Source of the DNA: Sphaerochaeta pleomorpha str. Grapes
Lineage (GTDB): Bacteria; Spirochaetota; Spirochaetia; Sphaerochaetales; Sphaerochaetaceae
DNA length: 64,000 nucleotides
Assembly (NCBI RefSeq): GCF_000236685.1
Contig: NC_016633.1
Coordinates: 2,170,001-2,234,000, forward strand
Direction: 5' to 3'
Below are positions 1-64,000 of the stretch, in pieces. Each line of letters begins with the position of its first letter. Within the stretch, counting starts at the first letter, position 1. The position numbers and the translations under genes were made by a program. The notes beneath the pieces are model-generated. The model saw nothing but the letters and a program-made list of their open reading frames with translations, was not told where the DNA came from and did not search any database.

Positions 1-792
1 CCCACAGCTAAGGGTTGTTCCGCATGAGTCCATTTGGAATTCAGTTTGGCAATGGGGGCATTTATACAGGACTTTGTGCAAACCTTCGGCCCTTTGGGGG
101 TGGTTGATAATGATATTGTTTTTTTTCTGCCAGGCATATTCATCGTAGGCAAAAGCCTCTGCTATTCTCTCGTTGATACCCTGCACCGAGGTTTTTGCCA
201 ATTCTTCGACTGTAAAGAGTCTTGTAAGGTCTGCTTCTATCCTGTTTCCCCGCTTTGCAAGATTCCAGCAGGGGCTGTTGAGGTAATTGCCGTGCATATT
301 GAGGACTACGACGGGAACTTTGAGCATTTTGGCCATTTTCCCCAGGGAAGAAGGCAATACGGCAGTGGTTCCAATAAGGGAATAGCGGGCTTCAGGATAG
401 AGAGCCAGGATGCCCTTTTGTTTAGACAGTACATGCTGTATCTGCCGGACAAGCTGGATGTCATTGGTAAATTTCCGTTTGCAAATTCCCCCTGCGTTAC
501 GCAAAAGCCATTCTCGTTTGAGAAAACCGTCAATTGCCACCACATAGCTCGAGCGATGGGGAAACACTGCTGCCGTGGTTACTTTGAAATCGAGGAAAGC
601 CATGTGCGTGCATAGGAGAAGATAGGGAGGCTTCAACCCATCCATGTTTTTCTTATTGATATGCAATCGATGACTCCATACCTCGGGAAAGCTCAAAATC
701 CAGGTAAGGAGTTTGAGATAGGGTTTTTGTCTGATAGGCTTTCTTTCCATGTCAAAGCGTTTCTCACTGTGATGCTTTTCGATTCCTGTCAT
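1..792 (-). CDS. PlsC-like 1-acylglycerol-3-phosphate acyltransferase family protein, 3' end cut by window edge
   Basis: The frame is open from an ATG at 792 to the window edge (264 codons, no stop). A GAAGGA ribosome site sits 8-10 bases before the ATG. Residues 63-68 read HMAFLD, the H-x4-D acyltransfer motif of the PlsC/LPLAT superfamily. PEAR at about 133-136 stands where the family usually has EGTR. The last visible residues (about 244-264) form a CPHC...CG zinc-ribbon-like segment, uncommon in standard PlsC proteins. The likely role is acyl transfer to a lysophospholipid or another membrane acceptor. The acceptor cannot be told from sequence. The variant motif III and the Cys-rich tail argue against calling it housekeeping PlsC. 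Confidence 0.75.
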   Translation of the reverse strand, partial: MTGIEKHHSEKRFDMERKPIRQKPYLKLLTWILSFPEVWSHRLHINKKNMDGLKPPYLLLCTHMAFLDFKVTTAAVFPHRSSYVVAIDGFLKREWLLRNAGGICKRKFTNDIQLVRQIQHVLSKQKGILALYPEARYSLIGTTAVLPSSLGKMAKMLKVPVVVLNMHGNYLNSPCWNLAKRGNRIEADLTRLFTVEELAKTSVQGINERIAEAFAYDEYAWQKKNNIIINHPQRAEGLHKVLYKCPHCQTEFQMDSCGTTLSCG

Positions 793-957
793 TGCTTCGT
801 CCTTCTCATAAAATTGGTAGCAAGGATATGATTAACCAGCTCTATAGTAAAGTGTGAGTATACCAATCACAAGCAAAACAATGCAAACTTCTTTTTTTCC
901 CAGAGAGATGGACAGTATCGGTTTTTTCGGTATGATTGAACAACACGGAGGATTTTC

Positions 958-2067
958 ATGCCAAGTAAAGAGCTGTATACGTTAGCGAAGGAATATCAGG
1001 AATGCGAAATAGATAAGGTTTTTTCCGAGAGCGACCTGTTCGCCGTCGAAATGAACGATGGGACGCCTTGCTATGTTTCCATTGTTGAAGGGGCTCTTGC
1101 CGGCTATCTTGGAAAGAAAGGGCTTTCTGCCTATCTTCGCCTTTGCCTTGAAGAGAGTGATTCCCCTCCTTTGACCCTAGCTGAACTTGAAAACTCCCAG
1201 GAATGTTACCTGGTTACGCTGAACAATACGGTGGAAGACCTTGAAGAAAAGGAACGGGAGGAGCTTGAGGCTTTCAGTATTTCTTTTGGCGAAGGTGCAC
1301 TGCCACAGTTTCGGACCAAGCGGCAGTATAAATTCCCCTGGTACCTGGAAGAAGCAGATGAGAAAGACCTGATATTGTTACTCAAGGCAGTCCTGTATGC
1401 AAAAACCTATTTCTCCAAGTTTGGCAAAGAGACAAAAGATTCTTCCCTCAATCCTTGGCTTGAATCGCTGGGCCTCGAGGATGTTGCTACAACCGAATAT
1501 GTTCCCTATTTTCAGCAAAGCGGGGATTCTTTCACTGTTTCTGCCAGGATTCTTCCCGATGACGCCTATTCGATCGAATATCCCCAGGCAGAGCTGAAAA
1601 ACGAAGCAATGGTTGAGGAATTCAGGCTTATGAAAGCAAAACCGGGAAAAGTGCTTTACTACGTGACTTTCCTGTTTCCTGACCCAGTGCTATCATCAAA
1701 GAGTCCCTCACCGGTCTTTCCGGTAGTTGAAATGCTCTACGATCCGCAAAAACATGACCTTTTGGACGTATATATGGTTGAAGACTATGAAGAAGGCCAT
1801 GTTGGGTTTGTTTCCAGATTGCTTGATTATATGCACCAGAATGGGAAACCACAGGCAATTCATTGCTTTGGGGAACGTTCCTATCCATTGCTTTCAATGC
1901 TTGGGAAACAGATTGGGATACGGATAATGCAGGGGTCTTTCAACCAAGAACTGGAGAGTCTCAAGGAATTCTTCGTTTTGCAGGGGCAGGAACAGGAAAT
2001 AGGCGAAGAAAACCCTGACCATGGACATGTCCATGACCACAACTGTGAGCACCATCCTAGCCATTAG
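958..2067 (+). CDS. Conserved protein of unknown function with His-rich C-terminus
   Basis: 369 residues, started at an ATG with a good GGAGG site (CGGAGGATTTTCATG). The protein is acidic and cytoplasmic, with no signal peptide or membrane segment. A central PQFR...FPWYL segment (about residues 120-130) followed by a Leu-rich helix resembles a domain pair found in Firmicutes and spirochaetes under DUF7309/DUF6930. I give that from memory, so treat it as tentative. The last 16 residues are rich in His, Asp and Glu (DHGHVHDHNCEHH), which suggests metal binding, as in SecA-like or metallochaperone tails. It is transcribed alone and divergently from the acyltransferase. No function is assigned. 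Confidence 0.8.
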   Translation: MPSKELYTLAKEYQECEIDKVFSESDLFAVEMNDGTPCYVSIVEGALAGYLGKKGLSAYLRLCLEESDSPPLTLAELENSQECYLVTLNNTVEDLEEKEREELEAFSISFGEGALPQFRTKRQYKFPWYLEEADEKDLILLLKAVLYAKTYFSKFGKETKDSSLNPWLESLGLEDVATTEYVPYFQQSGDSFTVSARILPDDAYSIEYPQAELKNEAMVEEFRLMKAKPGKVLYYVTFLFPDPVLSSKSPSPVFPVVEMLYDPQKHDLLDVYMVEDYEEGHVGFVSRLLDYMHQNGKPQAIHCFGERSYPLLSMLGKQIGIRIMQGSFNQELESLKEFFVLQGQEQEIGEENPDHGHVHDHNCEHHPSH

Positions 2068-2079
2068 GTTCGATTTCGG

Positions 2080-2427
2080 TTATTTGTCACCGTATTCAGG
2101 GACTATGCAGATAAAGACAAAATTGTCCGTTCCCGCATTCAGTACCTGATGTTCAATGTCGGAAGGGACATAGGCCGTTGACCCCGGTGTAAGCGGGTAG
2201 TCCTTTCCGTCCATGAATAAGGTCCCTTTTCCCTCTACGGCATAGAGAATATGTTGCCAGGGATGGGAATGCCGGGGGGCATAGCCCTCTTTTCCCAAGG
2301 TGAACATTCTCATCACATAGTCCTTCCAGCCCTGATCTGGGCCTATGAGCACCTGCTTTGTCACCCGGCTGATACCTTTTCCCTCAAGTTCTTTTTTGGT
2401 GATTTCATCTCTATGCGATACAAACAT
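2080..2427 (-). CDS. Small single-domain cupin
   Basis: 115 residues, ATG preceded by AAGGAG. It has the two cupin motifs: PRHSHPWQHILYAVEGKG (about residues 51-68) supplies the His/His/Glu-type metal ligands, and a later PSDIEHQVLN segment supplies the last His. Such proteins bind a divalent metal in a small beta-barrel and act as isomerases, dioxygenases or sugar-binding proteins. It is the last gene of the minus-strand uronate operon, 10 bases after the oxidoreductase. A KdgF-like role, helping to linearise unsaturated uronates, would fit the context, but the sequence alone does not prove it. Confidence 0.8.
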   Translation of the reverse strand: MFVSHRDEITKKELEGKGISRVTKQVLIGPDQGWKDYVMRMFTLGKEGYAPRHSHPWQHILYAVEGKGTLFMDGKDYPLTPGSTAYVPSDIEHQVLNAGTDNFVFICIVPEYGDK

Positions 2428-2437
2428 GGCAATCTCC

Positions 2438-3406
2438 TTATTTTCCTTGCAGCTGTTTCATTACCCAATCGGTGCGCATTGCGCTCTCCCCTGTGCTCAA
2501 ACAGATTTCTTTTCCCAACAATTGATTTACAACAGTCTGAATCATAGGTTGTGCAACATGCTCTGGTGGAGTGGGAACTGCAAGTGTCTCGACTTTATCA
2601 TCGGTTGTCAGTGTTATGGGTGCGCCGATGTCCAATACTGAGAAAGAAAGCTTTCCTTTGCTCCCGTAGATGGTAATGGAATCCTCATCCTTGAATGCGT
2701 TGAAACACCAGATTCCTGTTCCGTGGACTCCATTTGTATGTACCCAGCTCCCGCTGACAATATCCTCGGCTTTGTTGACTTGAGCCTGGTTTGCACTCTG
2801 TCCCTGCGCTTTTTCGATGGGCCCGAGATACCAGTCAAGCAGGTCGAGCGAATGAGACCCTACATCCAAAAACCTTCCCCCGCCGGAAACAGCAGGGTTA
2901 ACCCTCCAGGATGGGTTTCTATCATCTTCTTTTATAGTCTGGTACATAAGAAGGTTTACAAAACGGATATCCCCCAGTTTGCCTTCCTCAAGGAGCTTTT
3001 TTATGTGCAGGTATTTCGGCAAAGCCCGTCGATAATAGGCACTGAATAGCAAAATAGTACGGGCGTTACAGAACTCGACCATAGCCTGGCTATCTTCAAA
3101 TGTCCTTCCCAGAGGTTTCTCGCAGTAAATGGGTTTGCCAGCTTTCGCAGCGCGTATAACATAGTCTTTATGGGAATCTGGATGAGTGGCAATATAGATG
3201 GCGTCTACTTCAGGGTCGTTGATGAGCTTATCTGCATCGTCATACCAGCGTTTTACCTTGTGGCGACGGGCATAATCCTCTGCAAGCGCACCGTTGCGTC
3301 GCATGACAGCAACGAGGGAGGAGCCTTCGGCTTTCTGGAACCCCGGGCCGCTTTTCACTTCGGTAACTGAACCACAACCAATCATTCCCCAACGAATCGT
3401 ATCCAT
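2438..3406 (-). CDS. Gfo/Idh/MocA-family NAD(P)-dependent oxidoreductase
   Basis: 322 residues from the second ATG of MAMD. That ATG lies 7 bases from AAGGAG, whereas the first one abuts the site. An N-terminal Rossmann fold carries the GCGSVTEVKSGPGF nucleotide loop, the family EKPLGRT segment follows near residue 95, and the C-terminal half is the usual beta-sheet substrate domain. The family oxidises or reduces sugars, inositols and uronate derivatives. It lies just downstream of the IclR regulator and UxaC, so a uronate or keto-uronate is a plausible substrate. It could in principle supply the reductase step lost with uxaB, which is inference only. Confidence 0.85.
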   Translation of the reverse strand: MDTIRWGMIGCGSVTEVKSGPGFQKAEGSSLVAVMRRNGALAEDYARRHKVKRWYDDADKLINDPEVDAIYIATHPDSHKDYVIRAAKAGKPIYCEKPLGRTFEDSQAMVEFCNARTILLFSAYYRRALPKYLHIKKLLEEGKLGDIRFVNLLMYQTIKEDDRNPSWRVNPAVSGGGRFLDVGSHSLDLLDWYLGPIEKAQGQSANQAQVNKAEDIVSGSWVHTNGVHGTGIWCFNAFKDEDSITIYGSKGKLSFSVLDIGAPITLTTDDKVETLAVPTPPEHVAQPMIQTVVNQLLGKEICLSTGESAMRTDWVMKQLQGK

Positions 3407-3457
3407 GGCCATCTCCTTTTTACCCTTTTTCGTTCTTCGTAAAAGAGGGTTCTGAGG

Positions 3458-4243
3458 CTAGGCTTGCCACCCCAGTAACATTGAAAGCTTATTGCATTCA
3501 GTCAATATGGCATTGACTATCAATTCTTTTTCCTCATGGTTGAAACGGAACAATGGCCAGGAAACGCTCATTGCCGCTACAACTTTACCCGTATAGTCCC
3601 GAATTGGGGCACCAATGCAGAGCGTTCCCATTTCATGTTCCTCATTGTCTGAAGCCCATCCGTTGTTCCTTATGTCCTCCAGTTCTTTTTTAAGTTCTTC
3701 GGGATTTTTAATAGTGTTTGGGGTAAACGGCTTAAGGGGAACTTTTGAAAGATAGGAGTCAATCTCGCTTTTACTCATATCAGACAGCAAGACCTTCCCG
3801 ATAGCGGTGCAATAGAGTGGAATGCTTTTTCCTACCCTCGAATACATCCTGATAGTAAACGAGGATTCCTTTTTCAGTACATAGACCGCCTGGGTTTCCT
3901 CGAGTACCCCCATGTGTACCGTTTCCCCTAGTTGGGTGCAGAGCTTCTGGGCAACAGGCTGGGCAACATTGATCAAATCAATATGCTCCAGCCCATGGGA
4001 ACCCGTTGAGAACATTTTAAGCGTCAGGCTATAGAGATCTGCAGGGTCTCTATATACATAGCCTAACGACACAAGGGTCGACAGGAACCTGAGTAACGTG
4101 GCTTTCGGCAACCGGGTTTCCTTGGCGAGTGACTCCAAATTGATGCTTTGGTTGTGGGAAAGCGTTTCCAAAATAGCGATTGTCCTGACGACTCCGCTGG
4201 TCTGTTGCTTTTCCTTTGTTTCCTCAGATTCCTTCTTTTCCAT
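3458..4243 (-). CDS. IclR-family transcriptional regulator, probable uronate-operon regulator (KdgR-like)
   Basis: 261 residues, ATG behind a GAGGA site. After a charged 15-residue leader, an IclR winged helix spans about residues 17-80 (VRTIAILETLS..., then the LPKATLLRFLSTL recognition helix). The IclR effector domain (about 90-255) contains the typical YCTAIGKVLL and CIGAPIRDYTGKVVAAMS motifs. IclR proteins near uxaC/uxaA usually sense 2-keto-3-deoxygluconate or related acids. The gene starts 3 bases after uxaC ends and is clearly in its operon, so it is likely autoregulated. Effector and operator were not identified. Confidence 0.9.
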   Translation of the reverse strand: MEKKESEETKEKQQTSGVVRTIAILETLSHNQSINLESLAKETRLPKATLLRFLSTLVSLGYVYRDPADLYSLTLKMFSTGSHGLEHIDLINVAQPVAQKLCTQLGETVHMGVLEETQAVYVLKKESSFTIRMYSRVGKSIPLYCTAIGKVLLSDMSKSEIDSYLSKVPLKPFTPNTIKNPEELKKELEDIRNNGWASDNEEHEMGTLCIGAPIRDYTGKVVAAMSVSWPLFRFNHEEKELIVNAILTECNKLSMLLGWQA

Positions 4244-4246
4244 ATA

Positions 4247-5650
4247 TTAATCCTCGAAGTATGCCTTTGCATTATTGAATGAGATATTCTTTACCACGGA
4301 CCCTAACATGTCAAGGTCGTTTGGAATTTCCCCGTCTTCTGCCCAGGTTCCCAGAATATTACAAAGGATTCTCCTGAAGTATTCATGCCTCGGGTAGGAA
4401 AGGAAGGACCGGCTATCGGTGAGCATCCCTATAAAACGGGGAAGCAGGCCAAGATTGCCAAGGGTTTTCATCTGTTGTTCCATGCCATCCTTGTGGTCAC
4501 AGAACCACCACGCAGAACCCAGTTGCATCTTACCCGGGATCCCTCCCTGGTAACATCCCATCAAGGACCCAAGCGTGTAGTAGTCTTTGGGATTCAAAGA
4601 ATAGAGCACTGTTTTAGGAACTTCGTTTGTTACCGAAAGATTGTTCAAAAAAGCGGAGAGACCTTCTGCCAGTTCTTTGTCATGGGATGCATCAAAGCCG
4701 GTATCGGGTCCAAGTTTTTGAAACATCAAACCGTTATTGTCACGGATGGCTGCAAAATGCAACTGCATAACGATGTTCCTTTTTGCATAGGCGCGGGCAA
4801 GCTCTGTCATCACAAAGGTTTTATAGGCTTCGATTTCCCCTGCAGAGAGGTTTTTCCCTTCCATCTTCTTTACAAAGATTGCATTGACTTCCTGCTCGCT
4901 TTTAAAGATAGCCGGAGCTGTGACCAACGCATGGTCAGAAGCCTTGCACCCCAGGGATATAAAGAAATCCAGCCGGGAGACCAAGGCTTTGACCACATCG
5001 CCTACACACTCGATTTTTTGTGATGCTGAAGTTGCCAAGCCTTCGATATAGGGGATGAACGTATCTTTTTCGATATTCAGGGCTTTATCGGGACGATAGG
5101 AAGGGATTACCGAAGCGGGGAAATCCTTCTGCTGTGCAATATCCATGTGATAATGCAGGTCGTCAGCAGGGTCGTCGGTTGTCCCTACAGCGTAAACATG
5201 CATTTTCTTCATGATACCCCTGACGGAAAGCGTGGGGTCATCTTTCAGTTTCCTATTGGTTTCGTCATAGATTGCTCGCGCGCTGTTTGTGTTCAGGACC
5301 TCATCGATACCGAAGTAACGCTGGAGCTCAAGATGGGTCCAATGGTAAAGCGGATTCCCGAAACTGTTTTCCATGGTGGAAGCCCAGGCATAGAATTTAT
5401 CGAAAGGATCGGCACCTTGCCCGGTGATCAACGATTCAGGTACCCCATTGGAACGCATAGCCCTCCATTTATAGTGGTCACCCCCAAGCCAGGCCTCGGT
5501 AATGGTTGAAAAACGCTTGTCCTGTGCAATTTCCTGAGGGATCAAATGGCAATGGTAGTCAAAAATCGGTTGGTCTTTGGCATATTCGTGAAACAGCTTT
5601 TCGGCAGTCTTTGTCTGCAGAAGAAAATTCTCATCCATAAATTTTTTCAT
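4247..5650 (-). CDS. uxaC: Uronate isomerase (glucuronate/galacturonate isomerase)
   Basis: 467 residues, the usual UxaC length, from an ATG 8 bases after TAGGAG. It shows the amidohydrolase-related core: FDYHCHLIPQEIA near residue 30 (metal-binding HxH), the WRAMRSNGVPE segment near 62, LHFAAIRDNN near 300 and the TDSRSFLSYPRHEYFRR signature near 415. It converts D-glucuronate to D-fructuronate and D-galacturonate to D-tagaturonate in the cytoplasm, the first step of the Ashwell pathway. The gene lies between uxaA and the IclR regulator in a minus-strand operon. It is full length with no visible damage. Confidence 0.97.
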   Translation of the reverse strand: MKKFMDENFLLQTKTAEKLFHEYAKDQPIFDYHCHLIPQEIAQDKRFSTITEAWLGGDHYKWRAMRSNGVPESLITGQGADPFDKFYAWASTMENSFGNPLYHWTHLELQRYFGIDEVLNTNSARAIYDETNRKLKDDPTLSVRGIMKKMHVYAVGTTDDPADDLHYHMDIAQQKDFPASVIPSYRPDKALNIEKDTFIPYIEGLATSASQKIECVGDVVKALVSRLDFFISLGCKASDHALVTAPAIFKSEQEVNAIFVKKMEGKNLSAGEIEAYKTFVMTELARAYAKRNIVMQLHFAAIRDNNGLMFQKLGPDTGFDASHDKELAEGLSAFLNNLSVTNEVPKTVLYSLNPKDYYTLGSLMGCYQGGIPGKMQLGSAWWFCDHKDGMEQQMKTLGNLGLLPRFIGMLTDSRSFLSYPRHEYFRRILCNILGTWAEDGEIPNDLDMLGSVVKNISFNNAKAYFED

Positions 5651-5688
5651 ATCAGTAACTCCTAGTTTCTATATTTGAAATCGTTTTC

Positions 5689-7212
5689 TTATAGGATGAC
5701 CCCATCCTTGAATAGCGAAATTTCGGCATATCCGTTTTGTTCGTTCTTGGTTCGATAGGTTCCCGAGGCAACATCAGCAATCATTGCCAGCAAATCGGAG
5801 AGGACTGTCTCATTGTCTTCCTTAAGCAGACGACCGGCGTCAAAATCGATCCAGTTTGCTTTCTTCTCAGCCAAAGCGCTGTTTGAAGCTACTTTCAACG
5901 TTGGGACCGGGGCGCCAAGTGGCGTACCGCGTCCGGTGGTAAAGATGATGATATGGGCTCCACAGGCCGTCAATGCAGTGGTGGATACAATATCATTACC
6001 CGGCCCTGAAAGTAGGTTTAGCCCGGAATGGGTTACCCTGTCACCGTAGTTCAGGATTGCTTCAACCGGTGCCTGCCCCCCCTTCTGGATGCATCCTAGG
6101 CTTTTGTCTTCCAAGGTGCTTATCCCGCCGGCCTTGTTGCCTGGTGAGGGGTTCTCATAGACGACTTGGTTGTGCTTTACAAAATAATTTTTGAAATCGT
6201 TTATCAAGGTGACTGTTTGGTCAAAGACCTCTTTGGTAACCGCACGGTTCATCAGAAGTTGCTCGGCTCCGAACATCTCGGGAACCTCTGTGAGGATTGA
6301 AGTACCTCCCATTGCAGTGAGTTCATCACAGAAACGACCAACCAAAGGATTTGCCGTAATCCCGCTGAAACCGTCAGATCCACCGCATTTGAAGCCGACA
6401 ATCAATTTGCTCATGGGAACAGGAACCCTTTTATCCCTGGAAATCGTACCTGCCAATTCTTGTAAGAGCTTTTTGCCGGATTCCAATTCATCCTCGACTT
6501 CCTGGCAAATGAGGTATTTCACCCGATTTGGATCGGTCGGGCCGACAAGAGCCTTGAATGACTCCGGCGTATTGTTCTCACACCCGAGGGAAAGCACAAG
6601 CACTCCCCCTGCATTCGGATGATGGACCAAATCGGACAGGATAACACGTGTAGCCTCATGGTCGTCGCCCAGCTGCGAACATCCATAGGGATGGGACCAG
6701 ACGTGGATACCATCATAGTTATAGCCGGAAAGTCCTTGCTTTGCCCATTCAATCAGGTTTTCGGCAACTTTATTTACGCATCCTACGGTAGGGACAATCC
6801 ACAGTTCATTACGTATGCCTATTGCCCCGTCTGCGCGCTCAAACGCCTGGATCGTGGGTATTTTGCCTTCCCATTTCCTGCGATTCACCTCTGCCTTTGC
6901 CATGAACTGTTTCGCAACTTCCTCGTTATAGGAATATTCGCAGGTCTCGGCAAGGAGCGTATGGAGGTTGCTTGCATGGACATGGAAACCTTGTCCGATA
7001 TCTTCTTTTGCCTCCCCGATTGGGTAGCCGTATTTGATTACCTTTTCACCCTTTGCAATTGGACGTAGGGCAATTTTATGCCCCGAAGGGATATCTTGCT
7101 GGCAGGTAATTGTTTTTCCTGAAATTTCAAGGGTCTGTCCCTTTGCCAAAGGCTCGATTGCAACTGCAACACTGTCTTCCGGGGTAATCTGTAATAGTTT
7201 AAATCGTTCCAT
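5689..7212 (-). CDS. uxaA: Altronate dehydratase
   Basis: About 507 residues. The ATG at 7212 (MERFKLLQ) is preferred over 7218 because GGAGGAA lies 8 bases before it. The short N-terminal SAF-like domain (about 1-95, HKIALRPIAKGE) and the long UxaA/GarD domain (about 100-505) are both complete. The catalytic domain has HPYGCSQLGDDHE (metal ligands), GCENN, FKCGGSDGFSGITANP and the late TTGRGTPLG motif. It dehydrates D-altronate to 2-keto-3-deoxygluconate. The start overlaps the tail of the broken uxaB remnant, showing that uxaB and uxaA were once translationally adjacent. Confidence 0.96.
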   Translation of the reverse strand: MERFKLLQITPEDSVAVAIEPLAKGQTLEISGKTITCQQDIPSGHKIALRPIAKGEKVIKYGYPIGEAKEDIGQGFHVHASNLHTLLAETCEYSYNEEVAKQFMAKAEVNRRKWEGKIPTIQAFERADGAIGIRNELWIVPTVGCVNKVAENLIEWAKQGLSGYNYDGIHVWSHPYGCSQLGDDHEATRVILSDLVHHPNAGGVLVLSLGCENNTPESFKALVGPTDPNRVKYLICQEVEDELESGKKLLQELAGTISRDKRVPVPMSKLIVGFKCGGSDGFSGITANPLVGRFCDELTAMGGTSILTEVPEMFGAEQLLMNRAVTKEVFDQTVTLINDFKNYFVKHNQVVYENPSPGNKAGGISTLEDKSLGCIQKGGQAPVEAILNYGDRVTHSGLNLLSGPGNDIVSTTALTACGAHIIIFTTGRGTPLGAPVPTLKVASNSALAEKKANWIDFDAGRLLKEDNETVLSDLLAMIADVASGTYRTKNEQNGYAEISLFKDGVIL

Positions 7213-7716
7213 TTGCATCTTCCTCCAATGCTTTGAGAGATTCTCTGATTCCTCTGGTCCAAATTTGGACCAGATATTGGTTAACGGTATCTGTTAGTCC
7301 TTTAATCCTTGTCAAATCCTGTCCCCACCAAGAAGACTCACTGAGTATCCCCGTTGCGAGCCTCCGTGCTTTTTTCTCTCTATATCTCCATCCAGTGCTA
7401 TGTATTGCTTGCATTTCTCTTCGTTGAATGGGTTGAGGCATAGGCTCACACTGGTGATCGTTCGGTATTCTTCGATATTCTTTCCGTTCTGGACACCTCT
7501 TAAAATTGTAGTGTAAAGGCCTTTTTGGGTATTGATAAGATTTCCAAGGCCTCGTTCCAGTGGCTGGACTATGACAATATTTCCGTTGAAATCAGTTTTC
7601 TCGTTGAGAATATCGACCTGCCAGTCAGCAAAGGCTCTCAGGAAGTTGCCTTCCCCGTATTGCAAAATCCGTTCCGCTCGTTGTACGGGTTCTTTTGCTT
7701 CAGATATGGGTTTCAC
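7199..7716 (-). pseudogene. uxaB: Remnant of tagaturonate reductase gene (uxaB) with large internal deletion
   Basis: The first about 110 codons from the ATG at 7716 match the UxaB N-terminus: ILQYGEGNFLRAFADWQVDIL, then GLYTTILRG and SVSLCLNPF. The reading frame then fails. In a second frame, from about 7345 to 7199, a clean UxaB C-terminal tail appears (WWGQDLTRIKGLTDTV, then GIRESLKALE), ending inside the uxaA start region. A normal UxaB is about 480-500 residues; this locus has room for about 165. Some 330 codons, including the NAD-binding and catalytic core, are missing, and the junction (roughly 7345-7390) also shifts frame. The truncated 134-residue product cannot be a reductase. Assembly error is the main alternative. 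Confidence 0.85.
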
Positions 7717-7748
7717 GATAGCTTCCTCCTATCATTAAAAGCAAATTG

Positions 7749-8720
7749 TTACCGATGAGGTTTCTTTCCGAAGAAGAAATGTCCCATGACGGCGCAGATC
7801 GATTGTTGGAAAACAATCCCAAATATTACAGGTAGTGAAGTTTCAGGCGGGAAATAGTCGATTGCAAGGACAAGGGCTGCGCTGATGTTTCGCAGCGCGA
7901 TTGCAAAGGTTACGCTGACATTGTCTTCCTCTGGTAATTTTGCCCACTTTCCGATCACAAAGGCAATGGGAAAGCCTGAGGCTGCAATGATTGCACAAAG
8001 AAGTGCTATCGGAAGGTAGGCCCATGAGGCACTGGCGATGAGTTGTTGAGAAACCTGGGAAGTGTTGATTATGATGACCAGAATCAAAGAAAGCTTGGAA
8101 AAAGGTTTGAGACTTGGGGTTATATGCTCGTTCACCTTTCCTTTTGTCATATTGTTGATCAGAATCCCGAAAAGGGAGGGGAGAACAACCATTTTAAAGA
8201 GCGACAGAATCATTCCCATCGTGTTGATCTCAACGGAGGTCTGCGCCAACAGACGGACTGTAAACGGGGTAAGCAAAGGGGTGAGGGCCGTGGAAACCAA
8301 AATCAGGGTCAAAGAAAGCGCTCCATTACCCTGGTAGATTGAACTCCAGATATAACCCGAAACCGCAGTTGGCGTGGCCATGAGAAGTATGTAGCCCGTG
8401 ATTATGGCAGTGTTTGTCGGGAAAGCAACATTTGCAACCGACCAGGCTATGATTGGCATGATCAGGTTTGTTCCAAGCAGGAATGCGAATATGGGTTTCG
8501 GTTTTTTCAGGACCTTGAAGAAATCAGAGGAGTTTATACCCAAAGCCCCACAGAAGGTAAGGAAGGCGAACAAATAGGTAACCGAGGGTTTCATCCACGA
8601 CACCTTGGCTCCTAGCAACAATCCAAGAATAACCCCGGTGGGGGTAAGTATTGGCATTGCACGCTCAAGATTGCCATTAAAATGCCTTAGTTTTTTTTCC
8701 ATTGATTGAAATTGAAACAT
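7749..8720 (-). CDS. Bile acid:sodium symporter (BASS) family membrane transporter
   Basis: 323 residues with nine or ten hydrophobic helices from about residue 22. BASS/SBF-type features include the GINSSDFF loop after helix 2, the helix-breaking ATPTAVSGYIWSSIYQGNG segment (about 117-135) and the late SVTFAIALRNISAALVLA helix. BASS proteins carry organic acids with sodium. At the head of the uronate operon it is a good candidate for uptake of a uronate or related acid. No strong ribosome site precedes the first ATG. An internal ATG at 8702 (MEKKLRHF) is possible, so the start is uncertain. Divergent from the hybrid regulator. Confidence 0.85.
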   Translation of the reverse strand: MFQFQSMEKKLRHFNGNLERAMPILTPTGVILGLLLGAKVSWMKPSVTYLFAFLTFCGALGINSSDFFKVLKKPKPIFAFLLGTNLIMPIIAWSVANVAFPTNTAIITGYILLMATPTAVSGYIWSSIYQGNGALSLTLILVSTALTPLLTPFTVRLLAQTSVEINTMGMILSLFKMVVLPSLFGILINNMTKGKVNEHITPSLKPFSKLSLILVIIINTSQVSQQLIASASWAYLPIALLCAIIAASGFPIAFVIGKWAKLPEEDNVSVTFAIALRNISAALVLAIDYFPPETSLPVIFGIVFQQSICAVMGHFFFGKKPHR

Positions 8721-8817
8721 TGTTCCAATGATAACGTCACGTCGGTTATGCTGTCAAGCTGAGATAGGCTGTGCTATAGTTGTTTATCCCTTTTGCTACT
8801 TGGTAAGGAGGTTTTTC

Positions 8818-11800
8818 TTGTCTTCCAAAGATATGAGAAAAATAGGGCTGGTACTTGCTTCCATACATACAGGGGCTTCCAATGGGTTTTGGGCAGATGT
8901 CGCTGCCGTTGCCCAGCGATCTGGCGATTCCCTTTTTGTTTTTCCTGGAGGGAGACTTGAATGTCCACAGGATTTTGAATACTTGAAAAATACTCTTTTC
9001 AACCTTGCGAACCCAAAGAATATCGATGGCCTGATAAGCTGGGGGTCCTCACTTGGGGGATCAGTCAGCATCGAAGAGGTAAAGGCTTTCCATAAGAGAT
9101 TCGGTTCGTTGCCCTGTGTGACTATCGGCATGAAACAAGAAGGGATTCCTGATATATCCTTTGATGCCTACGCAGGTGTCCACTCTGAATTGTCCCACTG
9201 CATTATCGCCCATAAGGCCTCTAGGATTGCTTTTATCAGGGGCCCTGAAAACCATCAGTCTTCCAATGACCGTTATCAGGCCTATCTTGATGTATTGAAG
9301 GCCTTCAATCTTCCTTTTGATCCTTGTCTGGTCTCTGATCCTTTCGGATGGACTGAGGGTTCCAAAGCTTTGGACCAGCTCGTAACCAAAAGGGGTTTGG
9401 TCCCCGGGAAAGATTTCGATACGTTAGCCTGTGCAAGCGATCTGATGATGTTCGATGCAGGAAAGATTTTGGAGAAACGTGGCATACAGATTCCCTCTGA
9501 ACTGCGTATTCTCGGTTTCAACGACAGTAGCGAAAGCCATCTGTTGAAAATTCCCTGCACTACAGCAAAAATGCCAGTCAAACAAATGGCTTTGCTTTCC
9601 TGGTCACTGGTGGAGGATATGCTTGACAAAGATACTCTCAGTGGCCCCGATCTGCTTCTTCCTGCCGAATGTATTATCAGGCGCTCTTGCGGCTGTGAAG
9701 ATTCTCTTGGTGGAATCGAAAAAGCAAGGAACATCTTCGTTTCGGAACAAGCTTTTCTCGAGTGGCTGGCTAACGAATTCGAGATTACCGAAAAGACAAT
9801 GCAACGTGAAATCATTCCCCTTTTTGCGTTGGCAGCAGCATATACGGGAAAGGAAAAACCGGTTTTGGATGAAATAAAAGCAAAACTTGAAAACCTTTGT
9901 TATGCATTCCTTGATGCAGGGGGAGATTCGAACCGGTTGTCTGAGGCTCTTTTTTGGTATGAGCAGTTTTTTGCAACTCTTGGTTTTCGTCAGGAGCTCA
10001 GTGGGCCTGTGCGTGATGTTTTTCTAAGGCAACAGGATTTGGTTTCAACAGAACATGCCTATGCCCTTTCCCTCCAGAAAAAGAAACTCAACTCGCTTGA
10101 ATATGATCTGCTCTGTGTCCGAAGCCTGCATTCTATTTCTGCCATCCTTGAAAAACACCTGCCCCTGCTAGGGTTGCCCCAAGGATATCTTGTCATGTAC
10201 GTTGATGAGGAAACGAGCAATTTCGTTGGGGGGTATGATAGCAATCGGATTTTTCAGGAGGAAGAGCTTTTTGAAAAAGACCTGTTGCTCCCCCCACATC
10301 TTTTTAAGGGGCTTGGCCAGGGGGTCTATGTTGTAGAGCCTTTGTTTATGGAGAATCAATCCTTGGGCTATCTGGTTGCAAAAACGGAAAGTTTTGATGG
10401 CAGCCTCCTGGAAGATCTCCGTACCGCCTTGAGCAGTACAATCAAGGGAACCTTTCTAATTGAGGCAGCAAACAAGGCAAGGGAGCTGGCCGAATGTGCC
10501 CAGCGATCAAGGACTGAGTTCTTCGTAAATGTAAGTGAAGGGTTGCGCAATCCCCTGGATTCCATTTTACATTTGTTTGATAGCCTAAAAGCGAAAAACA
10601 TCTCAGATATTGACGTTGAGGAAACATTTCAGGCCGTTGAGAATCAAGTTTCCACGGTAAATCATCTCCTAGATCTCACCCTTTCGCAGACAGGGGCCTT
10701 GGGTTTGGATTTCCAAATTCTCAACTGCAGTTCCTTGCTACAGGATTTCTTGTCTGAAGGGAATGCGCAATATAAGGGAAACCTTGACTTGCCTGCGGTG
10801 TTTGGCGATAAAAAACGGTTGCTGCAAGTGTTTTCTATCATCCGCAATAGGATCCTGTCTGAAGGATATCATTGTATCGTTACCTCTGATGTGGGGGCGG
10901 ATGGCTTGCATGTTACCCTGCAATCCGATTTTCCTGGTTGGAAGTCAGATCTCTATAGGCAGGATCCGGGGTTTTCCCTGGTGGAGCGAATCCTTGTGAT
11001 GAGCGGGGGGCTTTTCTCCTGCAAAGGCAACCAGGTAACGATTTCTCTTCCCTGGCCGACTTTGGGGGGAAAGCTGATTTCCTTGCCCGTGCAGGTTCCT
11101 TCGGTTTCTTTTTTCATATCGGAAACTGAGGGAAAACAACTTCCTGGCGGATTTGGGAACCTTGGCCCTGTGGATACATTCAGGGCCTCGGATATTGGAA
11201 GGAAAGGAATAATCCCCCCTTCTATACAACTGATAGCCTGGGATGCCAGAAAAGGAGACCTTGAACTACAGCTTGCCTTGCATGTGCTGAGGAGAAACCC
11301 CACAGCGGTAAACCTTCCTTTTGTGTGTTTGGGGTGTCCTGACGGGTTTTCCAATATTGCCGATGCCCTTGAATCCCTGGGCCTGATGAGTGAAGGGGGG
11401 ACTATCTATGTTTTTGGGGAACTGCCCCAAGCTCTTTCCTCCCTAGTTTTCCCTGAATTGCTTGTTCATGTTTCCTCCTTTGCACAATTCAAGGAATTGG
11501 CTGCCCAGAGACCCCCTGCACTCATGATTTCAACTAACAGCGACTATGAAGACATCGAGGCAATACGGAAGGGTACAATAGCTTCCTCTGTGCCAATTGT
11601 CCTGGTGCGGGAAACCTGGGGTGAGGCAGAGGTGGAGAGACTCTGTTTGATTCCGAATATCCTGATCGCCAATACGAGTATTGTCGACAGCAATGAATTT
11701 CACTCCCGCCTGATGGGCCTGCTTTGTGGCAGTGAACTGCTTCCCCCTTTGACCGGGATCCTTGTCAAACGGGCAGTGGTTTACTTGTCCAACCATGCAA

Positions 11801-12069
11801 CCTCACAGATTTCTCGTTGGCAGCTTGCCGAGGCTGTACATGTGAGTGAAGATTATCTGACAAGAATATTCCGAAAGGAAATAGGTCTCTCCCCCTGGGA
11901 TTATCTCAATCGTCACCGGATGTATCTTGCTACTAAATTGCTTAGGCAGACAGGCCTTTCCATCAATGAGGTAGCAAGCCAGACCGGGTTCCAGGACCAA
12001 GCTTATTTTTGTAGGGTGTTTAAGAAAATCAAAGGGTATCCACCGGGGTCTATTCGAACCAAAAAATAA
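8818..12069 (+). CDS. Hybrid one-component regulator: LacI-type sensor, degenerate kinase and receiver-like regions, AraC DNA-binding domain
   Basis: 1083 residues from TTG at 8818, chosen because AAGGAGG lies 6 bases upstream and no other in-frame start has a site. Order: LacI/XylR-type periplasmic-binding-like sensor (about 1-300); linker and GAF-like region (about 330-550); HisKA-like helix (about 560-600); ATPase-like segment (about 655-760); receiver-like alpha/beta domain (about 830-965); AraC-type double helix-turn-helix (about 985-1083, SEDYLTRIFRKEIGLSP and INEVASQTGFQDQAYFCRVFK). In the HisKA-like helix the usual SHELR reads SEGLR, so the phospho-acceptor histidine is absent. It is divergent from the uronate operon and just upstream of the ABC/GH105 operon. 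Activation of one or both by a sugar ligand is likely. Confidence 0.85.
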   Translation: MSSKDMRKIGLVLASIHTGASNGFWADVAAVAQRSGDSLFVFPGGRLECPQDFEYLKNTLFNLANPKNIDGLISWGSSLGGSVSIEEVKAFHKRFGSLPCVTIGMKQEGIPDISFDAYAGVHSELSHCIIAHKASRIAFIRGPENHQSSNDRYQAYLDVLKAFNLPFDPCLVSDPFGWTEGSKALDQLVTKRGLVPGKDFDTLACASDLMMFDAGKILEKRGIQIPSELRILGFNDSSESHLLKIPCTTAKMPVKQMALLSWSLVEDMLDKDTLSGPDLLLPAECIIRRSCGCEDSLGGIEKARNIFVSEQAFLEWLANEFEITEKTMQREIIPLFALAAAYTGKEKPVLDEIKAKLENLCYAFLDAGGDSNRLSEALFWYEQFFATLGFRQELSGPVRDVFLRQQDLVSTEHAYALSLQKKKLNSLEYDLLCVRSLHSISAILEKHLPLLGLPQGYLVMYVDEETSNFVGGYDSNRIFQEEELFEKDLLLPPHLFKGLGQGVYVVEPLFMENQSLGYLVAKTESFDGSLLEDLRTALSSTIKGTFLIEAANKARELAECAQRSRTEFFVNVSEGLRNPLDSILHLFDSLKAKNISDIDVEETFQAVENQVSTVNHLLDLTLSQTGALGLDFQILNCSSLLQDFLSEGNAQYKGNLDLPAVFGDKKRLLQVFSIIRNRILSEGYHCIVTSDVGADGLHVTLQSDFPGWKSDLYRQDPGFSLVERILVMSGGLFSCKGNQVTISLPWPTLGGKLISLPVQVPSVSFFISETEGKQLPGGFGNLGPVDTFRASDIGRKGIIPPSIQLIAWDARKGDLELQLALHVLRRNPTAVNLPFVCLGCPDGFSNIADALESLGLMSEGGTIYVFGELPQALSSLVFPELLVHVSSFAQFKELAAQRPPALMISTNSDYEDIEAIRKGTIASSVPIVLVRETWGEAEVERLCLIPNILIANTSIVDSNEFHSRLMGLLCGSELLPPLTGILVKRAVVYLSNHATSQISRWQLAEAVHVSEDYLTRIFRKEIGLSPWDYLNRHRMYLATKLLRQTGLSINEVASQTGFQDQAYFCRVFKKIKGYPPGSIRTKK

Positions 12070-12167
12070 AGGTTGGTCGTCTAAAAAGTCGGAAAAGTAC
12101 AATAGTCTCTCTGCATTGTTCCCATTCCTTGCCGTATTCTTATGAATAGGCGAGGATGGTTTTTTAT

Positions 12168-13100
12168 ATGGGTGTTGAACAAGTAAAAAAGAGAGATAAT
12201 AGAAAAATCAGGGAGATTAAACGCCATAAATCGGTGTATGCAATCCTTATAATCCCTCTTTCCTATTATATTTTATTCAGGTATGTGCCAATTTTTAACG
12301 GACAGATTGCCTTTAAAGATTATATGGCCCTTGATGGGATACTGGGAAGCAGATGGATTGGCCTGGATAATTTTTTTACCTTCATCCACTCCTATTACTT
12401 TTGGGAATTGTTGCGCAATACTTTGATGTACAGCTTGGGAAAATTGGTTTTCAGCCTTCCTTTGGCCATTGTGCTTGCCATAACCCTTTATGAATGTTCC
12501 CGCCCGCATCTAAGGAAAATCGTACAGACGCTTGCCTATCTGCCTCACTTTCTATCCTGGGTAATTATGTATGGGATTCTTTTGGCCCTCCTTGCCCCGG
12601 GGGATGGAATCATAAACGATGTCATTAAACTGTTCGGGGGGAAACCCATAGATTTCTTGACGAATACCAATGCCTTTCCCTGGATTGTCATTTTCAGTGA
12701 TGCTTGGAAGGAAATGGGCTGGACCGCAATCATTTTTATAGCCGCACTTATGGGGATCGATCCTTCGTTGTTCGAAGCAGCCTTGGTTGAGGGTGCAAAT
12801 TCCTGGCAAAGGGTTCGCTATATAACCCTCCCTTCTATCAGGCCGGTCATAGTCATTGTCCTCCTGCTTCGGCTCGGAACGGTGCTTGACGCAGGCTTCA
12901 ACCAGATTTTTATGCTCTATTCCACTCCGGTCCTCTCTGTTGCCGATATTATCGACACGTGGGTATACCGTCAGGGTTTATTGGAATTCCAGTTTGGCCT
13001 TGCTACAGCCGTAGGGTTGTTCAAAGGTGTAATCGGTATGTTTCTGATTCTCGGTTCAAATCGATTAGTCAGGCGTTTTGGCGGCTCTTCGCTATATTAA
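12168..13100 (+). CDS. ABC sugar importer permease (LplB/CUT1 type)
   Basis: About 310 residues with six membrane helices. The ATG at 12168 is favoured over 12156, since the only GAGG-like site (12152-12155) overlaps the upstream ATG. The cytoplasmic loop EAALVEGANSWQRVRYITLPSIRP (about residues 205-228) is the EAA motif that docks onto the ATPase. The N-terminal KDYMALDGILGS...GLDNF stretch is typical of LplB/YtcP-type permeases, which work with large binding proteins. It pairs with the next permease and the 14125 binding protein. No ATPase gene is present, as is common for CUT1 systems sharing an MsmX-like ATPase. Confidence 0.9.
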   Translation: MGVEQVKKRDNRKIREIKRHKSVYAILIIPLSYYILFRYVPIFNGQIAFKDYMALDGILGSRWIGLDNFFTFIHSYYFWELLRNTLMYSLGKLVFSLPLAIVLAITLYECSRPHLRKIVQTLAYLPHFLSWVIMYGILLALLAPGDGIINDVIKLFGGKPIDFLTNTNAFPWIVIFSDAWKEMGWTAIIFIAALMGIDPSLFEAALVEGANSWQRVRYITLPSIRPVIVIVLLLRLGTVLDAGFNQIFMLYSTPVLSVADIIDTWVYRQGLLEFQFGLATAVGLFKGVIGMFLILGSNRLVRRFGGSSLY

Positions 13101-13110
13101 GGGGAAAAAC

Positions 13111-14046
13111 ATGTATAGTACCGAGCAGAAAATAAACCGGGGAATCCTGAAACCCGTAGCAAAGACCGTTGCACTCAGGCCTACAGCGGCAGACAAGTCC
13201 TTCAATATCATAGTGAATGTATTTTTAACAGTTCTGTTATTCGTAATTGCCATACCCCTTTGGAGTACCGTAACCCTTTCGTTTAGGCCGAACGACTATA
13301 TTGGAAATAATTTGGAAGGAATGTTCCTGCTTCCCTGGAAATGGTCGACTTCTGCCTATAAGGCTTTATTGGGCAACAGGGGTTTTCTGCTTGCTTTTAA
13401 AAATAGTCTCTTGATTTTGGTTGGCGGCGTTGCATGTTCCTTGTTGCTTACAACCCCCCTTGCCTATGTGCTCTCGATCCATACTCTGCCTGGAAGGAAA
13501 TTTTTCAATATCCTTATTGTCATTCCGTATGTTTTCAATGTAGGCATCATTCCCTCCTATCTTCTAGTTACCAGGATAGGGCTCATCGACCACCTTGCCG
13601 CTGTTTTCATTCCCGGTGCCATCAGTACCTATAACTGCTTGATAATGCGCTCGTTCTTTGAGGGGATTCCCAATGAATTGAAAGAATCGGCTCGTATCGA
13701 TGGGGCTACCGAGATCCAGGTTCTCCTGAGGGTTATCCTCCCGCTTTCAAAGGCAATCATCATGACTATCGGTCTGTTCTATGGGGTTTCTTTCTGGAAT
13801 GATTTCTTCCATGCCATGCTGTACCTGAACAGCAACGACTTACAGCCGTTACCTATCTTGCTTAGAAACATTCTTATGGCTAGTGGAATGAATGAATATG
13901 TTGAGGTGAATGCCTTTGGCGATGCCCCGATTGCGGCTATCAAGGCGGCCTCGGTGTTCCTTAGTGCAATCCCTATGGTTATTGCCTATCCGTTCATTCA
14001 GAAATACTTCACAAAGGGTACCTTGCTTGGAAGTGTGAAGGGTTGA
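13111..14046 (+). CDS. ABC sugar importer permease (LplC/YtcP type)
   Basis: 311 residues from the ATG at 13111, preceded by AAGGGG at 6-base spacing. The upstream in-frame start inside the previous gene has no site. Six membrane helices are visible, with an EAA loop near residue 195 (ELKESARIDGATEIQVLLRVILPLSK) that contacts the shared ATPase. The C-terminus FIQKYFTKGTLLGSVKG is the standard end of CarB/LplC-like permeases. It forms the second half of the transmembrane channel with the 12168 product and is co-transcribed, with only 10 bases between the genes. Confidence 0.92.
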   Translation: MYSTEQKINRGILKPVAKTVALRPTAADKSFNIIVNVFLTVLLFVIAIPLWSTVTLSFRPNDYIGNNLEGMFLLPWKWSTSAYKALLGNRGFLLAFKNSLLILVGGVACSLLLTTPLAYVLSIHTLPGRKFFNILIVIPYVFNVGIIPSYLLVTRIGLIDHLAAVFIPGAISTYNCLIMRSFFEGIPNELKESARIDGATEIQVLLRVILPLSKAIIMTIGLFYGVSFWNDFFHAMLYLNSNDLQPLPILLRNILMASGMNEYVEVNAFGDAPIAAIKAASVFLSAIPMVIAYPFIQKYFTKGTLLGSVKG

Positions 14047-14124
14047 TGTCGTGAAATCTAAAATCGATACTACTGGTTTTTCAAAACTGATAAGTATTGT
14101 GATGCATAGTAAGGAGGATTGATT

Positions 14125-15702
14125 ATGAAGAAAAACATGCTTTACCTGGTTGCTTTGGTTGCTTTATTTTCACTGGCAGTAGTTCCTGTGGTAGCACAAG
14201 GAACGACAGATACAGCAAAAGCATCCGCTCCTATGACCGTTGAATTGTGGTATGGTGCTGCAATTACAGAGGCTGGGCCGCCTCCGTCCGACTGGGTTGG
14301 TTTTTCCCTCATCAGGGATAAACTGAATATCGATTTGAAGCTTACAGCCCTTCCTTCCAATGAAAGCGACCAGGATGTAAAAATCCAGGCTGCCGCTGCT
14401 GCCAACAACTTACCTGATTTGTTCATGGTAAGGCGTGATGTGCTTGTTCGTCTGGTAGGTCAGGGGTTGGTAGCCCCGGTCGATGACCTGTATGCAAAAA
14501 TGCCGGTCAGGACGGAGAATCACTATGATTCTGTCAGCAAGGCTATGGCTCGCTTCAATGGGAAAAGCTATGGGCTTTCCGATCCCGGTTCAATTGCCAG
14601 GAATGAAGGTTTGTTGATCCGGAAAGACTGGCTGGATAACCTTGGGCTTGCTGTCCCTACGACTCTGGACGAGCTGATGACGGTCCTCAAGGCCTTCACA
14701 TTCAATGATCCGGACGGGAATGGGAAAAATGATACCTGGGGCTATGGAGCATTCCAGGAAATCAACAATTTCGAAGCTTGGCCCGGCAGAAGGCTCGAAC
14801 CCCTCTTTGGTGCCTTTGGTGTCGATGGTACTTGGGATATGACCCTTTCGAGTGCAGGCCTGAATATTTTGAAGCCTGAATTCTATGATGCAATGGTTTA
14901 TCTGAAGGAAATGGTTGATACCGGGGTTATTGACCCGAACTGGCTTGCTTACAAGAAAGATGATTTCCGTGCTGCCTGGAAACAGGGAAGATTCGGCATC
15001 ATGCGTGAACAGAATGCAGCTTTTGCAGCCCAGTCGAACTATGCCCCGTTTGATAAGAATTTCCCGAACGGCCAGTGGGTTGTAATTGATCCGCCGAAGG
15101 GACCGCAAGGAAAATCTTCCATCGGACCCTACACGGCAAACTTCCGTATCTATGCAATAAGTGCAAAAGCGGCCAAGGAAGGGAAAGCGGATAAGATTGC
15201 CCAGTTGCTTGAATGGATGGCTTCCGATGAAGGTTATTTCCTTCTGGGTTGGGGTGTTGAAGGGGTGAACTATACCAAGGATGCCAACGGAATCCCAGTT
15301 GCCACCGGTCTTCCTGATGCCAATCTTGCATTCTCTGCCCCAGGTGGCCAGACAGTTACTCAGCTACGGAACATGGTCTTCTACAATGGTGATATTGAGC
15401 TGTACGCACGTTATCCTAAATATATGACCGAGGTCAGCAAAAAAGAAATGTCTGCCCTTACGGTATTGAGAGACATGCAAAGCCGGAAATGGACGCCTGC
15501 CATTGGTTCCGATACCCTGCCGATTCCCAATGCAGACCTCAAGAGGTTCTATGAGCAGGGACTCAGTGAGTTTATTACCGGTAAGAGAGTGCTTACCCCT
15601 AGCAACTGGACGAAGTGGATTGAAGAATTCAAGAAGCTTGGCGGACAGGATTGGAATGACAAGGGTGTTGCGTTTGCTAAGGAAAACAATCTTTTGAATT
15701 AG
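14125..15702 (+). CDS. Extracellular solute-binding protein, family 1, large LipO type
   Basis: 525 residues from ATG 14125, with AAGGAGG 7 bases upstream. A Sec signal peptide (about 1-25, ending VVPVVAQG) has no lipobox Cys, so the mature protein should be periplasmic rather than a lipoprotein. The mature part has the WYGAAITEAGPPP strand, the NNLPDLFMV hinge and a calcium-loop-like FNDPDGNGKNDTWGYG at about 192-207, all typical of the large binding proteins of LplABC/YtcQ systems that import pectic oligosaccharides. The GH105 hydrolase downstream supports an unsaturated rhamnogalacturonan or uronide ligand. Confidence 0.9.
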   Translation: MKKNMLYLVALVALFSLAVVPVVAQGTTDTAKASAPMTVELWYGAAITEAGPPPSDWVGFSLIRDKLNIDLKLTALPSNESDQDVKIQAAAAANNLPDLFMVRRDVLVRLVGQGLVAPVDDLYAKMPVRTENHYDSVSKAMARFNGKSYGLSDPGSIARNEGLLIRKDWLDNLGLAVPTTLDELMTVLKAFTFNDPDGNGKNDTWGYGAFQEINNFEAWPGRRLEPLFGAFGVDGTWDMTLSSAGLNILKPEFYDAMVYLKEMVDTGVIDPNWLAYKKDDFRAAWKQGRFGIMREQNAAFAAQSNYAPFDKNFPNGQWVVIDPPKGPQGKSSIGPYTANFRIYAISAKAAKEGKADKIAQLLEWMASDEGYFLLGWGVEGVNYTKDANGIPVATGLPDANLAFSAPGGQTVTQLRNMVFYNGDIELYARYPKYMTEVSKKEMSALTVLRDMQSRKWTPAIGSDTLPIPNADLKRFYEQGLSEFITGKRVLTPSNWTKWIEEFKKLGGQDWNDKGVAFAKENNLLN

Positions 15703-15723
15703 CTGGTAGATTTTGTTTTCAGC

Positions 15724-15760
15724 GGCCTTCTTGAAAGAGAAGGCCACTGAGGTTTTCTTA
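15724..15760 (+). terminator. Intercistronic hairpin after binding-protein gene
   Basis: 8-bp stem (15724-15731 with 15738-15745, GGCCTTCT/AGAAGGCC), 6-base loop, then a T-rich but interrupted tract. It is probably a partial terminator or an mRNA-stabilising hairpin that lets the binding protein be made in excess over the downstream GH105. Confidence 0.6.
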
Positions 15761-15782
15761 TTTGTTACAGGAAGGAACGATC

Positions 15783-16895
15783 ATGAAGTTTTCTGAACCC
15801 CTCTCTCTCTTGATGGCCAGAAGTGTCGTTTCCCGATATCACAAAGGTATGATGAGATGGCACTATGAACACGGTCTTGTCATACTTGGCTGCCTTCTGG
15901 CTGGGGATCTATCCGGTGATAAGGGTATGTATGACTGGGCCTATGGATTGTATGACCCCCTTATCGGAGAAAATGGAGAAATAGCTACCTACCGGCAAGG
16001 CGAGTACAATCTTGACCAGATCAATGCCGGCAGGAACCTTTTTACTTTTTATCGAAGATCCGGAGAAAAAAGGTTCTTCCTGGCTGCAAAAACCTTAAAA
16101 GAACAGCTGGACAACCAACCAAGGACCCTAAGTGGGGTGTATTGGCACAAGGAAATCTATCCCTGGCAGATTTGGTTGGATGGGGTGTATATGCAAGGAC
16201 CCTTTTATGCCCAGTATTGTAAGGAATTCAATGAACCGGAAGGCTTTGATGATATTGCGGGGCAGATCCTTGTAGTATATAACACCCTGAGGGATAGTGA
16301 ATCAGGCTTGCTTTACCATGCCTATGATGAATCCAGGGGGCAACGCTGGGCTGACAAGGATACAGGTCTTTCTCCCCATTTCTGGGGAAGAGCCATGGGT
16401 TGGTTCTGCATGGCTGTCATCGACACTCTCGATTACATTCCTGCCGACCATGGCGACAGGGAAGCGCTGTGTGGCATTGTGAAAACCTTGATTCCGGCGT
16501 TTCTCCGGATGCAGGATACAAGTGGCATGTGGTTCCAGGTTTTGGATATGGGCTCTATGGAAGGGAATTATCTTGAAACTTCCTGTTCAAGTATGTTTTC
16601 CTATACGCTCTATAAAGCAGTACGTGTCGGCATTGTGACTGAGCCTGAGTTGCGATCGAGATGCCTTTTTCAGGCAAATAAAGCGATGCGCTGCATCGAG
16701 GAAAAATATCTGCGGCAAGACAGTGAAGGTCAATTGCACTTGGGTGGAATCTGTTCTGTAGCCGGGCTTGGGGGCAACCCGTACCGCGACGGTTCTTTTC
16801 ATTACTATATAAGGGAAAAAGTCGTAGAAGATGATTTTAAGGGAGTCGGGCCTTTCATTCTTGCCTGCATCGAAAAGGAACAAGTTCTTCCCTAG
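15783..16895 (+). CDS. GH105 unsaturated glucuronyl/rhamnogalacturonyl hydrolase (YteR-like)
   Basis: 370 residues from ATG 15783 (AGGAAGGA 6 bases before). It belongs to the six-hairpin GH88/GH105 clan: WHYEHGLVILG (about 22-32), the DQINAGRNLF segment near residue 80, the LDGVYMQGPFYAQY substrate-cleft motif (about 133-146) and WGRAMGWFCMAVIDTLDYIP (about 202-221). No signal peptide, so it acts in the cytoplasm. The family removes the 4,5-unsaturated uronic acid left by polysaccharide lyases by hydrating its double bond. The product feeds the uronate enzymes encoded upstream. Last gene of the importer operon. Confidence 0.92.
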   Translation: MKFSEPLSLLMARSVVSRYHKGMMRWHYEHGLVILGCLLAGDLSGDKGMYDWAYGLYDPLIGENGEIATYRQGEYNLDQINAGRNLFTFYRRSGEKRFFLAAKTLKEQLDNQPRTLSGVYWHKEIYPWQIWLDGVYMQGPFYAQYCKEFNEPEGFDDIAGQILVVYNTLRDSESGLLYHAYDESRGQRWADKDTGLSPHFWGRAMGWFCMAVIDTLDYIPADHGDREALCGIVKTLIPAFLRMQDTSGMWFQVLDMGSMEGNYLETSCSSMFSYTLYKAVRVGIVTEPELRSRCLFQANKAMRCIEEKYLRQDSEGQLHLGGICSVAGLGGNPYRDGSFHYYIREKVVEDDFKGVGPFILACIEKEQVLP

Positions 16896-17106
16896 GGTGG
16901 GGCAATCACTGTAAGCGATTTCTTTTCTATACTACAGGGGTAGGTGTTTTGTATAATAAATTTTCCCATAGTTTGTATTCTTTTGATGTAATTCTTTATT
17001 GCGAGGGATCCATGCTATTTCTGTTTTGAAATTTCAATCAGTCTAACTGTCTGTATATCCACAATTTGAAGCTTAATTTTGAGGAATTTGAAAAAGATTT
17101 CTTTGT

Positions 17107-17135
17107 TTGACAATGAGAATGGCAGAATGTAGAAT
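17107..17135 (+). promoter_or_regulatory. Sigma-70 type promoter for the nucleoside import operon
   Basis: A perfect -35 TTGACA (17107-17112), a 17-base spacer and -10 TAGAAT (17130-17135) lie about 45 bases before the binding-protein start. The preceding 16896-17106 is AT-rich with no ORF or structure I can support. The short leader leaves no room for a purine riboswitch. Confidence 0.75.
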
Positions 17136-17184
17136 ATACGGTATAAAGACTCTTTGTGTTCATCACAAAATAGGAGAGAACGTA

Positions 17185-18267
17185 ATGAAGAAATTGACTG
17201 TTGTGCTTTGTGCCTTACTCATGCTCAGTTCTATGGCATTTGCCCAGGGAACTTCAGAAGCAGGTCCTGCAAAAAGCAACCTTCGGGTTGGTATGGTTAC
17301 TGATAGTGGAACGATAGATGACAAATCCTTCAACCAGGGAACTTGGGAAGGTATTGTTCGCGCTGCTGCTGACTATGGCCTTACGACCAAATACCTCAAA
17401 CCTTCAGGGACCACCGAAGCCGATTACCTGAAAGAAATCGGAAACCTTGTCGATGCCGGCTATAATTTGATTATTTGCCCCGGATTCAAGTTCGAGACTT
17501 CCCTGTATGAAGCTCAGGACAAATATCCCAAAGTAAAGTTTGTCATCCTTGACGGCGAACCCCATACCGCAGATTACCAGACTTTCCGCATTGAAAAGAA
17601 TGTTGTTGCAGTATACTGGGCAGAACAGGAATCAGGATTCCTCGCCGGGGTTGCAGCAGCTTTGCAGATGAAAGACGCAGAGTTTGGTTTTGTTGGCGGA
17701 ATGGAAATCCCCGCTGTACAGAAATTCAACTGGGGCTTCCAGCAGGGCATCAAGTATGCCAACGCAACCCATGGTACCAAGATTGTTCTCAAGCAGGAAA
17801 ACGATCTCTATCAGGGTTCATTCGATAACATCAGTGCTGGACAGCAGATTGCTGCTTCCATGTACGACAAGGGTGTTGACGTAATTTTCGCAGCCGCTGG
17901 TGGAGTTGGCGTAGGCGTTATCAACGAAGCAAAGAACAGAGCAGCAGCTGGACAGAAAGTATGGGTCATCGGTGTTGATGTAGACCAATACAGCGAAGGC
18001 GTGATGCCCAATGGGAAATCTATCATCCTGACTTCTGCCATGAAGTATCTTGATCGTGCTTCCTATGATATGATTACCAACGAATTGAACGGTACCTTCC
18101 CTGGTGGACAGGTCCTCCGCCTCAATGCAACCAACGACGGTATCGGAATCCCTGTAGAGAATCCGAACCTCTCCAAAACAGTTTCTGACGAAGTTGCCAA
18201 GGTGTATGCAATGATGAAGAGTGGCGAGATTGTAGTTGCAGCTTCTGCTGATGGACTGTACAAATAA
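17185..18267 (+). CDS. BMP/PnrA-family purine nucleoside-binding protein
   Basis: 360 residues from ATG 17185 (AGGAGAG upstream). The longer frame from 17107 lies inside the promoter and is rejected. A signal peptide of about 20 residues ends SMAFAQG with no lipobox Cys, unlike TmpC/PnrA of Treponema, which is a lipoprotein. The mature domain begins GMVTDSGTIDDKSFNQGTWEG, the BMP-family ligand loop (Asp and Phe contact the nucleoside base), and later has FVGGMEIPAVQKFNWGFQQG and VIGVDVDQ. It delivers purine nucleosides to the ABC complex encoded next. First gene of the operon. Confidence 0.92.
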   Translation: MKKLTVVLCALLMLSSMAFAQGTSEAGPAKSNLRVGMVTDSGTIDDKSFNQGTWEGIVRAAADYGLTTKYLKPSGTTEADYLKEIGNLVDAGYNLIICPGFKFETSLYEAQDKYPKVKFVILDGEPHTADYQTFRIEKNVVAVYWAEQESGFLAGVAAALQMKDAEFGFVGGMEIPAVQKFNWGFQQGIKYANATHGTKIVLKQENDLYQGSFDNISAGQQIAASMYDKGVDVIFAAAGGVGVGVINEAKNRAAAGQKVWVIGVDVDQYSEGVMPNGKSIILTSAMKYLDRASYDMITNELNGTFPGGQVLRLNATNDGIGIPVENPNLSKTVSDEVAKVYAMMKSGEIVVAASADGLYK

Positions 18268-18294
18268 GCCCAAGGAAACGTTTTTTTAAGTAGC

Positions 18295-18327
18295 AAGGGC
18301 CACCAAACAACGGTGGCCTTTGTGTAC
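18295..18327 (+). terminator. Hairpin between binding-protein and ATPase genes
   Basis: 7-bp GC-rich stem (18298-18304 GGCCACC-type arm with 18312-18318), loop AAACAAC, followed by TTTGTG. A partial terminator or 3' stabiliser is likely: the downstream transporter genes have no obvious promoter of their own and should be reached by read-through. Confidence 0.65.
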
Positions 18328-18383
18328 TTTCATTTATAAAATCCAAATAACACGCTTGGCGTGTCCTCATAGGGAGTCTACCG

Positions 18384-19904
18384 ATGAGTCATGTTATTGA
18401 AATGCTGAACATTCGCAAGGAGTTTCCAGGGATCGTTGCAAATGACGATATTACCTTGCAAGTGGAGCAAGGGGAAATTCACGCAATACTAGGCGAGAAC
18501 GGTGCCGGAAAATCTACGTTGATGAGTATTTTGTTTGGATTGTACCATGCTGACGAGGGTCATATCAAAGTCAGGGGAAAACAAGTCTCTATCAATAGCC
18601 CAAACGATGCAAGCAACCTTGGCATCGGAATGGTTCACCAGCACTTCCAGCTTGTCCATAATTTTACTGTCACGGAAAATATTATCCTAGGAAGGGAAGG
18701 ACATTTTTTCTTGGATCGGAAAACAGCCTCCAAGAAAATCAAAACCCTGTCTGAAAAGTACGGTCTGAATATAGACCCCGATATGATTATCGAAAATATA
18801 ACCGTAGGAATGCAACAGCGCGTAGAGATTTTGAAAATGCTCTACCGCGATGCCGATATTTTGATTTTTGACGAACCTACCGCAGTACTTACCCCCCAGG
18901 AGATAGATGACTTGATGCAAATCATGCGCAATCTTATCTCAGAGGGAAAATCTGTCATTCTTATTACCCATAAACTCAATGAGATCAAAGCGGTAGCCGA
19001 CCGTTGTACGATAATCCGTCGAGGCAAGGTAATCGGGGTCGTCGATGTGAAAACCACCTCCCAGGCGAAGATGGCTTCGATGATGGTGGGGCGCCCGGTA
19101 AGTTTTAAGGTAGATAAGAAGCCAGCCCAAGTGGGAAGGGTCATTTTGGATATCCATGACCTGAATGTCATGAACAATAAAAAAGTACTCGGCGTAAAAA
19201 GCTTCAACCTGTGTGTCAAAGCCGGAGAAATTGTTGGTATTGCCGGTGTCGATGGCAATGGCCAGACTGAGTTGATTGAAGCTATCACCGGGTTGCGTGG
19301 GGTTGAAAGTGGTACCATTAGCCTCGATGGGAATGATATTACCAATGCCCAGATTCGGAAGCGGAATGAAATCGGTATCGGGCATATTCCCGAGGATCGC
19401 CAGAAACGTGGACTTGTCATGACCGAGACGCTTAGTGATAATGTTGCGATCAAGGAATTTTACAAGGCCCCATTCAGTAAGAACGGGATTCTCAAGGAAG
19501 AATATCTGCAGCAATATGCACAAAAGGTCATTACTCAGTTTGATGTCCGTAGCGGAGAAGGGATCCATTCCTTGGCTGGCAAATTATCGGGAGGGAACCA
19601 GCAGAAGCTGATTGTAGGAAGGGAAGTTGTTTCCGACCCTGAGCTTCTTATCGCTGTGCAGCCCACTCGAGGGCTCGATGTCGGGGCAATTGAATATATC
19701 CATTCGCAACTGGTTGCCCATCGGGATAAAGGCCATGCTGTCTTGCTCGTTTCTTTTGAACTGGATGAGATTTTCAATCTTTCCGATCGGATAGCGGTTA
19801 TGAACTCCGGAGAACTTATCGATATTGTAAAAACCAGCGAAACCGATGAACAAGAAGTTGGCTTGATGATGGCTGGCGTCAAGCATAAGGAAGGTGCCCA
19901 ATGA
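18384..19904 (+). CDS. ABC transporter ATPase for purine nucleosides (NupO/YufO type, two ATP-binding domains)
   Basis: 506 residues holding two fused nucleotide-binding domains. The first (about 1-240) has Walker A GENGAGKST, a weak signature and Walker B ILIFDEPTAVLTP. The second (about 255-500) has GVDGNGQTELI in place of Walker A, signature LSGGNQQK and LLIAVQPTRGLDVGA, where Q replaces the usual Walker B Asp. That asymmetry is normal in RbsA/NupO-like ATPases. It powers nucleoside import with the two permeases that follow. The stop overlaps the next start (ATGA), indicating coupled translation. Confidence 0.94.
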   Translation: MSHVIEMLNIRKEFPGIVANDDITLQVEQGEIHAILGENGAGKSTLMSILFGLYHADEGHIKVRGKQVSINSPNDASNLGIGMVHQHFQLVHNFTVTENIILGREGHFFLDRKTASKKIKTLSEKYGLNIDPDMIIENITVGMQQRVEILKMLYRDADILIFDEPTAVLTPQEIDDLMQIMRNLISEGKSVILITHKLNEIKAVADRCTIIRRGKVIGVVDVKTTSQAKMASMMVGRPVSFKVDKKPAQVGRVILDIHDLNVMNNKKVLGVKSFNLCVKAGEIVGIAGVDGNGQTELIEAITGLRGVESGTISLDGNDITNAQIRKRNEIGIGHIPEDRQKRGLVMTETLSDNVAIKEFYKAPFSKNGILKEEYLQQYAQKVITQFDVRSGEGIHSLAGKLSGGNQQKLIVGREVVSDPELLIAVQPTRGLDVGAIEYIHSQLVAHRDKGHAVLLVSFELDEIFNLSDRIAVMNSGELIDIVKTSETDEQEVGLMMAGVKHKEGAQ

Positions 19905-21028
19905 AAGAACGAAAAACCAGAGAATTGAAGAGCAACGCCTTCCTTGTTGCCATCAGTGCCGTGGTGCTTGGCTTGATTGCAGGTGCCATATTAATGGCTT
20001 CTATCGGAAGTAATCCCTTTGAAGGGTTTTTGTACCTGAGCAAAGGCGCTTTGATGAATATCGAGAGGATTGGCAATACCCTTGCCACCTCGACAACGCT
20101 GATGCTTGTGGGCCTTTCTGTTGCCTTTGCTTTCAAGACCGGGTTGTTCAACATTGGGGCTGCAGGACAAATGCTAATAGGGGGTCTGTGTGCGACACTG
20201 GTTGCCCATCATGTATTCCTTCCGAGGCCGTTGTTTTTGGCAGTTCTTATACTGTCAGCCTTGCTCGGGGGGGCTCTGTGGGGCGTTATCCCAGGGTTTC
20301 TCAAGGCAAAATTCAACGTGCATGAGGTTGTTGCAACCATCATGATGAACTGGATTGCCTATTGGTCTATTTATTACTTTGTACCTGCTTATCTCAAAGG
20401 ACCTTCTTTGGAAACAGAGTCTGCCAGTATTGCAATTTCACAGTCATTGAGAGCCCCTTGGCTAACCAAGCTATTCAACGGTTCCTACATGAACCTAGGG
20501 TTATTGGTGGCAATCGTATCGGTACTTATCATTAAGTTTATCCTTGACAAAACAACCCTTGGCTTTGAATTGAAAGCAGTCGGTTCGAATAGATTCTGTG
20601 CAGAATATGCAGGTATCAAGGTAAACCGGAACGTAATTATTTCCATGATGATCGCGGGAGGCCTTGCAGGTCTTGCAGGTCTGACCTATTACACAGGGTA
20701 TTCGAGGAACATGCAGATCGGCGTTATGCCTTCACAGGGGTTTGATGGAATTGCCGTCGCCTTGCTTGGGGCAAGCAATCCGATCGGGGTCGTGTTCAGC
20801 TCGGTGTTCTTTGGAATTCTGCAGTCGGGAAAGGGTTTTATGAATGCCATGACCAGTGTACCTCCCGAAATTGCAGATACCATTATTGCAGTAATCATTT
20901 ACTTCACAGCTACCAGTGTATTGTTCAAGAGAATGTGGGATGGTTTGTTCCATAGAATCCAAATGAAGAATGAAAAGAAAGGGCTGGATTTGAAGGAAAA
21001 CGAAAAAAAACCAGAGGAGGTGAAGTAA
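19901..21028 (+). CDS. Nucleoside ABC transporter permease (NupP type)
   Basis: 375 residues with eight to ten helices, the larger of the pair of BPD_transp_2 (LivH/RbsC-type) permeases. Typical features are FKTGLFNIGAAGQMLIGG (about 78-95), HEVVATIMMNWIAYW (about 143-157) and GFDGIAVALLGASNPIGVV (about 281-299). A highly charged Lys/Glu tail follows the last helix. It starts within the stop codon of the ATPase gene and is followed one base later by the second permease. Confidence 0.93.
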   Translation: MKERKTRELKSNAFLVAISAVVLGLIAGAILMASIGSNPFEGFLYLSKGALMNIERIGNTLATSTTLMLVGLSVAFAFKTGLFNIGAAGQMLIGGLCATLVAHHVFLPRPLFLAVLILSALLGGALWGVIPGFLKAKFNVHEVVATIMMNWIAYWSIYYFVPAYLKGPSLETESASIAISQSLRAPWLTKLFNGSYMNLGLLVAIVSVLIIKFILDKTTLGFELKAVGSNRFCAEYAGIKVNRNVIISMMIAGGLAGLAGLTYYTGYSRNMQIGVMPSQGFDGIAVALLGASNPIGVVFSSVFFGILQSGKGFMNAMTSVPPEIADTIIAVIIYFTATSVLFKRMWDGLFHRIQMKNEKKGLDLKENEKKPEEVK

Positions 21029-21029
21029 C

Positions 21030-21962
21030 ATGTGGATAACACTCACCAGAATTTTTCCCTATGCAATTGCTTATACGATTCCCTTGCTAGTCACTTCGTT
21101 AGGTGGCTTGTATAGCGAACGAAGCGGTGTTACAAACCTTGGGCTGGAAGGCTTGATGCTCATCGGATATTTTTCTTCTGCCCTTACCATCAAATTGGTA
21201 CAGGTCTATAGCATTACCTTGGCTCTTCCCCTGGGATTGCTGGCTGCTGTTATTGCCGGTGGGCTTTTTTCCTTGTTGCATGCTTTTGCATCAATCAATT
21301 TGAAAGCTGACCAGATTATCAGTGGAACCGCAATCAATATGTTGGCCGGTGCTTTGACGGTCTATCTTGCAAGAACCATTAGCGGAAGCGGAAACATCAG
21401 GATTCTGATGGGCATAATCCGAAAGGATGTTCCTTTCCTATCCAAGATTCCTGTTATCGGGCCTTTGCTTTTCAGCCAAAGCTATTGGACAACCTGGCTA
21501 TGTCTGTTGATCTGGGGCCTTTCCTGGGTTCTCCTCTATAAGACCTCGTTTGGCTTGCGCTTACGCGCCTGTGGAGAACATCCGTCAGCCGTAGCTTCTG
21601 CAGGTATAAACGTACATAGAATGAGATATTTCGGGGTAGTCATGAGCGGAGCCCTTGCAGGGCTTGGTGGCGGCGTAATTTTGGTCACCTATAGTGGTGA
21701 ATTTAATGGAACCGTCGCAGGTCTAGGCTTTTTGGCAATCGCCGCCTTGATTTTTGGGCAATGGAAACCCCTTGGGATTCTCGGTGCCACATTCTTTTTC
21801 GGCATAGCAACCACAATTGCAAATGTTTCCCAGGTTATTCCTTCTTTGGATGTTGTACCTCCTGCCATATTCAAAATATTTCCATACGTGGCGACCTTGC
21901 TGGCTTTGGTCCTTTTCTCAAAACATTCTGCGGCTCCAAAAGCTTCAGGAGAACCTTTCTAG
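21030..21962 (+). CDS. Nucleoside ABC transporter permease (NupQ type)
   Basis: 310 residues, the shorter partner permease, starting behind AGGAGGTG. It has PLLVTSLGGLYSERSGVTNLGLEG (about 14-37), QIISGTAINMLA and LRACGEHPSAVASAGI, the standard motifs of the BMP-linked nucleoside permease family. It forms the translocation path with the 19901 product. A clear intrinsic terminator follows. Confidence 0.93.
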   Translation: MWITLTRIFPYAIAYTIPLLVTSLGGLYSERSGVTNLGLEGLMLIGYFSSALTIKLVQVYSITLALPLGLLAAVIAGGLFSLLHAFASINLKADQIISGTAINMLAGALTVYLARTISGSGNIRILMGIIRKDVPFLSKIPVIGPLLFSQSYWTTWLCLLIWGLSWVLLYKTSFGLRLRACGEHPSAVASAGINVHRMRYFGVVMSGALAGLGGGVILVTYSGEFNGTVAGLGFLAIAALIFGQWKPLGILGATFFFGIATTIANVSQVIPSLDVVPPAIFKIFPYVATLLALVLFSKHSAAPKASGEPF

Positions 21963-21988
21963 TCAAAAAATGCTTTTTTTATATGCAA

Positions 21989-22020
21989 GAAACAGCCTTT
22001 CGGGGCTGTTTCTTTGTTCT
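21989..22020 (+). terminator. Intrinsic terminator of nucleoside transporter operon
   Basis: 9-bp stem GAAACAGCC/GGCTGTTTC (21989-21997 with 22004-22012), 6-base loop, then TTTGTTCT. It separates the transporter genes from purine nucleoside phosphorylase. Confidence 0.8.
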
Positions 22021-22086
22021 GTCGCTATGTAGCATCGCTTTCCCGAAACCATAAAATATAGTACGCTTGGATTGTTGGAGGACCTG

Positions 22087-22917
22087 ATGGATAAACTCTT
22101 GGAAAAATTGCAGGAAGCTGCACAGTATATTGAATCGAAAATCGGAACAGACCCTGTAGAGATCGGCATGGTTTTGGGTAGTGGGCTTGGCGATCTTGCA
22201 GAGGTGATAGAAAACCCCATATATGTTGCTTACAGTGAAATCCCTTACTTTCCGGTTTCTACCGTTTCCGGACATAAAGGAAGGCTGGTTATCGGAATGC
22301 TGGAAGGCAAAAAGGTTTTGTGTATGCAAGGCCGTTTTCATTACTATGAAGGATATGGAATGGATGAAGTGGTATTCCCTATCCAGGTAATGCATACCTT
22401 GGGTATCGATAATTTGCTTTTGACAAATGCCGCCGGGTGTGTGAACAAGGAATGGAAACCAGGGGATTTAATGCTTATCAGCGATCATATCAAGATAATG
22501 GGTGACAACCCTCTCCGTGGCCCCAATTATGAGGAACTGGGAGATAGGTTCTTTGACATGTCCAATGCCTATGACAAGGATCTTCGCCAGGTTGCCAGAG
22601 GTTGCGCCAAGGCTATGGGGCTTGAGCTCAGGGAAGGTGTCTACCAGTTGTTTGCAGGTCCTTCTTTTGAAACACCCTCCGAAGTAAAGTTTGCCCGTCT
22701 TTGTGGGGCAGATGCAGTTGGTATGTCTACGGTACCCGAGGCAATAGTTGCAAGTCATATGAGAATGAAGGTGATGGGTATCAGTTGTCTTACCAATATG
22801 GCAGCCGGGATACTTGAACAACCTTTGAACCATAAGGAAGTCCTGGAAACGGGCGAGAAGGTTAAAGAATCCTTTTCTTTGTTGGTCCGTTCCATTACAA
22901 AGGCTTGGCCACTTTGA
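22087..22917 (+). CDS. Purine nucleoside phosphorylase (trimeric PunA/DeoD-II type)
   Basis: 276 residues from ATG 22087, with TTGGAGG 7 bases upstream; the in-frame TTG at 22072 overlaps that site. Signature segments: GSGLGDLA phosphate loop (about 32-39), GHKGRLVIG and MQGRFHYYEGY (about 63-88), TNAAG (about 115), SDHIKIMGDNPLRGPN (about 134-149) and GPSFETPSEV near 196. It cleaves imported inosine/guanosine-type nucleosides to base and ribose-1-phosphate, completing the uptake operon just upstream. Length and motifs match the trimeric family, not the hexameric E. coli DeoD. Confidence 0.95.
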   Translation: MDKLLEKLQEAAQYIESKIGTDPVEIGMVLGSGLGDLAEVIENPIYVAYSEIPYFPVSTVSGHKGRLVIGMLEGKKVLCMQGRFHYYEGYGMDEVVFPIQVMHTLGIDNLLLTNAAGCVNKEWKPGDLMLISDHIKIMGDNPLRGPNYEELGDRFFDMSNAYDKDLRQVARGCAKAMGLELREGVYQLFAGPSFETPSEVKFARLCGADAVGMSTVPEAIVASHMRMKVMGISCLTNMAAGILEQPLNHKEVLETGEKVKESFSLLVRSITKAWPL

Positions 22918-23387
22918 TTGACGATGCACAGTCTCTTATAGAGAAACTTGGACTTCAAAGACTTGAAGGGGAAGGTGGGTTCTACCGGAAAATAATTACC
23001 CATCGCAAAGGGTCCGAGATCTTGGGTGGTACTATCTATTATTTGATTACTCCCCAGAGTTTCTCTTCCCTCCATTGGCTTCCTACCGAAGAGCTCTGGT
23101 ATTTTCTCCAGGGCTCTCCCTTGCAGCAGTTGATACTCTACCCGGATGGCCGCCATTCCCTTGCTCTCTTGGGTCCGGTTGATCACCAGCAGAGTCCTGT
23201 GACCATTGTGCCTGGGGGATGCTTCCAAGGAACGAAGTTGCTGGGAAATGAAGGGTATGCACTCTGTGCGACAACTATGTGTCCTCCGTATGACCCAAAG
23301 AGTTATATACAAGGAACCAAGGACCTCTTGGCAGACTATCCTGCCTGTAAGGTCTTAAAAGATTTTCTTAGTGAGGATATGCAATGA
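22914..23387 (+). CDS. Cupin-like protein of the DUF985 family
   Basis: 157 residues if begun at TTG 22914, about 10 bases after CAAAGG; a TTG at 22905 is the alternative. The single DUF985 cupin domain shows GGFYRKI, a paired SSLHWLPTEELWYFLQGSPL motif (about 47-66) and PGGCFQGTKL. Members form small beta-barrels, some acting as sugar epimerase-like proteins; no activity can be named. It overlaps the end of the phosphorylase gene and its stop overlaps the next start, so it is translationally coupled on both sides. Confidence 0.8.
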   Translation: MIDDAQSLIEKLGLQRLEGEGGFYRKIITHRKGSEILGGTIYYLITPQSFSSLHWLPTEELWYFLQGSPLQQLILYPDGRHSLALLGPVDHQQSPVTIVPGGCFQGTKLLGNEGYALCATTMCPPYDPKSYIQGTKDLLADYPACKVLKDFLSEDMQ

Positions 23388-24091
23388 AGACCATTTTGGT
23401 AACCGGTGGCGCCAGTAACTTGGGCAGTGCCCTGTGTCGCGCCTTTGTGAAAAGGGGGGATCGAGTCATCTGTACCTATAGCCATAACCGTTTTGGTGCA
23501 GAGAACCTGCAATCAGAGCTTGGGGATCATTTGGTTATCGCCGAGATGGATGTGCTCTCGCAAGAAAGCGTAACGAACCTTTTCCAAAGTCTTTCCTCTC
23601 TTGATGTATTGGTGAATAACAGTGGGGTGTTTACGGTAGCTGAGCAAGAAAAGCTTCCCGTGGAAGACTGGGACAAAGTATTCGATACAAATGTCAAAGG
23701 TATGTTTCTGGTAACCCAGAAGGCAATCCCTCTGCTCAGAAAGAGCGGTGAAGGTGCGATAATCAATATTGCATCGATAAATGCCTTCCATCCGGGTTTT
23801 GGAGGAACCGCCCATTACGATGCCTCCAAAGGGGCTGTGGTTTCCTATACCAAGAGCCTTGCTGCCGAGCTTGGCCCCTATATACGGGTAAACGCGGTAG
23901 CCCCTGGATTACTTGACGCCCCCTCGCTTCACGATGATACTAATCCCATAAAGACGGTTTTTGAGAATCGGGCAAGTCTCAAGAGACTGGTTCAGGCTCA
24001 TGAGGTTGCCGATTGCGTTCTGTTTCTCTCATCTGCAACAGCGATTACCGCTGAGACCGTGGTCGTGGATTGCGGATATAGTGTGGGGTGA
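23384..24091 (+). CDS. Short-chain dehydrogenase/reductase (SDR)
   Basis: 235 residues with a classical SDR layout: TGGASNLGSALC cofactor loop (about 7-18), NNSG near residue 83, catalytic Ser in INIASINAF and YxxxK in HYDASKGAVV (about 145-154). The C-terminal VVVDCGY matches the family ending. The TGGASNLG loop and the absence of a nearby acidic residue do not settle NAD versus NADP. Substrate unknown. The start overlaps the preceding stop (ATGA). Confidence 0.88.
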   Translation: MKTILVTGGASNLGSALCRAFVKRGDRVICTYSHNRFGAENLQSELGDHLVIAEMDVLSQESVTNLFQSLSSLDVLVNNSGVFTVAEQEKLPVEDWDKVFDTNVKGMFLVTQKAIPLLRKSGEGAIINIASINAFHPGFGGTAHYDASKGAVVSYTKSLAAELGPYIRVNAVAPGLLDAPSLHDDTNPIKTVFENRASLKRLVQAHEVADCVLFLSSATAITAETVVVDCGYSVG

Positions 24092-24093
24092 AT

Positions 24094-24792
24094 ATGAAGA
24101 TCCTCTGTATTGCAGATGAAACCGATCCTTTGATCTACTCAAAGAATCTTGCATCCCGCTATGGTTATGTAGACCTTGTGGTTTCTGCAGGTGATCTTCC
24201 GTTGAAATATTATGAATATGTCATTTCAGTCCTGAATAAGCCGCTGTATTTTGTATTTGGTAACCATAATCTGGAATTCCTCACCCAGTTTACATCCCAT
24301 GCAAATACGATCAACCAATATGGGTATGCCGATGGGAAAGGCATGATGCAGTTCCTCCCTGCTTTTGGGGGGGATTATACCGATGGAAAGGTCGTGTATG
24401 ATAAAAAACGCAATCTCATCATTGCAGGCCTAGGTGGTTCTATGCAATACAACAAAGGTCGCCACCAATTTACCGAGAAGGAAATGTTCTGGAGAATGTG
24501 TAAGATGATCCCCCATCTTCTGTGGAATAAGGTTTTTCATGGGCGGTATGTCGACATCCTTCTTACCCATGCCCCTCCTTTGGGGATCAATGATGATGTA
24601 GACCGGTGCCATCGTGGGTTTTCTACTTTCTTGGCTTTCATGGATTGGTTTAAACCAAAATATCTTTTACATGGGCATGTGCATCTGATAGATTCGAATG
24701 CCAACCGTTATGGTGTCTATAAACAGACCAAGGTTATTAATGTTTTTCAGAGTTTTATACTCGATGACCCTTCGCTCGGAAAGGATTTGTGA
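24094..24792 (+). CDS. Calcineurin-like metallophosphoesterase
   Basis: 232 residues from ATG 24094; a GTG at 24088 is possible. Metallophosphoesterase motifs are present in order: CIADETDP at the N-terminus where most members have DxH, SAGDL (about 33), GNHN (about 58), LLTHAPP (about 153) and HGHVH (about 194). Family members hydrolyse phosphomonoesters or phosphodiesters with two metals. The unusual first motif makes the substrate class uncertain. It overlaps the SDR gene and is followed closely by the ParB-like gene. Confidence 0.85.
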   Translation: MKILCIADETDPLIYSKNLASRYGYVDLVVSAGDLPLKYYEYVISVLNKPLYFVFGNHNLEFLTQFTSHANTINQYGYADGKGMMQFLPAFGGDYTDGKVVYDKKRNLIIAGLGGSMQYNKGRHQFTEKEMFWRMCKMIPHLLWNKVFHGRYVDILLTHAPPLGINDDVDRCHRGFSTFLAFMDWFKPKYLLHGHVHLIDSNANRYGVYKQTKVINVFQSFILDDPSLGKDL

Positions 24793-24793
24793 A

Positions 24794-25708
24794 ATGGGAA
24801 CCAATTTTTTCTCTCAAGCCAATGAAGATTTTGAAAAGGCACGTAGCCGTGGAAGGATGCAGTCTTTGATGAGCAGCCTCGCTTGGAAAAACTCTGACCT
24901 GCTTTCTTTGTACGCGGTAACTGAACTGATAAAGCCAAAGAATGAAACCTATCTTGGTATGAGAACCATTCCGATTGCAAAAATTATCGGAAGTGAGGGG
25001 CGGTACCATGATTTTTCCTTGGCTTTCTACCCAAAAAAAGAGCTCTTGCGTTCTCGGTGGCAAAGTATCGACAGGGCCTCAAAGCAATATATAATCCTTC
25101 CCCCTATTTCAGTGTACAAGTTAGGTGATTGGTATTTTGTCCGGGACGGAAACCATCGGGTTTCTGTAGCCAAGACCCAGGGAGTGGAATTTATCGATGC
25201 AGAAGTTGTCGAACTTGACACAGAAATCCCTCTGGAACCCGGTTTGACAATGCGGCAACTGAGAAAGCGAGTGGTAGAATATGAGCGAAAACGATTTATT
25301 GATCAGTATGAACCAACCTATCTACCGATGGAACAGATTGTTTTTTCGGGACCAGGATCATACCCAGAGCTCGTAAATCATATTCTGGTTCATAAATATT
25401 ATATAAACCAAGAAAAGACTGAAGAGATAAGCTTCAAGGAAGCTGCCGTCTCCTGGTACACCAATGTGTTTCAGCCAATAGTTGATGAGATTCGTAGGGA
25501 AAAAATACTATCTGCGTTTAGGGGAAAAACCGAGGCTGACCTCTATATGTGGATAGTCCGGCATTGGGATAACCTGAAATATACCAGTGGGAGTGAAGAG
25601 GTTTCCATTGCCAGTGCCGCAAGTGACTACAAATTACGGTATGGAAAATCTTTCCTCACGCATATCTCAGAGAAATTCCTGCAACTATTCTCAAGAAAAC
25701 GGCACTAG
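24794..25708 (+). CDS. ParB/sulfiredoxin-like domain protein of unknown function
   Basis: 304 residues from ATG 24794 (GGAAAGGA upstream). The longer frame from 24698 runs inside the phosphoesterase gene and is rejected. Residues about 115-135 read VRDGNHRVSVAKTQG..., the nucleotide/phosphate-binding core of the ParB/Srx fold, followed by IDAEVVELDTEI. No helix-turn-helix like that of chromosome-partition ParB is visible. The C-terminal half is helical, with a WIVRHWDNLK motif. Similar stand-alone proteins occur in Chloroflexi and spirochaetes without a known role. Last gene of the run. Confidence 0.75.
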   Translation: MGTNFFSQANEDFEKARSRGRMQSLMSSLAWKNSDLLSLYAVTELIKPKNETYLGMRTIPIAKIIGSEGRYHDFSLAFYPKKELLRSRWQSIDRASKQYIILPPISVYKLGDWYFVRDGNHRVSVAKTQGVEFIDAEVVELDTEIPLEPGLTMRQLRKRVVEYERKRFIDQYEPTYLPMEQIVFSGPGSYPELVNHILVHKYYINQEKTEEISFKEAAVSWYTNVFQPIVDEIRREKILSAFRGKTEADLYMWIVRHWDNLKYTSGSEEVSIASAASDYKLRYGKSFLTHISEKFLQLFSRKRH

Positions 25709-25717
25709 CGAAGAAAC

Positions 25718-25750
25718 AGAGAGCAGCCTTTTGGCTGCTCTCTTGCTATT
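25718..25750 (+). terminator. Strong intrinsic terminator
   Basis: Perfect 11-bp stem AGAGAGCAGCC/GGCTGCTCTCT (25718-25728 with 25733-25743), TTTT loop, then TTGC. It lies between convergent genes and could serve both. Confidence 0.85.
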
Positions 25751-25768
25751 ACATTTGCTATTGCCTGG

Positions 25769-26359
25769 CTATTCCTGAATATAGGCACTGAGTATATCGG
25801 CATACACTTCCATCTCCTGGCCGAGTTGCTCGCTTGGCCTGATGGAATCCTCTTTCCCCGCAAGGTGAACAATGCCCGCAACCGGTTGGTCCAAGTTCTC
25901 GATCTCTTCGTGGACTCCATAAGGGATATGCAGCATTCCCATATTCTGGGACCAGTAAATCAAGGCGTTGAGGGTATGGGCACCCTCGCAGGTTGAGTGG
26001 GAACAGCTAGTAAAGCAGGCAAAGAACTTGGTTTCCAGACTTCTCTCCTTGCTCAGTGGCAAGGTAGTGTCGAGAAAGGTTTTCATCTCTGCTGTAATGT
26101 TTCCGAACCTTGTTGGGCTTCCGAGGATTACCATATCACTTTTAAGTAGGGTGGAAAGGCTTGCTACAGGCAAGGCTAGAATATCTTCGTAGAAATCATT
26201 TGTAGTTTCCTGTTTGTTTGCCCAGATATGCAAATCAGGGTCTTCAACGCGGTAAAGCCGGGCGTCAACACTCCTTTGCTCCATCAATTCTTTCAAGTAA
26301 GAACCAATGATAAAACAGTTGCCGCTTACACTGTGGATAATTATCGAACACCGTTTCAT
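25769..26359 (-). CDS. Flavodoxin-like NAD(P)H-dependent oxidoreductase
   Basis: 196 residues, ATG behind GAGGTG. The flavodoxin fold opens with IIIHSVSGNCFIIGSYLKEL, the FMN phosphate loop, although the SxTGNT form is altered. VILGSPTRFGNITAEMKTFLD (about 78-98) is the second FMN loop of WrbA/FMN-reductase proteins, and FFACFTSCSHSTCEGA follows near residue 112. It probably reduces quinones or other small acceptors with NAD(P)H. It stands alone between two terminators. Confidence 0.8.
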   Translation of the reverse strand: MKRCSIIIHSVSGNCFIIGSYLKELMEQRSVDARLYRVEDPDLHIWANKQETTNDFYEDILALPVASLSTLLKSDMVILGSPTRFGNITAEMKTFLDTTLPLSKERSLETKFFACFTSCSHSTCEGAHTLNALIYWSQNMGMLHIPYGVHEEIENLDQPVAGIVHLAGKEDSIRPSEQLGQEMEVYADILSAYIQE

Positions 26360-26428
26360 GGGTACACCTCGCTTGTATCGTTCTTTGTTTGAGTATACTA
26401 CAAAAAAAGTAGGGCGTGGAAAAAAAGG

Positions 26429-27211
26429 CTAGCACCAAGCAGTGAAAAGGCCTTCACGCTGGTCGACGAAAACCTTTGCTCCATAAATATCGCTGAGGAT
26501 ATCTTCTCTGATAATCTCTGTTTTTGGCCCATCCTGAATAATCTTTCCTTGTTTCATGACAATTACCCGTTCAATTTCTGGAATAATCTCACTCAATTCA
26601 TGGGTGGCAAGAATAATGGTTTTTCCTTTCTTATCCAGTAATTGAAGTTCTTTCCTGTATTGGTGCCTTGAAGGGAAATCAAGATTTGCGACTGCTTCAT
26701 CAAGGAGCATGACCTTGGGGTCGTGGACGCAGGCTCTCGATAAAAGGATCCTTCTTGCCTCCCCGGAGGAAAGCCTATTTATTTGTTTGTCCCTGAGCTT
26801 CCAGGCATCAAAAAAACGCAAGGATTCTTCTATTTTGGTAGCCTGTTCTGTCGTTATCCGGTGGTGGAAGTCCAGACCGATGGAACTGAAGAACCCCGAT
26901 GCCGTTATTTCCCACCCGCTATAGGAACTGTTGCAGAGGAATTGGAGTGATTGCGAGACAATTCCCAGATTTTTCCTGAGCTCCAGCACTTCCCAGTGGT
27001 CTTTGCCAAAAAGAAGCCTCTTTGAGAGAGGGTTGTATAAGGGATGTATTTCTTCGCTGATTACCTGCACCAAGGTGCTTTTCCCAGCTCCATTTGGGCC
27101 TATTATCGCAACATGTTCCCCTTCGTTCACCGAAAAGGAGATATCATCGAGGATATTGGTTCCCAATCTTCGTACCGTTGCATGTGCAAGTTCAATGATT
27201 TGTTTCCCCAT
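26429..27211 (-). CDS. Stand-alone ABC ATP-binding protein (ModF/iron-molybdenum type)
   Basis: 260 residues, one ATP-binding domain: Walker A GPNGAGKST (about 37-45), Q-loop near 85, signature LSSGEARRILLSRA (about 140-153), Walker B VMLLDEAVANLD and the switch His in ATHELSE. SSGE replaces the usual SGGQ, as in ModF/YlmA-like ATPases that work without a dedicated permease. The ATG follows directly on the U-tract of the upstream terminator, whose 3' arm holds the ribosome site (see 27212-27251), so its expression is probably conditional. Confidence 0.88.
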   Translation of the reverse strand: MGKQIIELAHATVRRLGTNILDDISFSVNEGEHVAIIGPNGAGKSTLVQVISEEIHPLYNPLSKRLLFGKDHWEVLELRKNLGIVSQSLQFLCNSSYSGWEITASGFFSSIGLDFHHRITTEQATKIEESLRFFDAWKLRDKQINRLSSGEARRILLSRACVHDPKVMLLDEAVANLDFPSRHQYRKELQLLDKKGKTIILATHELSEIIPEIERVIVMKQGKIIQDGPKTEIIREDILSDIYGAKVFVDQREGLFTAWC

Positions 27212-27251
27212 AAAAAAGGCCTCCGGGCTGGACTATACCATGACCGGAGGC
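27212..27251 (-). promoter_or_regulatory. Terminator hairpin that contains the ribosome site of the ABC ATPase
   Basis: Read on the minus strand, GCCTCCGG (27251-27244), a 17-base loop and CCGGAGGC (27226-27219) form an 8-bp GC stem followed by TTTTTT, and the ATG of the ATPase begins at the next base (27211). The GGAGG in the 3' arm is the only ribosome site, 8 bases from the ATG. The element therefore ends GntR transcripts and also hides the ribosome site in any read-through RNA. Confidence 0.75.
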
Positions 27252-27271
27252 TTTTAGACAAACTGAATCCT

Positions 27272-28021
27272 TTATGCGTAGGCAACAGCCGATTCATCGG
27301 GGAACTTGTCATTCACCTTGTTCTGCAAGGTCGTGAGAGTTACCAGGACCAAGGCAACGGCAAGGTCAGGCTGTCCGTTCTGCAAGGCTTCGCAGAGATA
27401 AGAATAATTCTTAGCACGCTTTTCAAGCTGCGAAGCAGAAAAATGAAGCGACAACAGAGCAGAATCGAGAAGCGGGGCAAGGTTTTCATAGATGGAGGAA
27501 AGTATCTGATTGTCGTTTGCAGATATGAGGGTACGGTTGAATTCATTTTCAGCATCTTGGAACTGTTTGAGGCCCTGTGCATCTTTTTGGTAGATTAAAG
27601 GAAGTGCACTTTCCATTTGGTTTGCAGATCTCCAAAGCTTGGCAAGATGCAAGTCCTTGGTCTCAATACGAGAAAAATCACGTGTAGCGCTCGTTGCAAT
27701 CGTTATTCGAACCTGCATAAGATTGCGAAGCAATTTCCCGGGATTTGTTTGTTTGTTGATTATCGTTGTCGAAATCGATTCAACATATTGGTTGAGGCTG
27801 TTGCTTTTAATCTGAGCCCTTCGGCCTTGGGTAATGGTGACCAGTCCTTTTGCTTCCAATAGTTTGAGTGCTTCCCGGATAGGACGGCTTGATGTCTTGA
27901 ATTGATCGGCAAGCACTTGTTGGGAAGGGAGGAATGCTCCGCTTTTAAGTCTATTATCTAGAATCATTTCTTCAAGGGTTGATGCGATTCTTGAAGCTTT
28001 TGTTTCAGAAATATAATTCAT
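27272..28021 (-). CDS. GntR-family (FadR/FCD type) transcriptional regulator, tandem paralogue 1
   Basis: 249 residues from ATG 28021 (AAGGA upstream); the longer frame adds 10 unlikely residues. The winged helix is at about 8-70 (FLPSQQVLADQFKTSSRPIREALKLLEAKG), and an all-helical FCD-like ligand domain runs from about 85 to the C-terminus. It is clearly a paralogue of the next gene on the same strand: the DNA-binding domains and the MQVR...SATR segment align throughout. FadR-type regulators usually sense organic or sugar acids. No linked catabolic gene is present, only the ABC ATPase downstream. Confidence 0.88.
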   Translation of the reverse strand: MNYISETKASRIASTLEEMILDNRLKSGAFLPSQQVLADQFKTSSRPIREALKLLEAKGLVTITQGRRAQIKSNSLNQYVESISTTIINKQTNPGKLLRNLMQVRITIATSATRDFSRIETKDLHLAKLWRSANQMESALPLIYQKDAQGLKQFQDAENEFNRTLISANDNQILSSIYENLAPLLDSALLSLHFSASQLEKRAKNYSYLCEALQNGQPDLAVALVLVTLTTLQNKVNDKFPDESAVAYA

Positions 28022-28260
28022 TTGTATTATCCTTATTGTGAAAGCAATCATTAATATATGATGTCATAAGTCTACACTTATTTAACTATTACAGAATATT
28101 GAAAATCGTAACTTTATGCAATAAAAACATATCAAAAATTTATTTATGTCATCTGTTTAGAAAAATGTCTATAAGATATATACATATATCCTACTTGTGA
28201 CATTAAAAACTGCACAATCAAAGGTGTGTCTTCAGGGTTTTTGGGTTTGCTAGGGCATAA

Positions 28261-28286
28261 AAAAAGGAGCCTGCAGGCTCCTTTTT
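28261..28286 (-). terminator. Bidirectional intrinsic terminator
   Basis: AAAAAGGAGCC, TGCA, GGCTCCTTTTT: an 11-bp perfect palindromic stem with A-run before and T-run after, 18 bases past the end of the second GntR gene. It works on either strand. Confidence 0.88.
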
Positions 28287-28304
28287 AACCAAGGACCTTA
28301 ACAT

Positions 28305-29039
28305 TTAGATATCGAGAGTCTCGAACTTGTCCTTTATGTTGGTCAGGTTGACCAAGGTCAGGGCGACGGCAAGGTCTGTCTGTCCATTTTCCAAGGCTTC
28401 GACCAGATAGCGGTATTCATTGACTTTCTTTTTCTGTTCGTTGTAGGTCTCGGGAAGTCTATCGAGGGCAGTGTACAGCTGCGGGGAAAGATTCTCATAG
28501 ATACTGTTCAAGATGACATTGTCATTTGATCTGATCAGGGCTGTATGGAATTCAAACTCAACTTGTTTGAACTGTTTGATGGATTCTGTATCCTTGGTAT
28601 TTTCCATGGTTGGCAAAAGCTGTTCCATTTTCGAACAACACCTATCGAGCGACCTTACGATCAACATTCTGTTCGGGTCGCGGGACAACTCCCTGGTTGC
28701 CGAAACCTCTACGGTGGTCCGTACCTGCATGAGATCGGAAAGGAGTTTCCTGTCAGGGGCCTGTTTGCTGATCATGGACATGGACAGCGATTCAACGAAT
28801 TGGTCAAGGTTGTTGCTTTTGACCATTGCTTTTTTTCCCTGTTGGACTTGGATGAGTCCTTTTGCCTCAAGGTTCTTGAAAGCCTCACGAACGCTCCTGC
28901 TGCTTGCAGAGAATTGTTGTGCAAGCTTATGCTGGCTTGGAAGGGATTCCCCTGCTTTAAATTTTTTAGACAGGATCATCTCTTCGAGCTGGTTGGCAAT
29001 CATGGTAGATTTCGTTTCCGATGCGATTGGCATTATCAT
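28305..29039 (-). CDS. GntR-family (FadR/FCD type) transcriptional regulator, tandem paralogue 2
   Basis: 244 residues, ATG at 29039 behind GAGAGGA. The winged helix is at about 10-75 (SLPSQHKLAQQFSASSRSVREAFKNLEAKG), then the FCD-like domain with MQVRTTVEVSATRELSR (about 113-129). Both paralogues end in a stretch aligning around NGQTDLAVAL/NGQPDLAVAL. Each has its own terminator, so they are separate transcripts from a local duplication rather than a heterodimer operon. The target is unknown; recurrent TGWCATAAG words in the flanking DNA are candidates. Confidence 0.88.
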   Translation of the reverse strand: MIMPIASETKSTMIANQLEEMILSKKFKAGESLPSQHKLAQQFSASSRSVREAFKNLEAKGLIQVQQGKKAMVKSNNLDQFVESLSMSMISKQAPDRKLLSDLMQVRTTVEVSATRELSRDPNRMLIVRSLDRCCSKMEQLLPTMENTKDTESIKQFKQVEFEFHTALIRSNDNVILNSIYENLSPQLYTALDRLPETYNEQKKKVNEYRYLVEALENGQTDLAVALTLVNLTNIKDKFETLDI

Positions 29040-29618
29040 TGGTTTTATATCCTCTCGTAAACAGGTGTAGGGCTAGATAGAATATAGCATGAAACTTATT
29101 ACATTGCTACCTAATATATTGCATATGTAGCTCTAATTGAAGCAAAAAGCAATAGTTTTTTCAAAAAATGTAAGAAGTGTTAGCAGTGAAAAATAACAAA
29201 TGACACATGCAAATCGTAAATAAAAAATTTATAATATATTGTATTATATGAAAATAAGACATTTTTTAGGCATATTAATGCAGTTTTTTACACTTTTTAC
29301 TTCTTCCGAAGTGACATAAGGGAATATCTTTGGCTAATAGGCAGGATTCCTACACCCTTCCTACGTCTCCAGGTCCATGGGATAAATCTTTTTTGAATGC
29401 AAAACTTTTACTGAAATATACTGCATGACAGAGTAATCGTGTCATAAGAGAGAAATGTTTAAAACACTATAAATAAAATATTTAAAAATATATTGAATTT
29501 AAGATTAATAATTATTTATGGATTAAACCTGTTGCATTGACATAAGTTTACCCTTGGCATTATATTTTGATTGGACAAAGAAGGTGCTTGCACGCCTTTT
29601 TTGGAGGGAACCCAGTCA
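29040..29618. other. 579-bp AT-rich intergenic region
   Basis: No ORF with a credible start or codon pattern. It contains three copies of TGWCATAAG (29312-29320, 29440-29448, 29538-29546); a fourth lies at 28062-28070 before the other GntR paralogue. The last one overlaps the -35 box of the promoter at 29537. Otherwise only A/T runs are seen. Confidence 0.6.
29537..29566 (+). promoter_or_regulatory. Promoter of first secreted-protein gene
   Basis: TTGACA at 29537-29542 and TATATT at 29561-29566 (18-base spacer; TTATAT gives 17). A TGACATAAG word overlaps the -35 box, so a repressor could block it. Confidence 0.65.
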
Positions 29619-30116
29619 ATGAAAAGATGTATCTTAATAACTAGTATATTACTTACAGTACCTTTCCTCTTTGCATCGATATCGCCACAAAAGGTTACTT
29701 TGTCGATTACTACAGCGGTACCTGAATATCTGGTTCACGGTTTTCTAATCGATTCGGCAGCGGCAACGATTGTAAGTGAAGCCTCTGTTGATGATGCTTT
29801 CAGCCAAGATGGGGTAAATCTTACCTATGCGATCAGGACGAACACGACAAGCAATCTAGTGGTGAGTGCCACGTTGACTCCCTTTATCAAACTGGGGGAT
29901 GATACTTCAACTGTAGGCATAGCATCGCTTAGCGTTGAATCGATTGAGAAAGTCCCTGTGTCGGGGTCGTATAAGCTGCTGGATGTGCTCCCTTCTTTTC
30001 AGGGAATGAGAATGTATTCCTATACGTTGAGAGTAAAGGCTAACCAGGCCGATGTTGCCTCTGCAACTGCCGGTGCCTATGAATCGACTCTATCGATAGA
30101 TATTGCCTCGAACTAA
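29619..30116 (+). CDS. Small secreted beta-rich protein, family member 1
   Basis: 165 residues from ATG 29619 (GGAGGGA upstream). The Sec signal peptide spans about 1-20 (ILITSILLTVPFLFASIS). The mature part is Ser/Thr/Val-rich, has no Cys, and is predicted all-beta. It ends AGAYESTLSIDIAS, a terminal strand shared with the next two genes (AGDYVSTITFSVIS and AGVYNGSLTITYT). That ending resembles spore-coat-U/fimbrial-adhesin-like beta-sandwich domains. An extracellular or periplasmic structural role is inference. I do not recognise a named family. Confidence 0.75.
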   Translation: MKRCILITSILLTVPFLFASISPQKVTLSITTAVPEYLVHGFLIDSAAATIVSEASVDDAFSQDGVNLTYAIRTNTTSNLVVSATLTPFIKLGDDTSTVGIASLSVESIEKVPVSGSYKLLDVLPSFQGMRMYSYTLRVKANQADVASATAGAYESTLSIDIASN

Positions 30117-30315
30117 AACCCAACAGAGACTGTTGGCCATTGTTTTTGTTGTAGAGGATGCTTTTCCAGTATGTGGTAGGCTAAAATGTAGATTAAATAA
30201 GCTGTTGTTTACTACATACGTAACAAGTCAAGAAAACATAAAATCATATTAAATAAAGAAATAAGAAATAAAACATAAATTAATAATAATTATGCTACAA
30301 ATCGATGTAGTATTC

Positions 30316-30344
30316 TTGACATATGTTATTAGTGGAGGTATCCT
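30316..30344 (+). promoter_or_regulatory. Promoter of second secreted-protein gene
   Basis: TTGACA (30316-30321), 17-base spacer, TATCCT (30339-30344), about 45 bases before the ATG. Each of the first two secreted genes therefore has its own promoter. Confidence 0.65.
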
Positions 30345-30389
30345 AAGTACAGAAATCTATCTAATAGTTGATAAAGGGAGAGCCTTAAT

Positions 30390-30917
30390 ATGAATATGAA
30401 GCGAAGTTTAATAGTCTTGGTACTTCTTTCTGTCGTTTTAACTGGGGTCTTTGCTGTTTCGCTAGGCAATCCAGCGACCGCAACCTTGAATGCCACCATC
30501 GGTGAGTATTTTGAGCATGGGTTTCATACAGTCGAAGGATTGTACCAGGCATCAGTAACGAAGAACAATGCATTTACAACCGATCCCGAATTTGTGTATG
30601 GCTATCGTACAAACGGCACTGGCAGTTTCACGTTTAATATGGTTGTCGGGGATTTTGTCTCTGGAGAGAATAGCGTGAAAATTGCTGCTGTATCGGCTTC
30701 TTCTCCGCTTACCCCTGCTTCTGGCGGGTATACCGTTTTCTCGTTTACTGGTTCTGGGTCTGATAAGATAGCTGAGACAACCATTACCATCTCGCCTGCC
30801 CAAACCACCGGAGGAGATGATCATACGGGAGCTGCCATTGAAGAAGGTCATTCTGTGGATTCAGCTCCAGCTGGAGATTATGTGTCAACCATAACCTTCT
30901 CAGTGATCTCTGGTTAA
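30390..30917 (+). CDS. Small secreted beta-rich protein, family member 2
   Basis: 175 residues; the ATGs at 30390 and 30396 are both possible (GGGAGAG upstream). Signal peptide about 1-22 (LIVLVLLSVVLTGVFAVS). The mature chain is Gly/Ser/Thr-rich with a GEYFEHGFHTVEG segment aligning with PEYLVHGFLIDSA of member 1, and shares the AG-x-Y-x-S terminal strand. Asp/His-rich stretch GGDDHTGAAIEEGH near residue 145. Probably an exported beta-sandwich protein. No catalytic motif is visible. Confidence 0.75.
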   Translation: MNMKRSLIVLVLLSVVLTGVFAVSLGNPATATLNATIGEYFEHGFHTVEGLYQASVTKNNAFTTDPEFVYGYRTNGTGSFTFNMVVGDFVSGENSVKIAAVSASSPLTPASGGYTVFSFTGSGSDKIAETTITISPAQTTGGDDHTGAAIEEGHSVDSAPAGDYVSTITFSVISG

Positions 30918-30946
30918 TACGCTTCCTTACCTTTTTGTACTGTCTG

Positions 30947-30976
30947 GGCTGTCCGGGAAACCGTACAGCCTTTTTT
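30947..30976 (+). terminator. Intrinsic terminator
   Basis: GGCTGT (30947-30952) pairs with ACAGCC (30965-30970) across a 12-base loop, followed by TTTTTT. It ends the second secreted-protein gene. Confidence 0.8.
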
Positions 30977-31049
30977 GTACAAGTCTTTCTCGTTCTTTGC
31001 TATACTGTAGGAACCTGTAAAGTTTGTTTTGCTGATGATGGAGGAGCCT

Positions 31050-31568
31050 ATGAAACGATATATAGTGGTTTTCGGTTTGCTTGTATTTTCTTTTTCCTTG
31101 GTTGCTGCAAGCCTTCCCTCCGAGGCTGTTGTCTTTTTGAATGGGACGATTTCTGTCAAAGACATTACCATAGAAATGTATTATGAAAATGGGACCAAAG
31201 AAGAGGGAAATGTGGCATCCTTGGAGTTTCTGTTTCCTTCTGGCGATGCCTGGCAAGTCGAACAGTCGGTGTATTTCAAGTACTCCTCAAACCTTCCAGT
31301 TGCAGGGAGAGGGGCCTTGAGCTTTACTGCCACTCCTTTGCAGAAGAATGAAACTAATATTCTCAATACCTCCCTTGTTTTGGAATCTACGAATGTAATG
31401 ACTTCCGTACGGGAAGGGGATACCTTTAATATTGGCTTTCTCTCAGGAGTGCAACAAGATATTGCCATTGGTAAGCTTACGGTCGTGGTAACCAAGACTG
31501 CCACTGATATATTTGCCGCTGGGGTGTATAACGGTTCCCTAACGATTACCTATACCAACGAGGCTTGA
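31050..31568 (+). CDS. Small secreted beta-rich protein, family member 3
   Basis: 172 residues from ATG 31050 behind GGAGGAG. Signal peptide about 1-20 (YIVVFGLLVFSFSLVAAS). The mature part is all-beta with no Cys and ends AGVYNGSLTITYTNEA, the terminal strand shared with the two preceding genes; elsewhere similarity is low. Three divergent members in a row, each with its own start signals, suggest a small family of surface or periplasmic proteins, possibly pilin-like subunits, though no chaperone or usher gene is nearby. Confidence 0.72.
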   Translation: MKRYIVVFGLLVFSFSLVAASLPSEAVVFLNGTISVKDITIEMYYENGTKEEGNVASLEFLFPSGDAWQVEQSVYFKYSSNLPVAGRGALSFTATPLQKNETNILNTSLVLESTNVMTSVREGDTFNIGFLSGVQQDIAIGKLTVVVTKTATDIFAAGVYNGSLTITYTNEA

Positions 31569-31627
31569 TGACTGATTTTCAAGCAAGCTTCTTCCTGGCA
31601 AAAAGCAATAAATAATTATAAAAATGT

Positions 31628-31776
31628 TTTACACGGACATAAAACCATGTAATAATCATTAGTGTCGTGTCACATGTTCAGTCCGATTTTCCAGCGGGTG
31701 AACACACCCCAGGGGAGGGATCCTGGGGCTTTCAAGGAGGTTGCCGCTACTCGGTTTCGGGTAGCGGTATTTTTAT
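31628..31776 (+). ncRNA. Candidate small RNA or leader with alternative hairpins
   Basis: Promoter-like TTTACA (31628-31633) and TAATAA(T) (31650-31656) precede about 110 bases ending in an intrinsic terminator: CCGCTAC/GTAGCGG stem (31744-31750 with 31761-31767), then TATTTTT. Two upstream hairpins compete. GGGTG/CACCC (31696-31700 with 31705-31709) shares bases 31707-31709 with the stronger CCCCAGG/CCTGGGG stem (31707-31713 with 31722-31728). The terminator has a T-run only on the plus strand, so it does not serve the ROK gene. A long 3' UTR of the secreted-protein gene is the alternative. Confidence 0.45.
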
Positions 31777-31781
31777 GCCTA

Positions 31782-32921
31782 TCAGTGTATTTCGTTTTGG
31801 TCCAATGTCCTGATAAGGGCACGTTGGAAGACCCAGGTATCCAAAGCAGTCGCCACGCTGCCAAGCAGACCAGCCTTGTCTCCGAGCTGTGAACGGTTGA
31901 TCTGTACCTCTGTTTGCCTGGAATGTGCCTGCCTGGCATATTCTTGGCTTAGAAACTGGAGGTAGTTGTCACCGATGTTGCTAATCCCCCCTCCCAGGAT
32001 GATCTTCTGACAACCGGTAATGGTACAAGCCTGGACCAAAGCCTTTGCCATGGCAGTGCAAGCTGCCAGTAAGTCGTTTGATCCATGGTCAGAGGGTTCG
32101 GAGCATAGCTGCTTTACTGTTTTGTTTTCATTCTTTTCGCTAAGGGCCCATCCTGCGGCTACTGTCTCAAGGCACCCGATATTGCCACACCTGCATAAAC
32201 CGGTAGATGCCACAGACAGGTGTCCGAACCGAGCGTGCTGAGCGCTTATGTTATTGTCTGTTACCCAGGCGCTGCCAATGTGTTCGGCCCAGTTGATATA
32301 CAGGAAATTTTGCCCTTCCTCTTTGGCAAACCATCTTTCTGCATTGACCATGGCTTCTACGTTATGCACCAGTATTGTGGGTATATGGGTATTAGCCTCT
32401 ATAGCCTGCGCCAATGGTACATCTTTCCATTCCCAGAGATCATTTGAAACCAAGGTTTTCCTGTCTTCGCCGATTATTCCGTTTACTGCCACGGTGAGGC
32501 CGACGATAGGACTTGTCGCAAGCCGGGTCATGCGCAGGCAGGATTTGATAACCGAATAGCAGAGCTCCTGGGCTTTTGGTCGTTGCCCGGTGGGAAATCG
32601 TTCGAACCTGAGAAGGTTTCCGTCCAAGTCAGCTAGCGCTACGGAGGTGTTTTTGCTTCCCATATCCACGGCAAGGACGAGAAGTGCATCCTTTTTCAAG
32701 ACAAGAGTAGTGGGACGTCTTCCGTTTGACGTTTCTTTTTTCCCCCGCTCCTCAAGGAGCCCTTCAAGAAGAAGGTTGTCGACAATTTCACTTGTCGAGG
32801 GTTTGTTCAGGTTCAGGATTCTGGCAATGTCGGCCCTGCTGCATGTCTTTTGCAGGGAAAGAACATTAAGGACTCTAAGCCGGTTATAGGTGCGTGCAGT
32901 TGATGGTTGCGAAAACTTCAT
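31782..32921 (-). CDS. ROK-family (NagC/XylR type) transcriptional repressor
   Basis: 379 residues from ATG 32921 (MKFSQPSTARTYN). The 41-residue longer frame overlaps the htpG upstream region and has no good site. An N-terminal winged helix (about 10-70, SRADIARILNLNKPSTSEIVDNLL) precedes the ROK sugar-kinase-like domain: VDMGSKNTSVALADL phosphate loop (about 87), and GLCRCGNIGCLE (about 240), the ROK zinc motif. It likely binds a sugar or sugar phosphate and controls unlinked genes. Divergent from htpG. Confidence 0.9.
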   Translation of the reverse strand: MKFSQPSTARTYNRLRVLNVLSLQKTCSRADIARILNLNKPSTSEIVDNLLLEGLLEERGKKETSNGRRPTTLVLKKDALLVLAVDMGSKNTSVALADLDGNLLRFERFPTGQRPKAQELCYSVIKSCLRMTRLATSPIVGLTVAVNGIIGEDRKTLVSNDLWEWKDVPLAQAIEANTHIPTILVHNVEAMVNAERWFAKEEGQNFLYINWAEHIGSAWVTDNNISAQHARFGHLSVASTGLCRCGNIGCLETVAAGWALSEKNENKTVKQLCSEPSDHGSNDLLAACTAMAKALVQACTITGCQKIILGGGISNIGDNYLQFLSQEYARQAHSRQTEVQINRSQLGDKAGLLGSVATALDTWVFQRALIRTLDQNEIH

Positions 32922-33024
32922 GCAAGAAGCATACCTTAAGGTTGTTTTTTTGTTAAGGAGCCGTTGCCGATTGAGGAAAAAATCATTATGTTTGCCAATA
33001 TCCCTTTGGAGGTATGTATCTAGA

Positions 33025-34905
33025 ATGGAACAGAAAAAATTCAAGACTGAAGTTTCAGAGCTACTTCAGCTCATTATCCACTCGCTCTACTCAAACAAGG
33101 AAATCTTTCTCCGTGAACTGGTTTCAAATGCGTCCGATGCTTTGGACAAGTTGAAATACCTCTCTCTTACAGACGAGAAGCTCAAAGGTATTTCCTTTGA
33201 ACCCAGGATTGACATTTCCTTTACTGAGGGCGAGAAGCGCACCCTGACTATCAGCGATAACGGTCTGGGCATGAATCATGACGATCTGACCGACAACCTC
33301 GGAACGATTGCCTCGAGCGGAACCAAGAAATTTCTCTCTTCCCTTACTGAGGAACAGAAGAAAGACAGCAACCTTATCGGGCAGTTTGGCGTAGGTTTTT
33401 ACAGCGCCTTCATGGTTTCGAGCAAAGTTGAAGTCATCAGCCGAAAAGCAGGTGAAGAAGTAGCTTACAAATGGACCAGTACCGGTAAAGGCTCGTACAC
33501 CCTGGAAGAGACCACCCGCGAAGAGCAGGGGTCTACCATTACCCTTTATTTGAATGATGAGGGGACAGAATATGCAAACCGTTGGGAAATCCAGCAGTTG
33601 GTCAAAAAGTACAGCGACCATGTTGCCTATCCCATTTTCTTATCCTATGACCAAGAGCATGTCGATGATAAGCAAAAGGATAAGGATGGCAACCCTGTAA
33701 AGACCCTGGAACACAAGGTTGAACAGATTAATAGCAGCTCAGCCCTTTGGAGAAGAAGCAAAAGCGAACTGAAACCTGAAGATTATAACGAATTCTACAA
33801 GAATACGTCTTACGACAGTGAAGATCCGCTTTTCTACATCCATACCAGGGCAGAAGGTGCTACAGAATACACCACCCTGTTCTTTGTCCCTGCCAAGGCT
33901 CCCTTCGACATGAATAATGCCGATTATCGCCCTGGGGTTAAGCTCTTTGTGAAAAGGGTCTATATTACCGATGATGAGAAAGAACTTCTCCCTACCTATC
34001 TGAGGTTTGTGAGGGGAATCATTGATAGTGAAGACCTTCCTCTCAATGTAAGCCGCGAAATCCTCCAGCAAAACCGTGTCATGTCCACTATCCGTAATGC
34101 ATCGGTCAAGAAATTGCTTGGGGAATTCCAGAGAATCGCCGAACAGAACCCGGAAATGTATACCAAATTCATTACCCAATACAATCGCCCTCTGAAAGAA
34201 GGTCTGTACGGGGACTATGCAAACCGTGATGCTTTGCTTGAGTTGGTCAGGTTCAAATCCTCGAGCCAGGAGGGTTATGTAAGCCTAGCTTCCTACAAGG
34301 AAAGAATGGCTGCAGACCAAAAGAGTATCTATTACATTACCGGAGGCAAGGAAAGCACCCTGAAATCAAGTCCATTGCTTGATGCCTATCGGAAGAAAGG
34401 CTATGAAGTCCTGTTGATGGATGATGATATCGACGATATCGTCGTAGGGTCACTTGGCACCTATAAAGAGCTATCCCTGAAGGCAATCAATAAAAGTGGT
34501 GCCGTTGACGATTTGAAAGAAGAGAATCCTAAAGAGGCAACCAAGGAATCGGAATCGATTGTCAAGAAAATCAAGGAAGCACTGGGCGATAAAGTCAAGG
34601 ATGTCGTAATTTCCTCGAGGCTTGTCGATTCTCCGGCTGTTGTGGTTGTTGATGAGAACGATCCTTCGGTACAGATGCAGCAGATTCTCAAGAGCATGGG
34701 GCAAGGGGACTTTGAAGAGGCAAAACCGATTCTGGAAGTCAACGTTGAAGACCCGATGGTCAAAAAAATCGAGCTGAGCGAAGATAAGGAATATGTAAGT
34801 GATCTTTGTTCAGTGCTTCTGGACCAAGCTCTTCTTGCAGAAGGTGTCATGCCCAAGGATCCTGTTTCTTTCACTAAAAAATTGCATACCTTGCTTGCCA
34901 GATAA
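33025..34905 (+). CDS. htpG: Molecular chaperone HtpG (Hsp90)
   Basis: 626 residues from ATG 33025 (MEQKKFKTEVSELLQL). GGAGG lies 12-13 bases upstream, a little long but the only option; the 45-residue longer frame is not Hsp90-like. All Hsp90 landmarks are present: ELVSNASDALDKLKY (about 32-46), DNGLGM ATP-lid Asp, GTIASSGTKKF, GQFGVGFYSAFMV, and the middle-domain LPLNVSREILQQNR (about 335-348). As in bacteria generally there is no EEVD tail. ATP-dependent cytoplasmic chaperone. No CIRCE element was seen in the promoter region. Confidence 0.97.
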   Translation: MEQKKFKTEVSELLQLIIHSLYSNKEIFLRELVSNASDALDKLKYLSLTDEKLKGISFEPRIDISFTEGEKRTLTISDNGLGMNHDDLTDNLGTIASSGTKKFLSSLTEEQKKDSNLIGQFGVGFYSAFMVSSKVEVISRKAGEEVAYKWTSTGKGSYTLEETTREEQGSTITLYLNDEGTEYANRWEIQQLVKKYSDHVAYPIFLSYDQEHVDDKQKDKDGNPVKTLEHKVEQINSSSALWRRSKSELKPEDYNEFYKNTSYDSEDPLFYIHTRAEGATEYTTLFFVPAKAPFDMNNADYRPGVKLFVKRVYITDDEKELLPTYLRFVRGIIDSEDLPLNVSREILQQNRVMSTIRNASVKKLLGEFQRIAEQNPEMYTKFITQYNRPLKEGLYGDYANRDALLELVRFKSSSQEGYVSLASYKERMAADQKSIYYITGGKESTLKSSPLLDAYRKKGYEVLLMDDDIDDIVVGSLGTYKELSLKAINKSGAVDDLKEENPKEATKESESIVKKIKEALGDKVKDVVISSRLVDSPAVVVVDENDPSVQMQQILKSMGQGDFEEAKPILEVNVEDPMVKKIELSEDKEYVSDLCSVLLDQALLAEGVMPKDPVSFTKKLHTLLAR

Positions 34906-34927
34906 AAGCCAGGACATGTTGAATTGG

Positions 34928-34960
34928 AGCAGGGGGAGAATTTTCTTCCCTTGCTTTTTT
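34928..34960 (+). terminator. Intrinsic terminator of htpG
   Basis: 10-bp stem with two G-U pairs (34928-34937 with 34946-34955), 8-base loop, then TTTTTT. Confidence 0.85.
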
Positions 34961-35010
34961 ATTTGCCCGATGGTAGGGTTTTATATCAACTTCCAAAGGA
35001 TGTATGAACT

Positions 35011-35952
35011 ATGCTTTCATTCTTCATGGCTTTTGCAAACGAAGTGACAGAGACTGCCACCGGAGAAACAGCCCCCCTGGTAAATGATGCTGGAAATGCA
35101 AGTTTTTTTACCCAGTTGTCCGATTCTTTGCAGTCTTGGGTCCAAAAGGGCCCCGTGGCATATATGGTAACCCTGATTACCGGTCTTTTGCTGATTCTTG
35201 TCGGCAAATTGTTGATTTTCTGGTTTTGCAGGTTTTTGAAAAAAGTGTTTTCCAAGTCAAAGAAAATCAATGACCTGATGGCACGTTTTGTTATACAGGT
35301 AGTGAATATCTTTGGTTGGATCATCCTTGTTATTCTTTTCTTGCAACATATGGGTATTAATATGGCCCCGGTTCTCACCGGTTTGGGAATCACTGGGGTT
35401 ATCCTTGGTTTGGCTTTCCAGGAAACCATCGGAAACCTGCTCAGCGGTGTCATGATTGTCATCATCTCGCCCTTTAGGATCGGGGATTACATCGATTCAG
35501 GGTCTTTCTCCGGGACAGTGACCGATATGGACCTAATCTGCATTACCCTCTCGACCCCTGACAATAAGAAAATAACCATTTCGAACAAACTGGTGTGGGG
35601 CAATCCCATCGTAAACTATTCCGATATGGAGAAGCGAAGGGTCGATTTGATACTGAGTGTAGCCTATGGCTCAGATGTACAGACGGTTAAGGAAGTGGTC
35701 AATTCCATACTTGCTACCTATCCCGAGATACTTCCCGATCCCGCCCCCATGGTCGAAGTCCATAAACTCAATGCTTCCTCAGTCGACTATATTGTTCGTC
35801 CTTGGACGAAGCCGGAAGACTATTGGAAAGTCTATTGGAGATTCCATGGGGAGATATGCAAGAAAATGGAAGATGCGGGAATTGTCATCCCCTTCAATCA
35901 GCTTGACATCCATCTGGTCCCTGACAGCATAACGGTAGTAAACGGCAAATAA
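35011..35952 (+). CDS. Small-conductance mechanosensitive channel, MscS family
   Basis: 313 residues. Three membrane helices lie in the first about 145 residues. The third, pore-lining one carries the glycine-rich LTGLGITGVILGLAFQETIGNLLSGVMI segment (about 122-149) typical of MscS TM3, followed by the beta domain (PFRIGDYIDSGSFSGTVTDMDLICITL) and the alpha/beta vestibule. It releases solutes on hypo-osmotic shock. The N-terminal about 50 residues are longer and more polar than in E. coli MscS. It stands between the htpG terminator and a convergent gene. Confidence 0.93.
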   Translation: MLSFFMAFANEVTETATGETAPLVNDAGNASFFTQLSDSLQSWVQKGPVAYMVTLITGLLLILVGKLLIFWFCRFLKKVFSKSKKINDLMARFVIQVVNIFGWIILVILFLQHMGINMAPVLTGLGITGVILGLAFQETIGNLLSGVMIVIISPFRIGDYIDSGSFSGTVTDMDLICITLSTPDNKKITISNKLVWGNPIVNYSDMEKRRVDLILSVAYGSDVQTVKEVVNSILATYPEILPDPAPMVEVHKLNASSVDYIVRPWTKPEDYWKVYWRFHGEICKKMEDAGIVIPFNQLDIHLVPDSITVVNGK

Positions 35953-35973
35953 TAGGCAGCCTTGTATTATGTG

Positions 35974-36483
35974 TTATTGGCTTGCAGAGTGGGAATTGAC
36001 GAAATCACAGAATTCCTGGGCGTCTGAAAGAAGAAAGGCGCCCCAGTGCGATTTGGTTTTCCACTTTTTTGTACCAAAGACAAAAACCAGAAGGTCTTCT
36101 TTTGTCTCTAGCTCAACGCGGACATTTGTGACCAGCCCTCTCTGAAGGGGGTCGCTCTTTACCCCACAGGAAACAACCTCGTCATACCCAAGGAGAAAAA
36201 ATTCATCGTTGGTTGCAATTCCCATTTTCCTGTTCTTGGAATCGAAAGCCAGGAAGAACCCTTGGTTTGTATCATTTATATAGCCATGTTTTTCATCAAA
36301 GGAAATATGGTTTTTTTTCATTTCTGAAAAAACCCTGTTCTCCAGGTCCCTTAAAATCTTTTTGAAGGTCTCTTCTCCTTTGAGCTTCTTTTTCCTACCG
36401 GTAGTAAGGGCATAGAAGTTGAAAACGGTCAAAAGGACGAGTGCTACAAAAAGGATGTATTGTATAATTTTGGAAAATGACAT
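35974..36483 (-). CDS. Membrane-anchored protein of unknown function
   Basis: 169 residues from ATG 36483, with GGAGG upstream. One N-terminal membrane helix (about 8-28, IQYILFVALVLLTVFNFYAL) is followed by a basic stretch (TGRKKKLKGEE) and a soluble, mostly beta domain of about 120 residues with VELETKEDLLVFVFGTKKW. The positive-inside rule puts the soluble domain in the cytoplasm. No family recognised. Transcribed divergently from the sigma-54 activator. Confidence 0.75.
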   Translation of the reverse strand: MSFSKIIQYILFVALVLLTVFNFYALTTGRKKKLKGEETFKKILRDLENRVFSEMKKNHISFDEKHGYINDTNQGFFLAFDSKNRKMGIATNDEFFLLGYDEVVSCGVKSDPLQRGLVTNVRVELETKEDLLVFVFGTKKWKTKSHWGAFLLSDAQEFCDFVNSHSASQ

Positions 36484-36572
36484 AATTTGCCTCCGCTGGC
36501 ACAATACCAAGAGTCCTCTTGGTTTGTAAAGCCTCACATTACGTGATACACTGCCCGAAACGGAGATAGTCC

Positions 36573-38462
36573 TTGATTAAGATTTTGGTTGTCGTTCCCT
36601 ATCTAGAGCTTCAGGAACAGTTTGATAAAGTAATATCTCAGTACGATTTAGATGGTTTTTCCATCTCAACCACCCATTTTGTAGGTACCGATTCAAAGTT
36701 AATCGAAAGCCTTGATGCCGATATTGCCGTAGCCAGGGGTATTACCGCTTCTGCGATTGCCTCACAGAAACCATCCATCCATGTAGTTCCCATAATTATG
36801 GATAGCGGGGACCTCTTCGAGGCGCTGGCAAAAGTGAAGCAACGGTTTGATACCTGCCGTATCGGCATCGTCATTAATGAAGAACTATGCGGTGAGGACA
36901 TCATATCTTCACTTATCGAATATCCTGTTTCTGTTTGCAGGGTACATGACCAAGATGATGTACAGCGGGCTGTCTTTGAGCTGAAAGCCAAAGGTTGCAA
37001 GGTCTTCGTAGGGGGACTTACCCTATGCAGGATCTGCCAAAACAATGGCCTGGAATATGAACACGTAAAGACAGGAAACCAAGCTATCATCCACTCCGTG
37101 GAAGATGCCGTTGCTGCAGCACGCTCGTTGGACCGTGTGAAGACGAGGGGAAACCTCCTGCTTACCCTTTTGAACAATGCAAAGGATGCAATGCTTGCAG
37201 TAAATAGCTCAGGCGTTGTCATTGCCGGAAACCGTCAGGCTGCATCCTTGTTTGCCTGTACTCCGCTTGAAGGAAAACCAATCGAAGCCGTATACAAGGG
37301 AATCAAATGGTCTCAGTCTCTTGCCTCAGTATCTAGCCGGGAGGAATTGCAGGCAATCGGGGGCCAGCAGATTCTTGTCAGCCAGCAGCCTATCCAGGTA
37401 GATTCCCAACCCTTTGGGGTACTCTTTACATTCCAGAATGCAGAAGCTATCCGCAAATCCGAACACAAGATCAGAACTGAATTGCACCGTAAGGGACTTG
37501 TAGCCAGGTATCGGTTTGAGAATATTGTCACCCAAAACGCCCATATGCTCCAGCTGGTAGAGAAAGCAAAGCGTTTCAGCCTTGTCGATAGTCCTATCTT
37601 ATTACTCGGTGAGACGGGGACCGGAAAGGAGCTTTTTGCACAAAGTATCCATAATGCATCCCCACGTTCGCATGAACCTTTTGTTGCCGTGAACTGTGCT
37701 GCTTTGCCCGAACAGCTTCTTGAAAGTGAGTTGTTTGGGTATTCGGAAGGAGCCTTCACAGGGGCGAGCAAGGGAGGGAAAAGCGGGTTGTTCGAACTGG
37801 CCCATAAGGGAACCCTTTTCCTCGACGAGATTGGGGAGATCCCGTTGGTCCTTCAGGCCAAACTGTTACGGGTGCTCCAGGAGAAGGAAGTGAGAAAGAT
37901 CGGGGCAGATATGGTAGTCCCCGTTGATGTCAGGGTTATCAGTGCCGCAAATAGCAATATCATAGAGAAGGTCAAGACCGGCAGGTTTCGCCTTGATCTT
38001 TTCTATCGTATCAGTCTGTTGAATATTCAACTTATCCCTCTTCGTGAAAGGAAAGATGATATCGGCCTGCTGTTCACGCATTTTGTCAGGCAATATTCCT
38101 TGAAAAACAACCACCGTGTTCCTGCAGTCAATGAAGAGGCCTTTGGTGAGCTCAAGCGGTTTTTCTGGCCGGGAAATGTCCGTGAATTGAGGAATGCAGC
38201 AGAACGACTTGCAATTCTCAACAGCGTGGAATTTGTTGGGAGGGAAGAAATTGAGCAACTTGATATAGGGGCTACAAGCCTCTATGCAGAAGATGTTGTT
38301 CCCCTTCAGAAAAGGAAGAAGGTTGAAGAGAACGTTTCTTCGCCCGAAGACCAGTACCGAGCTTTTATTGCGAGCGGTTTAAGCAGGGATGCCTTTGCAC
38401 GAAAGATTGGGGTAAGCCGTACAACGCTTTGGAGGCGTTTTTCCCAATTTGAACTAGAGTAG
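36573..38462 (+). CDS. Sigma-54-dependent activator with PrpR-type sensor domain
   Basis: 629 residues from TTG 36573 (GGAGA about 9 bases upstream). Order: PrpR_N ligand-sensing domain (about 1-185), PAS domain (about 190-300), AAA+ sigma-54 domain (about 315-545) with Walker A GETGTGKE (about 345), GAFTGA loop (about 392) and the ELFGYSEGAF region, then a Fis-type helix-turn-helix (about 605-629, RKIGVSRTTLWRRF). There is no receiver domain, so it responds to a metabolite directly. It contacts sigma-54 RNA polymerase at the promoter 38648-38662 and probably binds the palindromes at 38468-38522. Confidence 0.94.
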   Translation: MIKILVVVPYLELQEQFDKVISQYDLDGFSISTTHFVGTDSKLIESLDADIAVARGITASAIASQKPSIHVVPIIMDSGDLFEALAKVKQRFDTCRIGIVINEELCGEDIISSLIEYPVSVCRVHDQDDVQRAVFELKAKGCKVFVGGLTLCRICQNNGLEYEHVKTGNQAIIHSVEDAVAAARSLDRVKTRGNLLLTLLNNAKDAMLAVNSSGVVIAGNRQAASLFACTPLEGKPIEAVYKGIKWSQSLASVSSREELQAIGGQQILVSQQPIQVDSQPFGVLFTFQNAEAIRKSEHKIRTELHRKGLVARYRFENIVTQNAHMLQLVEKAKRFSLVDSPILLLGETGTGKELFAQSIHNASPRSHEPFVAVNCAALPEQLLESELFGYSEGAFTGASKGGKSGLFELAHKGTLFLDEIGEIPLVLQAKLLRVLQEKEVRKIGADMVVPVDVRVISAANSNIIEKVKTGRFRLDLFYRISLLNIQLIPLRERKDDIGLLFTHFVRQYSLKNNHRVPAVNEEAFGELKRFFWPGNVRELRNAAERLAILNSVEFVGREEIEQLDIGATSLYAEDVVPLQKRKKVEENVSSPEDQYRAFIASGLSRDAFARKIGVSRTTLWRRFSQFELE

Positions 38463-38467
38463 CAGTA

Positions 38468-38522
38468 TGTTTCATAGATGTTTCAAATGAAACATGGAAC
38501 AAAATATGAAACATTGAAACAT
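38468..38522 (+). promoter_or_regulatory. Upstream activating sites for the PrpR-like activator
   Basis: A perfect 18-bp palindrome, ATGTTTCAAATGAAACAT (38478-38495), is flanked by half-sites TGTTTCA (38468-38474) and two TGAAACAT-type repeats (38505-38522). They lie about 125-180 bases before the sigma-54 promoter, the normal place for enhancer sites bound by an EBP, and start 6 bases after the activator gene ends. Confidence 0.75.
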
Positions 38523-38625
38523 TTTTCTTCGATGCATCAGAAAAATTTGAAAAATCAATGACCTATGTTTCTATTTATTGGTTTCTCCAACAATTAACTG
38601 TACACAAAAATGATTAAAATCGAAG

Positions 38626-38637
38626 ATTGTATACAAT
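38626..38637. promoter_or_regulatory. GntR-type operator (copy 1)
   Basis: Perfect 12-bp palindrome ATTGTATACAAT, 10 bases before the sigma-54 -24 element. The same core occurs twice at 47211 and 47355 beside the GntR gene, so the GntR repressor of this island probably also acts here. Confidence 0.7.
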
Positions 38638-38647
38638 TTTTAAAAGT

Positions 38648-38662
38648 TGGCACGTTACTTGC
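38648..38662 (+). promoter_or_regulatory. Sigma-54 promoter of the pdxA-tct operon
   Basis: TGGCACG (38648-38654), 4 bases, TTGC (38659-38662): an exact match to the TGGCACG-N4-TTGC consensus with GG and GC at correct spacing, about 60 bases before the pdxA2 ATG. Confidence 0.92.
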
Positions 38663-38724
38663 TTTGTATAATGCATCGGGCAACGAAGAAAGTTGCCGGA
38701 TGACTGAATCAAAGGGAGTTTCTG

Positions 38725-39732
38725 ATGAATGAGAAACCAGTAATGGGAATCTTGCTCGGTGATGCGGCAGGTGTTGGTCCTGAAATTGTAGCAAAGCTCG
38801 CAGTGGAGAATTTTTTCACTGCATATTGCAATCCAATTATAATCGGTGATGTGCGGATTCTTAATCGTGCTTTTTCCTATATTGGCTCATATACGGACAT
38901 TCAGGTCGTAGAGAGTGTGGATGCCATTGACTGGGACAAAGGCCTGCCTGTTTTGGACCAAAAAAATATAGACCCTGCTTTGGTCCCTGTGGGGCAATTG
39001 AACAAGATAGCCGGAAAGGCCTGTCTTGAAATGCTTGAAAAAGCGGTTGATCTTTACAAAAACAAGAAAATCGAGGGCTTCTGTTTTACACCTCTGAACA
39101 AGGCAGGAATGAAGGAAGCCGGATGCAAGTTTGAAAGCGAGCACCATTATATGGCTGACCTGTTCCAATTCACTGAACCTTTCGGTGAGATAAATGTAGT
39201 CGGTAACCTCTGGACCACTCGGACTACCAGTCATATACCCATAAGTGAAGTGAGCAGGAACCTTACCAAGGAGAGCATTCTCCGTGCAGTCAGACTGGCC
39301 AATTCATCGCTGAAAACCAGTGGGATTGAGAAACCAAGGCTGGCCCTTGCTGCGCTTAACCCCCATTGTGGAGAAAGCGGTCTCTGCGGAAGAGAAGAAA
39401 TTGACGTAATTCAACCAGCAATCCAGGATGCACAAGCTCTGGGAATCGATGCAACAGGTCCATATCCGAGCGACATAACCTTTATCAAGGCCTTTCGTGG
39501 GGATTTTGACGGCGTGGTTACCATGTACCATGACCAAGGCCAAATTGCCTTGAAGCTGAAAGGTTTCGATGAAGGCATTACCATTGCAGGAGGGTTGCCT
39601 GCCCCGATAGTAACCTGTGCCCATGGGACTGCCTATGATATTGCAGGAAAAGGTATCGTAAAAACCCAAGCCTTTGAAAATGCTGTAAAAATGGCAAGTA
39701 AAATGGCCAATCATTTATCTGGACGAAAATAA
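38725..39732 (+). CDS. pdxA2: PdxA2-type 4-phospho-acid-sugar dehydrogenase
   Basis: 335 residues, ATG behind AGGGAG. PdxA-family motifs: GDAAGVGPEIVAKL at the start, TPLNKAGMKEAG (about 125-136), the metal ligands in SEHHYMADL (about 140), ALNPHCGESGLCGREE (about 210-225) and TMYHDQGQIALK (about 265-276). PdxA proper makes pyridoxal phosphate. Copies inside catabolic islands beside acid-sugar transporters are the PdxA2 type, oxidising 4-phospho-D-threonate/erythronate with decarboxylation. The usual partner, a DUF1537 kinase, is not in the window. First gene of the sigma-54 operon. Confidence 0.88.
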   Translation: MNEKPVMGILLGDAAGVGPEIVAKLAVENFFTAYCNPIIIGDVRILNRAFSYIGSYTDIQVVESVDAIDWDKGLPVLDQKNIDPALVPVGQLNKIAGKACLEMLEKAVDLYKNKKIEGFCFTPLNKAGMKEAGCKFESEHHYMADLFQFTEPFGEINVVGNLWTTRTTSHIPISEVSRNLTKESILRAVRLANSSLKTSGIEKPRLALAALNPHCGESGLCGREEIDVIQPAIQDAQALGIDATGPYPSDITFIKAFRGDFDGVVTMYHDQGQIALKLKGFDEGITIAGGLPAPIVTCAHGTAYDIAGKGIVKTQAFENAVKMASKMANHLSGRK

Positions 39733-39745
39733 GAGGGATCGAAAC

Positions 39746-40210
39746 GTGGAAAGAAAAAAATTCAAGGTGCCCGCAAATAGGATTATTCCTGTTTTTACTG
39801 CACTTGTTGCGATTGTCTTCATGTATTACGGATTAACCAAATATGGATTCTGGGATGCAATGAAAGGACCAAGGCCTGGTTTTGTTCCAACCCTGATTTC
39901 TGTTTTGCTTCTTGCCTTGAGCCTGATTTCTTTTATCAGCTCCTTTAAGGAAGAGGCTCCGGTATTTCCAATGGATGGGTGGTTATGTGCACTTGGCATG
40001 GTCTCCATCATTGTAAGTACCTTTATCATTGGGTTGGTTCCCAGCGTTGCCCTCTATATGGTTCTCTGGCTCAGGGTTTTTGAGAAATCAAGCTGGAAAA
40101 CGACGTTGATAGCCCTCGTTGTGATTATGGCAATCGTTATTGGGGTTTTTTCCCTTTGGCTCGGGATTGATTTTCCTAAGGGAATCATCCTGGATGCAAT
40201 TTTTAGGTAA
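39746..40210 (+). CDS. tctB: Tripartite tricarboxylate transporter, small membrane subunit TctB
   Basis: 154 residues starting at GTG. Four hydrophobic helices, with the PRPGFVPTLISVLL motif (about 45-58) typical of TctB between helices 1 and 2. It is the small membrane subunit of the TTT system, pairing with TctA. TTT systems bring in carboxylic acids using an ion gradient and a periplasmic binding protein. It sits 13 bases after pdxA2 and 12 bases before tctA. Confidence 0.88.
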   Translation: MERKKFKVPANRIIPVFTALVAIVFMYYGLTKYGFWDAMKGPRPGFVPTLISVLLLALSLISFISSFKEEAPVFPMDGWLCALGMVSIIVSTFIIGLVPSVALYMVLWLRVFEKSSWKTTLIALVVIMAIVIGVFSLWLGIDFPKGIILDAIFR

Positions 40211-40222
40211 GGGGTACCGGAA

Positions 40223-41740
40223 ATGAATAACTTACAAATGCTCGTAGAGGGTTTTGGTGTCGTCTTGACCTTCCAGAACATTCTCGCTTGTCTTTTCGGT
40301 GCGGTTCTTGGCCTTATAGTCGGGGCTATGCCTGGAATAGGGTCACTGGCCGGAGTTGCCTTATTGCTTCCCCTGACGTACAAGTTCAACCCGAATACCG
40401 CAATCATAATGCTGGGTGCCTTATATTACTCGAATATGTATGGCGGTTCTTTCAGTGCAATCCTGCTCAATATTCCGGGAGACAGTCCCGCTATCATGAC
40501 CACCCTTGATGGGTATCCGATGGCTACCAAGAGAAACAGGCCGGGGCAAGCCCTTTTGACCTCGAATGTCTCTTCCTTTGTCGGTGGGACTATCGGGATG
40601 TTGATTCTTACCTTCATGGGACCAGCCTTGGCTGATGTAGGCCTGAAATTTGGTCCTGCCGAGATGACAGCCCTTCTGCTTGTCGCTATGACAAGTATTG
40701 GTTGGCTCGTTGGCGACAACCCCGTAAAAGGTCTCATCCTTACTGCCTTCGGCATACTCGTCGCTGCAATGGGAATGGATACGCTCAGCGGGGTACCTCG
40801 ATATGAATTCGGCAACATGTATCTGCTCGGAGGTATCCCTTTCACTCCCTTCGTTATAGGAATGGTCGGGTTTGCACAGGTTATGCGCCTCATGGAAGAT
40901 CGAAACAAGGTAACAGAAAGTACCATCAAGGAGAAGTTGACTATCAAGGGAAGTCTGTTGACGTTCCATGATATCAAGCGTCTGCTTCCTCCTGCCATTC
41001 GCAGTGGAGTGCTCGGGACGTTTGTTGGGGTTCTTCCAGGGGCTGGTGCGACAACCGGTGCTTTTTTGGGCTATGCAACGCAAAAGGCTTTCAAGAGTGA
41101 AGAGCCTCTCGGAACCGGTGCCGTCGAAGGAATCGCCGCCTGTGAGTCTGCAAACAATGCAGCTGCAGCTGGTGCCTTCGCTCCCTTGCTTGCCCTGGGT
41201 ATCCCTGGGTCAGGGACCGGTGCAGTCTTGCTTGGCGGCCTTATGATGTGGGGTTTGAATCCCGGGCCCTTGCTGTTTTCGACCAATCCGGATTTTGCCT
41301 GGGGGCTTATTGCCAGTCTGTTCTTGGCAAACCTGCTCACCCTTTTCATTGCCTTGGGAATTATCCCCTTCCTTATAAAGATTCTTTCGGTTCCTGTTAA
41401 GGTCATGATTCCCTGTATTTCGATTGTCTGCCTTGTTGGTTCCTATAGCACCACCTATTCGATGTATGGGGTGTTTGTAATGCTGATATCTGGGGTTTTG
41501 GGCTATGTATTTGAGAAAAGCGGTTACAGTACGGCACCTATGCTTCTGGCCTTTGTCTTGGCTCCCCTGCTGGAATCGAATATGCGGAAAGCCTTCATCA
41601 TTAGCCAGGGAAGCCTCAATATTTTCTTCGATAAGCCAATTGCCCGTGCTTTTGTAATTGTACTCTTTATCCTGATTCTGTTTCCTATAGTACGTGCCCT
41701 GCTCACGAAGTTTGGTGTTCTGAAAAAGAAAGTTGCCTGA
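40223..41740 (+). CDS. tctA: Tripartite tricarboxylate transporter, large membrane subunit TctA
   Basis: 505 residues with about 12 helices. The TctA signature is clear: GLIVGAMPGIGSLAGVALLLPLTY (about 30-53), MYGGSFSAILLNIPGDSPAIMTTLDGYPMA (about 73-102) and the second half-repeat GVLPGAGATTGAFLGYATQKA (about 268-288). It is the transport channel for a carboxylate, with TctB and the binding protein TctC. The substrate should be the compound degraded by this operon, probably an acid sugar rather than citrate. Confidence 0.95.
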   Translation: MNNLQMLVEGFGVVLTFQNILACLFGAVLGLIVGAMPGIGSLAGVALLLPLTYKFNPNTAIIMLGALYYSNMYGGSFSAILLNIPGDSPAIMTTLDGYPMATKRNRPGQALLTSNVSSFVGGTIGMLILTFMGPALADVGLKFGPAEMTALLLVAMTSIGWLVGDNPVKGLILTAFGILVAAMGMDTLSGVPRYEFGNMYLLGGIPFTPFVIGMVGFAQVMRLMEDRNKVTESTIKEKLTIKGSLLTFHDIKRLLPPAIRSGVLGTFVGVLPGAGATTGAFLGYATQKAFKSEEPLGTGAVEGIAACESANNAAAAGAFAPLLALGIPGSGTGAVLLGGLMMWGLNPGPLLFSTNPDFAWGLIASLFLANLLTLFIALGIIPFLIKILSVPVKVMIPCISIVCLVGSYSTTYSMYGVFVMLISGVLGYVFEKSGYSTAPMLLAFVLAPLLESNMRKAFIISQGSLNIFFDKPIARAFVIVLFILILFPIVRALLTKFGVLKKKVA

Positions 41741-41794
41741 TCATAATGGTTTGAGACAGGTGTTTGACCTGTTATAAATAAAGAAGGAGATTGT

Positions 41795-42778
41795 ATGAAA
41801 AAGTTTGCTATCGTTTCTTTGATGGTAGTGTTGGCACTGCCTTTGTTTGCCCAGGGTGGAACCGAAGCTAAGAGTGATATCTTTTCCGCCTCACGTGACA
41901 TTGAATGGACTGTAACTTCAAAGCCAGGTGGTGGTTCCGATATCTATACCAGGCAGATTTCAGATATCGCAACCAAAGCCGGCTTGGTTGATAAGTCATT
42001 TCTTATCAGCTATAAGACTGATGGTGGTGGAGAAATCGGTCGTTTGGCTGTTTCCCGCACGAAAGGTGACCTTGCAAACCACACTCTTTTGACTTTCAAT
42101 AGCGGTGATTTGATGCCAATGGTCAAGAACACCGAAAATAGACTTGAGAACTTTACCCCCATTGCCGTGATGGCCGTAGACAAACAGCTTCTGTATATTG
42201 GTGAACAATCCAAGTATTCCAGCTTTGCCGAGGTTATCGATGCAATCAATGGTGGAGCCTCTGTGGTCATCTCCGGTTCGAAGGGTGACGATATTGCAAC
42301 CTATGAAGCCTTGATCGAAGAACTTGGTTTTGACCAGAACCAGCTTGCTTTTATTACCAACGATTCAACCAGTAGCGCCATCACTGAAATTCTCGGTGGA
42401 CATGTAGACCTTTGTATGTCAAAGCCTGCAGCTGCAGCCCAGTATGTACTTGCCGGAAAACTGAAGCCGATCCTTGCTCTTTCAACCACCAGATTCTCCG
42501 GTGACCTCAAGGATGCCCCACTTCTCAGTGAAGTTGGCAACTACAAGAATGTTGAAGTACCCGTCTGGCGTGGGCTTGTCGGTCCTAAGGATATGACTGC
42601 TGAAGCCGTCAAGTACTATAGTGATATGGCCAAAAAGGTCAGCGAGTCAGAAGACTGGCAGAAAGGGTATATCGAAAAGAATGGCTTGATCAGCCAGTTC
42701 ATGGATAGCACCCAGGCTGCTGCCTTCATGGCAGACTATGAGGCAAAGTACCTCAAGAAGATCGGAAAAGCCAAATAA
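41795..42778 (+). CDS. tctC: Tripartite tricarboxylate transporter substrate-binding protein TctC
   Basis: 327 residues, ATG after AAGGAG. Signal peptide about 1-20 (IVSLMVVLALPLFAQGG), no lipobox. The mature protein is TctC/Bug-like: WTVTSKPGGGSDIYTRQI (about 33-50) is the carboxylate-binding loop, then IAVMAVDKQLLYI, and an LCMSKPAAAAQYVLAGKLKPILALS hinge region. It is shorter in the middle than many Bug proteins but complete. It captures the substrate in the periplasm for TctAB. A strong hairpin follows. Confidence 0.9.
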   Translation: MKKFAIVSLMVVLALPLFAQGGTEAKSDIFSASRDIEWTVTSKPGGGSDIYTRQISDIATKAGLVDKSFLISYKTDGGGEIGRLAVSRTKGDLANHTLLTFNSGDLMPMVKNTENRLENFTPIAVMAVDKQLLYIGEQSKYSSFAEVIDAINGGASVVISGSKGDDIATYEALIEELGFDQNQLAFITNDSTSSAITEILGGHVDLCMSKPAAAAQYVLAGKLKPILALSTTRFSGDLKDAPLLSEVGNYKNVEVPVWRGLVGPKDMTAEAVKYYSDMAKKVSESEDWQKGYIEKNGLISQFMDSTQAAAFMADYEAKYLKKIGKAK

Positions 42779-42780
42779 CA

Positions 42781-42824
42781 ATGATTCTGAGGGCAGGGGA
42801 GTTTTCCCCTGCCTATTGAATCAT
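42781..42824 (+). terminator. Long intercistronic hairpin after tctC
   Basis: Inner 9-bp stem GGCAGGGGA/TCCCCTGCC (42792-42800 with 42805-42813) within an outer ATGATTC/GAATCAT stem (42781-42787 with 42818-42824). No U-tract, so mRNA protection after the binding-protein gene is more likely than termination. Confidence 0.65.
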
Positions 42825-42834
42825 GAGGTGTTAC

Positions 42835-43503
42835 ATGAAACGAATCGTATTGGTCCATACCGTAAAGAGTGTATATGACTCCTTTGAAACAGAATTAAGA
42901 AAGGTACTCGGCCCAGGTGTCAAGATCAACAATATACTTGATGACTTTCTGGCAACTGATCCTGCAGATACAGGACTCTTTTCACAAAACAATACCGAGC
43001 GTTTGATGCATGACCTTAAAAGTGCACAGATGACCGGAGCTGATTTGCTCGTGGTTACCTGTTCGACCTTGACTCCCCACGTTGTGAAACTCAGGCAATT
43101 CTTTTCTGTTCCAATTGTCGCGATCGATGATGCAATGTGCAAAGCGGCTGTAAGGAATTCCTCCCGTATTACCGTGTTGGCCACTGCTGAGTCAACAGTG
43201 AATCCAACATTGGAGAAACTGCTGGCAGAAGCTACCATACAGAACAAGAAAATTGAACTTTCCAGTTACTGTTGCCCACAAGCTATCGTTGCCTTGAAAG
43301 AGGGTAACAAAGAAAAACATGATGAGCTGGTATTGCACATGGCGATGCAGGTATCTGGATCAGAATGCATAGTATTGGCTCAGGCTTCCATGGCCCATAT
43401 GCAGGATACAGTCCAACAAAGGACAGGGGTTCAAACCTTCTCGTCCCCCAGACTCTGCATGCAGGAGATAGCCTCACGATTGGAGGATAGCAATGGATTG
43501 TGA
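42835..43503 (+). CDS. Aspartate/glutamate racemase superfamily protein with one catalytic Cys
   Basis: 222 residues from ATG 42835 (GAGGTG 6 bases upstream). The racemase-superfamily fold has the first active-site segment VVTCSTLTPHV (about 73-83) with Cys, then IVAIDDAMCKAAV. Where the second Cys is expected (GCT-type segment near residue 180) the protein reads VLAQASMAHM. Without two opposed Cys residues ordinary racemisation is unlikely. Decarboxylase, isomerase or lyase chemistry, as in the arylmalonate decarboxylase/maleate isomerase branch, fits better. Its stop overlaps the next start. Confidence 0.8.
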   Translation: MKRIVLVHTVKSVYDSFETELRKVLGPGVKINNILDDFLATDPADTGLFSQNNTERLMHDLKSAQMTGADLLVVTCSTLTPHVVKLRQFFSVPIVAIDDAMCKAAVRNSSRITVLATAESTVNPTLEKLLAEATIQNKKIELSSYCCPQAIVALKEGNKEKHDELVLHMAMQVSGSECIVLAQASMAHMQDTVQQRTGVQTFSSPRLCMQEIASRLEDSNGL

Positions 43504-44401
43504 TATCAAGCGGTACCTCAAGGTAGGCATTATCCACCATATGGCTTATCCTGAAGCTTTTTCAAGTGAGAAAACCTTTGAAGATACTTTTTTGCGGGTG
43601 CTTGAAGACCCCTATTTTGATGTGGTAGAAACTGCCAGCACCCCCTGGCCCTCTATGAAAGAGAAAATTCGTTCCTGGGTTGATCAAGCCCATATGGAAG
43701 TTGCTTTTGGCGCTCAGGGGAAAACCCTTTCAAAGAACCTTAATCTTAATGACCTTGATCCGGCAGAAAGAAAAAAAGCAGTGGCTGCTGTGAAGGAGGG
43801 GATTGACGAGGCAGCTGAAATCGGAGCTTTTGGGTTGTCCTTTCTCAGTGGTCATTATGAAGATAAGACCATTTTTCAATCCATGGAAGTGTTGATTGAG
43901 AGTTGCCAGATTCTCTGTGAATATGCAAAACAGTATTCACTCCCCATTTGTCTTGAAGCCTTTGACTACTCAATCGATAAGAAGGCCTTAATCGGCCCTT
44001 CTTTGCGGGCCAAGGCATTATTTGACACTGTCTGCCTACAATACCCGTCTTTCGGGTTGCTGGTTGACTGCAGCCATATCCCGATGATCGGGGAAAACCT
44101 GGACGATAACCTTGACCCTGTCGTAAGGTATGTCAGGCATGCCCATATGGGAAATACCTATATCAAGGATCCTTCGAATCCTGCATATGGGGATAACCAC
44201 CCCCGTTTTGGATTTCCCCAAAGCGAAAATGATGCTGATTACCTTGCCTCTTACCTGAAAAAACTCATTGCCATAGGATATCTGCAAAAAGATAAGCCGA
44301 TGACGGTGAGTTTCGAAGTCAAACCCCAGAAGGGAGAACTCTCCTCATTGGTTATTGCCAATGCAAAGAGAACACTCGCCGATGCTTGGCGGAAGGTGTA
44401 A
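43493..44401 (+). CDS. TIM-barrel sugar-phosphate isomerase/epimerase family protein
   Basis: 302 residues, overlapping the racemase-like gene by 11 bases. AP-endonuclease-2/xylose-isomerase-like barrel: FGLSFLSGHYED (about 119-130), ICLEAFDYSIDKKA (about 153-166, first metal Glu), GLLVDCSHIPM (about 185-195, metal Asp/His), RHAHMGNTY (about 215-223) and a late VSFEVKP with the closing Glu. These are the metal ligands of hydroxypyruvate/sugar isomerases and epimerases. It probably isomerises an intermediate of the operon's acid-sugar pathway. Exact reaction unknown. Confidence 0.82.
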   Translation: MDCDIKRYLKVGIIHHMAYPEAFSSEKTFEDTFLRVLEDPYFDVVETASTPWPSMKEKIRSWVDQAHMEVAFGAQGKTLSKNLNLNDLDPAERKKAVAAVKEGIDEAAEIGAFGLSFLSGHYEDKTIFQSMEVLIESCQILCEYAKQYSLPICLEAFDYSIDKKALIGPSLRAKALFDTVCLQYPSFGLLVDCSHIPMIGENLDDNLDPVVRYVRHAHMGNTYIKDPSNPAYGDNHPRFGFPQSENDADYLASYLKKLIAIGYLQKDKPMTVSFEVKPQKGELSSLVIANAKRTLADAWRKV

Positions 44402-45381
44402 TGATGCACTATATGAAACTTGGTAAAACCGGAATCCTTATCCCTGCCCTGACCCTCGGGACTTGGGCAATGGGTGGGGGCGATAGCTGGGGTGACAGTG
44501 ATGACCGGCTCTGTGAGAAGACGATTGAGAAGTCGCTGGAACTAGGTATCAACTATCTCGATACCGCACCTGCCTATGGAAACGGGAAATCCGAGGAAAT
44601 CGTGGGCAGGGTCATCAAACGGAAACGGGAAAAATTTGTACTTGCCACCAAATGTGGCCTTGTCTGGGGAAACCATGATGAAGGATCCGTACACAAGAGT
44701 CGTGATGGTGTCACCATTCGCAGGAACCTATCGGAGAAAAGTATCAGGGTACAGGTCGAGCAGAGTCTGTCACGCCTCCAAACCGACTATATCGATGTGC
44801 TGCTTACTCACTGGCCTGCCATGGAACCCTTTGATACCCCGATTGAAGAGACTGTATTTGCGTTTGAACAGTTGAAGAGAGAGGGAAAAATTCGTTGTTA
44901 TGGCGCTTGCAACGTCAACCAACGGGAGATAGAGGAATATCAGAAATATGGGTCCCCTTCGATCATCCAGAAACGGTTCAGCCTGCTCAACCGGGAAAAC
45001 GAAGACCTTGCTCTGTATTGCAACCAAAATGATATAACCTTTCAGGCCTACAGCCCTTTGGAACGAGGGTTGCTGACCGGGAATGTAAAACAAGAATCCA
45101 ACGTGGTTGGGACTGCAAAAGAAAGCATCCCCTGGTTCAAGATTGAAAAGAGGATGCAGGTACTTGCTATGCTGGAAGAACTCAAGGATATGTGTACTGC
45201 CTACCAATGTACGGTCGGAAATCTTGTACTTGCATGGACAATGGCCTATATCCCAAGAATGAATGTGCTTTGTGGTGCCAGGAAGCCTGAACAGGTACTC
45301 GAAAATAGTCTTTGCGGATCCATAACCCTGAAAGAGGAAGATATCAGGTGTATCGACAGCCTGGCAAGGAAGCTCCTATAG
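44401..45381 (+). CDS. Aldo/keto reductase
   Basis: 326 residues from ATG 44401, which shares the TAATG overlap with the previous stop and has GGAAGGTG upstream. AKR barrel with the catalytic tetrad Asp in LDTAPAYGNGKSEEIVG (about 52-68), Lys in VLATKCGL, His in LLTHWP (about 138) and the NADPH-binding C-terminal VLCGARKPEQVLENS. It reduces or oxidises a sugar or keto-acid with NADP(H). Last gene of the sigma-54 operon. Its 3' end overlaps the convergent DUF362 gene by 6 bases, with no terminator between them. Confidence 0.9.
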   Translation: MMHYMKLGKTGILIPALTLGTWAMGGGDSWGDSDDRLCEKTIEKSLELGINYLDTAPAYGNGKSEEIVGRVIKRKREKFVLATKCGLVWGNHDEGSVHKSRDGVTIRRNLSEKSIRVQVEQSLSRLQTDYIDVLLTHWPAMEPFDTPIEETVFAFEQLKREGKIRCYGACNVNQREIEEYQKYGSPSIIQKRFSLLNRENEDLALYCNQNDITFQAYSPLERGLLTGNVKQESNVVGTAKESIPWFKIEKRMQVLAMLEELKDMCTAYQCTVGNLVLAWTMAYIPRMNVLCGARKPEQVLENSLCGSITLKEEDIRCIDSLARKLL

Positions 45382-46467
45382 TTCTTTCATGAACTGAATC
45401 ATGTCAATTGCCTTGGGAGGACAGCCTCCAAGACTTTTGCCCAAGCCTCTGGTACAAACCCCTACACCTATCCTGGTCTTGTCTGTTTCACCTCTGTAGC
45501 CTTGGCCAATGCAGATTTTGGTTTCAAGGTTACCCAGACGGTCGACTTCGTCCAGCCGTTTAAGGGCGTGGATCAGATTTCCGTAACAGGCTGAGCAGGC
45601 ATTCTTGGGCAGTGTGTATCTTGCCAGATTCGCGACTTCGCCGCTTGGATGTGCCACTTTGTCATTTGTAGGCTCGTTTAGCTGGATAACCCTGGCTTTG
45701 GATAGATCTGTAAAACCAACCCCCATACTCTCTGCAAGCTGGATGTAGGGGATGTCCTCAAGTTCAAACCCCAGAAGCTGAGAGCCAAAGCTGTCACAGA
45801 GAACGCTGTCCCTTGCTGCAAACATCCTGTCTGTCCTCACAGGATTGCCACCTTCTTCGAAATCGAGGTCGCCGTTGAGGCTGTCTACGATAACCAGGTC
45901 GGCACATCTGATAGCATTGAGTGCAGCTATGGGTTTGTGGAGGCCAAGGTTGTGGAACATTCTTTTTGACCTGTCGGAAAGGCATCCTTTCATGTTTTTC
46001 AAGGCACAGGTCATTGCTGTCTGGCAATGTCCTTTCAAAACAGGAAGGCTGATCAAAAAATCGGTATCGAGGATTGTCTTGCTGACTTCCATGGTTATTC
46101 CGTTAGAGGTCAATTTCTCGTAATCGTCATCTTTGACATCGACGAGAGGCACTTTGAAGGTTTTGCTTATTGCCTCATACCCGTTTACCCTGAAACCTTC
46201 CTTGGTGCTGTCTCCTACCCAGGCACTCTCGACTATCTTGATCCTGGAATAACCTCTCTCCTGTAGAAAAGAAATGATTTCACGTACAATTGACGGATGA
46301 GTGGTCGCCCCACTTTCTGCAGTTGCGGCTACTACCAGGTTCGGCTTCAAGGCAATCGAAGAATTCTTATCCAAAATGAGCGATTCGATATCGATTGCTT
46401 CAAGCAATGCCCTTGTCATTGCAACGGGGTCCGATCCATAGGTCAGGATGATATCGTTTTTATCCAT
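45376..46467 (-). CDS. DUF362-family protein with C-terminal Cys cluster
   Basis: 363 residues. DUF362 core: ALKPNLVVAATAESGATTHPSIV (about 43-65), the ESAWVGDSTKEGF segment (about 85-97), LPVLKGHCQTAMTCALKNMKG (about 139-159) and a Cys-rich end, ACSACYG...CIGQGY...CTRGLGKSLGGCPPKAID. The Cys arrangement suggests an iron-sulfur cluster but is not the standard 2x[4Fe-4S] ferredoxin pattern. Some DUF362 members were linked to acid-sugar or reductive metabolism; function here is open. It is followed without a gap by the GntR gene on the same strand, so both share a promoter. Confidence 0.82.
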   Translation of the reverse strand: MDKNDIILTYGSDPVAMTRALLEAIDIESLILDKNSSIALKPNLVVAATAESGATTHPSIVREIISFLQERGYSRIKIVESAWVGDSTKEGFRVNGYEAISKTFKVPLVDVKDDDYEKLTSNGITMEVSKTILDTDFLISLPVLKGHCQTAMTCALKNMKGCLSDRSKRMFHNLGLHKPIAALNAIRCADLVIVDSLNGDLDFEEGGNPVRTDRMFAARDSVLCDSFGSQLLGFELEDIPYIQLAESMGVGFTDLSKARVIQLNEPTNDKVAHPSGEVANLARYTLPKNACSACYGNLIHALKRLDEVDRLGNLETKICIGQGYRGETDKTRIGVGVCTRGLGKSLGGCPPKAIDMIQFMKEL

Positions 46468-47114
46468 TATTCAGAATCCTTTACATGACTGGTCAAATCA
46501 TGGGTTATATGCTCATAGATCAATTTCTTGCAGGCTTCTTTTTCTCCGTTTTTCAAGAGGCTCATAATCTGTGAATGCTGATTGAGGTAGTAGGTCAATT
46601 CATCTTCGGGAAGATCCTGGGCAATGCGGAGTTGTTGGATTTTTGCATCAAGGCGTTCGCAGATGTTGAACAAGGCCAAATTGTTGGACGCTTTTATCAA
46701 AGCGAGATGGAAGAGGCTGTCTTGTTCAAAAACGGTGGCTCTGTCACCGATTCCCAGCGCATATTGACAATCAGCAGCGTATCGGGAGAATTCTTTTACA
46801 TTCGCTGCATAGGCATTCTCGTCAATGCTTTCGATTGCAAGCTGTTCAAGGGAAACCCTTACCCGTGCTATGTCAACGGCTTCCTTTTGGGTAATAATGG
46901 AGACAATGGCATGGCTTCTTGGCTTGATGGTTACCAGACCGTACTCACTGAGGCGTCTGATAGCTTCCCTGATAGGAGTGCGGGATACCCCGAACTGTTC
47001 TGCAAGCTGTTCCTCAGGGATTTTCATGCCGCCCTTCAATTGTCCTGAAAGAATTTGCTCTTTGAGCATCGTGTAAACTTGGTCGGCAAGGCTGTTCTGT
47101 ACACATTTAGGCAT
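46467..47114 (-). CDS. GntR-family (FCD) repressor of the acid-sugar island
   Basis: 215 residues from ATG 47114 (MPKCVQNSLADQVY) behind AGGAGA; the longer frame adds 29 unlikely residues. The winged helix (about 10-75) has EEQLAEQFGVSRTPIREAIRRLSEYG; the all-helical FCD domain (about 85-210) supplies metal and ligand binding. Two TTGTATACA-core palindromes lie between this gene and the divergent transketolase genes, and a third is in the sigma-54 operon promoter. It is therefore probably a repressor of its own operon, the transketolase operon and the pdxA2 operon, released by a pathway acid. Confidence 0.9.
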   Translation of the reverse strand: MPKCVQNSLADQVYTMLKEQILSGQLKGGMKIPEEQLAEQFGVSRTPIREAIRRLSEYGLVTIKPRSHAIVSIITQKEAVDIARVRVSLEQLAIESIDENAYAANVKEFSRYAADCQYALGIGDRATVFEQDSLFHLALIKASNNLALFNICERLDAKIQQLRIAQDLPEDELTYYLNQHSQIMSLLKNGEKEACKKLIYEHITHDLTSHVKDSE

Positions 47115-47210
47115 TATGTATCTCCTACAATCAGTAATACTGTATTGCGTATTAATTATTTCGTCAATTAAAAATGGTTGAATAGAGGAGTAAGGTTTCA
47201 ATATTCATGA

Positions 47211-47222
47211 ATTGTATACAAA
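47211..47222. promoter_or_regulatory. GntR-type operator (copy 2)
   Basis: ATTGTATACAAA, 11 of 12 positions as in copy 1, about 97 bases before the GntR start. It lies in a 328-bp AT-rich divergent control region (47115-47442) that otherwise shows no ORF. Confidence 0.65.
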
Positions 47223-47353
47223 AATGAAATATTATTTAATTTATAACATATAATAAAATAAAATCTGTTATTTATATTTTTCTAGAAAAATTTATTTAAT
47301 TGTATAAGTAATACAGTTTTTCATTTGACAAACGAAGCCAAGAGTGGTATCTG

Positions 47354-47367
47354 TATTGTATACAGTA
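47354..47367. promoter_or_regulatory. GntR-type operator (copy 3)
   Basis: TATTGTATACAGTA, sharing the TTGTATACA core, about 75 bases before the transketolase ATG, where a repressor would block that promoter. Confidence 0.65.
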
Positions 47368-47442
47368 TGCAATTCTGACTTTGGGGAATTTCCCCTTACT
47401 TGATACAGAAAACCCAACTGGAATAACAAGGAGTCTCCTACC

Positions 47443-48333
47443 ATGAAAAAGAATGTCATGGATTTGCTTTCCGAGAAGGAGCGCACATTCAATGAAAAGG
47501 AACTTGCAGCCTTGGCCGCCTATTTTCGGATGGTCATGTTTGATACCCTCCATGAACGGGGGACAGGGCACTGGGGCGGATCAGCATCCAGCGCAGAGTT
47601 GACGACCAGTCTCTATTTCAACCGTATGCATATCAAATCCGACGAGCCTACCTGGGAAGACCGGGACCGGTTCATCCTATCCAAGGGGCATGCCTCGGTT
47701 AATCTTTATACAGTATTGGCAAACCGTGGCTATTTCCCTCCCTCCGAGATTGCCTCATTCAGGGTTATGGGTTCCCGCCTTCAAGGCCATCCCTGCATGC
47801 ATAAGCTACCGGGCATAGACATGTCGACAGGAGCCCTAGGCCATGGACTCTCCATCGGGCTGGGAATGGCCCTGGCGGCAAAGCTTTCCAAGAAAACCTA
47901 CTGGACGTATGTATTGACCGGGGAAGGTTGTCTTAATGAAGGCCAGAGCTGGGAGGCTTTGATGTCCGCTGCAAAATTCAAACCCGAACATTTCGTCCTT
48001 ATGGTTGACTACAACAAGGTACAACTTGATGGAACCGAGGACCAGATTATGCCAATGGATTCCCTCACCGAAAAGCTTTCCGCCTTTGGTTGGAATGTCT
48101 GTAAGCAGAAACTGGACGGAAACGATACAGAAGATATCCTCAAATCCTTTGCCTGGATGGATAGCGATGACGTTTGGCCCAAGGCTGTTGTCTATGACAC
48201 GGTCAAGGGAAAAGGTGTCTCCTTTACCGAGGGGAAGAATACCTGGCATGGGGCGGTTATCGATGATGACTCCTATGCAAAGGGTATTGTAGAGCTGAGA
48301 AAAGATCTTGAAGAAAAGGAGGCCGCATTATGA
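47443..48333 (+). CDS. Split transketolase, N-terminal (thiamine diphosphate-binding) subunit
   Basis: 296 residues, ATG behind AAGGAG. TPP-domain landmarks: GHWGGSASSAEL (about 41-52), LSKGHASVNLY (about 75-85), MSTGALGHGLSIGLGMALAAKL (about 126-147) and GEGCLNEGQSWEA (about 160-172), the GDG...N thiamine motif. It pairs with the next gene to make a heteromeric transketolase. Dedicated split transketolases in catabolic islands often act on one substrate; some serve D-apiose degradation (apulose-4-phosphate transketolase, AptAB). That role is possible here but unproven, as no kinase for it is present. Confidence 0.9.
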   Translation: MKKNVMDLLSEKERTFNEKELAALAAYFRMVMFDTLHERGTGHWGGSASSAELTTSLYFNRMHIKSDEPTWEDRDRFILSKGHASVNLYTVLANRGYFPPSEIASFRVMGSRLQGHPCMHKLPGIDMSTGALGHGLSIGLGMALAAKLSKKTYWTYVLTGEGCLNEGQSWEALMSAAKFKPEHFVLMVDYNKVQLDGTEDQIMPMDSLTEKLSAFGWNVCKQKLDGNDTEDILKSFAWMDSDDVWPKAVVYDTVKGKGVSFTEGKNTWHGAVIDDDSYAKGIVELRKDLEEKEAAL

Positions 48334-49247
48334 GCCTTGCAATGCGAGATGCCTTTGGCAGGAAACTTGTCGAGCTTGGAGAAACCCACCCTGAGCTGGT
48401 GGTGTTGGATGCCGATGTGTCTTCATCGACAAAGAGTGCGCTTTTTGGGAAAGCCTACCCAGATCGGTTTTTCAATTGTGGTGTAGCTGAAGGAAATATG
48501 GTCGATATCGCTGCAGGTCTTGCTACTTGCGGCTATCATCCGGTAGTAAATGCCTTCTCAATCTTTTTGGCTTTGAAAGGTACCGACCAGATTAGGAACG
48601 TTCTTTGCTATAATAACCTGCCGGTTGTCATTGCAGGTGCCTACGGTGGTTTGTCTGACTCCTTTGATGGTGCAAGCCACCAGGCAATCTGTGATATTGC
48701 TATCATGAGGGCACTTCCTAACATGCAGGTGATCGTGCCAGCTGATGCTGCCCAGGCTGAAAAAGCCCTGGAGTATGCCCTGGGCCAAAAAGGTCCTGTA
48801 TTTATTCGGCTCAACCGAAATGCAATGCCTGACCTGCCTTCCTTTGAAAAGCTTGGAACCGTGTGTTCCCATGAAGGGAAGGATATTACGATAGCAGCCA
48901 ATGGCATTACCGCGTCCTTTGCCAATGAAGCGGCCCAGTTGCTTAGCAAGGAAGGTATCAAAGCGGAAGTCCTCAGTGTTCCTTTTGTCAAACCCTTGGA
49001 TCTGGAAACCTTGGAAGCGAGTGTACACAAGACAGGCAGGCTACTGTGTGTTGAAGAGCATGTCTTGATGGGTGGTTTTGCCTCTGCCATAAGCGAAGTG
49101 TTTATGAAGAGAGGCATTTCGTGCAAATTCGATGCCATCGGTCTGGATGATACCTATGGGGAAACCGGACCCTATGAAGAACTATTGGCCAAATATGGGA
49201 TAAGTTCAGAGAATATTGCCCTTCGTGCCAGACAGTTGTGTAAGTAA
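48330..49247 (+). CDS. Split transketolase, C-terminal (pyrimidine-binding) subunit
   Basis: 305 residues. The ATG overlaps the previous stop by 4 bases, so the two subunits are made in equal amounts. The pyrimidine-domain motif FNCGVAEGNMVDIAAGLA (about 48-65) includes the Glu that activates thiamine, followed by SFDGASHQAICDIAIMRALPN (about 110-130) and the C-terminal domain with VEEHVLMGGFASAI. It completes the active site with the 47443 product. Confidence 0.92.
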   Translation: MSLAMRDAFGRKLVELGETHPELVVLDADVSSSTKSALFGKAYPDRFFNCGVAEGNMVDIAAGLATCGYHPVVNAFSIFLALKGTDQIRNVLCYNNLPVVIAGAYGGLSDSFDGASHQAICDIAIMRALPNMQVIVPADAAQAEKALEYALGQKGPVFIRLNRNAMPDLPSFEKLGTVCSHEGKDITIAANGITASFANEAAQLLSKEGIKAEVLSVPFVKPLDLETLEASVHKTGRLLCVEEHVLMGGFASAISEVFMKRGISCKFDAIGLDDTYGETGPYEELLAKYGISSENIALRARQLCK

Positions 49248-49254
49248 AGAATGC

Positions 49255-49281
49255 AGGGCAGGGGCTGCAAAGCCCTTGCCT
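49255..49281 (+). terminator. Intercistronic hairpin
   Basis: Imperfect GC-rich stem AGGGCAGGGGCT against AGCCCTTGCCT around a GCAA loop. No U-tract. It lies between the transketolase genes and the TIM-barrel gene and probably affects mRNA stability. Confidence 0.5.
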
Positions 49282-49328
49282 CATGTTGAAGGCGAACGAA
49301 AAACTATTTGTCCAGGAGAAACACCAGT

Positions 49329-50147
49329 ATGAAATTATCTGTTGCCATTGCGGGAGCAGAGGCTATGCCCAATGCCTTTGTGGTTTTCAGGGGGCTTCCC
49401 CAGTCAATAAGGCTTGCCCATGAAATCGGGTACGATGGAGTTGAGCTTGCACTCAAACGTCCAGACGAGATCACCCGTTCCGAATTGAAAGGCCTGTTGA
49501 AAGAGAATCATATGCAGGTCAGTGCCGTATCCTCGGGACAGGTTTTTGCAGCACGCAACCTTTTTTTCACCGAGGAAGACAAGGAAAAACGGGCTGAATT
49601 ATATTCTACCTTCTGCGGTTTCATTGACCTGGCAGGCGATTTTGGTCAGTTGGTAAACATAGGGCGGACCCGTGGCTCTATATCCGGGCGAGATCCCATG
49701 CTGTGTGAACAATTGTTTCTCGACATGGCAGGAAGCCTTTCGGAGTATGCCCAGACGAAAGGGGTTGAATTGATACTCGAACCGGTCAACCGGTATGAAA
49801 TTGACTTTATCAACAACCTTGATGCATGTGTATCATTGGTCAAGAAGGTCAATAAAAACAATTTCACTATGATGCCTGATGTTTTCCATATGAATATCGA
49901 GGATGACCATATCGGCAAGAGTCTCATCAGGAACAGTGAATTTGTACGCTACATTCACTTTGCCGATTCGAACCGACATGCCCCCGGCGATGGGCATATG
50001 CCTTGGGACGAGATATTCGATGCGCTCAGTTCCATTGGTTATGATGGCTGGACGACGGTTGAGATTCTTCCTTTCCCCGATCCTGAGACCGCAGCGAGGC
50101 GATCCGTAGCATTTCTGAGAGAAAACTATGGAAGCTATTACTGCTAG
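49329..50147 (+). CDS. Hydroxypyruvate isomerase-like TIM-barrel sugar isomerase/epimerase
   Basis: 272 residues from ATG 49329 (AGGAGA upstream); the frame from 49308 has no site. Xylose-isomerase-like barrel: EIGYDGVELALK (about 36-47), LILEPVNRYEID (about 149-160, metal Glu), TMMPDVFHMNIEDD (about 181-194, metal Asp/His), IHFADSNRHAPGDGHMPW (about 212-229) and WTTVEILPFPDP with the closing Glu. All catalytic metal ligands are present. Beside a split transketolase, an apiose/apulose or tetrulose isomerase role is plausible. Terminated by the hairpin at 50173. Confidence 0.85.
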   Translation: MKLSVAIAGAEAMPNAFVVFRGLPQSIRLAHEIGYDGVELALKRPDEITRSELKGLLKENHMQVSAVSSGQVFAARNLFFTEEDKEKRAELYSTFCGFIDLAGDFGQLVNIGRTRGSISGRDPMLCEQLFLDMAGSLSEYAQTKGVELILEPVNRYEIDFINNLDACVSLVKKVNKNNFTMMPDVFHMNIEDDHIGKSLIRNSEFVRYIHFADSNRHAPGDGHMPWDEIFDALSSIGYDGWTTVEILPFPDPETAARRSVAFLRENYGSYYC

Positions 50148-50172
50148 GGTAGTTTTTATAATCGAATATAAT

Positions 50173-50204
50173 AGGGCTATCGTTTCAACCAAAACGATAG
50201 CCCT
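50173..50204. terminator. Bidirectional terminator hairpin
   Basis: Perfect 13-bp stem AGGGCTATCGTTT/AAACGATAGCCCT (50173-50185 with 50192-50204), 6-base loop. It sits between convergent operons; tails are only weakly T-rich. Confidence 0.75.
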
Positions 50205-50254
50205 TAATTACATGTTAAATAGATTTTAGCTAATACTATTTGCAAATTAGGGCA

Positions 50255-51034
50255 TCATTCATCCAGAAGTGCCTTCAGATTTTCGCTGACCATTTCTTCC
50301 AGGCTTCCTCTTTTCACGCTCTCGGGGAAGTTTCTCCAGACGACTAGTCTGCTTGCAGGCGAGACTTCAACAAGAGGGGCTGCCACAGGGTTGTGTATGT
50401 TGTCAATGATGATGTCATACTGATTGGCTGCCGCGTCTGCTATTTGCTTTGCAGTGATGGGCCCCGGCCCGAAGGTACCTGCTATTTGCAATCCAAGCTC
50501 CTCTGCAAGGTAGACCTGCATTGAATGGCAAAGGACTTTCTTGGTTTGCAATCCAGCCTCAGCGACCGCTTTCTTCCCATTAGCAAGGGTTTCTGCATAG
50601 TGGGCTACCCTTTGCAGGCTTTCTTCTTCCGTGCCGAATACAGATGCGATTATCTTTGCCTGGGCTTTAACAGTAGCAAGGCTAGTATCTGTTTTTATCG
50701 GAATCATCTGTACAGAATCACCCTTGATGGATTCCCCCATGGTTTTCATCATCCGCTCATATCCTGCATATATGAAGTAATCGGCCTTGCTGATGTTCTG
50801 GACATCTTTGACAGTTATTTCATACTCAGGGGGATGTACCAGAGAAGGGGGGGCAATGACTGTGACATAATCTACTCCCCCAAGATCCGCAAAAGAAGCG
50901 GTCCAGGAGGTTGATGCAACAACCTTAGGTTTTAAAGATGTAGCCGATAATTGCAATTCAGGTGCTCCTTCCGCATAAAGAGCAGAAGTAAGCAGAAAAA
51001 TTGCCAAAAGGAGGGTGAGAATTCTTTTTTTCAT
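50255..51034 (-). CDS. TroA/ZnuA-like metal ABC transporter binding protein, divergent
   Basis: 259 residues, shorter than the usual about 300. Signal peptide about 1-21 (ILTLLLAIFLLTSALYAEG), no lipobox. The TroA fold is recognisable from VIAPPSLVHPPEYEITVKDVQNISKADYFIYAGYE (read in parts, about 60-94), corresponding to the PHxYEP region of ZnuA. Later His residues occur at CHSMQVYLAEELG and DNIHNP, but the second canonical DPHxW-type His is missing. It probably binds a transition metal, though with altered ligands. Last gene of the minus-strand ABC operon, overlapping the permease stop. Confidence 0.75.
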   Translation of the reverse strand: MKKRILTLLLAIFLLTSALYAEGAPELQLSATSLKPKVVASTSWTASFADLGGVDYVTVIAPPSLVHPPEYEITVKDVQNISKADYFIYAGYERMMKTMGESIKGDSVQMIPIKTDTSLATVKAQAKIIASVFGTEEESLQRVAHYAETLANGKKAVAEAGLQTKKVLCHSMQVYLAEELGLQIAGTFGPGPITAKQIADAAANQYDIIIDNIHNPVAAPLVEVSPASRLVVWRNFPESVKRGSLEEMVSENLKALLDE

Positions 51035-51846
51035 AGGTGTTTCCTTGTTTTGGTTTTTGAGACAATAAGAAAGAGAAGTGCTGAGAGCAAGGCTATCGAA
51101 CCACTGGGTGGCAGATCCGTTGCAACCGCTGCCAAAAAGCCGATTATCGAAACAAATAGGCCTGTCAGGCAGGATAAAACATATAATTGTTTCAAGCTCT
51201 GGGAACGAATCGCAGCAATGAGTACTGGAAGGACAAGCAAAGCATCGATGAGCAAAGCCCCAAGGAGTTTCATTGCCAGTGCGATTACCAGCGAGATGAG
51301 CATAACCATCACGGTGTAATGGAATTTGACATGGATTCCCAGCGACTGGGCAATTTCTTGGTCAAAGAACATGGCGCTGATAGTCTTGAACTTGATGCAA
51401 ATATAGAGGATGAGCGTCAGGGCAGTACAGAAAAGCAAAAGCAGATCGATTTTATTGAGGGCGAAGGGACTGCCCCAGAGCAACTGCAGGGTATCTTTTG
51501 CCGGGACATCAAAAACCTGCATTACCAATGAAGCGATTGCCATGGTGAACACCATAGCTGCCGCACTGCTGACCCCGAAACCCTTTGAGGTGTCACCAGC
51601 CATTTTTAGCATGGCAAAGACGAGCAGGACGTTGATCAAGATGGTGATGGGAAGAAGAGGAAGGGAAAACGCCAAGGCGATTGCTCCTCCCAAAATTACC
51701 CCATGCATCAACATATAGCGCATGGGAATCAAATCAAGGCGAAGAACCATGACCCCCGCGGCAGGGAAACATAGCCCCGCTATTGCCATTGCGGCCAGTC
51801 CTTTGGCAACAGGGGGCAGCGTTAGCAGGAAAAGGAAATCAGTCAT
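51031..51846 (-). CDS. Metal ABC transporter permease (ZnuB/TroC type)
   Basis: 271 residues from ATG 51846; the upstream ATG lies deep in the ATPase gene and has no site. Eight or so helices of the ABC-3 family: LCFPAAGVMVLRLDLIPMRYMLMHGVILGGAIAL (in parts, about 24-57), a conserved MKLLGALLIDALLVLPVLIAA stretch (about 195-215) and a C-terminal SGSIALLSALLFL helix. It moves the metal bound by the 50255 product. Its start overlaps the ATPase stop by 8 bases. Confidence 0.88.
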   Translation of the reverse strand: MTDFLFLLTLPPVAKGLAAMAIAGLCFPAAGVMVLRLDLIPMRYMLMHGVILGGAIALAFSLPLLPITILINVLLVFAMLKMAGDTSKGFGVSSAAAMVFTMAIASLVMQVFDVPAKDTLQLLWGSPFALNKIDLLLLFCTALTLILYICIKFKTISAMFFDQEIAQSLGIHVKFHYTVMVMLISLVIALAMKLLGALLIDALLVLPVLIAAIRSQSLKQLYVLSCLTGLFVSIIGFLAAVATDLPPSGSIALLSALLFLIVSKTKTRKHL

Positions 51847-52927
51847 GCTCTTCTCCCAGTACCAACGTGGACCAACCAAGGTCGAGGCCGATTTCCCGGT
51901 CATGGGTTACCAGTATCATGGTAGGCATTTCCCCTACACTCAAAGAGCGTATCATGTCCAGGAGCGCCCTTCGGCTCTCTGCATCGAGAAAGGAGGTGGG
52001 TTCATCGAGAAGCAGAAGCCTTGCTTTCTGGCAAAGGCAACGGGCCAGGGAAACTTTCTGCTGTTCCCCTCCGCTTAGTGTATAGAAGTTTTGGTTCCTT
52101 AGTTCAAAAACTCCCGTACGGCGCAGGCTTGTATCAATTTCCCACCTTTGCCTCTCTGGGGATAGCGAAGTATCGACCGCCATGCTGACAACCTCATAGG
52201 CAGATACGGGGAATTGCTGTTGGTGTGCCTGTTGTTGTTTGATATACCCGATTGTTCTTCCTGGCAATTGGGAAGGGTGTTTCCCCTCGATGAGGACTGT
52301 TCCCTTTGTGAGGTCCAGTTTCCCCATCAGGGCTTTGAGAAGGGTTGTCTTTCCATTCCCGTTGCTTCCTTTGACCAGGAGTTGTCCACCCTGGGGGACT
52401 GAAAAGCTCAGATTTTCAAACAGTGTTTTCTGGCCATAGGAAAAACATGCGTCCGTTACCTCTACAGAGACACCATCGACAAGGTGTGCCCTCATCCTGA
52501 GCAAGCGGTACATCTTGTCGCTGTCTTCCATGGTCTCGAGCAACGACTCAGTCATACAGGCTAGTTTTTCGACCTTTTTCTCCCATGTCACATCTACCCC
52601 TGCTCTCTGATAATAGGCTACGGCCAAATCGCTGATAAGGTTGATATGAGCCTTCTTTACCCCGAAGCGGACCATCAGTACTGCAGCTGCTTTGCCTGCG
52701 GCAGTGTCATGTACATACAAATGATCTTTACTGCCCTGGTAGGTGTCAAGGAAGGTTTCAAGGGCAAAGAGAGGGTTGAGCCAACGCCCCTTGTCCGAGA
52801 AAATGAGCGTTTCATTATCGAAGACGCAGAGGGTTCTGTTGTCCACTAGGCTTTGTTTGTAAGCTTCCACGGAATCTCCATATAAAAAGCCACGACTGCA
52901 AAAAAGAAAAATTCTTTTTGCCTTCAT
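51839..52927 (-). CDS. DUF1893-ABC ATPase fusion of the metal transporter
   Basis: 362 residues, about 110-150 longer than ZnuC. Residues about 20-125 match DUF1893, the TM1506-type cytidine-deaminase-like fold: TLCVFDNETLIFSDKGRW, then HDTAAGKAAAVLMVRFGVKKAHINLISDLA read in parts. The ABC domain follows (about 155-362): Walker A GSNGNGKTT (about 187), signature LSGGEQQKVSLARCL (about 288), Walker B LLLLDEPTSFLD and switch THDRE. The N-terminal domain may sense a ligand that gates transport. First gene of the operon. The fusion is read directly from one uninterrupted frame. Confidence 0.85.
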   Translation of the reverse strand: MKAKRIFLFCSRGFLYGDSVEAYKQSLVDNRTLCVFDNETLIFSDKGRWLNPLFALETFLDTYQGSKDHLYVHDTAAGKAAAVLMVRFGVKKAHINLISDLAVAYYQRAGVDVTWEKKVEKLACMTESLLETMEDSDKMYRLLRMRAHLVDGVSVEVTDACFSYGQKTLFENLSFSVPQGGQLLVKGSNGNGKTTLLKALMGKLDLTKGTVLIEGKHPSQLPGRTIGYIKQQQAHQQQFPVSAYEVVSMAVDTSLSPERQRWEIDTSLRRTGVFELRNQNFYTLSGGEQQKVSLARCLCQKARLLLLDEPTSFLDAESRRALLDMIRSLSVGEMPTMILVTHDREIGLDLGWSTLVLGEEHD

Positions 52928-53063
52928 GGCTTCTGTATTCGTTTTGGGTGAATTTGTTCAAAGCTAGCTTCTTCATGAAGCTTGATGCATGCAATCCTAT
53001 AAGGATAGGGAAAAATTGTCAACAATCCAAATGATAGCTTCTAGTCGCACTTTGCCTTCAGAT

Positions 53064-53489
53064 CTATAGCGTTTCCAGTAATTCAGCAAGATTTTCAATT
53101 GCCTTATCTACCAAGTCCCCGAGTGGGAAGTCCTGTTTTCCTACGATGGTTATGTTGCATTTGCTGATAGGGATAAGAATCTTGTGGGCAGTGCTCTGGG
53201 AAATGGCAAGGGCCATTTTCGGGGTTATCTCCCCATGGAGGGAATCGGCGGCAATGATACCGAGGGGGCCTATGATGATATCGGCAGTACGGCAAGCCAC
53301 TATAACTGGGTTTTCCCCCGTAGCTGTTGCATCGGCCCCACTGCGAAGCATCGCGCTAGCTGCCATGCTGTTGGTACCGATTGCCAGGACTTCCAGGTTT
53401 GGAAAACGGGTTTTGATGGATGTTACGAGGGCCTTCCCAAGACTTCCCCCCTGACCGTCAATGATAACTGTTTTCACTGTTTTTTTCAT
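53064..53489 (-). CDS. DUF3842-family protein
   Basis: 141 residues matching DUF3842: VIIDGQGGSLGKALV at the start (a glycine-rich loop resembling a nucleotide-binding turn), VLAIGTNSMAASAMLRSGADATATGEN (in parts, about 35-61), DIIIGPLGIIAADSLHGEITPKMA (in parts) and CNITIVGKQDFPLGDL near the end. Function unknown. It stands about 135 bases upstream of the DUF1893-ABC operon on the same strand and may be linked to it in function. No ribosome site of good quality is seen before the ATG. Confidence 0.85.
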   Translation of the reverse strand: MKKTVKTVIIDGQGGSLGKALVTSIKTRFPNLEVLAIGTNSMAASAMLRSGADATATGENPVIVACRTADIIIGPLGIIAADSLHGEITPKMALAISQSTAHKILIPISKCNITIVGKQDFPLGDLVDKAIENLAELLETL

Positions 53490-53603
53490 GCTAGCAAGTA
53501 TAGGCTATAGTAATGAAAATGAAAACCATGTGTGCTCCAGGTTTTACCAGTAACGAGACCTGGTTACTTGCAGAATTACATCGTTGCTTGTACCATTGGA
53601 ACA

Positions 53604-54299
53604 ATGGAATCCCTCAAGAAAGAACGGTTGTCAGTCATGGTTACCGACGCCATCAAAGAAATAATACGAAATGAGAACCTGAAAAGCGGTGATCGTCTAT
53701 ATAGCGAGAAACAGCTGTCCGAAAGGCTCGAGGTCAGCAGGTCTTCGATCAGGGAAGCCCTGCGCATGCTTGAGGTTTCTGGAATCGTGAAGGTCTACCA
53801 GGGTAAGGGTGTTTTTATAAATGACCAAGACGCTATGGTCCATCCTGTACATAGCTGGGTTGTAGAAAATGCTGAGTCCCTGCGAGAACATTTCGAGGTT
53901 CGTCTCCTCATTGAGCCCCATGCGGCCTCAGTTGCCTCCCAGCGGGCAAGTGCAAAGGATCTGGAGACTCTGAGAAAAACATACGATGAATTCGTCGGTT
54001 TTGTAAGGGATGGAAATGTATCAAAGGCGATTTCCTCTGACGGAGCCTTCCACCTTGCTGTGGCAAAAGCTACGAGAAACAGGACCTTGATCGGCCTTAT
54101 GAGAACAATGGAGCAGACTCTTAATGAAGGCTGGTATGCCAGTCTGCATGTCCCCGGGCGGCTTGAATCTTCTATAGATGAACATAATGACCTTCTAAAA
54201 GCAATAGAAGCCAAGGATGCCGAAGCGTCAGCATCTGCCATGGCGAAGCATTTGAACAATGCGCTTTCCGATATCCAGCGGTTCTTCGGAAATATTTAA
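53604..54299 (+). CDS. GntR-family (FadR/FCD type) regulator of the MBL-GntP operon
   Basis: 231 residues from ATG 53604 (MESLKKERLS), though no strong ribosome site precedes it and an ATG at 53637 is possible. Winged helix about 8-75 with LYSEKQLSERLEVSRSSIREALRMLEVSG; FCD ligand domain about 90-228 with the metal-site residues in FHLAVAKATRN. The operator-like palindrome at 54339 lies directly downstream in the next promoter. It probably represses the following two genes, with gluconate or a related acid as the releasing ligand (inference from GntP). Confidence 0.88.
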   Translation: MESLKKERLSVMVTDAIKEIIRNENLKSGDRLYSEKQLSERLEVSRSSIREALRMLEVSGIVKVYQGKGVFINDQDAMVHPVHSWVVENAESLREHFEVRLLIEPHAASVASQRASAKDLETLRKTYDEFVGFVRDGNVSKAISSDGAFHLAVAKATRNRTLIGLMRTMEQTLNEGWYASLHVPGRLESSIDEHNDLLKAIEAKDAEASASAMAKHLNNALSDIQRFFGNI

Positions 54300-54308
54300 A
54301 GAAATAAT

Positions 54309-54338
54309 TTGACAGGATTCAAAAAGGTGGTTTAGTAT
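54309..54338 (+). promoter_or_regulatory. Promoter of the MBL-GntP operon
   Basis: TTGACA (54309-54314), then TTAGTA (54332) or TAGTAT (54333-54338), giving spacers of 17 or 18. Confidence 0.7.
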
Positions 54339-54374
54339 AAAGCCAACTTGTCAGACAACTGACAAGTTGGCTTT
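54339..54374. promoter_or_regulatory. Large palindromic operator/hairpin at the transcription start
   Basis: Perfect 16-bp inverted repeat around ACAA (54339-54354 with 54359-54374). Its centre contains TTGTCAGACAA, the TNGTNNNACNA form bound by FadR-type GntR proteins, and directly abuts the -10 box. In RNA it would form a very stable 5' hairpin, so it may also act as a terminator for the GntR gene or protect the transcript. Confidence 0.75.
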
Positions 54375-54395
54375 ATATATGCAAAGGTATTGGTA

Positions 54396-55250
54396 ATGGA
54401 AATAAACATAACGACCCTCATAGAGAATTCCTTGGGTGAACACACAGGGCTTGCCGTCGAGCATGGTCTTTCATTCCTTGTAGAGAGTGGGCCCCATTCT
54501 GTTCTGTTTGATACAGGACAGAGTGACAGGTATATAAGAAACGCCGAAAAACTAGGAAAAGAGCTTTCTTCGGTAAGAAATGTAGTTCTTAGTCATGGGC
54601 ATTATGACCATAGCGGAGGATTCCGTTCCTTTGTTGAGAAAAGGGGAAAGGGAACGCTTACCTTATGGACAGGGAAGGGTTTCTTTGATCAGAAATATGG
54701 AAAGTCGGGACCTTCCCTCCAGTACCTTGGAAATGATTTTGATGAAGATTTCCTGAATAGTCATGCTGTAGAACATCGAACGGTTGCTTCTGGTAAAACA
54801 GAGGTTGTCCCAGGGATCTGGATTGTAAGCGGATATTCTCGGATTCACCCTGAAGAACCGGTTAATCCGCGGTTTTGTAAACGTATTGCCCTTGATGGTT
54901 CTTTTCAAGAAGACACCTTCGAGGATGAAATACTTCTGGTCGTTGAATCAAAGAGAGGGTTGGTCGTAATTGTCGGATGCGCGCATCCTGGAATTCTGAA
55001 TATGCTCGATACAGTCGCAACGCTATTCAACCAAAAAGTGTATGCATTGCTTGGGGGGACTCATCTTGTCGAGGCGGACCAAAAAAGAATTGGGGACACG
55101 CTCAAGATTTTTCAGGAAATGGATATTTCGGTACTTGGAATTTCCCATTGCTCCGGATCCGCTGCCATAGAGCAATCGATTTCAATGATGGATTTGAGTT
55201 TTCACAATAATACTGGAACATCAATTATCCTTCGGGATGATGAAATATAA
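54396..55250 (+). CDS. MBL-fold metallo-hydrolase
   Basis: 284 residues from ATG 54396 (AAAGG upstream). Metallo-beta-lactamase core: VLFDTGQSDRYIRNA (about 46-60), LSHGHYDHSGGF (about 69-80, the HxHxDH zinc motif), VIVGCAHPGILNMLD (about 193-207) and LLGGTHL (about 220), the later zinc His residues. It belongs to the branch once named 7,8-dihydropterin-6-methyl-beta-D-ribofuranosylaminobenzene 5'-phosphate synthase-like. Substrate unknown, possibly a lactone or phosphodiester. Co-transcribed with the gluconate-type permease 18 bases downstream. Confidence 0.85.
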   Translation: MEINITTLIENSLGEHTGLAVEHGLSFLVESGPHSVLFDTGQSDRYIRNAEKLGKELSSVRNVVLSHGHYDHSGGFRSFVEKRGKGTLTLWTGKGFFDQKYGKSGPSLQYLGNDFDEDFLNSHAVEHRTVASGKTEVVPGIWIVSGYSRIHPEEPVNPRFCKRIALDGSFQEDTFEDEILLVVESKRGLVVIVGCAHPGILNMLDTVATLFNQKVYALLGGTHLVEADQKRIGDTLKIFQEMDISVLGISHCSGSAAIEQSISMMDLSFHNNTGTSIILRDDEI

Positions 55251-55268
55251 AAAGTTTGGGGGAAGAAA

Positions 55269-56612
55269 ATGGCAGGATGGTATCTGTTTCTCGTGATTAT
55301 CGTCGCTATTGTAGGTATGGTGTTATTGATTTCAAAATTCAAATGGCACCCATTTATTGTGTTGTTGCTCTCCGGTTATTTTGTCGGGGTACTGTGCGGA
55401 ATGCCTGTTGATAAGTTGATCACTACCCTTACCTCAGGATTCGGTTCAATTTTGGGAAGTATCGGCATAGTCATTATTGCCGGGACCATCATTGGCACCA
55501 TCCTGGAGAAAACAGGGGCGGCCCTGACAATGGCCAATGCCATTCTCAAGGTTGTCGGAAAGAAACATGCTCCCTTGACCATGAGTCTTACAGGATACAT
55601 TGTGAGTATCCCTGTATTCTGTGATTCTGGATTCGTTATTCTTTCACCCATAAACAGGGCCTTAGCCGCAAAATCCGGGGTATCCCTGGCTGTGATGGCA
55701 ACTTGTTTAAGTTCAGGGCTCTATGCAACCCACTGCTTGGTTCCTCCCACTCCCGGACCCATTATCATGGCGGGTACGTTGAATGCCGATCTGGGTTTGG
55801 TAATTCTCGTTGGGCTGCTTGTGTCGATTCCTGTTATGCTGGTTGGTTACTTCTATGCATTGAAAATCTCCAGCAAATTCGATATTCCCGCAAATCCTGA
55901 GGTTTCCTTGGAAGAACTGGTAGATAAATACGGGAAATTGCCTAGTGCATGTAAATCGTTTGCCCCTATTCTTCTTCCTATTATCTTGATTGCTTTCAAG
56001 TCGATTGCCGATTTCCCGTCAACTCCGTTTGGCTCTGGCGCTGCAAAAGCTTTCTTTGATTTTATCGGAAATCCTGTAACAGCCTTGATCCTTGGTGTAG
56101 GCCTTGCTATTACCCTCATTCCCAAATCCGAAAAGAAAGGAACTTCCTTCAATTGGATCAGTGAAGGCATTCACAGCTCTGCCAGCATCCTTGCCATTAC
56201 CGGTGCCGGTGGTGCCTTTGGTGCAGTCTTGAAATCGCTTCCTATCGCTGATGTGCTTTCAGGTAGTCTGGTACAGATGAATGCAGGGCTTTTGATTCCG
56301 TTTATCATTGCTGCCCTGTTGAAGACTGCCATGGGAGCTTCTACAGTCTCCATGATTGTCACTTCAGCAATGATGGCTCCTTTGATGGTACAGCTGGGCT
56401 GGACCTCGGAGATGGCCAAGGTCCTTACGCTTCTTGCAATCGGGGCTGGTTCTATGACAGTATCACATGCAAATGATAGCTATTTCTGGGTTGTCTCACA
56501 GTTCTCCGATATGGATACTGCCACTGCCTATAAAACGCAGACCGGTGTAACGCTGGTACAGGGCTTAACTACCCTGGTCATTGTCATGGTACTTGGGGTG
56601 TTTTTCCTCTGA
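55269..56612 (+). CDS. GntP-family gluconate/acid-sugar permease
   Basis: 447 residues, about 12 helices. GntP family features: KFKWHPFIVLLLSGYFVGVLCGMP (in parts, about 19-42), GTIIGTILEKTGAA (about 77-90), IPVFCDSGFVIL (about 116-127), THCLVPPTPGPI (about 157-168) and, near the end, MTVSHANDSYFWVVSQFS. It should import gluconate or another aldonate by proton symport. It depends on the GntR-controlled promoter at 54309. No gluconate kinase or dehydratase lies beside it. Confidence 0.92.
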   Translation: MAGWYLFLVIIVAIVGMVLLISKFKWHPFIVLLLSGYFVGVLCGMPVDKLITTLTSGFGSILGSIGIVIIAGTIIGTILEKTGAALTMANAILKVVGKKHAPLTMSLTGYIVSIPVFCDSGFVILSPINRALAAKSGVSLAVMATCLSSGLYATHCLVPPTPGPIIMAGTLNADLGLVILVGLLVSIPVMLVGYFYALKISSKFDIPANPEVSLEELVDKYGKLPSACKSFAPILLPIILIAFKSIADFPSTPFGSGAAKAFFDFIGNPVTALILGVGLAITLIPKSEKKGTSFNWISEGIHSSASILAITGAGGAFGAVLKSLPIADVLSGSLVQMNAGLLIPFIIAALLKTAMGASTVSMIVTSAMMAPLMVQLGWTSEMAKVLTLLAIGAGSMTVSHANDSYFWVVSQFSDMDTATAYKTQTGVTLVQGLTTLVIVMVLGVFFL

Positions 56613-56661
56613 TCATATGCAGTGCCGGTAGGATTTCCTTCCGGCATACAGGAGGCCTGTT

Positions 56662-57303
56662 GTGAATGTTTTAGGTTGGTATCATCAACGAAGGATGCTT
56701 AATGCCATGGTTCAGAACCAATGGACCGAAGCAGAAACCCATATCAGAAAATTGCTTGTCCTACAGGGAAAATCGATGGGGTTGGAATACAATCTGGCTG
56801 TTGTGCTTCTTGGCCTTGAACAAAACGAGGAGGCTTTCCAGATGTTGCTTTCCTGTGTCGAGCGGTATGGCGAAAGCTTACGCCTTTGCCGCTTGCTCGG
56901 GGACATCCAGTATGGGAGGGGAAACAGAGAGGATTCGATTCACTGGTATTCCCTCGCTCTGAGTGATAATCCTACAGAAAAGGAAAAACGACTGCTCTCA
57001 TTGCGTTTGGAGCTTCTTTTTGATAGCAAAAGGTTCTTCATGATACAAGAAAAGCTTGCAAGCCTTCCTGAAGCCCGTACTTGCCTTGAGACCGACCCTC
57101 AAAAGGCATTTTCCCTGTATAAGGAAATCGCTGAAGCTGACCCTACCCATGTAGAGTCTTTGAATAATCTAGGTACTCTGTTTCTCAATGAATACAAGGA
57201 TCCTCTTGCCGCTGAAGAGAAGTTCTCACAGGTTTTGGAGTTGGTCGATAACAGCGGGGCGGCAAGAAATCTTGCGAAGGCAAAAAAAGAACGTCAAAGC
57301 TGA
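56662..57303 (+). CDS. Tetratricopeptide-repeat protein
   Basis: 213 residues starting at GTG 56662 behind AGGAGG. At least four helix-turn-helix TPR units: about 14-45, 48-80 (LEYNLAVVLLGLEQNEEAFQML), 83-115 (LGDIQYGRGNREDSIHWYSLAL) and 155-200 (LNNLGTLFLNEYKDPLAAEEKFSQVL). No signal peptide. It presumably acts as a protein-binding scaffold; the partner is unknown. The stop codon is the first base triplet of the terminator loop's 3' arm. Confidence 0.82.
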   Translation: MNVLGWYHQRRMLNAMVQNQWTEAETHIRKLLVLQGKSMGLEYNLAVVLLGLEQNEEAFQMLLSCVERYGESLRLCRLLGDIQYGRGNREDSIHWYSLALSDNPTEKEKRLLSLRLELLFDSKRFFMIQEKLASLPEARTCLETDPQKAFSLYKEIAEADPTHVESLNNLGTLFLNEYKDPLAAEEKFSQVLELVDNSGAARNLAKAKKERQS

Positions 57304-57314
57304 CGTTCTTTTTT
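57284..57314. terminator. Bidirectional terminator overlapping the TPR stop codon
   Basis: 13-bp stem AAAAAGAACGTCA/TGACGTTCTTTTT around AAGC, T-run after it on both strands. It serves the TPR gene and the convergent rlmE gene. Confidence 0.9.
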
Positions 57315-57326
57315 CCCTCTGGCGTC

Positions 57327-57932
57327 TTAGGATTCTTTTTTATCCAGACCTACCAGGTATATCTCAAAAGAATCGTCCCTGCAGGCCTTTGGCTTGAAGG
57401 GCTTTACTTTTGCAAACATGCTCCGCATTGTCTGAATCAGTTCAACTTGTCCCCCGCCCTGAAAAACCTTCACCACCAGGTTGCCATGCACTTTGAGATG
57501 TTCGCTTGCAAGGTATATCACTTGCGATGCCAGGTATTCGCTACGGGAAGTGTCGACGGAACGATTACCCATTGTCATGGGTGCTACATCGCTGATTATC
57601 ACATCATAAGGACCGTTCTCAACCAGTTTCGACCGAATATCCTTGCTGAAAGCATCCCCGACAAAGGCTGTCACCGTATGAGGGATGGGATTGAGGTTTA
57701 ACGGGTTCAAATCGACTGCGATTATTTTGCCTTGCTCTTTGAGCAGGACTCTGTGGGTGAAAAGGGTCCAGGAACCAGGTGCGGCTCCGACATCAAGGAC
57801 GGAATCACCTGGTTTGACCAATTTGAAAGTGTTCTGGATTTCTTCCAGCTTATATACCGAACGGGCTGGGTAGCCCTCTTTGTGAGCTCTTTTTGTATAG
57901 GAGTCTGCACGATCTCTTCTGCTTGTTGCCAT
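57327..57932 (-). CDS. rlmE: 23S rRNA 2'-O-methyltransferase RlmE (FtsJ/RrmJ)
   Basis: 201 residues from ATG 57932 (MATSRRDRADSYTKRAHKEG). The longer frame to 58037 runs through the repeat array and is rejected. FtsJ motifs: SVYKLEEIQ with the catalytic Lys (about 24), VLDVGAAPGSWTLF SAM-binding loop (about 46-59), DVAPMTMGNRSVD (catalytic Asp, about 110) and GNLVVKVFQGGG with the second catalytic Lys (about 149). It methylates U2552 (E. coli numbering) in the A-loop of 23S rRNA. The repeat array lies directly upstream on the same strand. Confidence 0.95.
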   Translation of the reverse strand: MATSRRDRADSYTKRAHKEGYPARSVYKLEEIQNTFKLVKPGDSVLDVGAAPGSWTLFTHRVLLKEQGKIIAVDLNPLNLNPIPHTVTAFVGDAFSKDIRSKLVENGPYDVIISDVAPMTMGNRSVDTSRSEYLASQVIYLASEHLKVHGNLVVKVFQGGGQVELIQTMRSMFAKVKPFKPKACRDDSFEIYLVGLDKKES

Positions 57933-57969
57933 ATATTCCACTATATCAAAAATACGAAGATGCCGAAAG

Positions 57970-58110
57970 GGCAAAGAGAAAGTGCCAGCGAATATTTGGT
58001 GGGGTGGGGAGAGAATCGCTGGCACCTTGGAAATCACACTTTAAGGAGGTTTGAAAAAAACTGTTGCTCTGTTGATAACTATGATGCAAAACCCGTGCCA
58101 ACTTTGAAAA
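57970..58110 (-). ncRNA. Candidate small RNA, array copy A
   Basis: Minus-strand reading. A TACAGT-type -10 box (58120-58115) precedes the body, which has anti-Shine-Dalgarno CCTCCTT (complement of 58043-58049). It ends in the hairpin 57982-57991/58016-58025 with a weak tail TTTCTCTTTG. Ends are approximate. This copy has one stem mismatch and the weakest tail, and lies 50 bases before the rlmE start, so read-through into rlmE is possible. Confidence 0.4.
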
Positions 58111-58329
58111 TCTTACTGTAGGACATTATTAATTACTTTAGGAACAATATAACAGCTACATCAGTGAAAAGCTGCTGTGAAAAAAAGTAACAGTACACAA
58201 GACTGTTACACGTATGGCCTTCACTATGGAAAATAAGCATGTTTCTGGAGAACGCACACGAGAGAAAGCTGCGATCTAGTGGGAAAGGGGCTTATTGTTG
58301 TTTGTTTTAAAAATAGATAGGTCTTGGAA

Positions 58330-58488
58330 CAAAAGGAAGGTGCCAGCGAATATTTGGTGGGGTGGAGAGAATCGCTGGCACCTTGAAAATCACACTTTAA
58401 GGAGGTTTGAAAAAAACTGTTGCTCTGTTCATTTATAATGTTGCAATTGCCGTGCCAATTTCCTTGAAATTGACCTATGGTTATAAAA
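58330..58488 (-). ncRNA. Candidate small RNA, array copy B
   Basis: Minus-strand reading. TATAGT (58498-58493) is the best -10 box of the four; no convincing -35. The body carries CCTCCTT (complement of 58399-58405). The terminator is a perfect 13-bp stem (58337-58349 with 58372-58384) followed by CCTTTTGTT. Ends are approximate. Confidence 0.48.
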
Positions 58489-58692
58489 AATCACTATAAG
58501 AATACTATTATGCTTTAGCCTATGCTTGTCTGCTGTGAAAAAAAGTAACAGCATACAAAGAGTTTACACTTCGGCTGATCATAAGGTTTATTTGGTTGAA
58601 GTGTTTCTATAGGTATGTTCTGATGCTTAAGAGAATACGGGGACTGCTGTGGAAGGACTTCTTTTCCCCAGGTAGGAATACCACTCTTTGGG

Positions 58693-58844
58693 CAAAAAGA
58701 AGGTGCCAGCGAATATTGGGTGGGGAGAGAAGCGCTGGCACCTAAGAAATCACATTTTAAGGAGGTTTGAAAAAACTGTTGCTCTGTTCAATAATAATGC
58801 AATTGCCGTGCCAACTTCCTTTATATGAACAAAGGGAATGTAAA
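58693..58844 (-). ncRNA. Candidate small RNA, array copy C
   Basis: Minus-strand reading. TATAGT (58855-58850), CCTCCTT (complement of 58759-58765), terminator stem 58701-58711/58733-58743 followed by TCTTTTTG, the best U-tract of the four. Here AAGGAGGTT on the plus strand faces AACTTCCTT, so the anti-SD segment could be partly paired within the same RNA. Ends are approximate. Confidence 0.48.
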
Positions 58845-59055
58845 AAACAACTATAGGCATGTTATTTGAGAGAAATCTTGAATCATGTACTGTGAAAAAA
58901 AGTAACAGTCTTCAAGTATGTTACACTTTCTGTAGCTAAGGGAGATAGGTTTCGAGGTTATCGGGGGAACCAAAACAGCTATGCAAAAGAAAAATACATG
59001 TTTCTCCATACTGTAGCGAAAGTAAGCCGATTCTCTTTGGTTGGATTGTTTTGGA

Positions 59056-59210
59056 CAAAATGAAGGTGCCAGCGAATATTTGGTGGGGAGAGAATCGCTG
59101 GCACCTAAGAAATCACATTTTAAAAGGAGGTTTGAAAAAAACTGTTGCTCTGTTCAATAAGTATAGTGCAGGAGCCGTGCCAACTTTAAAATACATTCTA
59201 AAAGAAATAA
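59056..59210 (-). ncRNA. Candidate small RNA, array copy D
   Basis: Minus-strand reading. TTTAGT (59222-59217), CCTCCTT (complement of 59124-59130), terminator stem 59064-59075/59095-59106, tail TCATTTTG. Two extra A/T bases lie next to the anti-SD segment compared with the other copies. Ends are approximate. Confidence 0.45.
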
Positions 59211-59407
59211 AAAATCACTAAAAGTAATTCTTGCAAAGGTGTTTTGTTGGGTAATGCTGTGAAAAAAAGTAACAGCATGGCATTTTTTCACACTTGTAAA
59301 GAATCTGTTTCCGTAGGTTGCTTTAGGTGCTGGGGGCAATATGCCAAGATTAATAGCTAAATCTTTTCTGATTGACGAATTGCCCCTACATCGATACTTT
59401 ATTGTGT

Positions 59408-60049
59408 ATGAATACAGGCAAAAGCATAATCAACCGGAGATTCCGGAACAATACGTATACGAATATCACACTCAAACTGATAATCATCAATGCAGTGGTT
59501 TTCCTTCTTACCACATACATAGCTCCTAGGAGCGCCTATTATCTGGCAATGATTCCTTCGTTCGTCCTGCATGGATATATCTGGCAGTTCTTTACCTATA
59601 TGTTCGTACACGGCGGTTTTTCCCATATATTCTTCAATATGCTCAGTCTCTTTATTTTTGGGACAATGGTGGAACAAAGGGTTGGGAGTAAAGAGTTTCT
59701 GCTCTTTTACCTATTAACAGGAATCGTAAGTGGTATTATTAGCTTCCTGTGTTATCTGGCAGCAGGGACGAATGTAATTCTCGTGGGAGCTTCCGGCGCA
59801 ATTTATGGGGTTTTGTTGATGTTTGCGGTTTTTTATCCCTATGCCCGGGTTTTTGTTTTTGGTCTCATCCCTATAAGGGCACCTGTGCTTGTGGTCCTCT
59901 ATGCGTTCATTGAACTTTCCAGCCAGGTTTTCGGCGCAGGCGGCAATGTTGCACACCTTACCCATCTCAGTGGGCTTCTCTTTGCCTACCTCTATTGTAG
60001 GATACGGATGAAAATAAACCCAATCGATGTATGGAAACGGACCATGTGA
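59408..60049 (+). CDS. Rhomboid-family intramembrane serine protease
   Basis: 213 residues from ATG 59408; a TTG at 59372 would add 12 residues, and neither has a clear ribosome site. Six helices. Rhomboid features: the L1-loop region FFTYMFVHGGFSHIFFNMLSLFIFG (in parts, about 60-84), catalytic Ser in VGASGAIYG (about 135-143) and catalytic His in HLTHLSGLL (about 190-198). It cleaves membrane proteins within the bilayer; substrates unknown. The stop lies inside the hairpin at 60034-60062. Confidence 0.9.
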   Translation: MNTGKSIINRRFRNNTYTNITLKLIIINAVVFLLTTYIAPRSAYYLAMIPSFVLHGYIWQFFTYMFVHGGFSHIFFNMLSLFIFGTMVEQRVGSKEFLLFYLLTGIVSGIISFLCYLAAGTNVILVGASGAIYGVLLMFAVFYPYARVFVFGLIPIRAPVLVVLYAFIELSSQVFGAGGNVAHLTHLSGLLFAYLYCRIRMKINPIDVWKRTM

Positions 60050-60070
60050 TACGGTCCGTTTCAAGTTAAT
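60034..60070 (+). terminator. Hairpin overlapping the rhomboid stop codon
   Basis: 10-bp stem GAAACGGACC/GGTCCGTTTC (60034-60043 with 60053-60062), 9-base loop, only a weak T-rich tail. It lies between convergent genes. Confidence 0.6.
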
Positions 60071-60088
60071 TGTCCCGTATTTCAGAAA

Positions 60089-61192
60089 TCAATCCATTAT
60101 TCCATATTTGTTTCTGATTTCGGCATACTGTTTCTTGATTACATCATAGATAATCTGAATTTTGATGTCATGGTGTGCAAATGCCGATTTCATGGCATTG
60201 ATAGTCAATTTCTCAAGATCCCTGATGTTCAGGTTATAGTATTGGACAGCGATTTCCATTTCTTTGCTAAGGTCGGTGTCGCTCATAAGCCTGTTGTCCG
60301 TACAGAGAAATACCCTGAAGTTATTCCTGAACAGGATAGGGAAGGGATGGTGTGCATAATCAGAGGTTGCTCCCGTTCCTACATTGCTGGTGAGACACAT
60401 TTCCATTGGAATTCGACGATCAAGGATGAAGTTTGCCAGCGATCCCATTTCTTCAATATGGGAACTTTCGATTGACATATCCTCGATCAGTCTGGTTCCA
60501 TGCCCTATTCGGTGAGCTCCGCAAACCTGGATTGCCTGCCATATTGATTCAACCCCAAAGGCTTCCCCTGCATGGATTGTGATATTAAAATTCTTGTTTC
60601 GGATATATTGGAAAGCATCCAAGTGTTTCTTTGGGGGGTAGCCACTTTCGTCGCCTGCAAGGTCGAATCCTACGACTCCACGGTCACAGAAAGCTACTGC
60701 AAGTTCTGCAATATCCAGGGATACCGAAGGTTTTTGGTTGCGCATCGCACAAAGGATGAGTCCCGATGGCATGCCAGTTTTCTTTTTCCCACGCTGCAAC
60801 CCGTCAAGGACCGCTTGGACAGCCTGTTCTGATGTTAGTTCTTTTGCAGTGTGAAGAATCGGGGCAAAACGAATTTCTGCATAACAGACATGCTGTGCAG
60901 CAAGATCTTCAACGGCTTCGAAAGCTACTCGTTCAAGGGCCTCTTTTGTCTGCATGACTGCAGTAGTGACAGAAAATGTTTCCAGATACAGAGCAAGGCT
61001 TTTTTGTTTACAACCCCTGATAAACCACTCTCTCAAGAGTTTTGGGTTATTTGAAGGAAGGTCCACGTTGTTTTCACGTGCCAATTCCAGGATAGTTTCT
61101 ATCCTGAGTCCTCCATCCAGATGGTCGTGCAATTCTACTTTCGGTACTTGTTGGATAATTTCTTTTGTCAACATGAGAATATCATACATCAT
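60089..61192 (-). CDS. add: Adenosine deaminase
   Basis: 367 residues from the first ATG; MLTKE (ATG 61174) is an alternative start. Metal and catalytic motifs: VELHDHLDGGLR (about 19-30, HxH), FDLAGDESG (about 175), ITIHAGE (about 204-210, His and catalytic Glu), HRIGHGTRL (about 227-235) and CTDNRLMSDTDLSKE (about 296-310, with the second-shell Asp), the last typical of bacterial ADA1-type enzymes. It deaminates adenosine to inosine, which the phosphorylase at 22087 can then split, fitting the nucleoside importer even though the genes are 38 kb apart. Confidence 0.93.
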   Translation of the reverse strand: MMYDILMLTKEIIQQVPKVELHDHLDGGLRIETILELARENNVDLPSNNPKLLREWFIRGCKQKSLALYLETFSVTTAVMQTKEALERVAFEAVEDLAAQHVCYAEIRFAPILHTAKELTSEQAVQAVLDGLQRGKKKTGMPSGLILCAMRNQKPSVSLDIAELAVAFCDRGVVGFDLAGDESGYPPKKHLDAFQYIRNKNFNITIHAGEAFGVESIWQAIQVCGAHRIGHGTRLIEDMSIESSHIEEMGSLANFILDRRIPMEMCLTSNVGTGATSDYAHHPFPILFRNNFRVFLCTDNRLMSDTDLSKEMEIAVQYYNLNIRDLEKLTINAMKSAFAHHDIKIQIIYDVIKKQYAEIRNKYGIMD

Positions 61193-61361
61193 TATTCAGA
61201 CAATACGCAAATCCAAAGGAATAAATCCAGAGTAAAATAAAATTGTCTTGGTGTGACTTTTTCGGTAAAAGAATAAGAAACTCTGTACAAAAATAGAAAA
61301 ACTTGAAATACTGTGTAAGAGTAATTCTAAATAAAATAATGAGTAAGGAGTTTTTACAACT

Positions 61362-61874
61362 ATGTCCAGAAATGTAGAAAGTCTTAACAAAAAGCTACTC
61401 GCCGCTGCAGTATCTTCAACCAAGGCCAAAGAAATTAAAACGCTTCTGAGCCAAGGTGCCGATATTCACGCCCAAAACGAATGGGGCCTAACCCCTGTCA
61501 TGCTAGCTGCCCAGTACAATCCTTCAGTCAGTGTACTAAAAGCTTTGCTTGAAGCTGGAGCTGATATCCAAGAGGCTGAACCAAAGTATCGTTCAAATGC
61601 TTTGCATCTTGCCGCAAATAAAAGCTCGAGCCCGAAAATCATTGCAGAATTACTCAAGGCTGGCGCTGATCTCAATGCACGCAACTATCTTGGGGAAACC
61701 GCCTTGATTTTAGCGGTAAACACCAACAATGAAACCAGGATTGTTTCTGAACTCCTGAAATCCGGTGCCGATATCAACGCCAGGGATTATCAGGGACATT
61801 CTGTACTGGAATATGCAAAGGCTGCCAAACGCACCTATATTATCAATCAATTGAAGAAAATGGGTGCAAACTGA
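61362..61874 (+). CDS. Ankyrin-repeat protein
   Basis: 170 residues, ATG after AAGGAG at 13 bases, a longer gap than usual. Four ankyrin units: about 20-50 (LLSQGADIHAQNEWGLTPVMLAAQ), 52-85, 88-120 (LLKAGADLNARNYLGETALILAV) and 122-155 (LLKSGADINARDYQGHSVLEYAK). No signal peptide, membrane helix or catalytic domain, so it is a small cytoplasmic protein-binding module. Single gene, ended by the 61928 hairpin. Confidence 0.88.
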   Translation: MSRNVESLNKKLLAAAVSSTKAKEIKTLLSQGADIHAQNEWGLTPVMLAAQYNPSVSVLKALLEAGADIQEAEPKYRSNALHLAANKSSSPKIIAELLKAGADLNARNYLGETALILAVNTNNETRIVSELLKSGADINARDYQGHSVLEYAKAAKRTYIINQLKKMGAN

Positions 61875-61927
61875 GAGAATGTGAAAGGGTTTATACCGTC
61901 TAAGTAGTAGAGTATCAAAAAACAAAC

Positions 61928-61965
61928 AAGGCCATGGTTTCCTGTAGGATCCCATGGCCTTTTAC
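61928..61965. terminator. Bidirectional terminator
   Basis: 10-bp stem AAGGCCATGG/CCATGGCCTT (61928-61937 with 61952-61961), 14-base loop, TTTTA tail on plus and T-rich on minus. It lies between the ankyrin gene and proS, which converge. Confidence 0.85.
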
Positions 61966-61986
61966 TTGTATTGATGAGAGACTTGC

Positions 61987-63753
61987 TTAGGCTTTTACCC
62001 AATCCTTTTCCACTACATTGTTGTTGATATCAGAAGTAAGCTTTTCGATTAGCTCCTTGATTTCCCCAACGATATTCTCAAGGTCATAGGAAAGGGTTTC
62101 TTCGAGGTTGCTCCGCAATTTGACTTCAACCTTTCCTTCCTTGAGCGAGCGGTTGCCCACGGTAATGCGGATAGGAAGACCGATGAGGTCGGCATCGGCG
62201 AATTTTACTCCTGCCGATTCCTTCCTGTCGTCAAAGAGGACCTCGATACCACTGTCTGACAGATCTTTGTAGATTTTCTCCCCGACTTCGATATCTTTGA
62301 CCAAACTTACCAGATGGACCTGATAAGGGGCAACGGTAATGGGAAGTGCCAAGCCTTTGTCGTCGTTGAAGTTTTCGGCAAGGCAGGCAAGCATTCTTCC
62401 GACCCCGATTCCATAGGATCCCATAATGACAGGGCGCCTTACCCCGTCCACATCCTGGAAATAACAGTTCATTGATTCGCTATACCGAGTTCCCAGCTGG
62501 AAAATATTTCCAACTTCAACGCCTTTTGAGGAAACCAGTGAGCCTTTGCAGGTTGGGCAGGTATAGCCGGAAGTTGCACTGGCAATGTCAGCGACCATTC
62601 CAGAGTAGTCCCGCTCAAAATTGGTATTCAGAAGATGGTAACCTTCTTCATTCGCACCGGCTACAAGGTTGTTGCTTTTAGCCACGGAATCATCAACAAT
62701 TACCAGTACATCCTTATGGGCCCCGATGGGAGACCCAAAGCCGGGAACCATTCCCCCTGCCAGGATTTCCTCGACATGGGCAGGGCGGAGAGAATTGGCC
62801 TTTGCTGCATTCTGCAGTTTGTTTTCCTCTACATCCATGTCGCCACGGATAACCCCAACGATGAGCTTTTCCTGCTCTTCACCGTTTTCCGCATTGATGA
62901 AGGTTCCTACCATGAACACTGCTTTTGCCGTTTGTCTCTTTTCAATCTTGAGAAATGCACAGAGGTCTTCAATGGTTTTACAATCGGGGGTAAGGACCTT
63001 CTCGGTTGGCTTCATTTCTTCGGTATAGTATTCTTTGCTGAAGGTTGCAACTTGACGGTTTGCCGTATATCCACATTCCGGACAGGTGATAATCGTATCT
63101 TCCCCGATGGGGGAGAGGTACATGTACTCATGGGAAATTTTCCCACCCATCATGCCACTATCGGCACCAACGACGATAACAGGGAGTCCGCAACGACTGA
63201 AAATCCTGAAATAAGCCTTGTAATGGTCAGCATACACAGCATCGAGACCTTCTTGGTCGCGGTCGAAAGAATAGCTGTCTTTCATGGTAAATTCGCGTAC
63301 CCGGATAAGGCCGGCGCGGGGACGGGGGTCGTCACGCCATTTTGTCTGGATTTGATAGACAAGCTGGGGAAGACGCTTGTAGCTGTCGATTTCGCCCCTT
63401 GCAACGTCGGTTACGCACTCTTCGTGGGTCATGGCAAGGACCATATCCCTTCCCCCCCGGTCCTGGAAGCGACTCATTTCCTTGTCGATGCTGTAAAACC
63501 TTCCGGTTTCTTTCCAGATATCGGCTGGGTTTACCAGTGGCATGAGAATTTCCTGACCGCCGATGGCGTTCATCTCTTCGCGGATAACCTTTTCGATTTT
63601 CCTGGTTGCATTGAACCCGAATGGAAGCAGAGAGAAAATACCGGCACCCATCTGACGGATAAATCCTGCACGCAGCAGATATTCATATCCCTTGCAGTCG
63701 GCACCGTTTGGGGCTTCCCTGAGGGTTCTGGAAAACAACGTGGACATTCTCAT
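61987..63753 (-). CDS. proS: Prolyl-tRNA synthetase, bacterial type with editing domain
   Basis: 588 residues, a normal bacterial ProRS length. Class II motifs: FNATRKIEKVIREEM (motif 1, about 48-62), QTKWRDDPRPRAGLIRVREFTMKDSYSFD (in parts, motif 2, about 135-163) and GSYGIGVGRMLACL (motif 3, about 445-458). Between motifs 2 and 3 lies the INS editing domain (about 230-400) that clears Ala-tRNA(Pro). The anticodon-binding domain forms the last about 110 residues. It charges tRNA(Pro). GGAGACG-like site before the ATG. Confidence 0.97.
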   Translation of the reverse strand: MRMSTLFSRTLREAPNGADCKGYEYLLRAGFIRQMGAGIFSLLPFGFNATRKIEKVIREEMNAIGGQEILMPLVNPADIWKETGRFYSIDKEMSRFQDRGGRDMVLAMTHEECVTDVARGEIDSYKRLPQLVYQIQTKWRDDPRPRAGLIRVREFTMKDSYSFDRDQEGLDAVYADHYKAYFRIFSRCGLPVIVVGADSGMMGGKISHEYMYLSPIGEDTIITCPECGYTANRQVATFSKEYYTEEMKPTEKVLTPDCKTIEDLCAFLKIEKRQTAKAVFMVGTFINAENGEEQEKLIVGVIRGDMDVEENKLQNAAKANSLRPAHVEEILAGGMVPGFGSPIGAHKDVLVIVDDSVAKSNNLVAGANEEGYHLLNTNFERDYSGMVADIASATSGYTCPTCKGSLVSSKGVEVGNIFQLGTRYSESMNCYFQDVDGVRRPVIMGSYGIGVGRMLACLAENFNDDKGLALPITVAPYQVHLVSLVKDIEVGEKIYKDLSDSGIEVLFDDRKESAGVKFADADLIGLPIRITVGNRSLKEGKVEVKLRSNLEETLSYDLENIVGEIKELIEKLTSDINNNVVEKDWVKA

Positions 63754-63851
63754 GATAATACGTCTCCTCTAATTACTGGAACATCGCCCATTGTAGCAAA
63801 ACAACCTTCCCTTCTCAAGCTATAAACATCCTTACATCAGGAATGAACAAC

Positions 63852-63879
63852 TTTAACAGGAAGGGGGATGCATGCTATA
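63852..63879 (+). promoter_or_regulatory. Promoter very close to the aldolase start
   Basis: TTTAAC (63852-63857), 16-base spacer, TATACT (63874-63879). The aldolase ATG begins at 63888, so the transcript would have almost no leader. Confidence 0.5.
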
Positions 63880-63887
63880 CTCCGCCC

Positions 63888-64000
63888 ATGGATATACATC
63901 AGTACGATGAACAAAGACGACAGGTAGCCGCCTTTATGACGCGATTATATAATCGACAGCTTACTACCGCTTCCGGTGGCAATATCAGTTTTCGCATCAA
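63888..64000 (+). CDS. Class II aldolase/adducin-family protein, 5' fragment
   Basis: Only 37 codons are inside the window. MDIHQYDEQRR leads to AAFMTRLYNRQLTTASGGNISFRI; the LTTASGGNIS segment is the substrate-phosphate loop of fuculose-, rhamnulose- and ribulose-phosphate aldolases/epimerases. The exact member cannot be told from so little. No Shine-Dalgarno sequence precedes the ATG and nearby upstream ATGs are out of frame, consistent with leaderless translation. Confidence 0.75.
   Translation, partial: MDIHQYDEQRRQVAAFMTRLYNRQLTTASGGNISFRI

Follow-up and report, generated by a model that had tools for sequence, protein, structure and literature searches.

The window (the whole 64,000-nucleotide stretch of Sphaerochaeta pleomorpha str. 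Grapes DNA that was analysed) carries four tandem units at positions 57970-59293, with a start-to-start spacing of 358, 363, and 363 bp. Alignment of the four units revealed conserved blocks and unlike spacers, and no copy beyond these four was found in the 3.59-Mb genome. The array is flanked by two genes which we take to be rlmE/ftsJ-like and rhomboid-like, the names being given by sequence knowledge; in our reading, neither neighbour is part of the RNA system. The features are as follows.

57327..57930, minus strand: rlmE/ftsJ-like 23S rRNA methyltransferase gene, downstream neighbour, start approximate (cluster c0, 21 loci)
57970..58075, minus strand: sRNA copy A, predicted transcript, 5' end near 58075 (R1 match 103 bits; fold z -3.4)
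58086..58101, minus strand: sigma54 -24/-12 element of copy A, TTGGCACGGGTTTTGC (pattern match; column counts over 107 copies)
58176..58192, minus strand: upstream palindrome of copy A, TGTTACTTTTTTTCACA, putative enhancer-binding-protein site (palindrome search)
58328..58432, minus strand: sRNA copy B, predicted transcript (R1 match 106 bits; fold z -4.4)
58443..58458, minus strand: sigma54 element of copy B, TTGGCACGGCAATTGC (pattern match; column counts over 107 copies)
58534..58550, minus strand: upstream palindrome of copy B (palindrome search)
58691..58787, minus strand: sRNA copy C, predicted transcript (R1 match 101 bits; fold z -3.4)
58799..58814, minus strand: sigma54 element of copy C, TTGGCACGGCAATTGC (pattern match; column counts over 107 copies)
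58891..58907, minus strand: upstream palindrome of copy C (palindrome search)
59054..59153, minus strand: sRNA copy D, predicted transcript (R1 match 98 bits; fold z -4.0)
59168..59183, minus strand: sigma54 element of copy D, TTGGCACGGCTCCTGC, with C replacing the usual T of TTGC (sequence; pattern match)
59258..59274, minus strand: upstream palindrome of copy D (palindrome search)
59372..60049, plus strand: rhomboid-like membrane protease gene, upstream neighbour (cluster c1, 20 loci)

Comparison between copies shows that the minus strand is the coding strand of the array; its transcription is inferred. On this strand, 71 distinct copies of the family shared one layout, consisting of TTGGCACG-N4-TTGC(A/T), a gap of 13-24 nt to AGCAA, the block ACAGAGCAACAG-T(6-7)-CA-N(0-7)-CCTCCTT, and then a GC hairpin and T-rich DNA. 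The RNA is predicted to start at the conserved ACAGAGCAACAG, and its unpaired 5' half contains ACCUCCUU, the invariant core of the molecule. The RNAs predicted in the window measure 97-106 nt. Their minus-strand transcripts folded 3.4-4.4 s.d. better than shuffled sequences, with ACCUCCUU unpaired, and the plus-strand folds were less significant. Paralogue classes of the sRNA exist that differ in detail, such as type 2 (CATACUCCUCCUUUUUC...). The plus-strand blocks GCCGTGCCAACTT and CTGTGAAAAAAAGTAACAG lie outside the RNA and correspond, on the minus strand, to the sigma54 promoter and the upstream palindrome.

The hairpins of the window have stems of 11-13 bp and are followed, on the minus strand, by TCTCTTTG in copy A (the weakest), CCTTTTGTT in copy B, TCTTTTTG in copy C, and TCATTTTG in copy D. 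Copy A combines a 13-bp stem and a 24-nt CU/C-rich loop with a weak T tract, which we count as a point against our explanation. Minus-strand termination at the hairpin is supported by the other genera, many of which have a run of 5-8 T after the hairpin; there, the hairpin sequence was almost wholly changed and the pairing kept. Among 86 aligned copies, 97.2% of the cells of the terminator stem were paired, versus 35-50% when the stem was slid, and two-sided changes were present in all eight pairs. The covariation score was 0.95, versus 0.24 for shuffled and 0.09-0.18 for slid partners. Since this alignment was fitted to the covariance model, the pairing counts lean towards that model. The features expected of an intrinsically terminated sRNA were thus met: a conserved GC stem with compensatory changes, a U run, an intergenic position, and no open reading frame. 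Comparison supports reading each unit as a complete sRNA gene, with an upstream palindrome, a sigma54 promoter, a predicted start, an unpaired 5' half, and an intrinsic terminator, the transcription of which remains an inference.

An earlier note, made from sequence alone, had described four tandem units with periods of 358, 363, and 363, conserved blocks and unlike spacers, as well as minus-strand GC hairpins with T-rich tracts, weaker in copy A. Both descriptions held, the former by alignment. Its proposal of minus-strand sRNA genes with intrinsic terminators is supported by the comparative evidence, with expression still inferred. The RNA length it gave (130-170 nt) failed against the predicted length of about 97-106 nt, and it had missed the sigma54 promoter of every copy and the upstream palindrome of most.

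Each unit exhibited a near-perfect sigma54 -24/-12 promoter, TTGGCACG-N4-TTGC. The element was present in all 71 family copies first read, for which the search pattern itself required an approximate sigma54 element. We also examined 107 copies gathered by their RNA body, allowing up to four mismatches in the sigma54 element: the TT of the -24 region and the G of the -12 region were invariant, and the GG and the C of the -12 GC were each conserved in 106 out of the 107. As the element lies 13-24 nt before AGCAA, the +1 position is predicted at or near ACAGAGC. The pattern of a sigma54 element, 15-45 nt, and CCTCCTT occurred in 65 of 92 Sphaerochaetaceae genomes, compared with 6 of 303 from the rest of the class (family split counted from the result table), and a reversed-pattern control matched in 5 of 395 genomes. 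Five of the six non-family matches look like chance matches in coding sequence, and one (G530, family f61) looks real. Strict sigma54 sites numbered only eight in the S. pleomorpha genome, and the array accounted for three; the RpoN domain PF04552 was detected in all 22 genomes searched. Two features of the sigma54 (RpoN)-dependent promoter class, a -24/-12 element and the presence of RpoN, were thus observed; an enhancer site rests on the palindromes described below, to which no EBP could be linked, and the dependence of the transcript on rpoN is inferred.

Two other sigma54 sites are worth recording. A sigma54 element precedes an RpoS-like sigma-70 family gene near the Rrp2-like EBP in two genera (L091, about genome position 600012; L295, position 8517), and it is possible that the RpoN-to-RpoS cascade of Borrelia is ancestral in spirochaetes. 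Within the window, a PrpR-type EBP gene (36573-38463) is followed by a strict sigma54 site, TTGGCACGTTACTTGCT, at 38647-38663, which fronts a pdxA-like gene and genes of a TTT-type transporter.

Upstream of the promoters, palindromes took the forms GTGTGAAA-N-TTTCACAC, GTGCAA-N3-TTGCAC, and TGTTACTTTTTTTCACA. They were found in 45 out of 84 copies versus 0.24 ± 0.47 in shuffled sequences, at a median of 84 nt before the -24 element (91-93 nt for copies A-C of the window). The contrast with the shuffles is somewhat inflated, because these very copies had served to write the regular expression. Such a distance is the usual place of an enhancer-binding-protein (EBP) site.

The EBPs encoded by the S. 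pleomorpha genome include one beside a kinase gene and murG, which we take, by gene order, to match the Borrelia rrp2 neighbourhood; a second response-regulator EBP with a kinase and an ABC permease; a PspF-like protein; and a PrpR-like protein. The Rrp2-like and the second response-regulator EBPs were present in nearly all sRNA-bearing genomes tested, and the genomes of genus g22 had neither the sRNA nor a full-length Rrp2-like EBP. PspF was favoured at first, its gene being 19-41 kb away from the array in several genomes, and was then set aside: the psp promoters lack the palindrome, and one genome (G017) has the sRNA (L288) without any PspF-class match. A response-regulator EBP is favoured because of this distribution across genomes. 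It remains no more than a possible activator, with a weak leaning towards the Rrp2-like one, and its identity is inferred. No sRNA-type palindrome was found at the EBP loci examined in S. pleomorpha and other genomes, so that the activator is unidentified.

Two irregular EBP loci were also seen. At L094 (genome positions 2246000-2253500), a Psp region with PspF appeared to be duplicated, since near-identical sigma54 sites occur there as two pairs, spaced by about 4.8 and 3.8 kb. At L095 (6337-7460), an EBP gene was split in two frames, its sigma54-activation domain lying in two overlapping open reading frames; this may be a pseudogene.

By BLAST, the unit was present in 105 out of 139 Sphaerochaetaceae genomes, usually in one to four copies. 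The array mostly lay between rlmE and the rhomboid gene, near adenosine deaminase, ankyrin, and proS genes, and a minority was located elsewhere. A covariance model matched inside the Sphaerochaetaceae, with weak matches outside. A search of the window against Rfam, at gathering and relaxed thresholds, returned no match, and the unit matched nothing in the phage and plasmid collections.

The 5' half of the RNA is antisense to a whole translation start region, comprising the Shine-Dalgarno (SD) sequence, AUG-AAA-AAA, and Leu codons, with duplexes spanning about -28 to +30 around the AUG. We scored nt 1-43 of the RNA against 1,172 self-called open reading frames from 1.26 Mb of the 3.59-Mb S. 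pleomorpha genome; the energies ignore mRNA folding and accessibility, and gene starts as well as signal-peptide and solute-binding-protein (SBP) flags are heuristic. Signal-peptide genes exhibited a mean duplex energy of -19.6 kcal/mol, versus -15.9 kcal/mol for the others (p 1.6e-15), and made up 45% of the top 100 pairings versus a base of 13.7%. Those with an SBP-like cleavage region paired best (-23.2 versus -17.4 and -15.4). The preference for signal-peptide genes persisted at equal SD length (5, 6, or 7). The top secreted targets that we scanned were all of solute-binding or periplasmic type (10 out of 10: nine SBP families and DUF3798), and included SBP families 1, 3, and 8, TctC, DctP, Bmp, NMT1_3, and DUF3798; the solute-binding targets belong to ABC, TRAP, and TTT transporters. 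Two of the top-ranking targets are the genes at window positions 14125-15702 and 17185-18267.

When nt 1-11, 12-29, 30-43, or all were permuted, the SBP preference in S. pleomorpha was partly or wholly lost, and none of the 320 permuted RNAs reached the real difference. An earlier permutation test had been run on all signal-peptide genes of this genome. In a genome of another genus (G077; 40 signal-peptide genes), the preference for signal-peptide genes was weaker (p 0.008), and the real difference was reached by 19 of 60 RNAs permuted at nt 1-11 and by 34 of 60 permuted at nt 30-44; only permutation of nt 12-29 or of all positions abolished it. Thus, most of the effect comes from nt 12-29 in both genomes tested, and the evidence for a fine tuning of nt 1-11 and 30-43 is confined to S. 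pleomorpha. Pairing with the SD region of SBP mRNAs above chance was met in S. pleomorpha and more weakly in G077, while repression of these mRNAs is inferred.

A search for the RNA core pattern over 84,980 species returned at least 118 stretches. A sigma54 element accompanied 52 of the 123 matches, and the record titles examined for these were all spirochaetes. Among the 71 without it, 56 were antisense to the start of an open reading frame, including 48 with a hydrophobic N-terminus. These gene-start matches are partly built in, because the pattern holds anti-SD and anti-AUGAAAAAA. The 5' block of the RNA had only one weak complement outside the array in the S. pleomorpha genome (up to three mismatches), so that no single dedicated target stands out.

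These results bear on the remaining proposals of the earlier note. The exposed anti-SD it had pointed to is supported, with a wider pairing region that takes in the SD, the start codon, and the first codons of secreted-protein genes, and the multicopy sRNA family it had inferred is supported by comparison. The two computational checks it had suggested yielded, for the covariance-model search, the sRNA in the family with only weak matches beyond it and, for target prediction, mRNA starts of signal-peptide and solute-binding genes as the best partners. Dispersed DNA repeats, which it had named as a refutation, are rejected: the array occupies one syntenic locus next to rlmE, and no copy was found in the rest of the genome.

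We propose that an envelope or nutrient signal would act through a response-regulator EBP and RpoN polymerase to switch on the four sRNAs. Each RNA of about 100 nt would be started by sigma54 polymerase only upon the action of an enhancer-type activator, probably from the palindrome about 90 bp upstream of the -24 element; the best candidates would be the Rrp2-like EBP (ortholog of Borrelia Rrp2 by gene order) and the second conserved response-regulator EBP. The single-stranded 5' half, ACAGAGCAACAG-U6/7-CAAACCUCCUU-AAAGUGUGAUUU, would pair with the SD, the AUG, and codons 2-8 of mRNAs, and would keep ribosomes off those messages in which AUG-AAA-AAA and Leu codons come after a strong SD. The repressed messages would be those of signal-peptide genes, chiefly the solute-binding proteins of ABC, TRAP, and TTT transporters. 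Several copies may provide a higher dosage and room for paralogue divergence. No Hfq was found in any of the 12 genomes searched, and a control search detected it in 5 of 14 named genomes; pairing would therefore be Hfq-independent, and the long complementarity may replace a chaperone.

The gene anatomy, the strand, the terminator covariation, the conservation of the promoter, the synteny, and the target complementarity above permuted controls are shown by comparison. The likely reading is that of multicopy sRNAs which depend on RpoN, are switched by an activator, act without Hfq, and repress mRNAs of uptake and secretion; no expression data exist, and transcription, activator, repression, and signal are all inferred. 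A bolder version, which could as well be wrong as right when taken as a whole, is that of an ancient, Sphaerochaetaceae-wide, sigma54-switched family whose RNA is a near-universal antisense of SD-AUG-AAA-AAA-Leu, shutting the solute-uptake secretome without Hfq.

Other explanations were considered. The sRNAs could be a general translation brake, sigma54-dependent RNAs whose ACCUCCUU binds any SD like the 16S tail, without preference for secreted proteins. The invariance of ACCUCCUU and the dominant effect of nt 12-29 in both genomes speak for this; however, signal-peptide genes pair better at each SD length, and SBP pairing in S. pleomorpha was weakened by permuting nt 1-11 or nt 30-43 alone (0 of 100 reaching the real value in each case), which makes a general brake unlikely. 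We also regard as unlikely that the RNA has one or a few specific mRNA targets, for example a regulator, the solute-binding fit being a side effect of a common start sequence. Secreted proteins in all bacteria share SD, MKK, and Leu starts, so that any anti-start RNA would seem to be aimed at them, and the paralogue classes differ in detail. Against this, no long unique complement exists elsewhere in the genome, and each of the three RNA segments adds SBP pairing beyond its permuted versions.

The functional element could instead lie on the plus strand, either as a GGA-rich CsrA/RsmA sponge (GGGGAGAG in a hairpin loop and AAGGAGG) or as a leader peptide (GGAGG-UAUGAAAAAACUGUUGCUC), and that strand does hold GGA motifs and an apparent SD-AUG-AAA-AAA. 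This is very unlikely: the hairpin is followed by a T tract only on the minus strand, the sigma54 element is oriented towards the minus strand, and the plus strand folds less significantly. The leader peptide was rejected, its reading frames being broken by the varying lengths of the A-run and spacer. Finally, the copies are tandem and near-identical, as would be REP-like dispersed repeats or a mobile element without expression; the presence of only four genome copies, the single syntenic place across many genera, the lack of phage or plasmid matches, and the compensatory stem changes all but exclude this.

The sigma54-switched sRNA reading invites comparison with known systems. LhrC1-5 of Listeria monocytogenes comprises five copies of about 111-114 nt, controlled by a two-component system upon cell-envelope stress, and blocks translation through CU-rich motifs in single-stranded regions and in the terminator loop; for lapB regulation, Hfq is dispensable (PMC4132741). 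The array resembles it in copy number, two-component control (proposed here), start-site blocking, and dispensability of Hfq. However, LhrC has three redundant UCCC sites, whereas the array sRNA has one ACCUCCUU, a CU/C-rich terminator loop, and a long antisense start region; moreover, the sigma54 promoter and enhancer palindrome, both present in the array, are not described for LhrC in the bearing sections of that paper. AbcR1 and AbcR2 (alpha-r15) of the Rhizobiales are tandem homologous sRNAs with an exposed anti-SD, and AbcR1 represses livK, a periplasmic solute-binding mRNA (PMC3712013). Tandem genes, exposed anti-SD, and a solute-binding target (predicted for the array) are shared. AbcR, however, carries UCCUCCC in a 5' hairpin loop, with three hairpins and Hfq-dependent stability (PMC3712013), whereas the array sRNA has a linear 5' half, the terminator as its only hairpin, and a sigma54 promoter, in genomes where no Hfq was found.

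Qrr sRNAs of Vibrio have sigma54 promoters activated by an enhancer-binding protein, often in several copies (PMC10162802). For the most part, their copies are scattered and depend on Hfq, and their targets belong to quorum sensing. The array sRNAs likewise have sigma54 promoters and multiple copies, with EBP activation proposed here; unlike Qrr, they lack an Rfam match, and no Hfq was found in the 12 genomes searched. GlmY and GlmZ of the Enterobacteriaceae are sigma54-dependent sRNA genes tied to envelope metabolism (PMC3162934; PMC7073468); GlmZ activates glmS and GlmY is a RapZ decoy, neither is known to repress secreted-protein mRNAs by anti-SD, and no Rfam match was obtained here. As no Rfam model matched and the architecture differs, the array sRNAs do not belong to LhrC, AbcR, Qrr, or GlmY/GlmZ. 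By analogy, they probably combine Qrr-like control with AbcR/LhrC-like targeting, as a member of neither group. In spirochaetes, the Borrelia Rrp2-RpoN-RpoS pathway is a sigma54/EBP switch activating rpoS (PMC2940757, PMC1976401). S. pleomorpha resembles it in two respects: a kinase gene and murG adjoin the gene of an Rrp2-like EBP, and an RpoS-like gene is preceded by a sigma54 element; unlike in the activation of Borrelia rpoS, three to four of its strictest sigma54 sites front sRNAs.

Spirochaete sRNAs outside Borrelia are little described. We found no description of Sphaerochaeta sRNAs in the open-access literature searched, most subscription papers being outside its scope. Here, comparison alone yielded a putative activator site, a promoter, a predicted start, a pairing region, a terminator, and predicted targets in ranked order. 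If the proposal is true, a single stress signal could shut many uptake systems at once, expression not having been shown, and a bacterium without Hfq would control dozens of transporter mRNAs through the signal-peptide codons common to their start regions rather than gene by gene. It would also add a clear non-proteobacterial case of sigma54-controlled tandem sRNAs, and make the role of sigma54 in non-pathogenic spirochaetes testable.

Outside the family, the covariance matches were not retained: the f9 genomes have a similar body without the sigma54 element, and G452 looks like chance. In this family f9, a conserved CUUUUCAUAAACCUCCUUUUAUGUGU, a GC hairpin, and T8 lie between cytidine-deaminase-like and phosphoglucose-isomerase-like genes (L284 3792-3875, plus strand; L285 3995-4077, minus strand; L286 1168-1250, plus strand), with an extra CU-rich-loop hairpin just upstream and no sigma54 element. 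A distant relative in f61 (L308 1340-1560, minus strand) exhibited a sigma54 element, CATACCTCCTTT, a second CCTCCTT about 100 nt further on, a GC hairpin, and T7; we read it as a longer, two-site version of the sRNA.

A different, second anti-SD RNA candidate was also observed, with the structure ACCUCCUUUUG..UUCCCCUCAGGG-loop with ACCUCCUUUU-CCCUGAGGGG-U6-8 and no sigma54 element. It carries one CCUCCUUUU in a single-stranded region and another in the terminator loop. Its loci were L425 118-200, L427 1501-1583, and L428 1501-1576 (all minus strand), and L431 1501-1578 (plus strand). This candidate was present in f61, and in G116 and G023, where the sigma54 sRNA family was not found.
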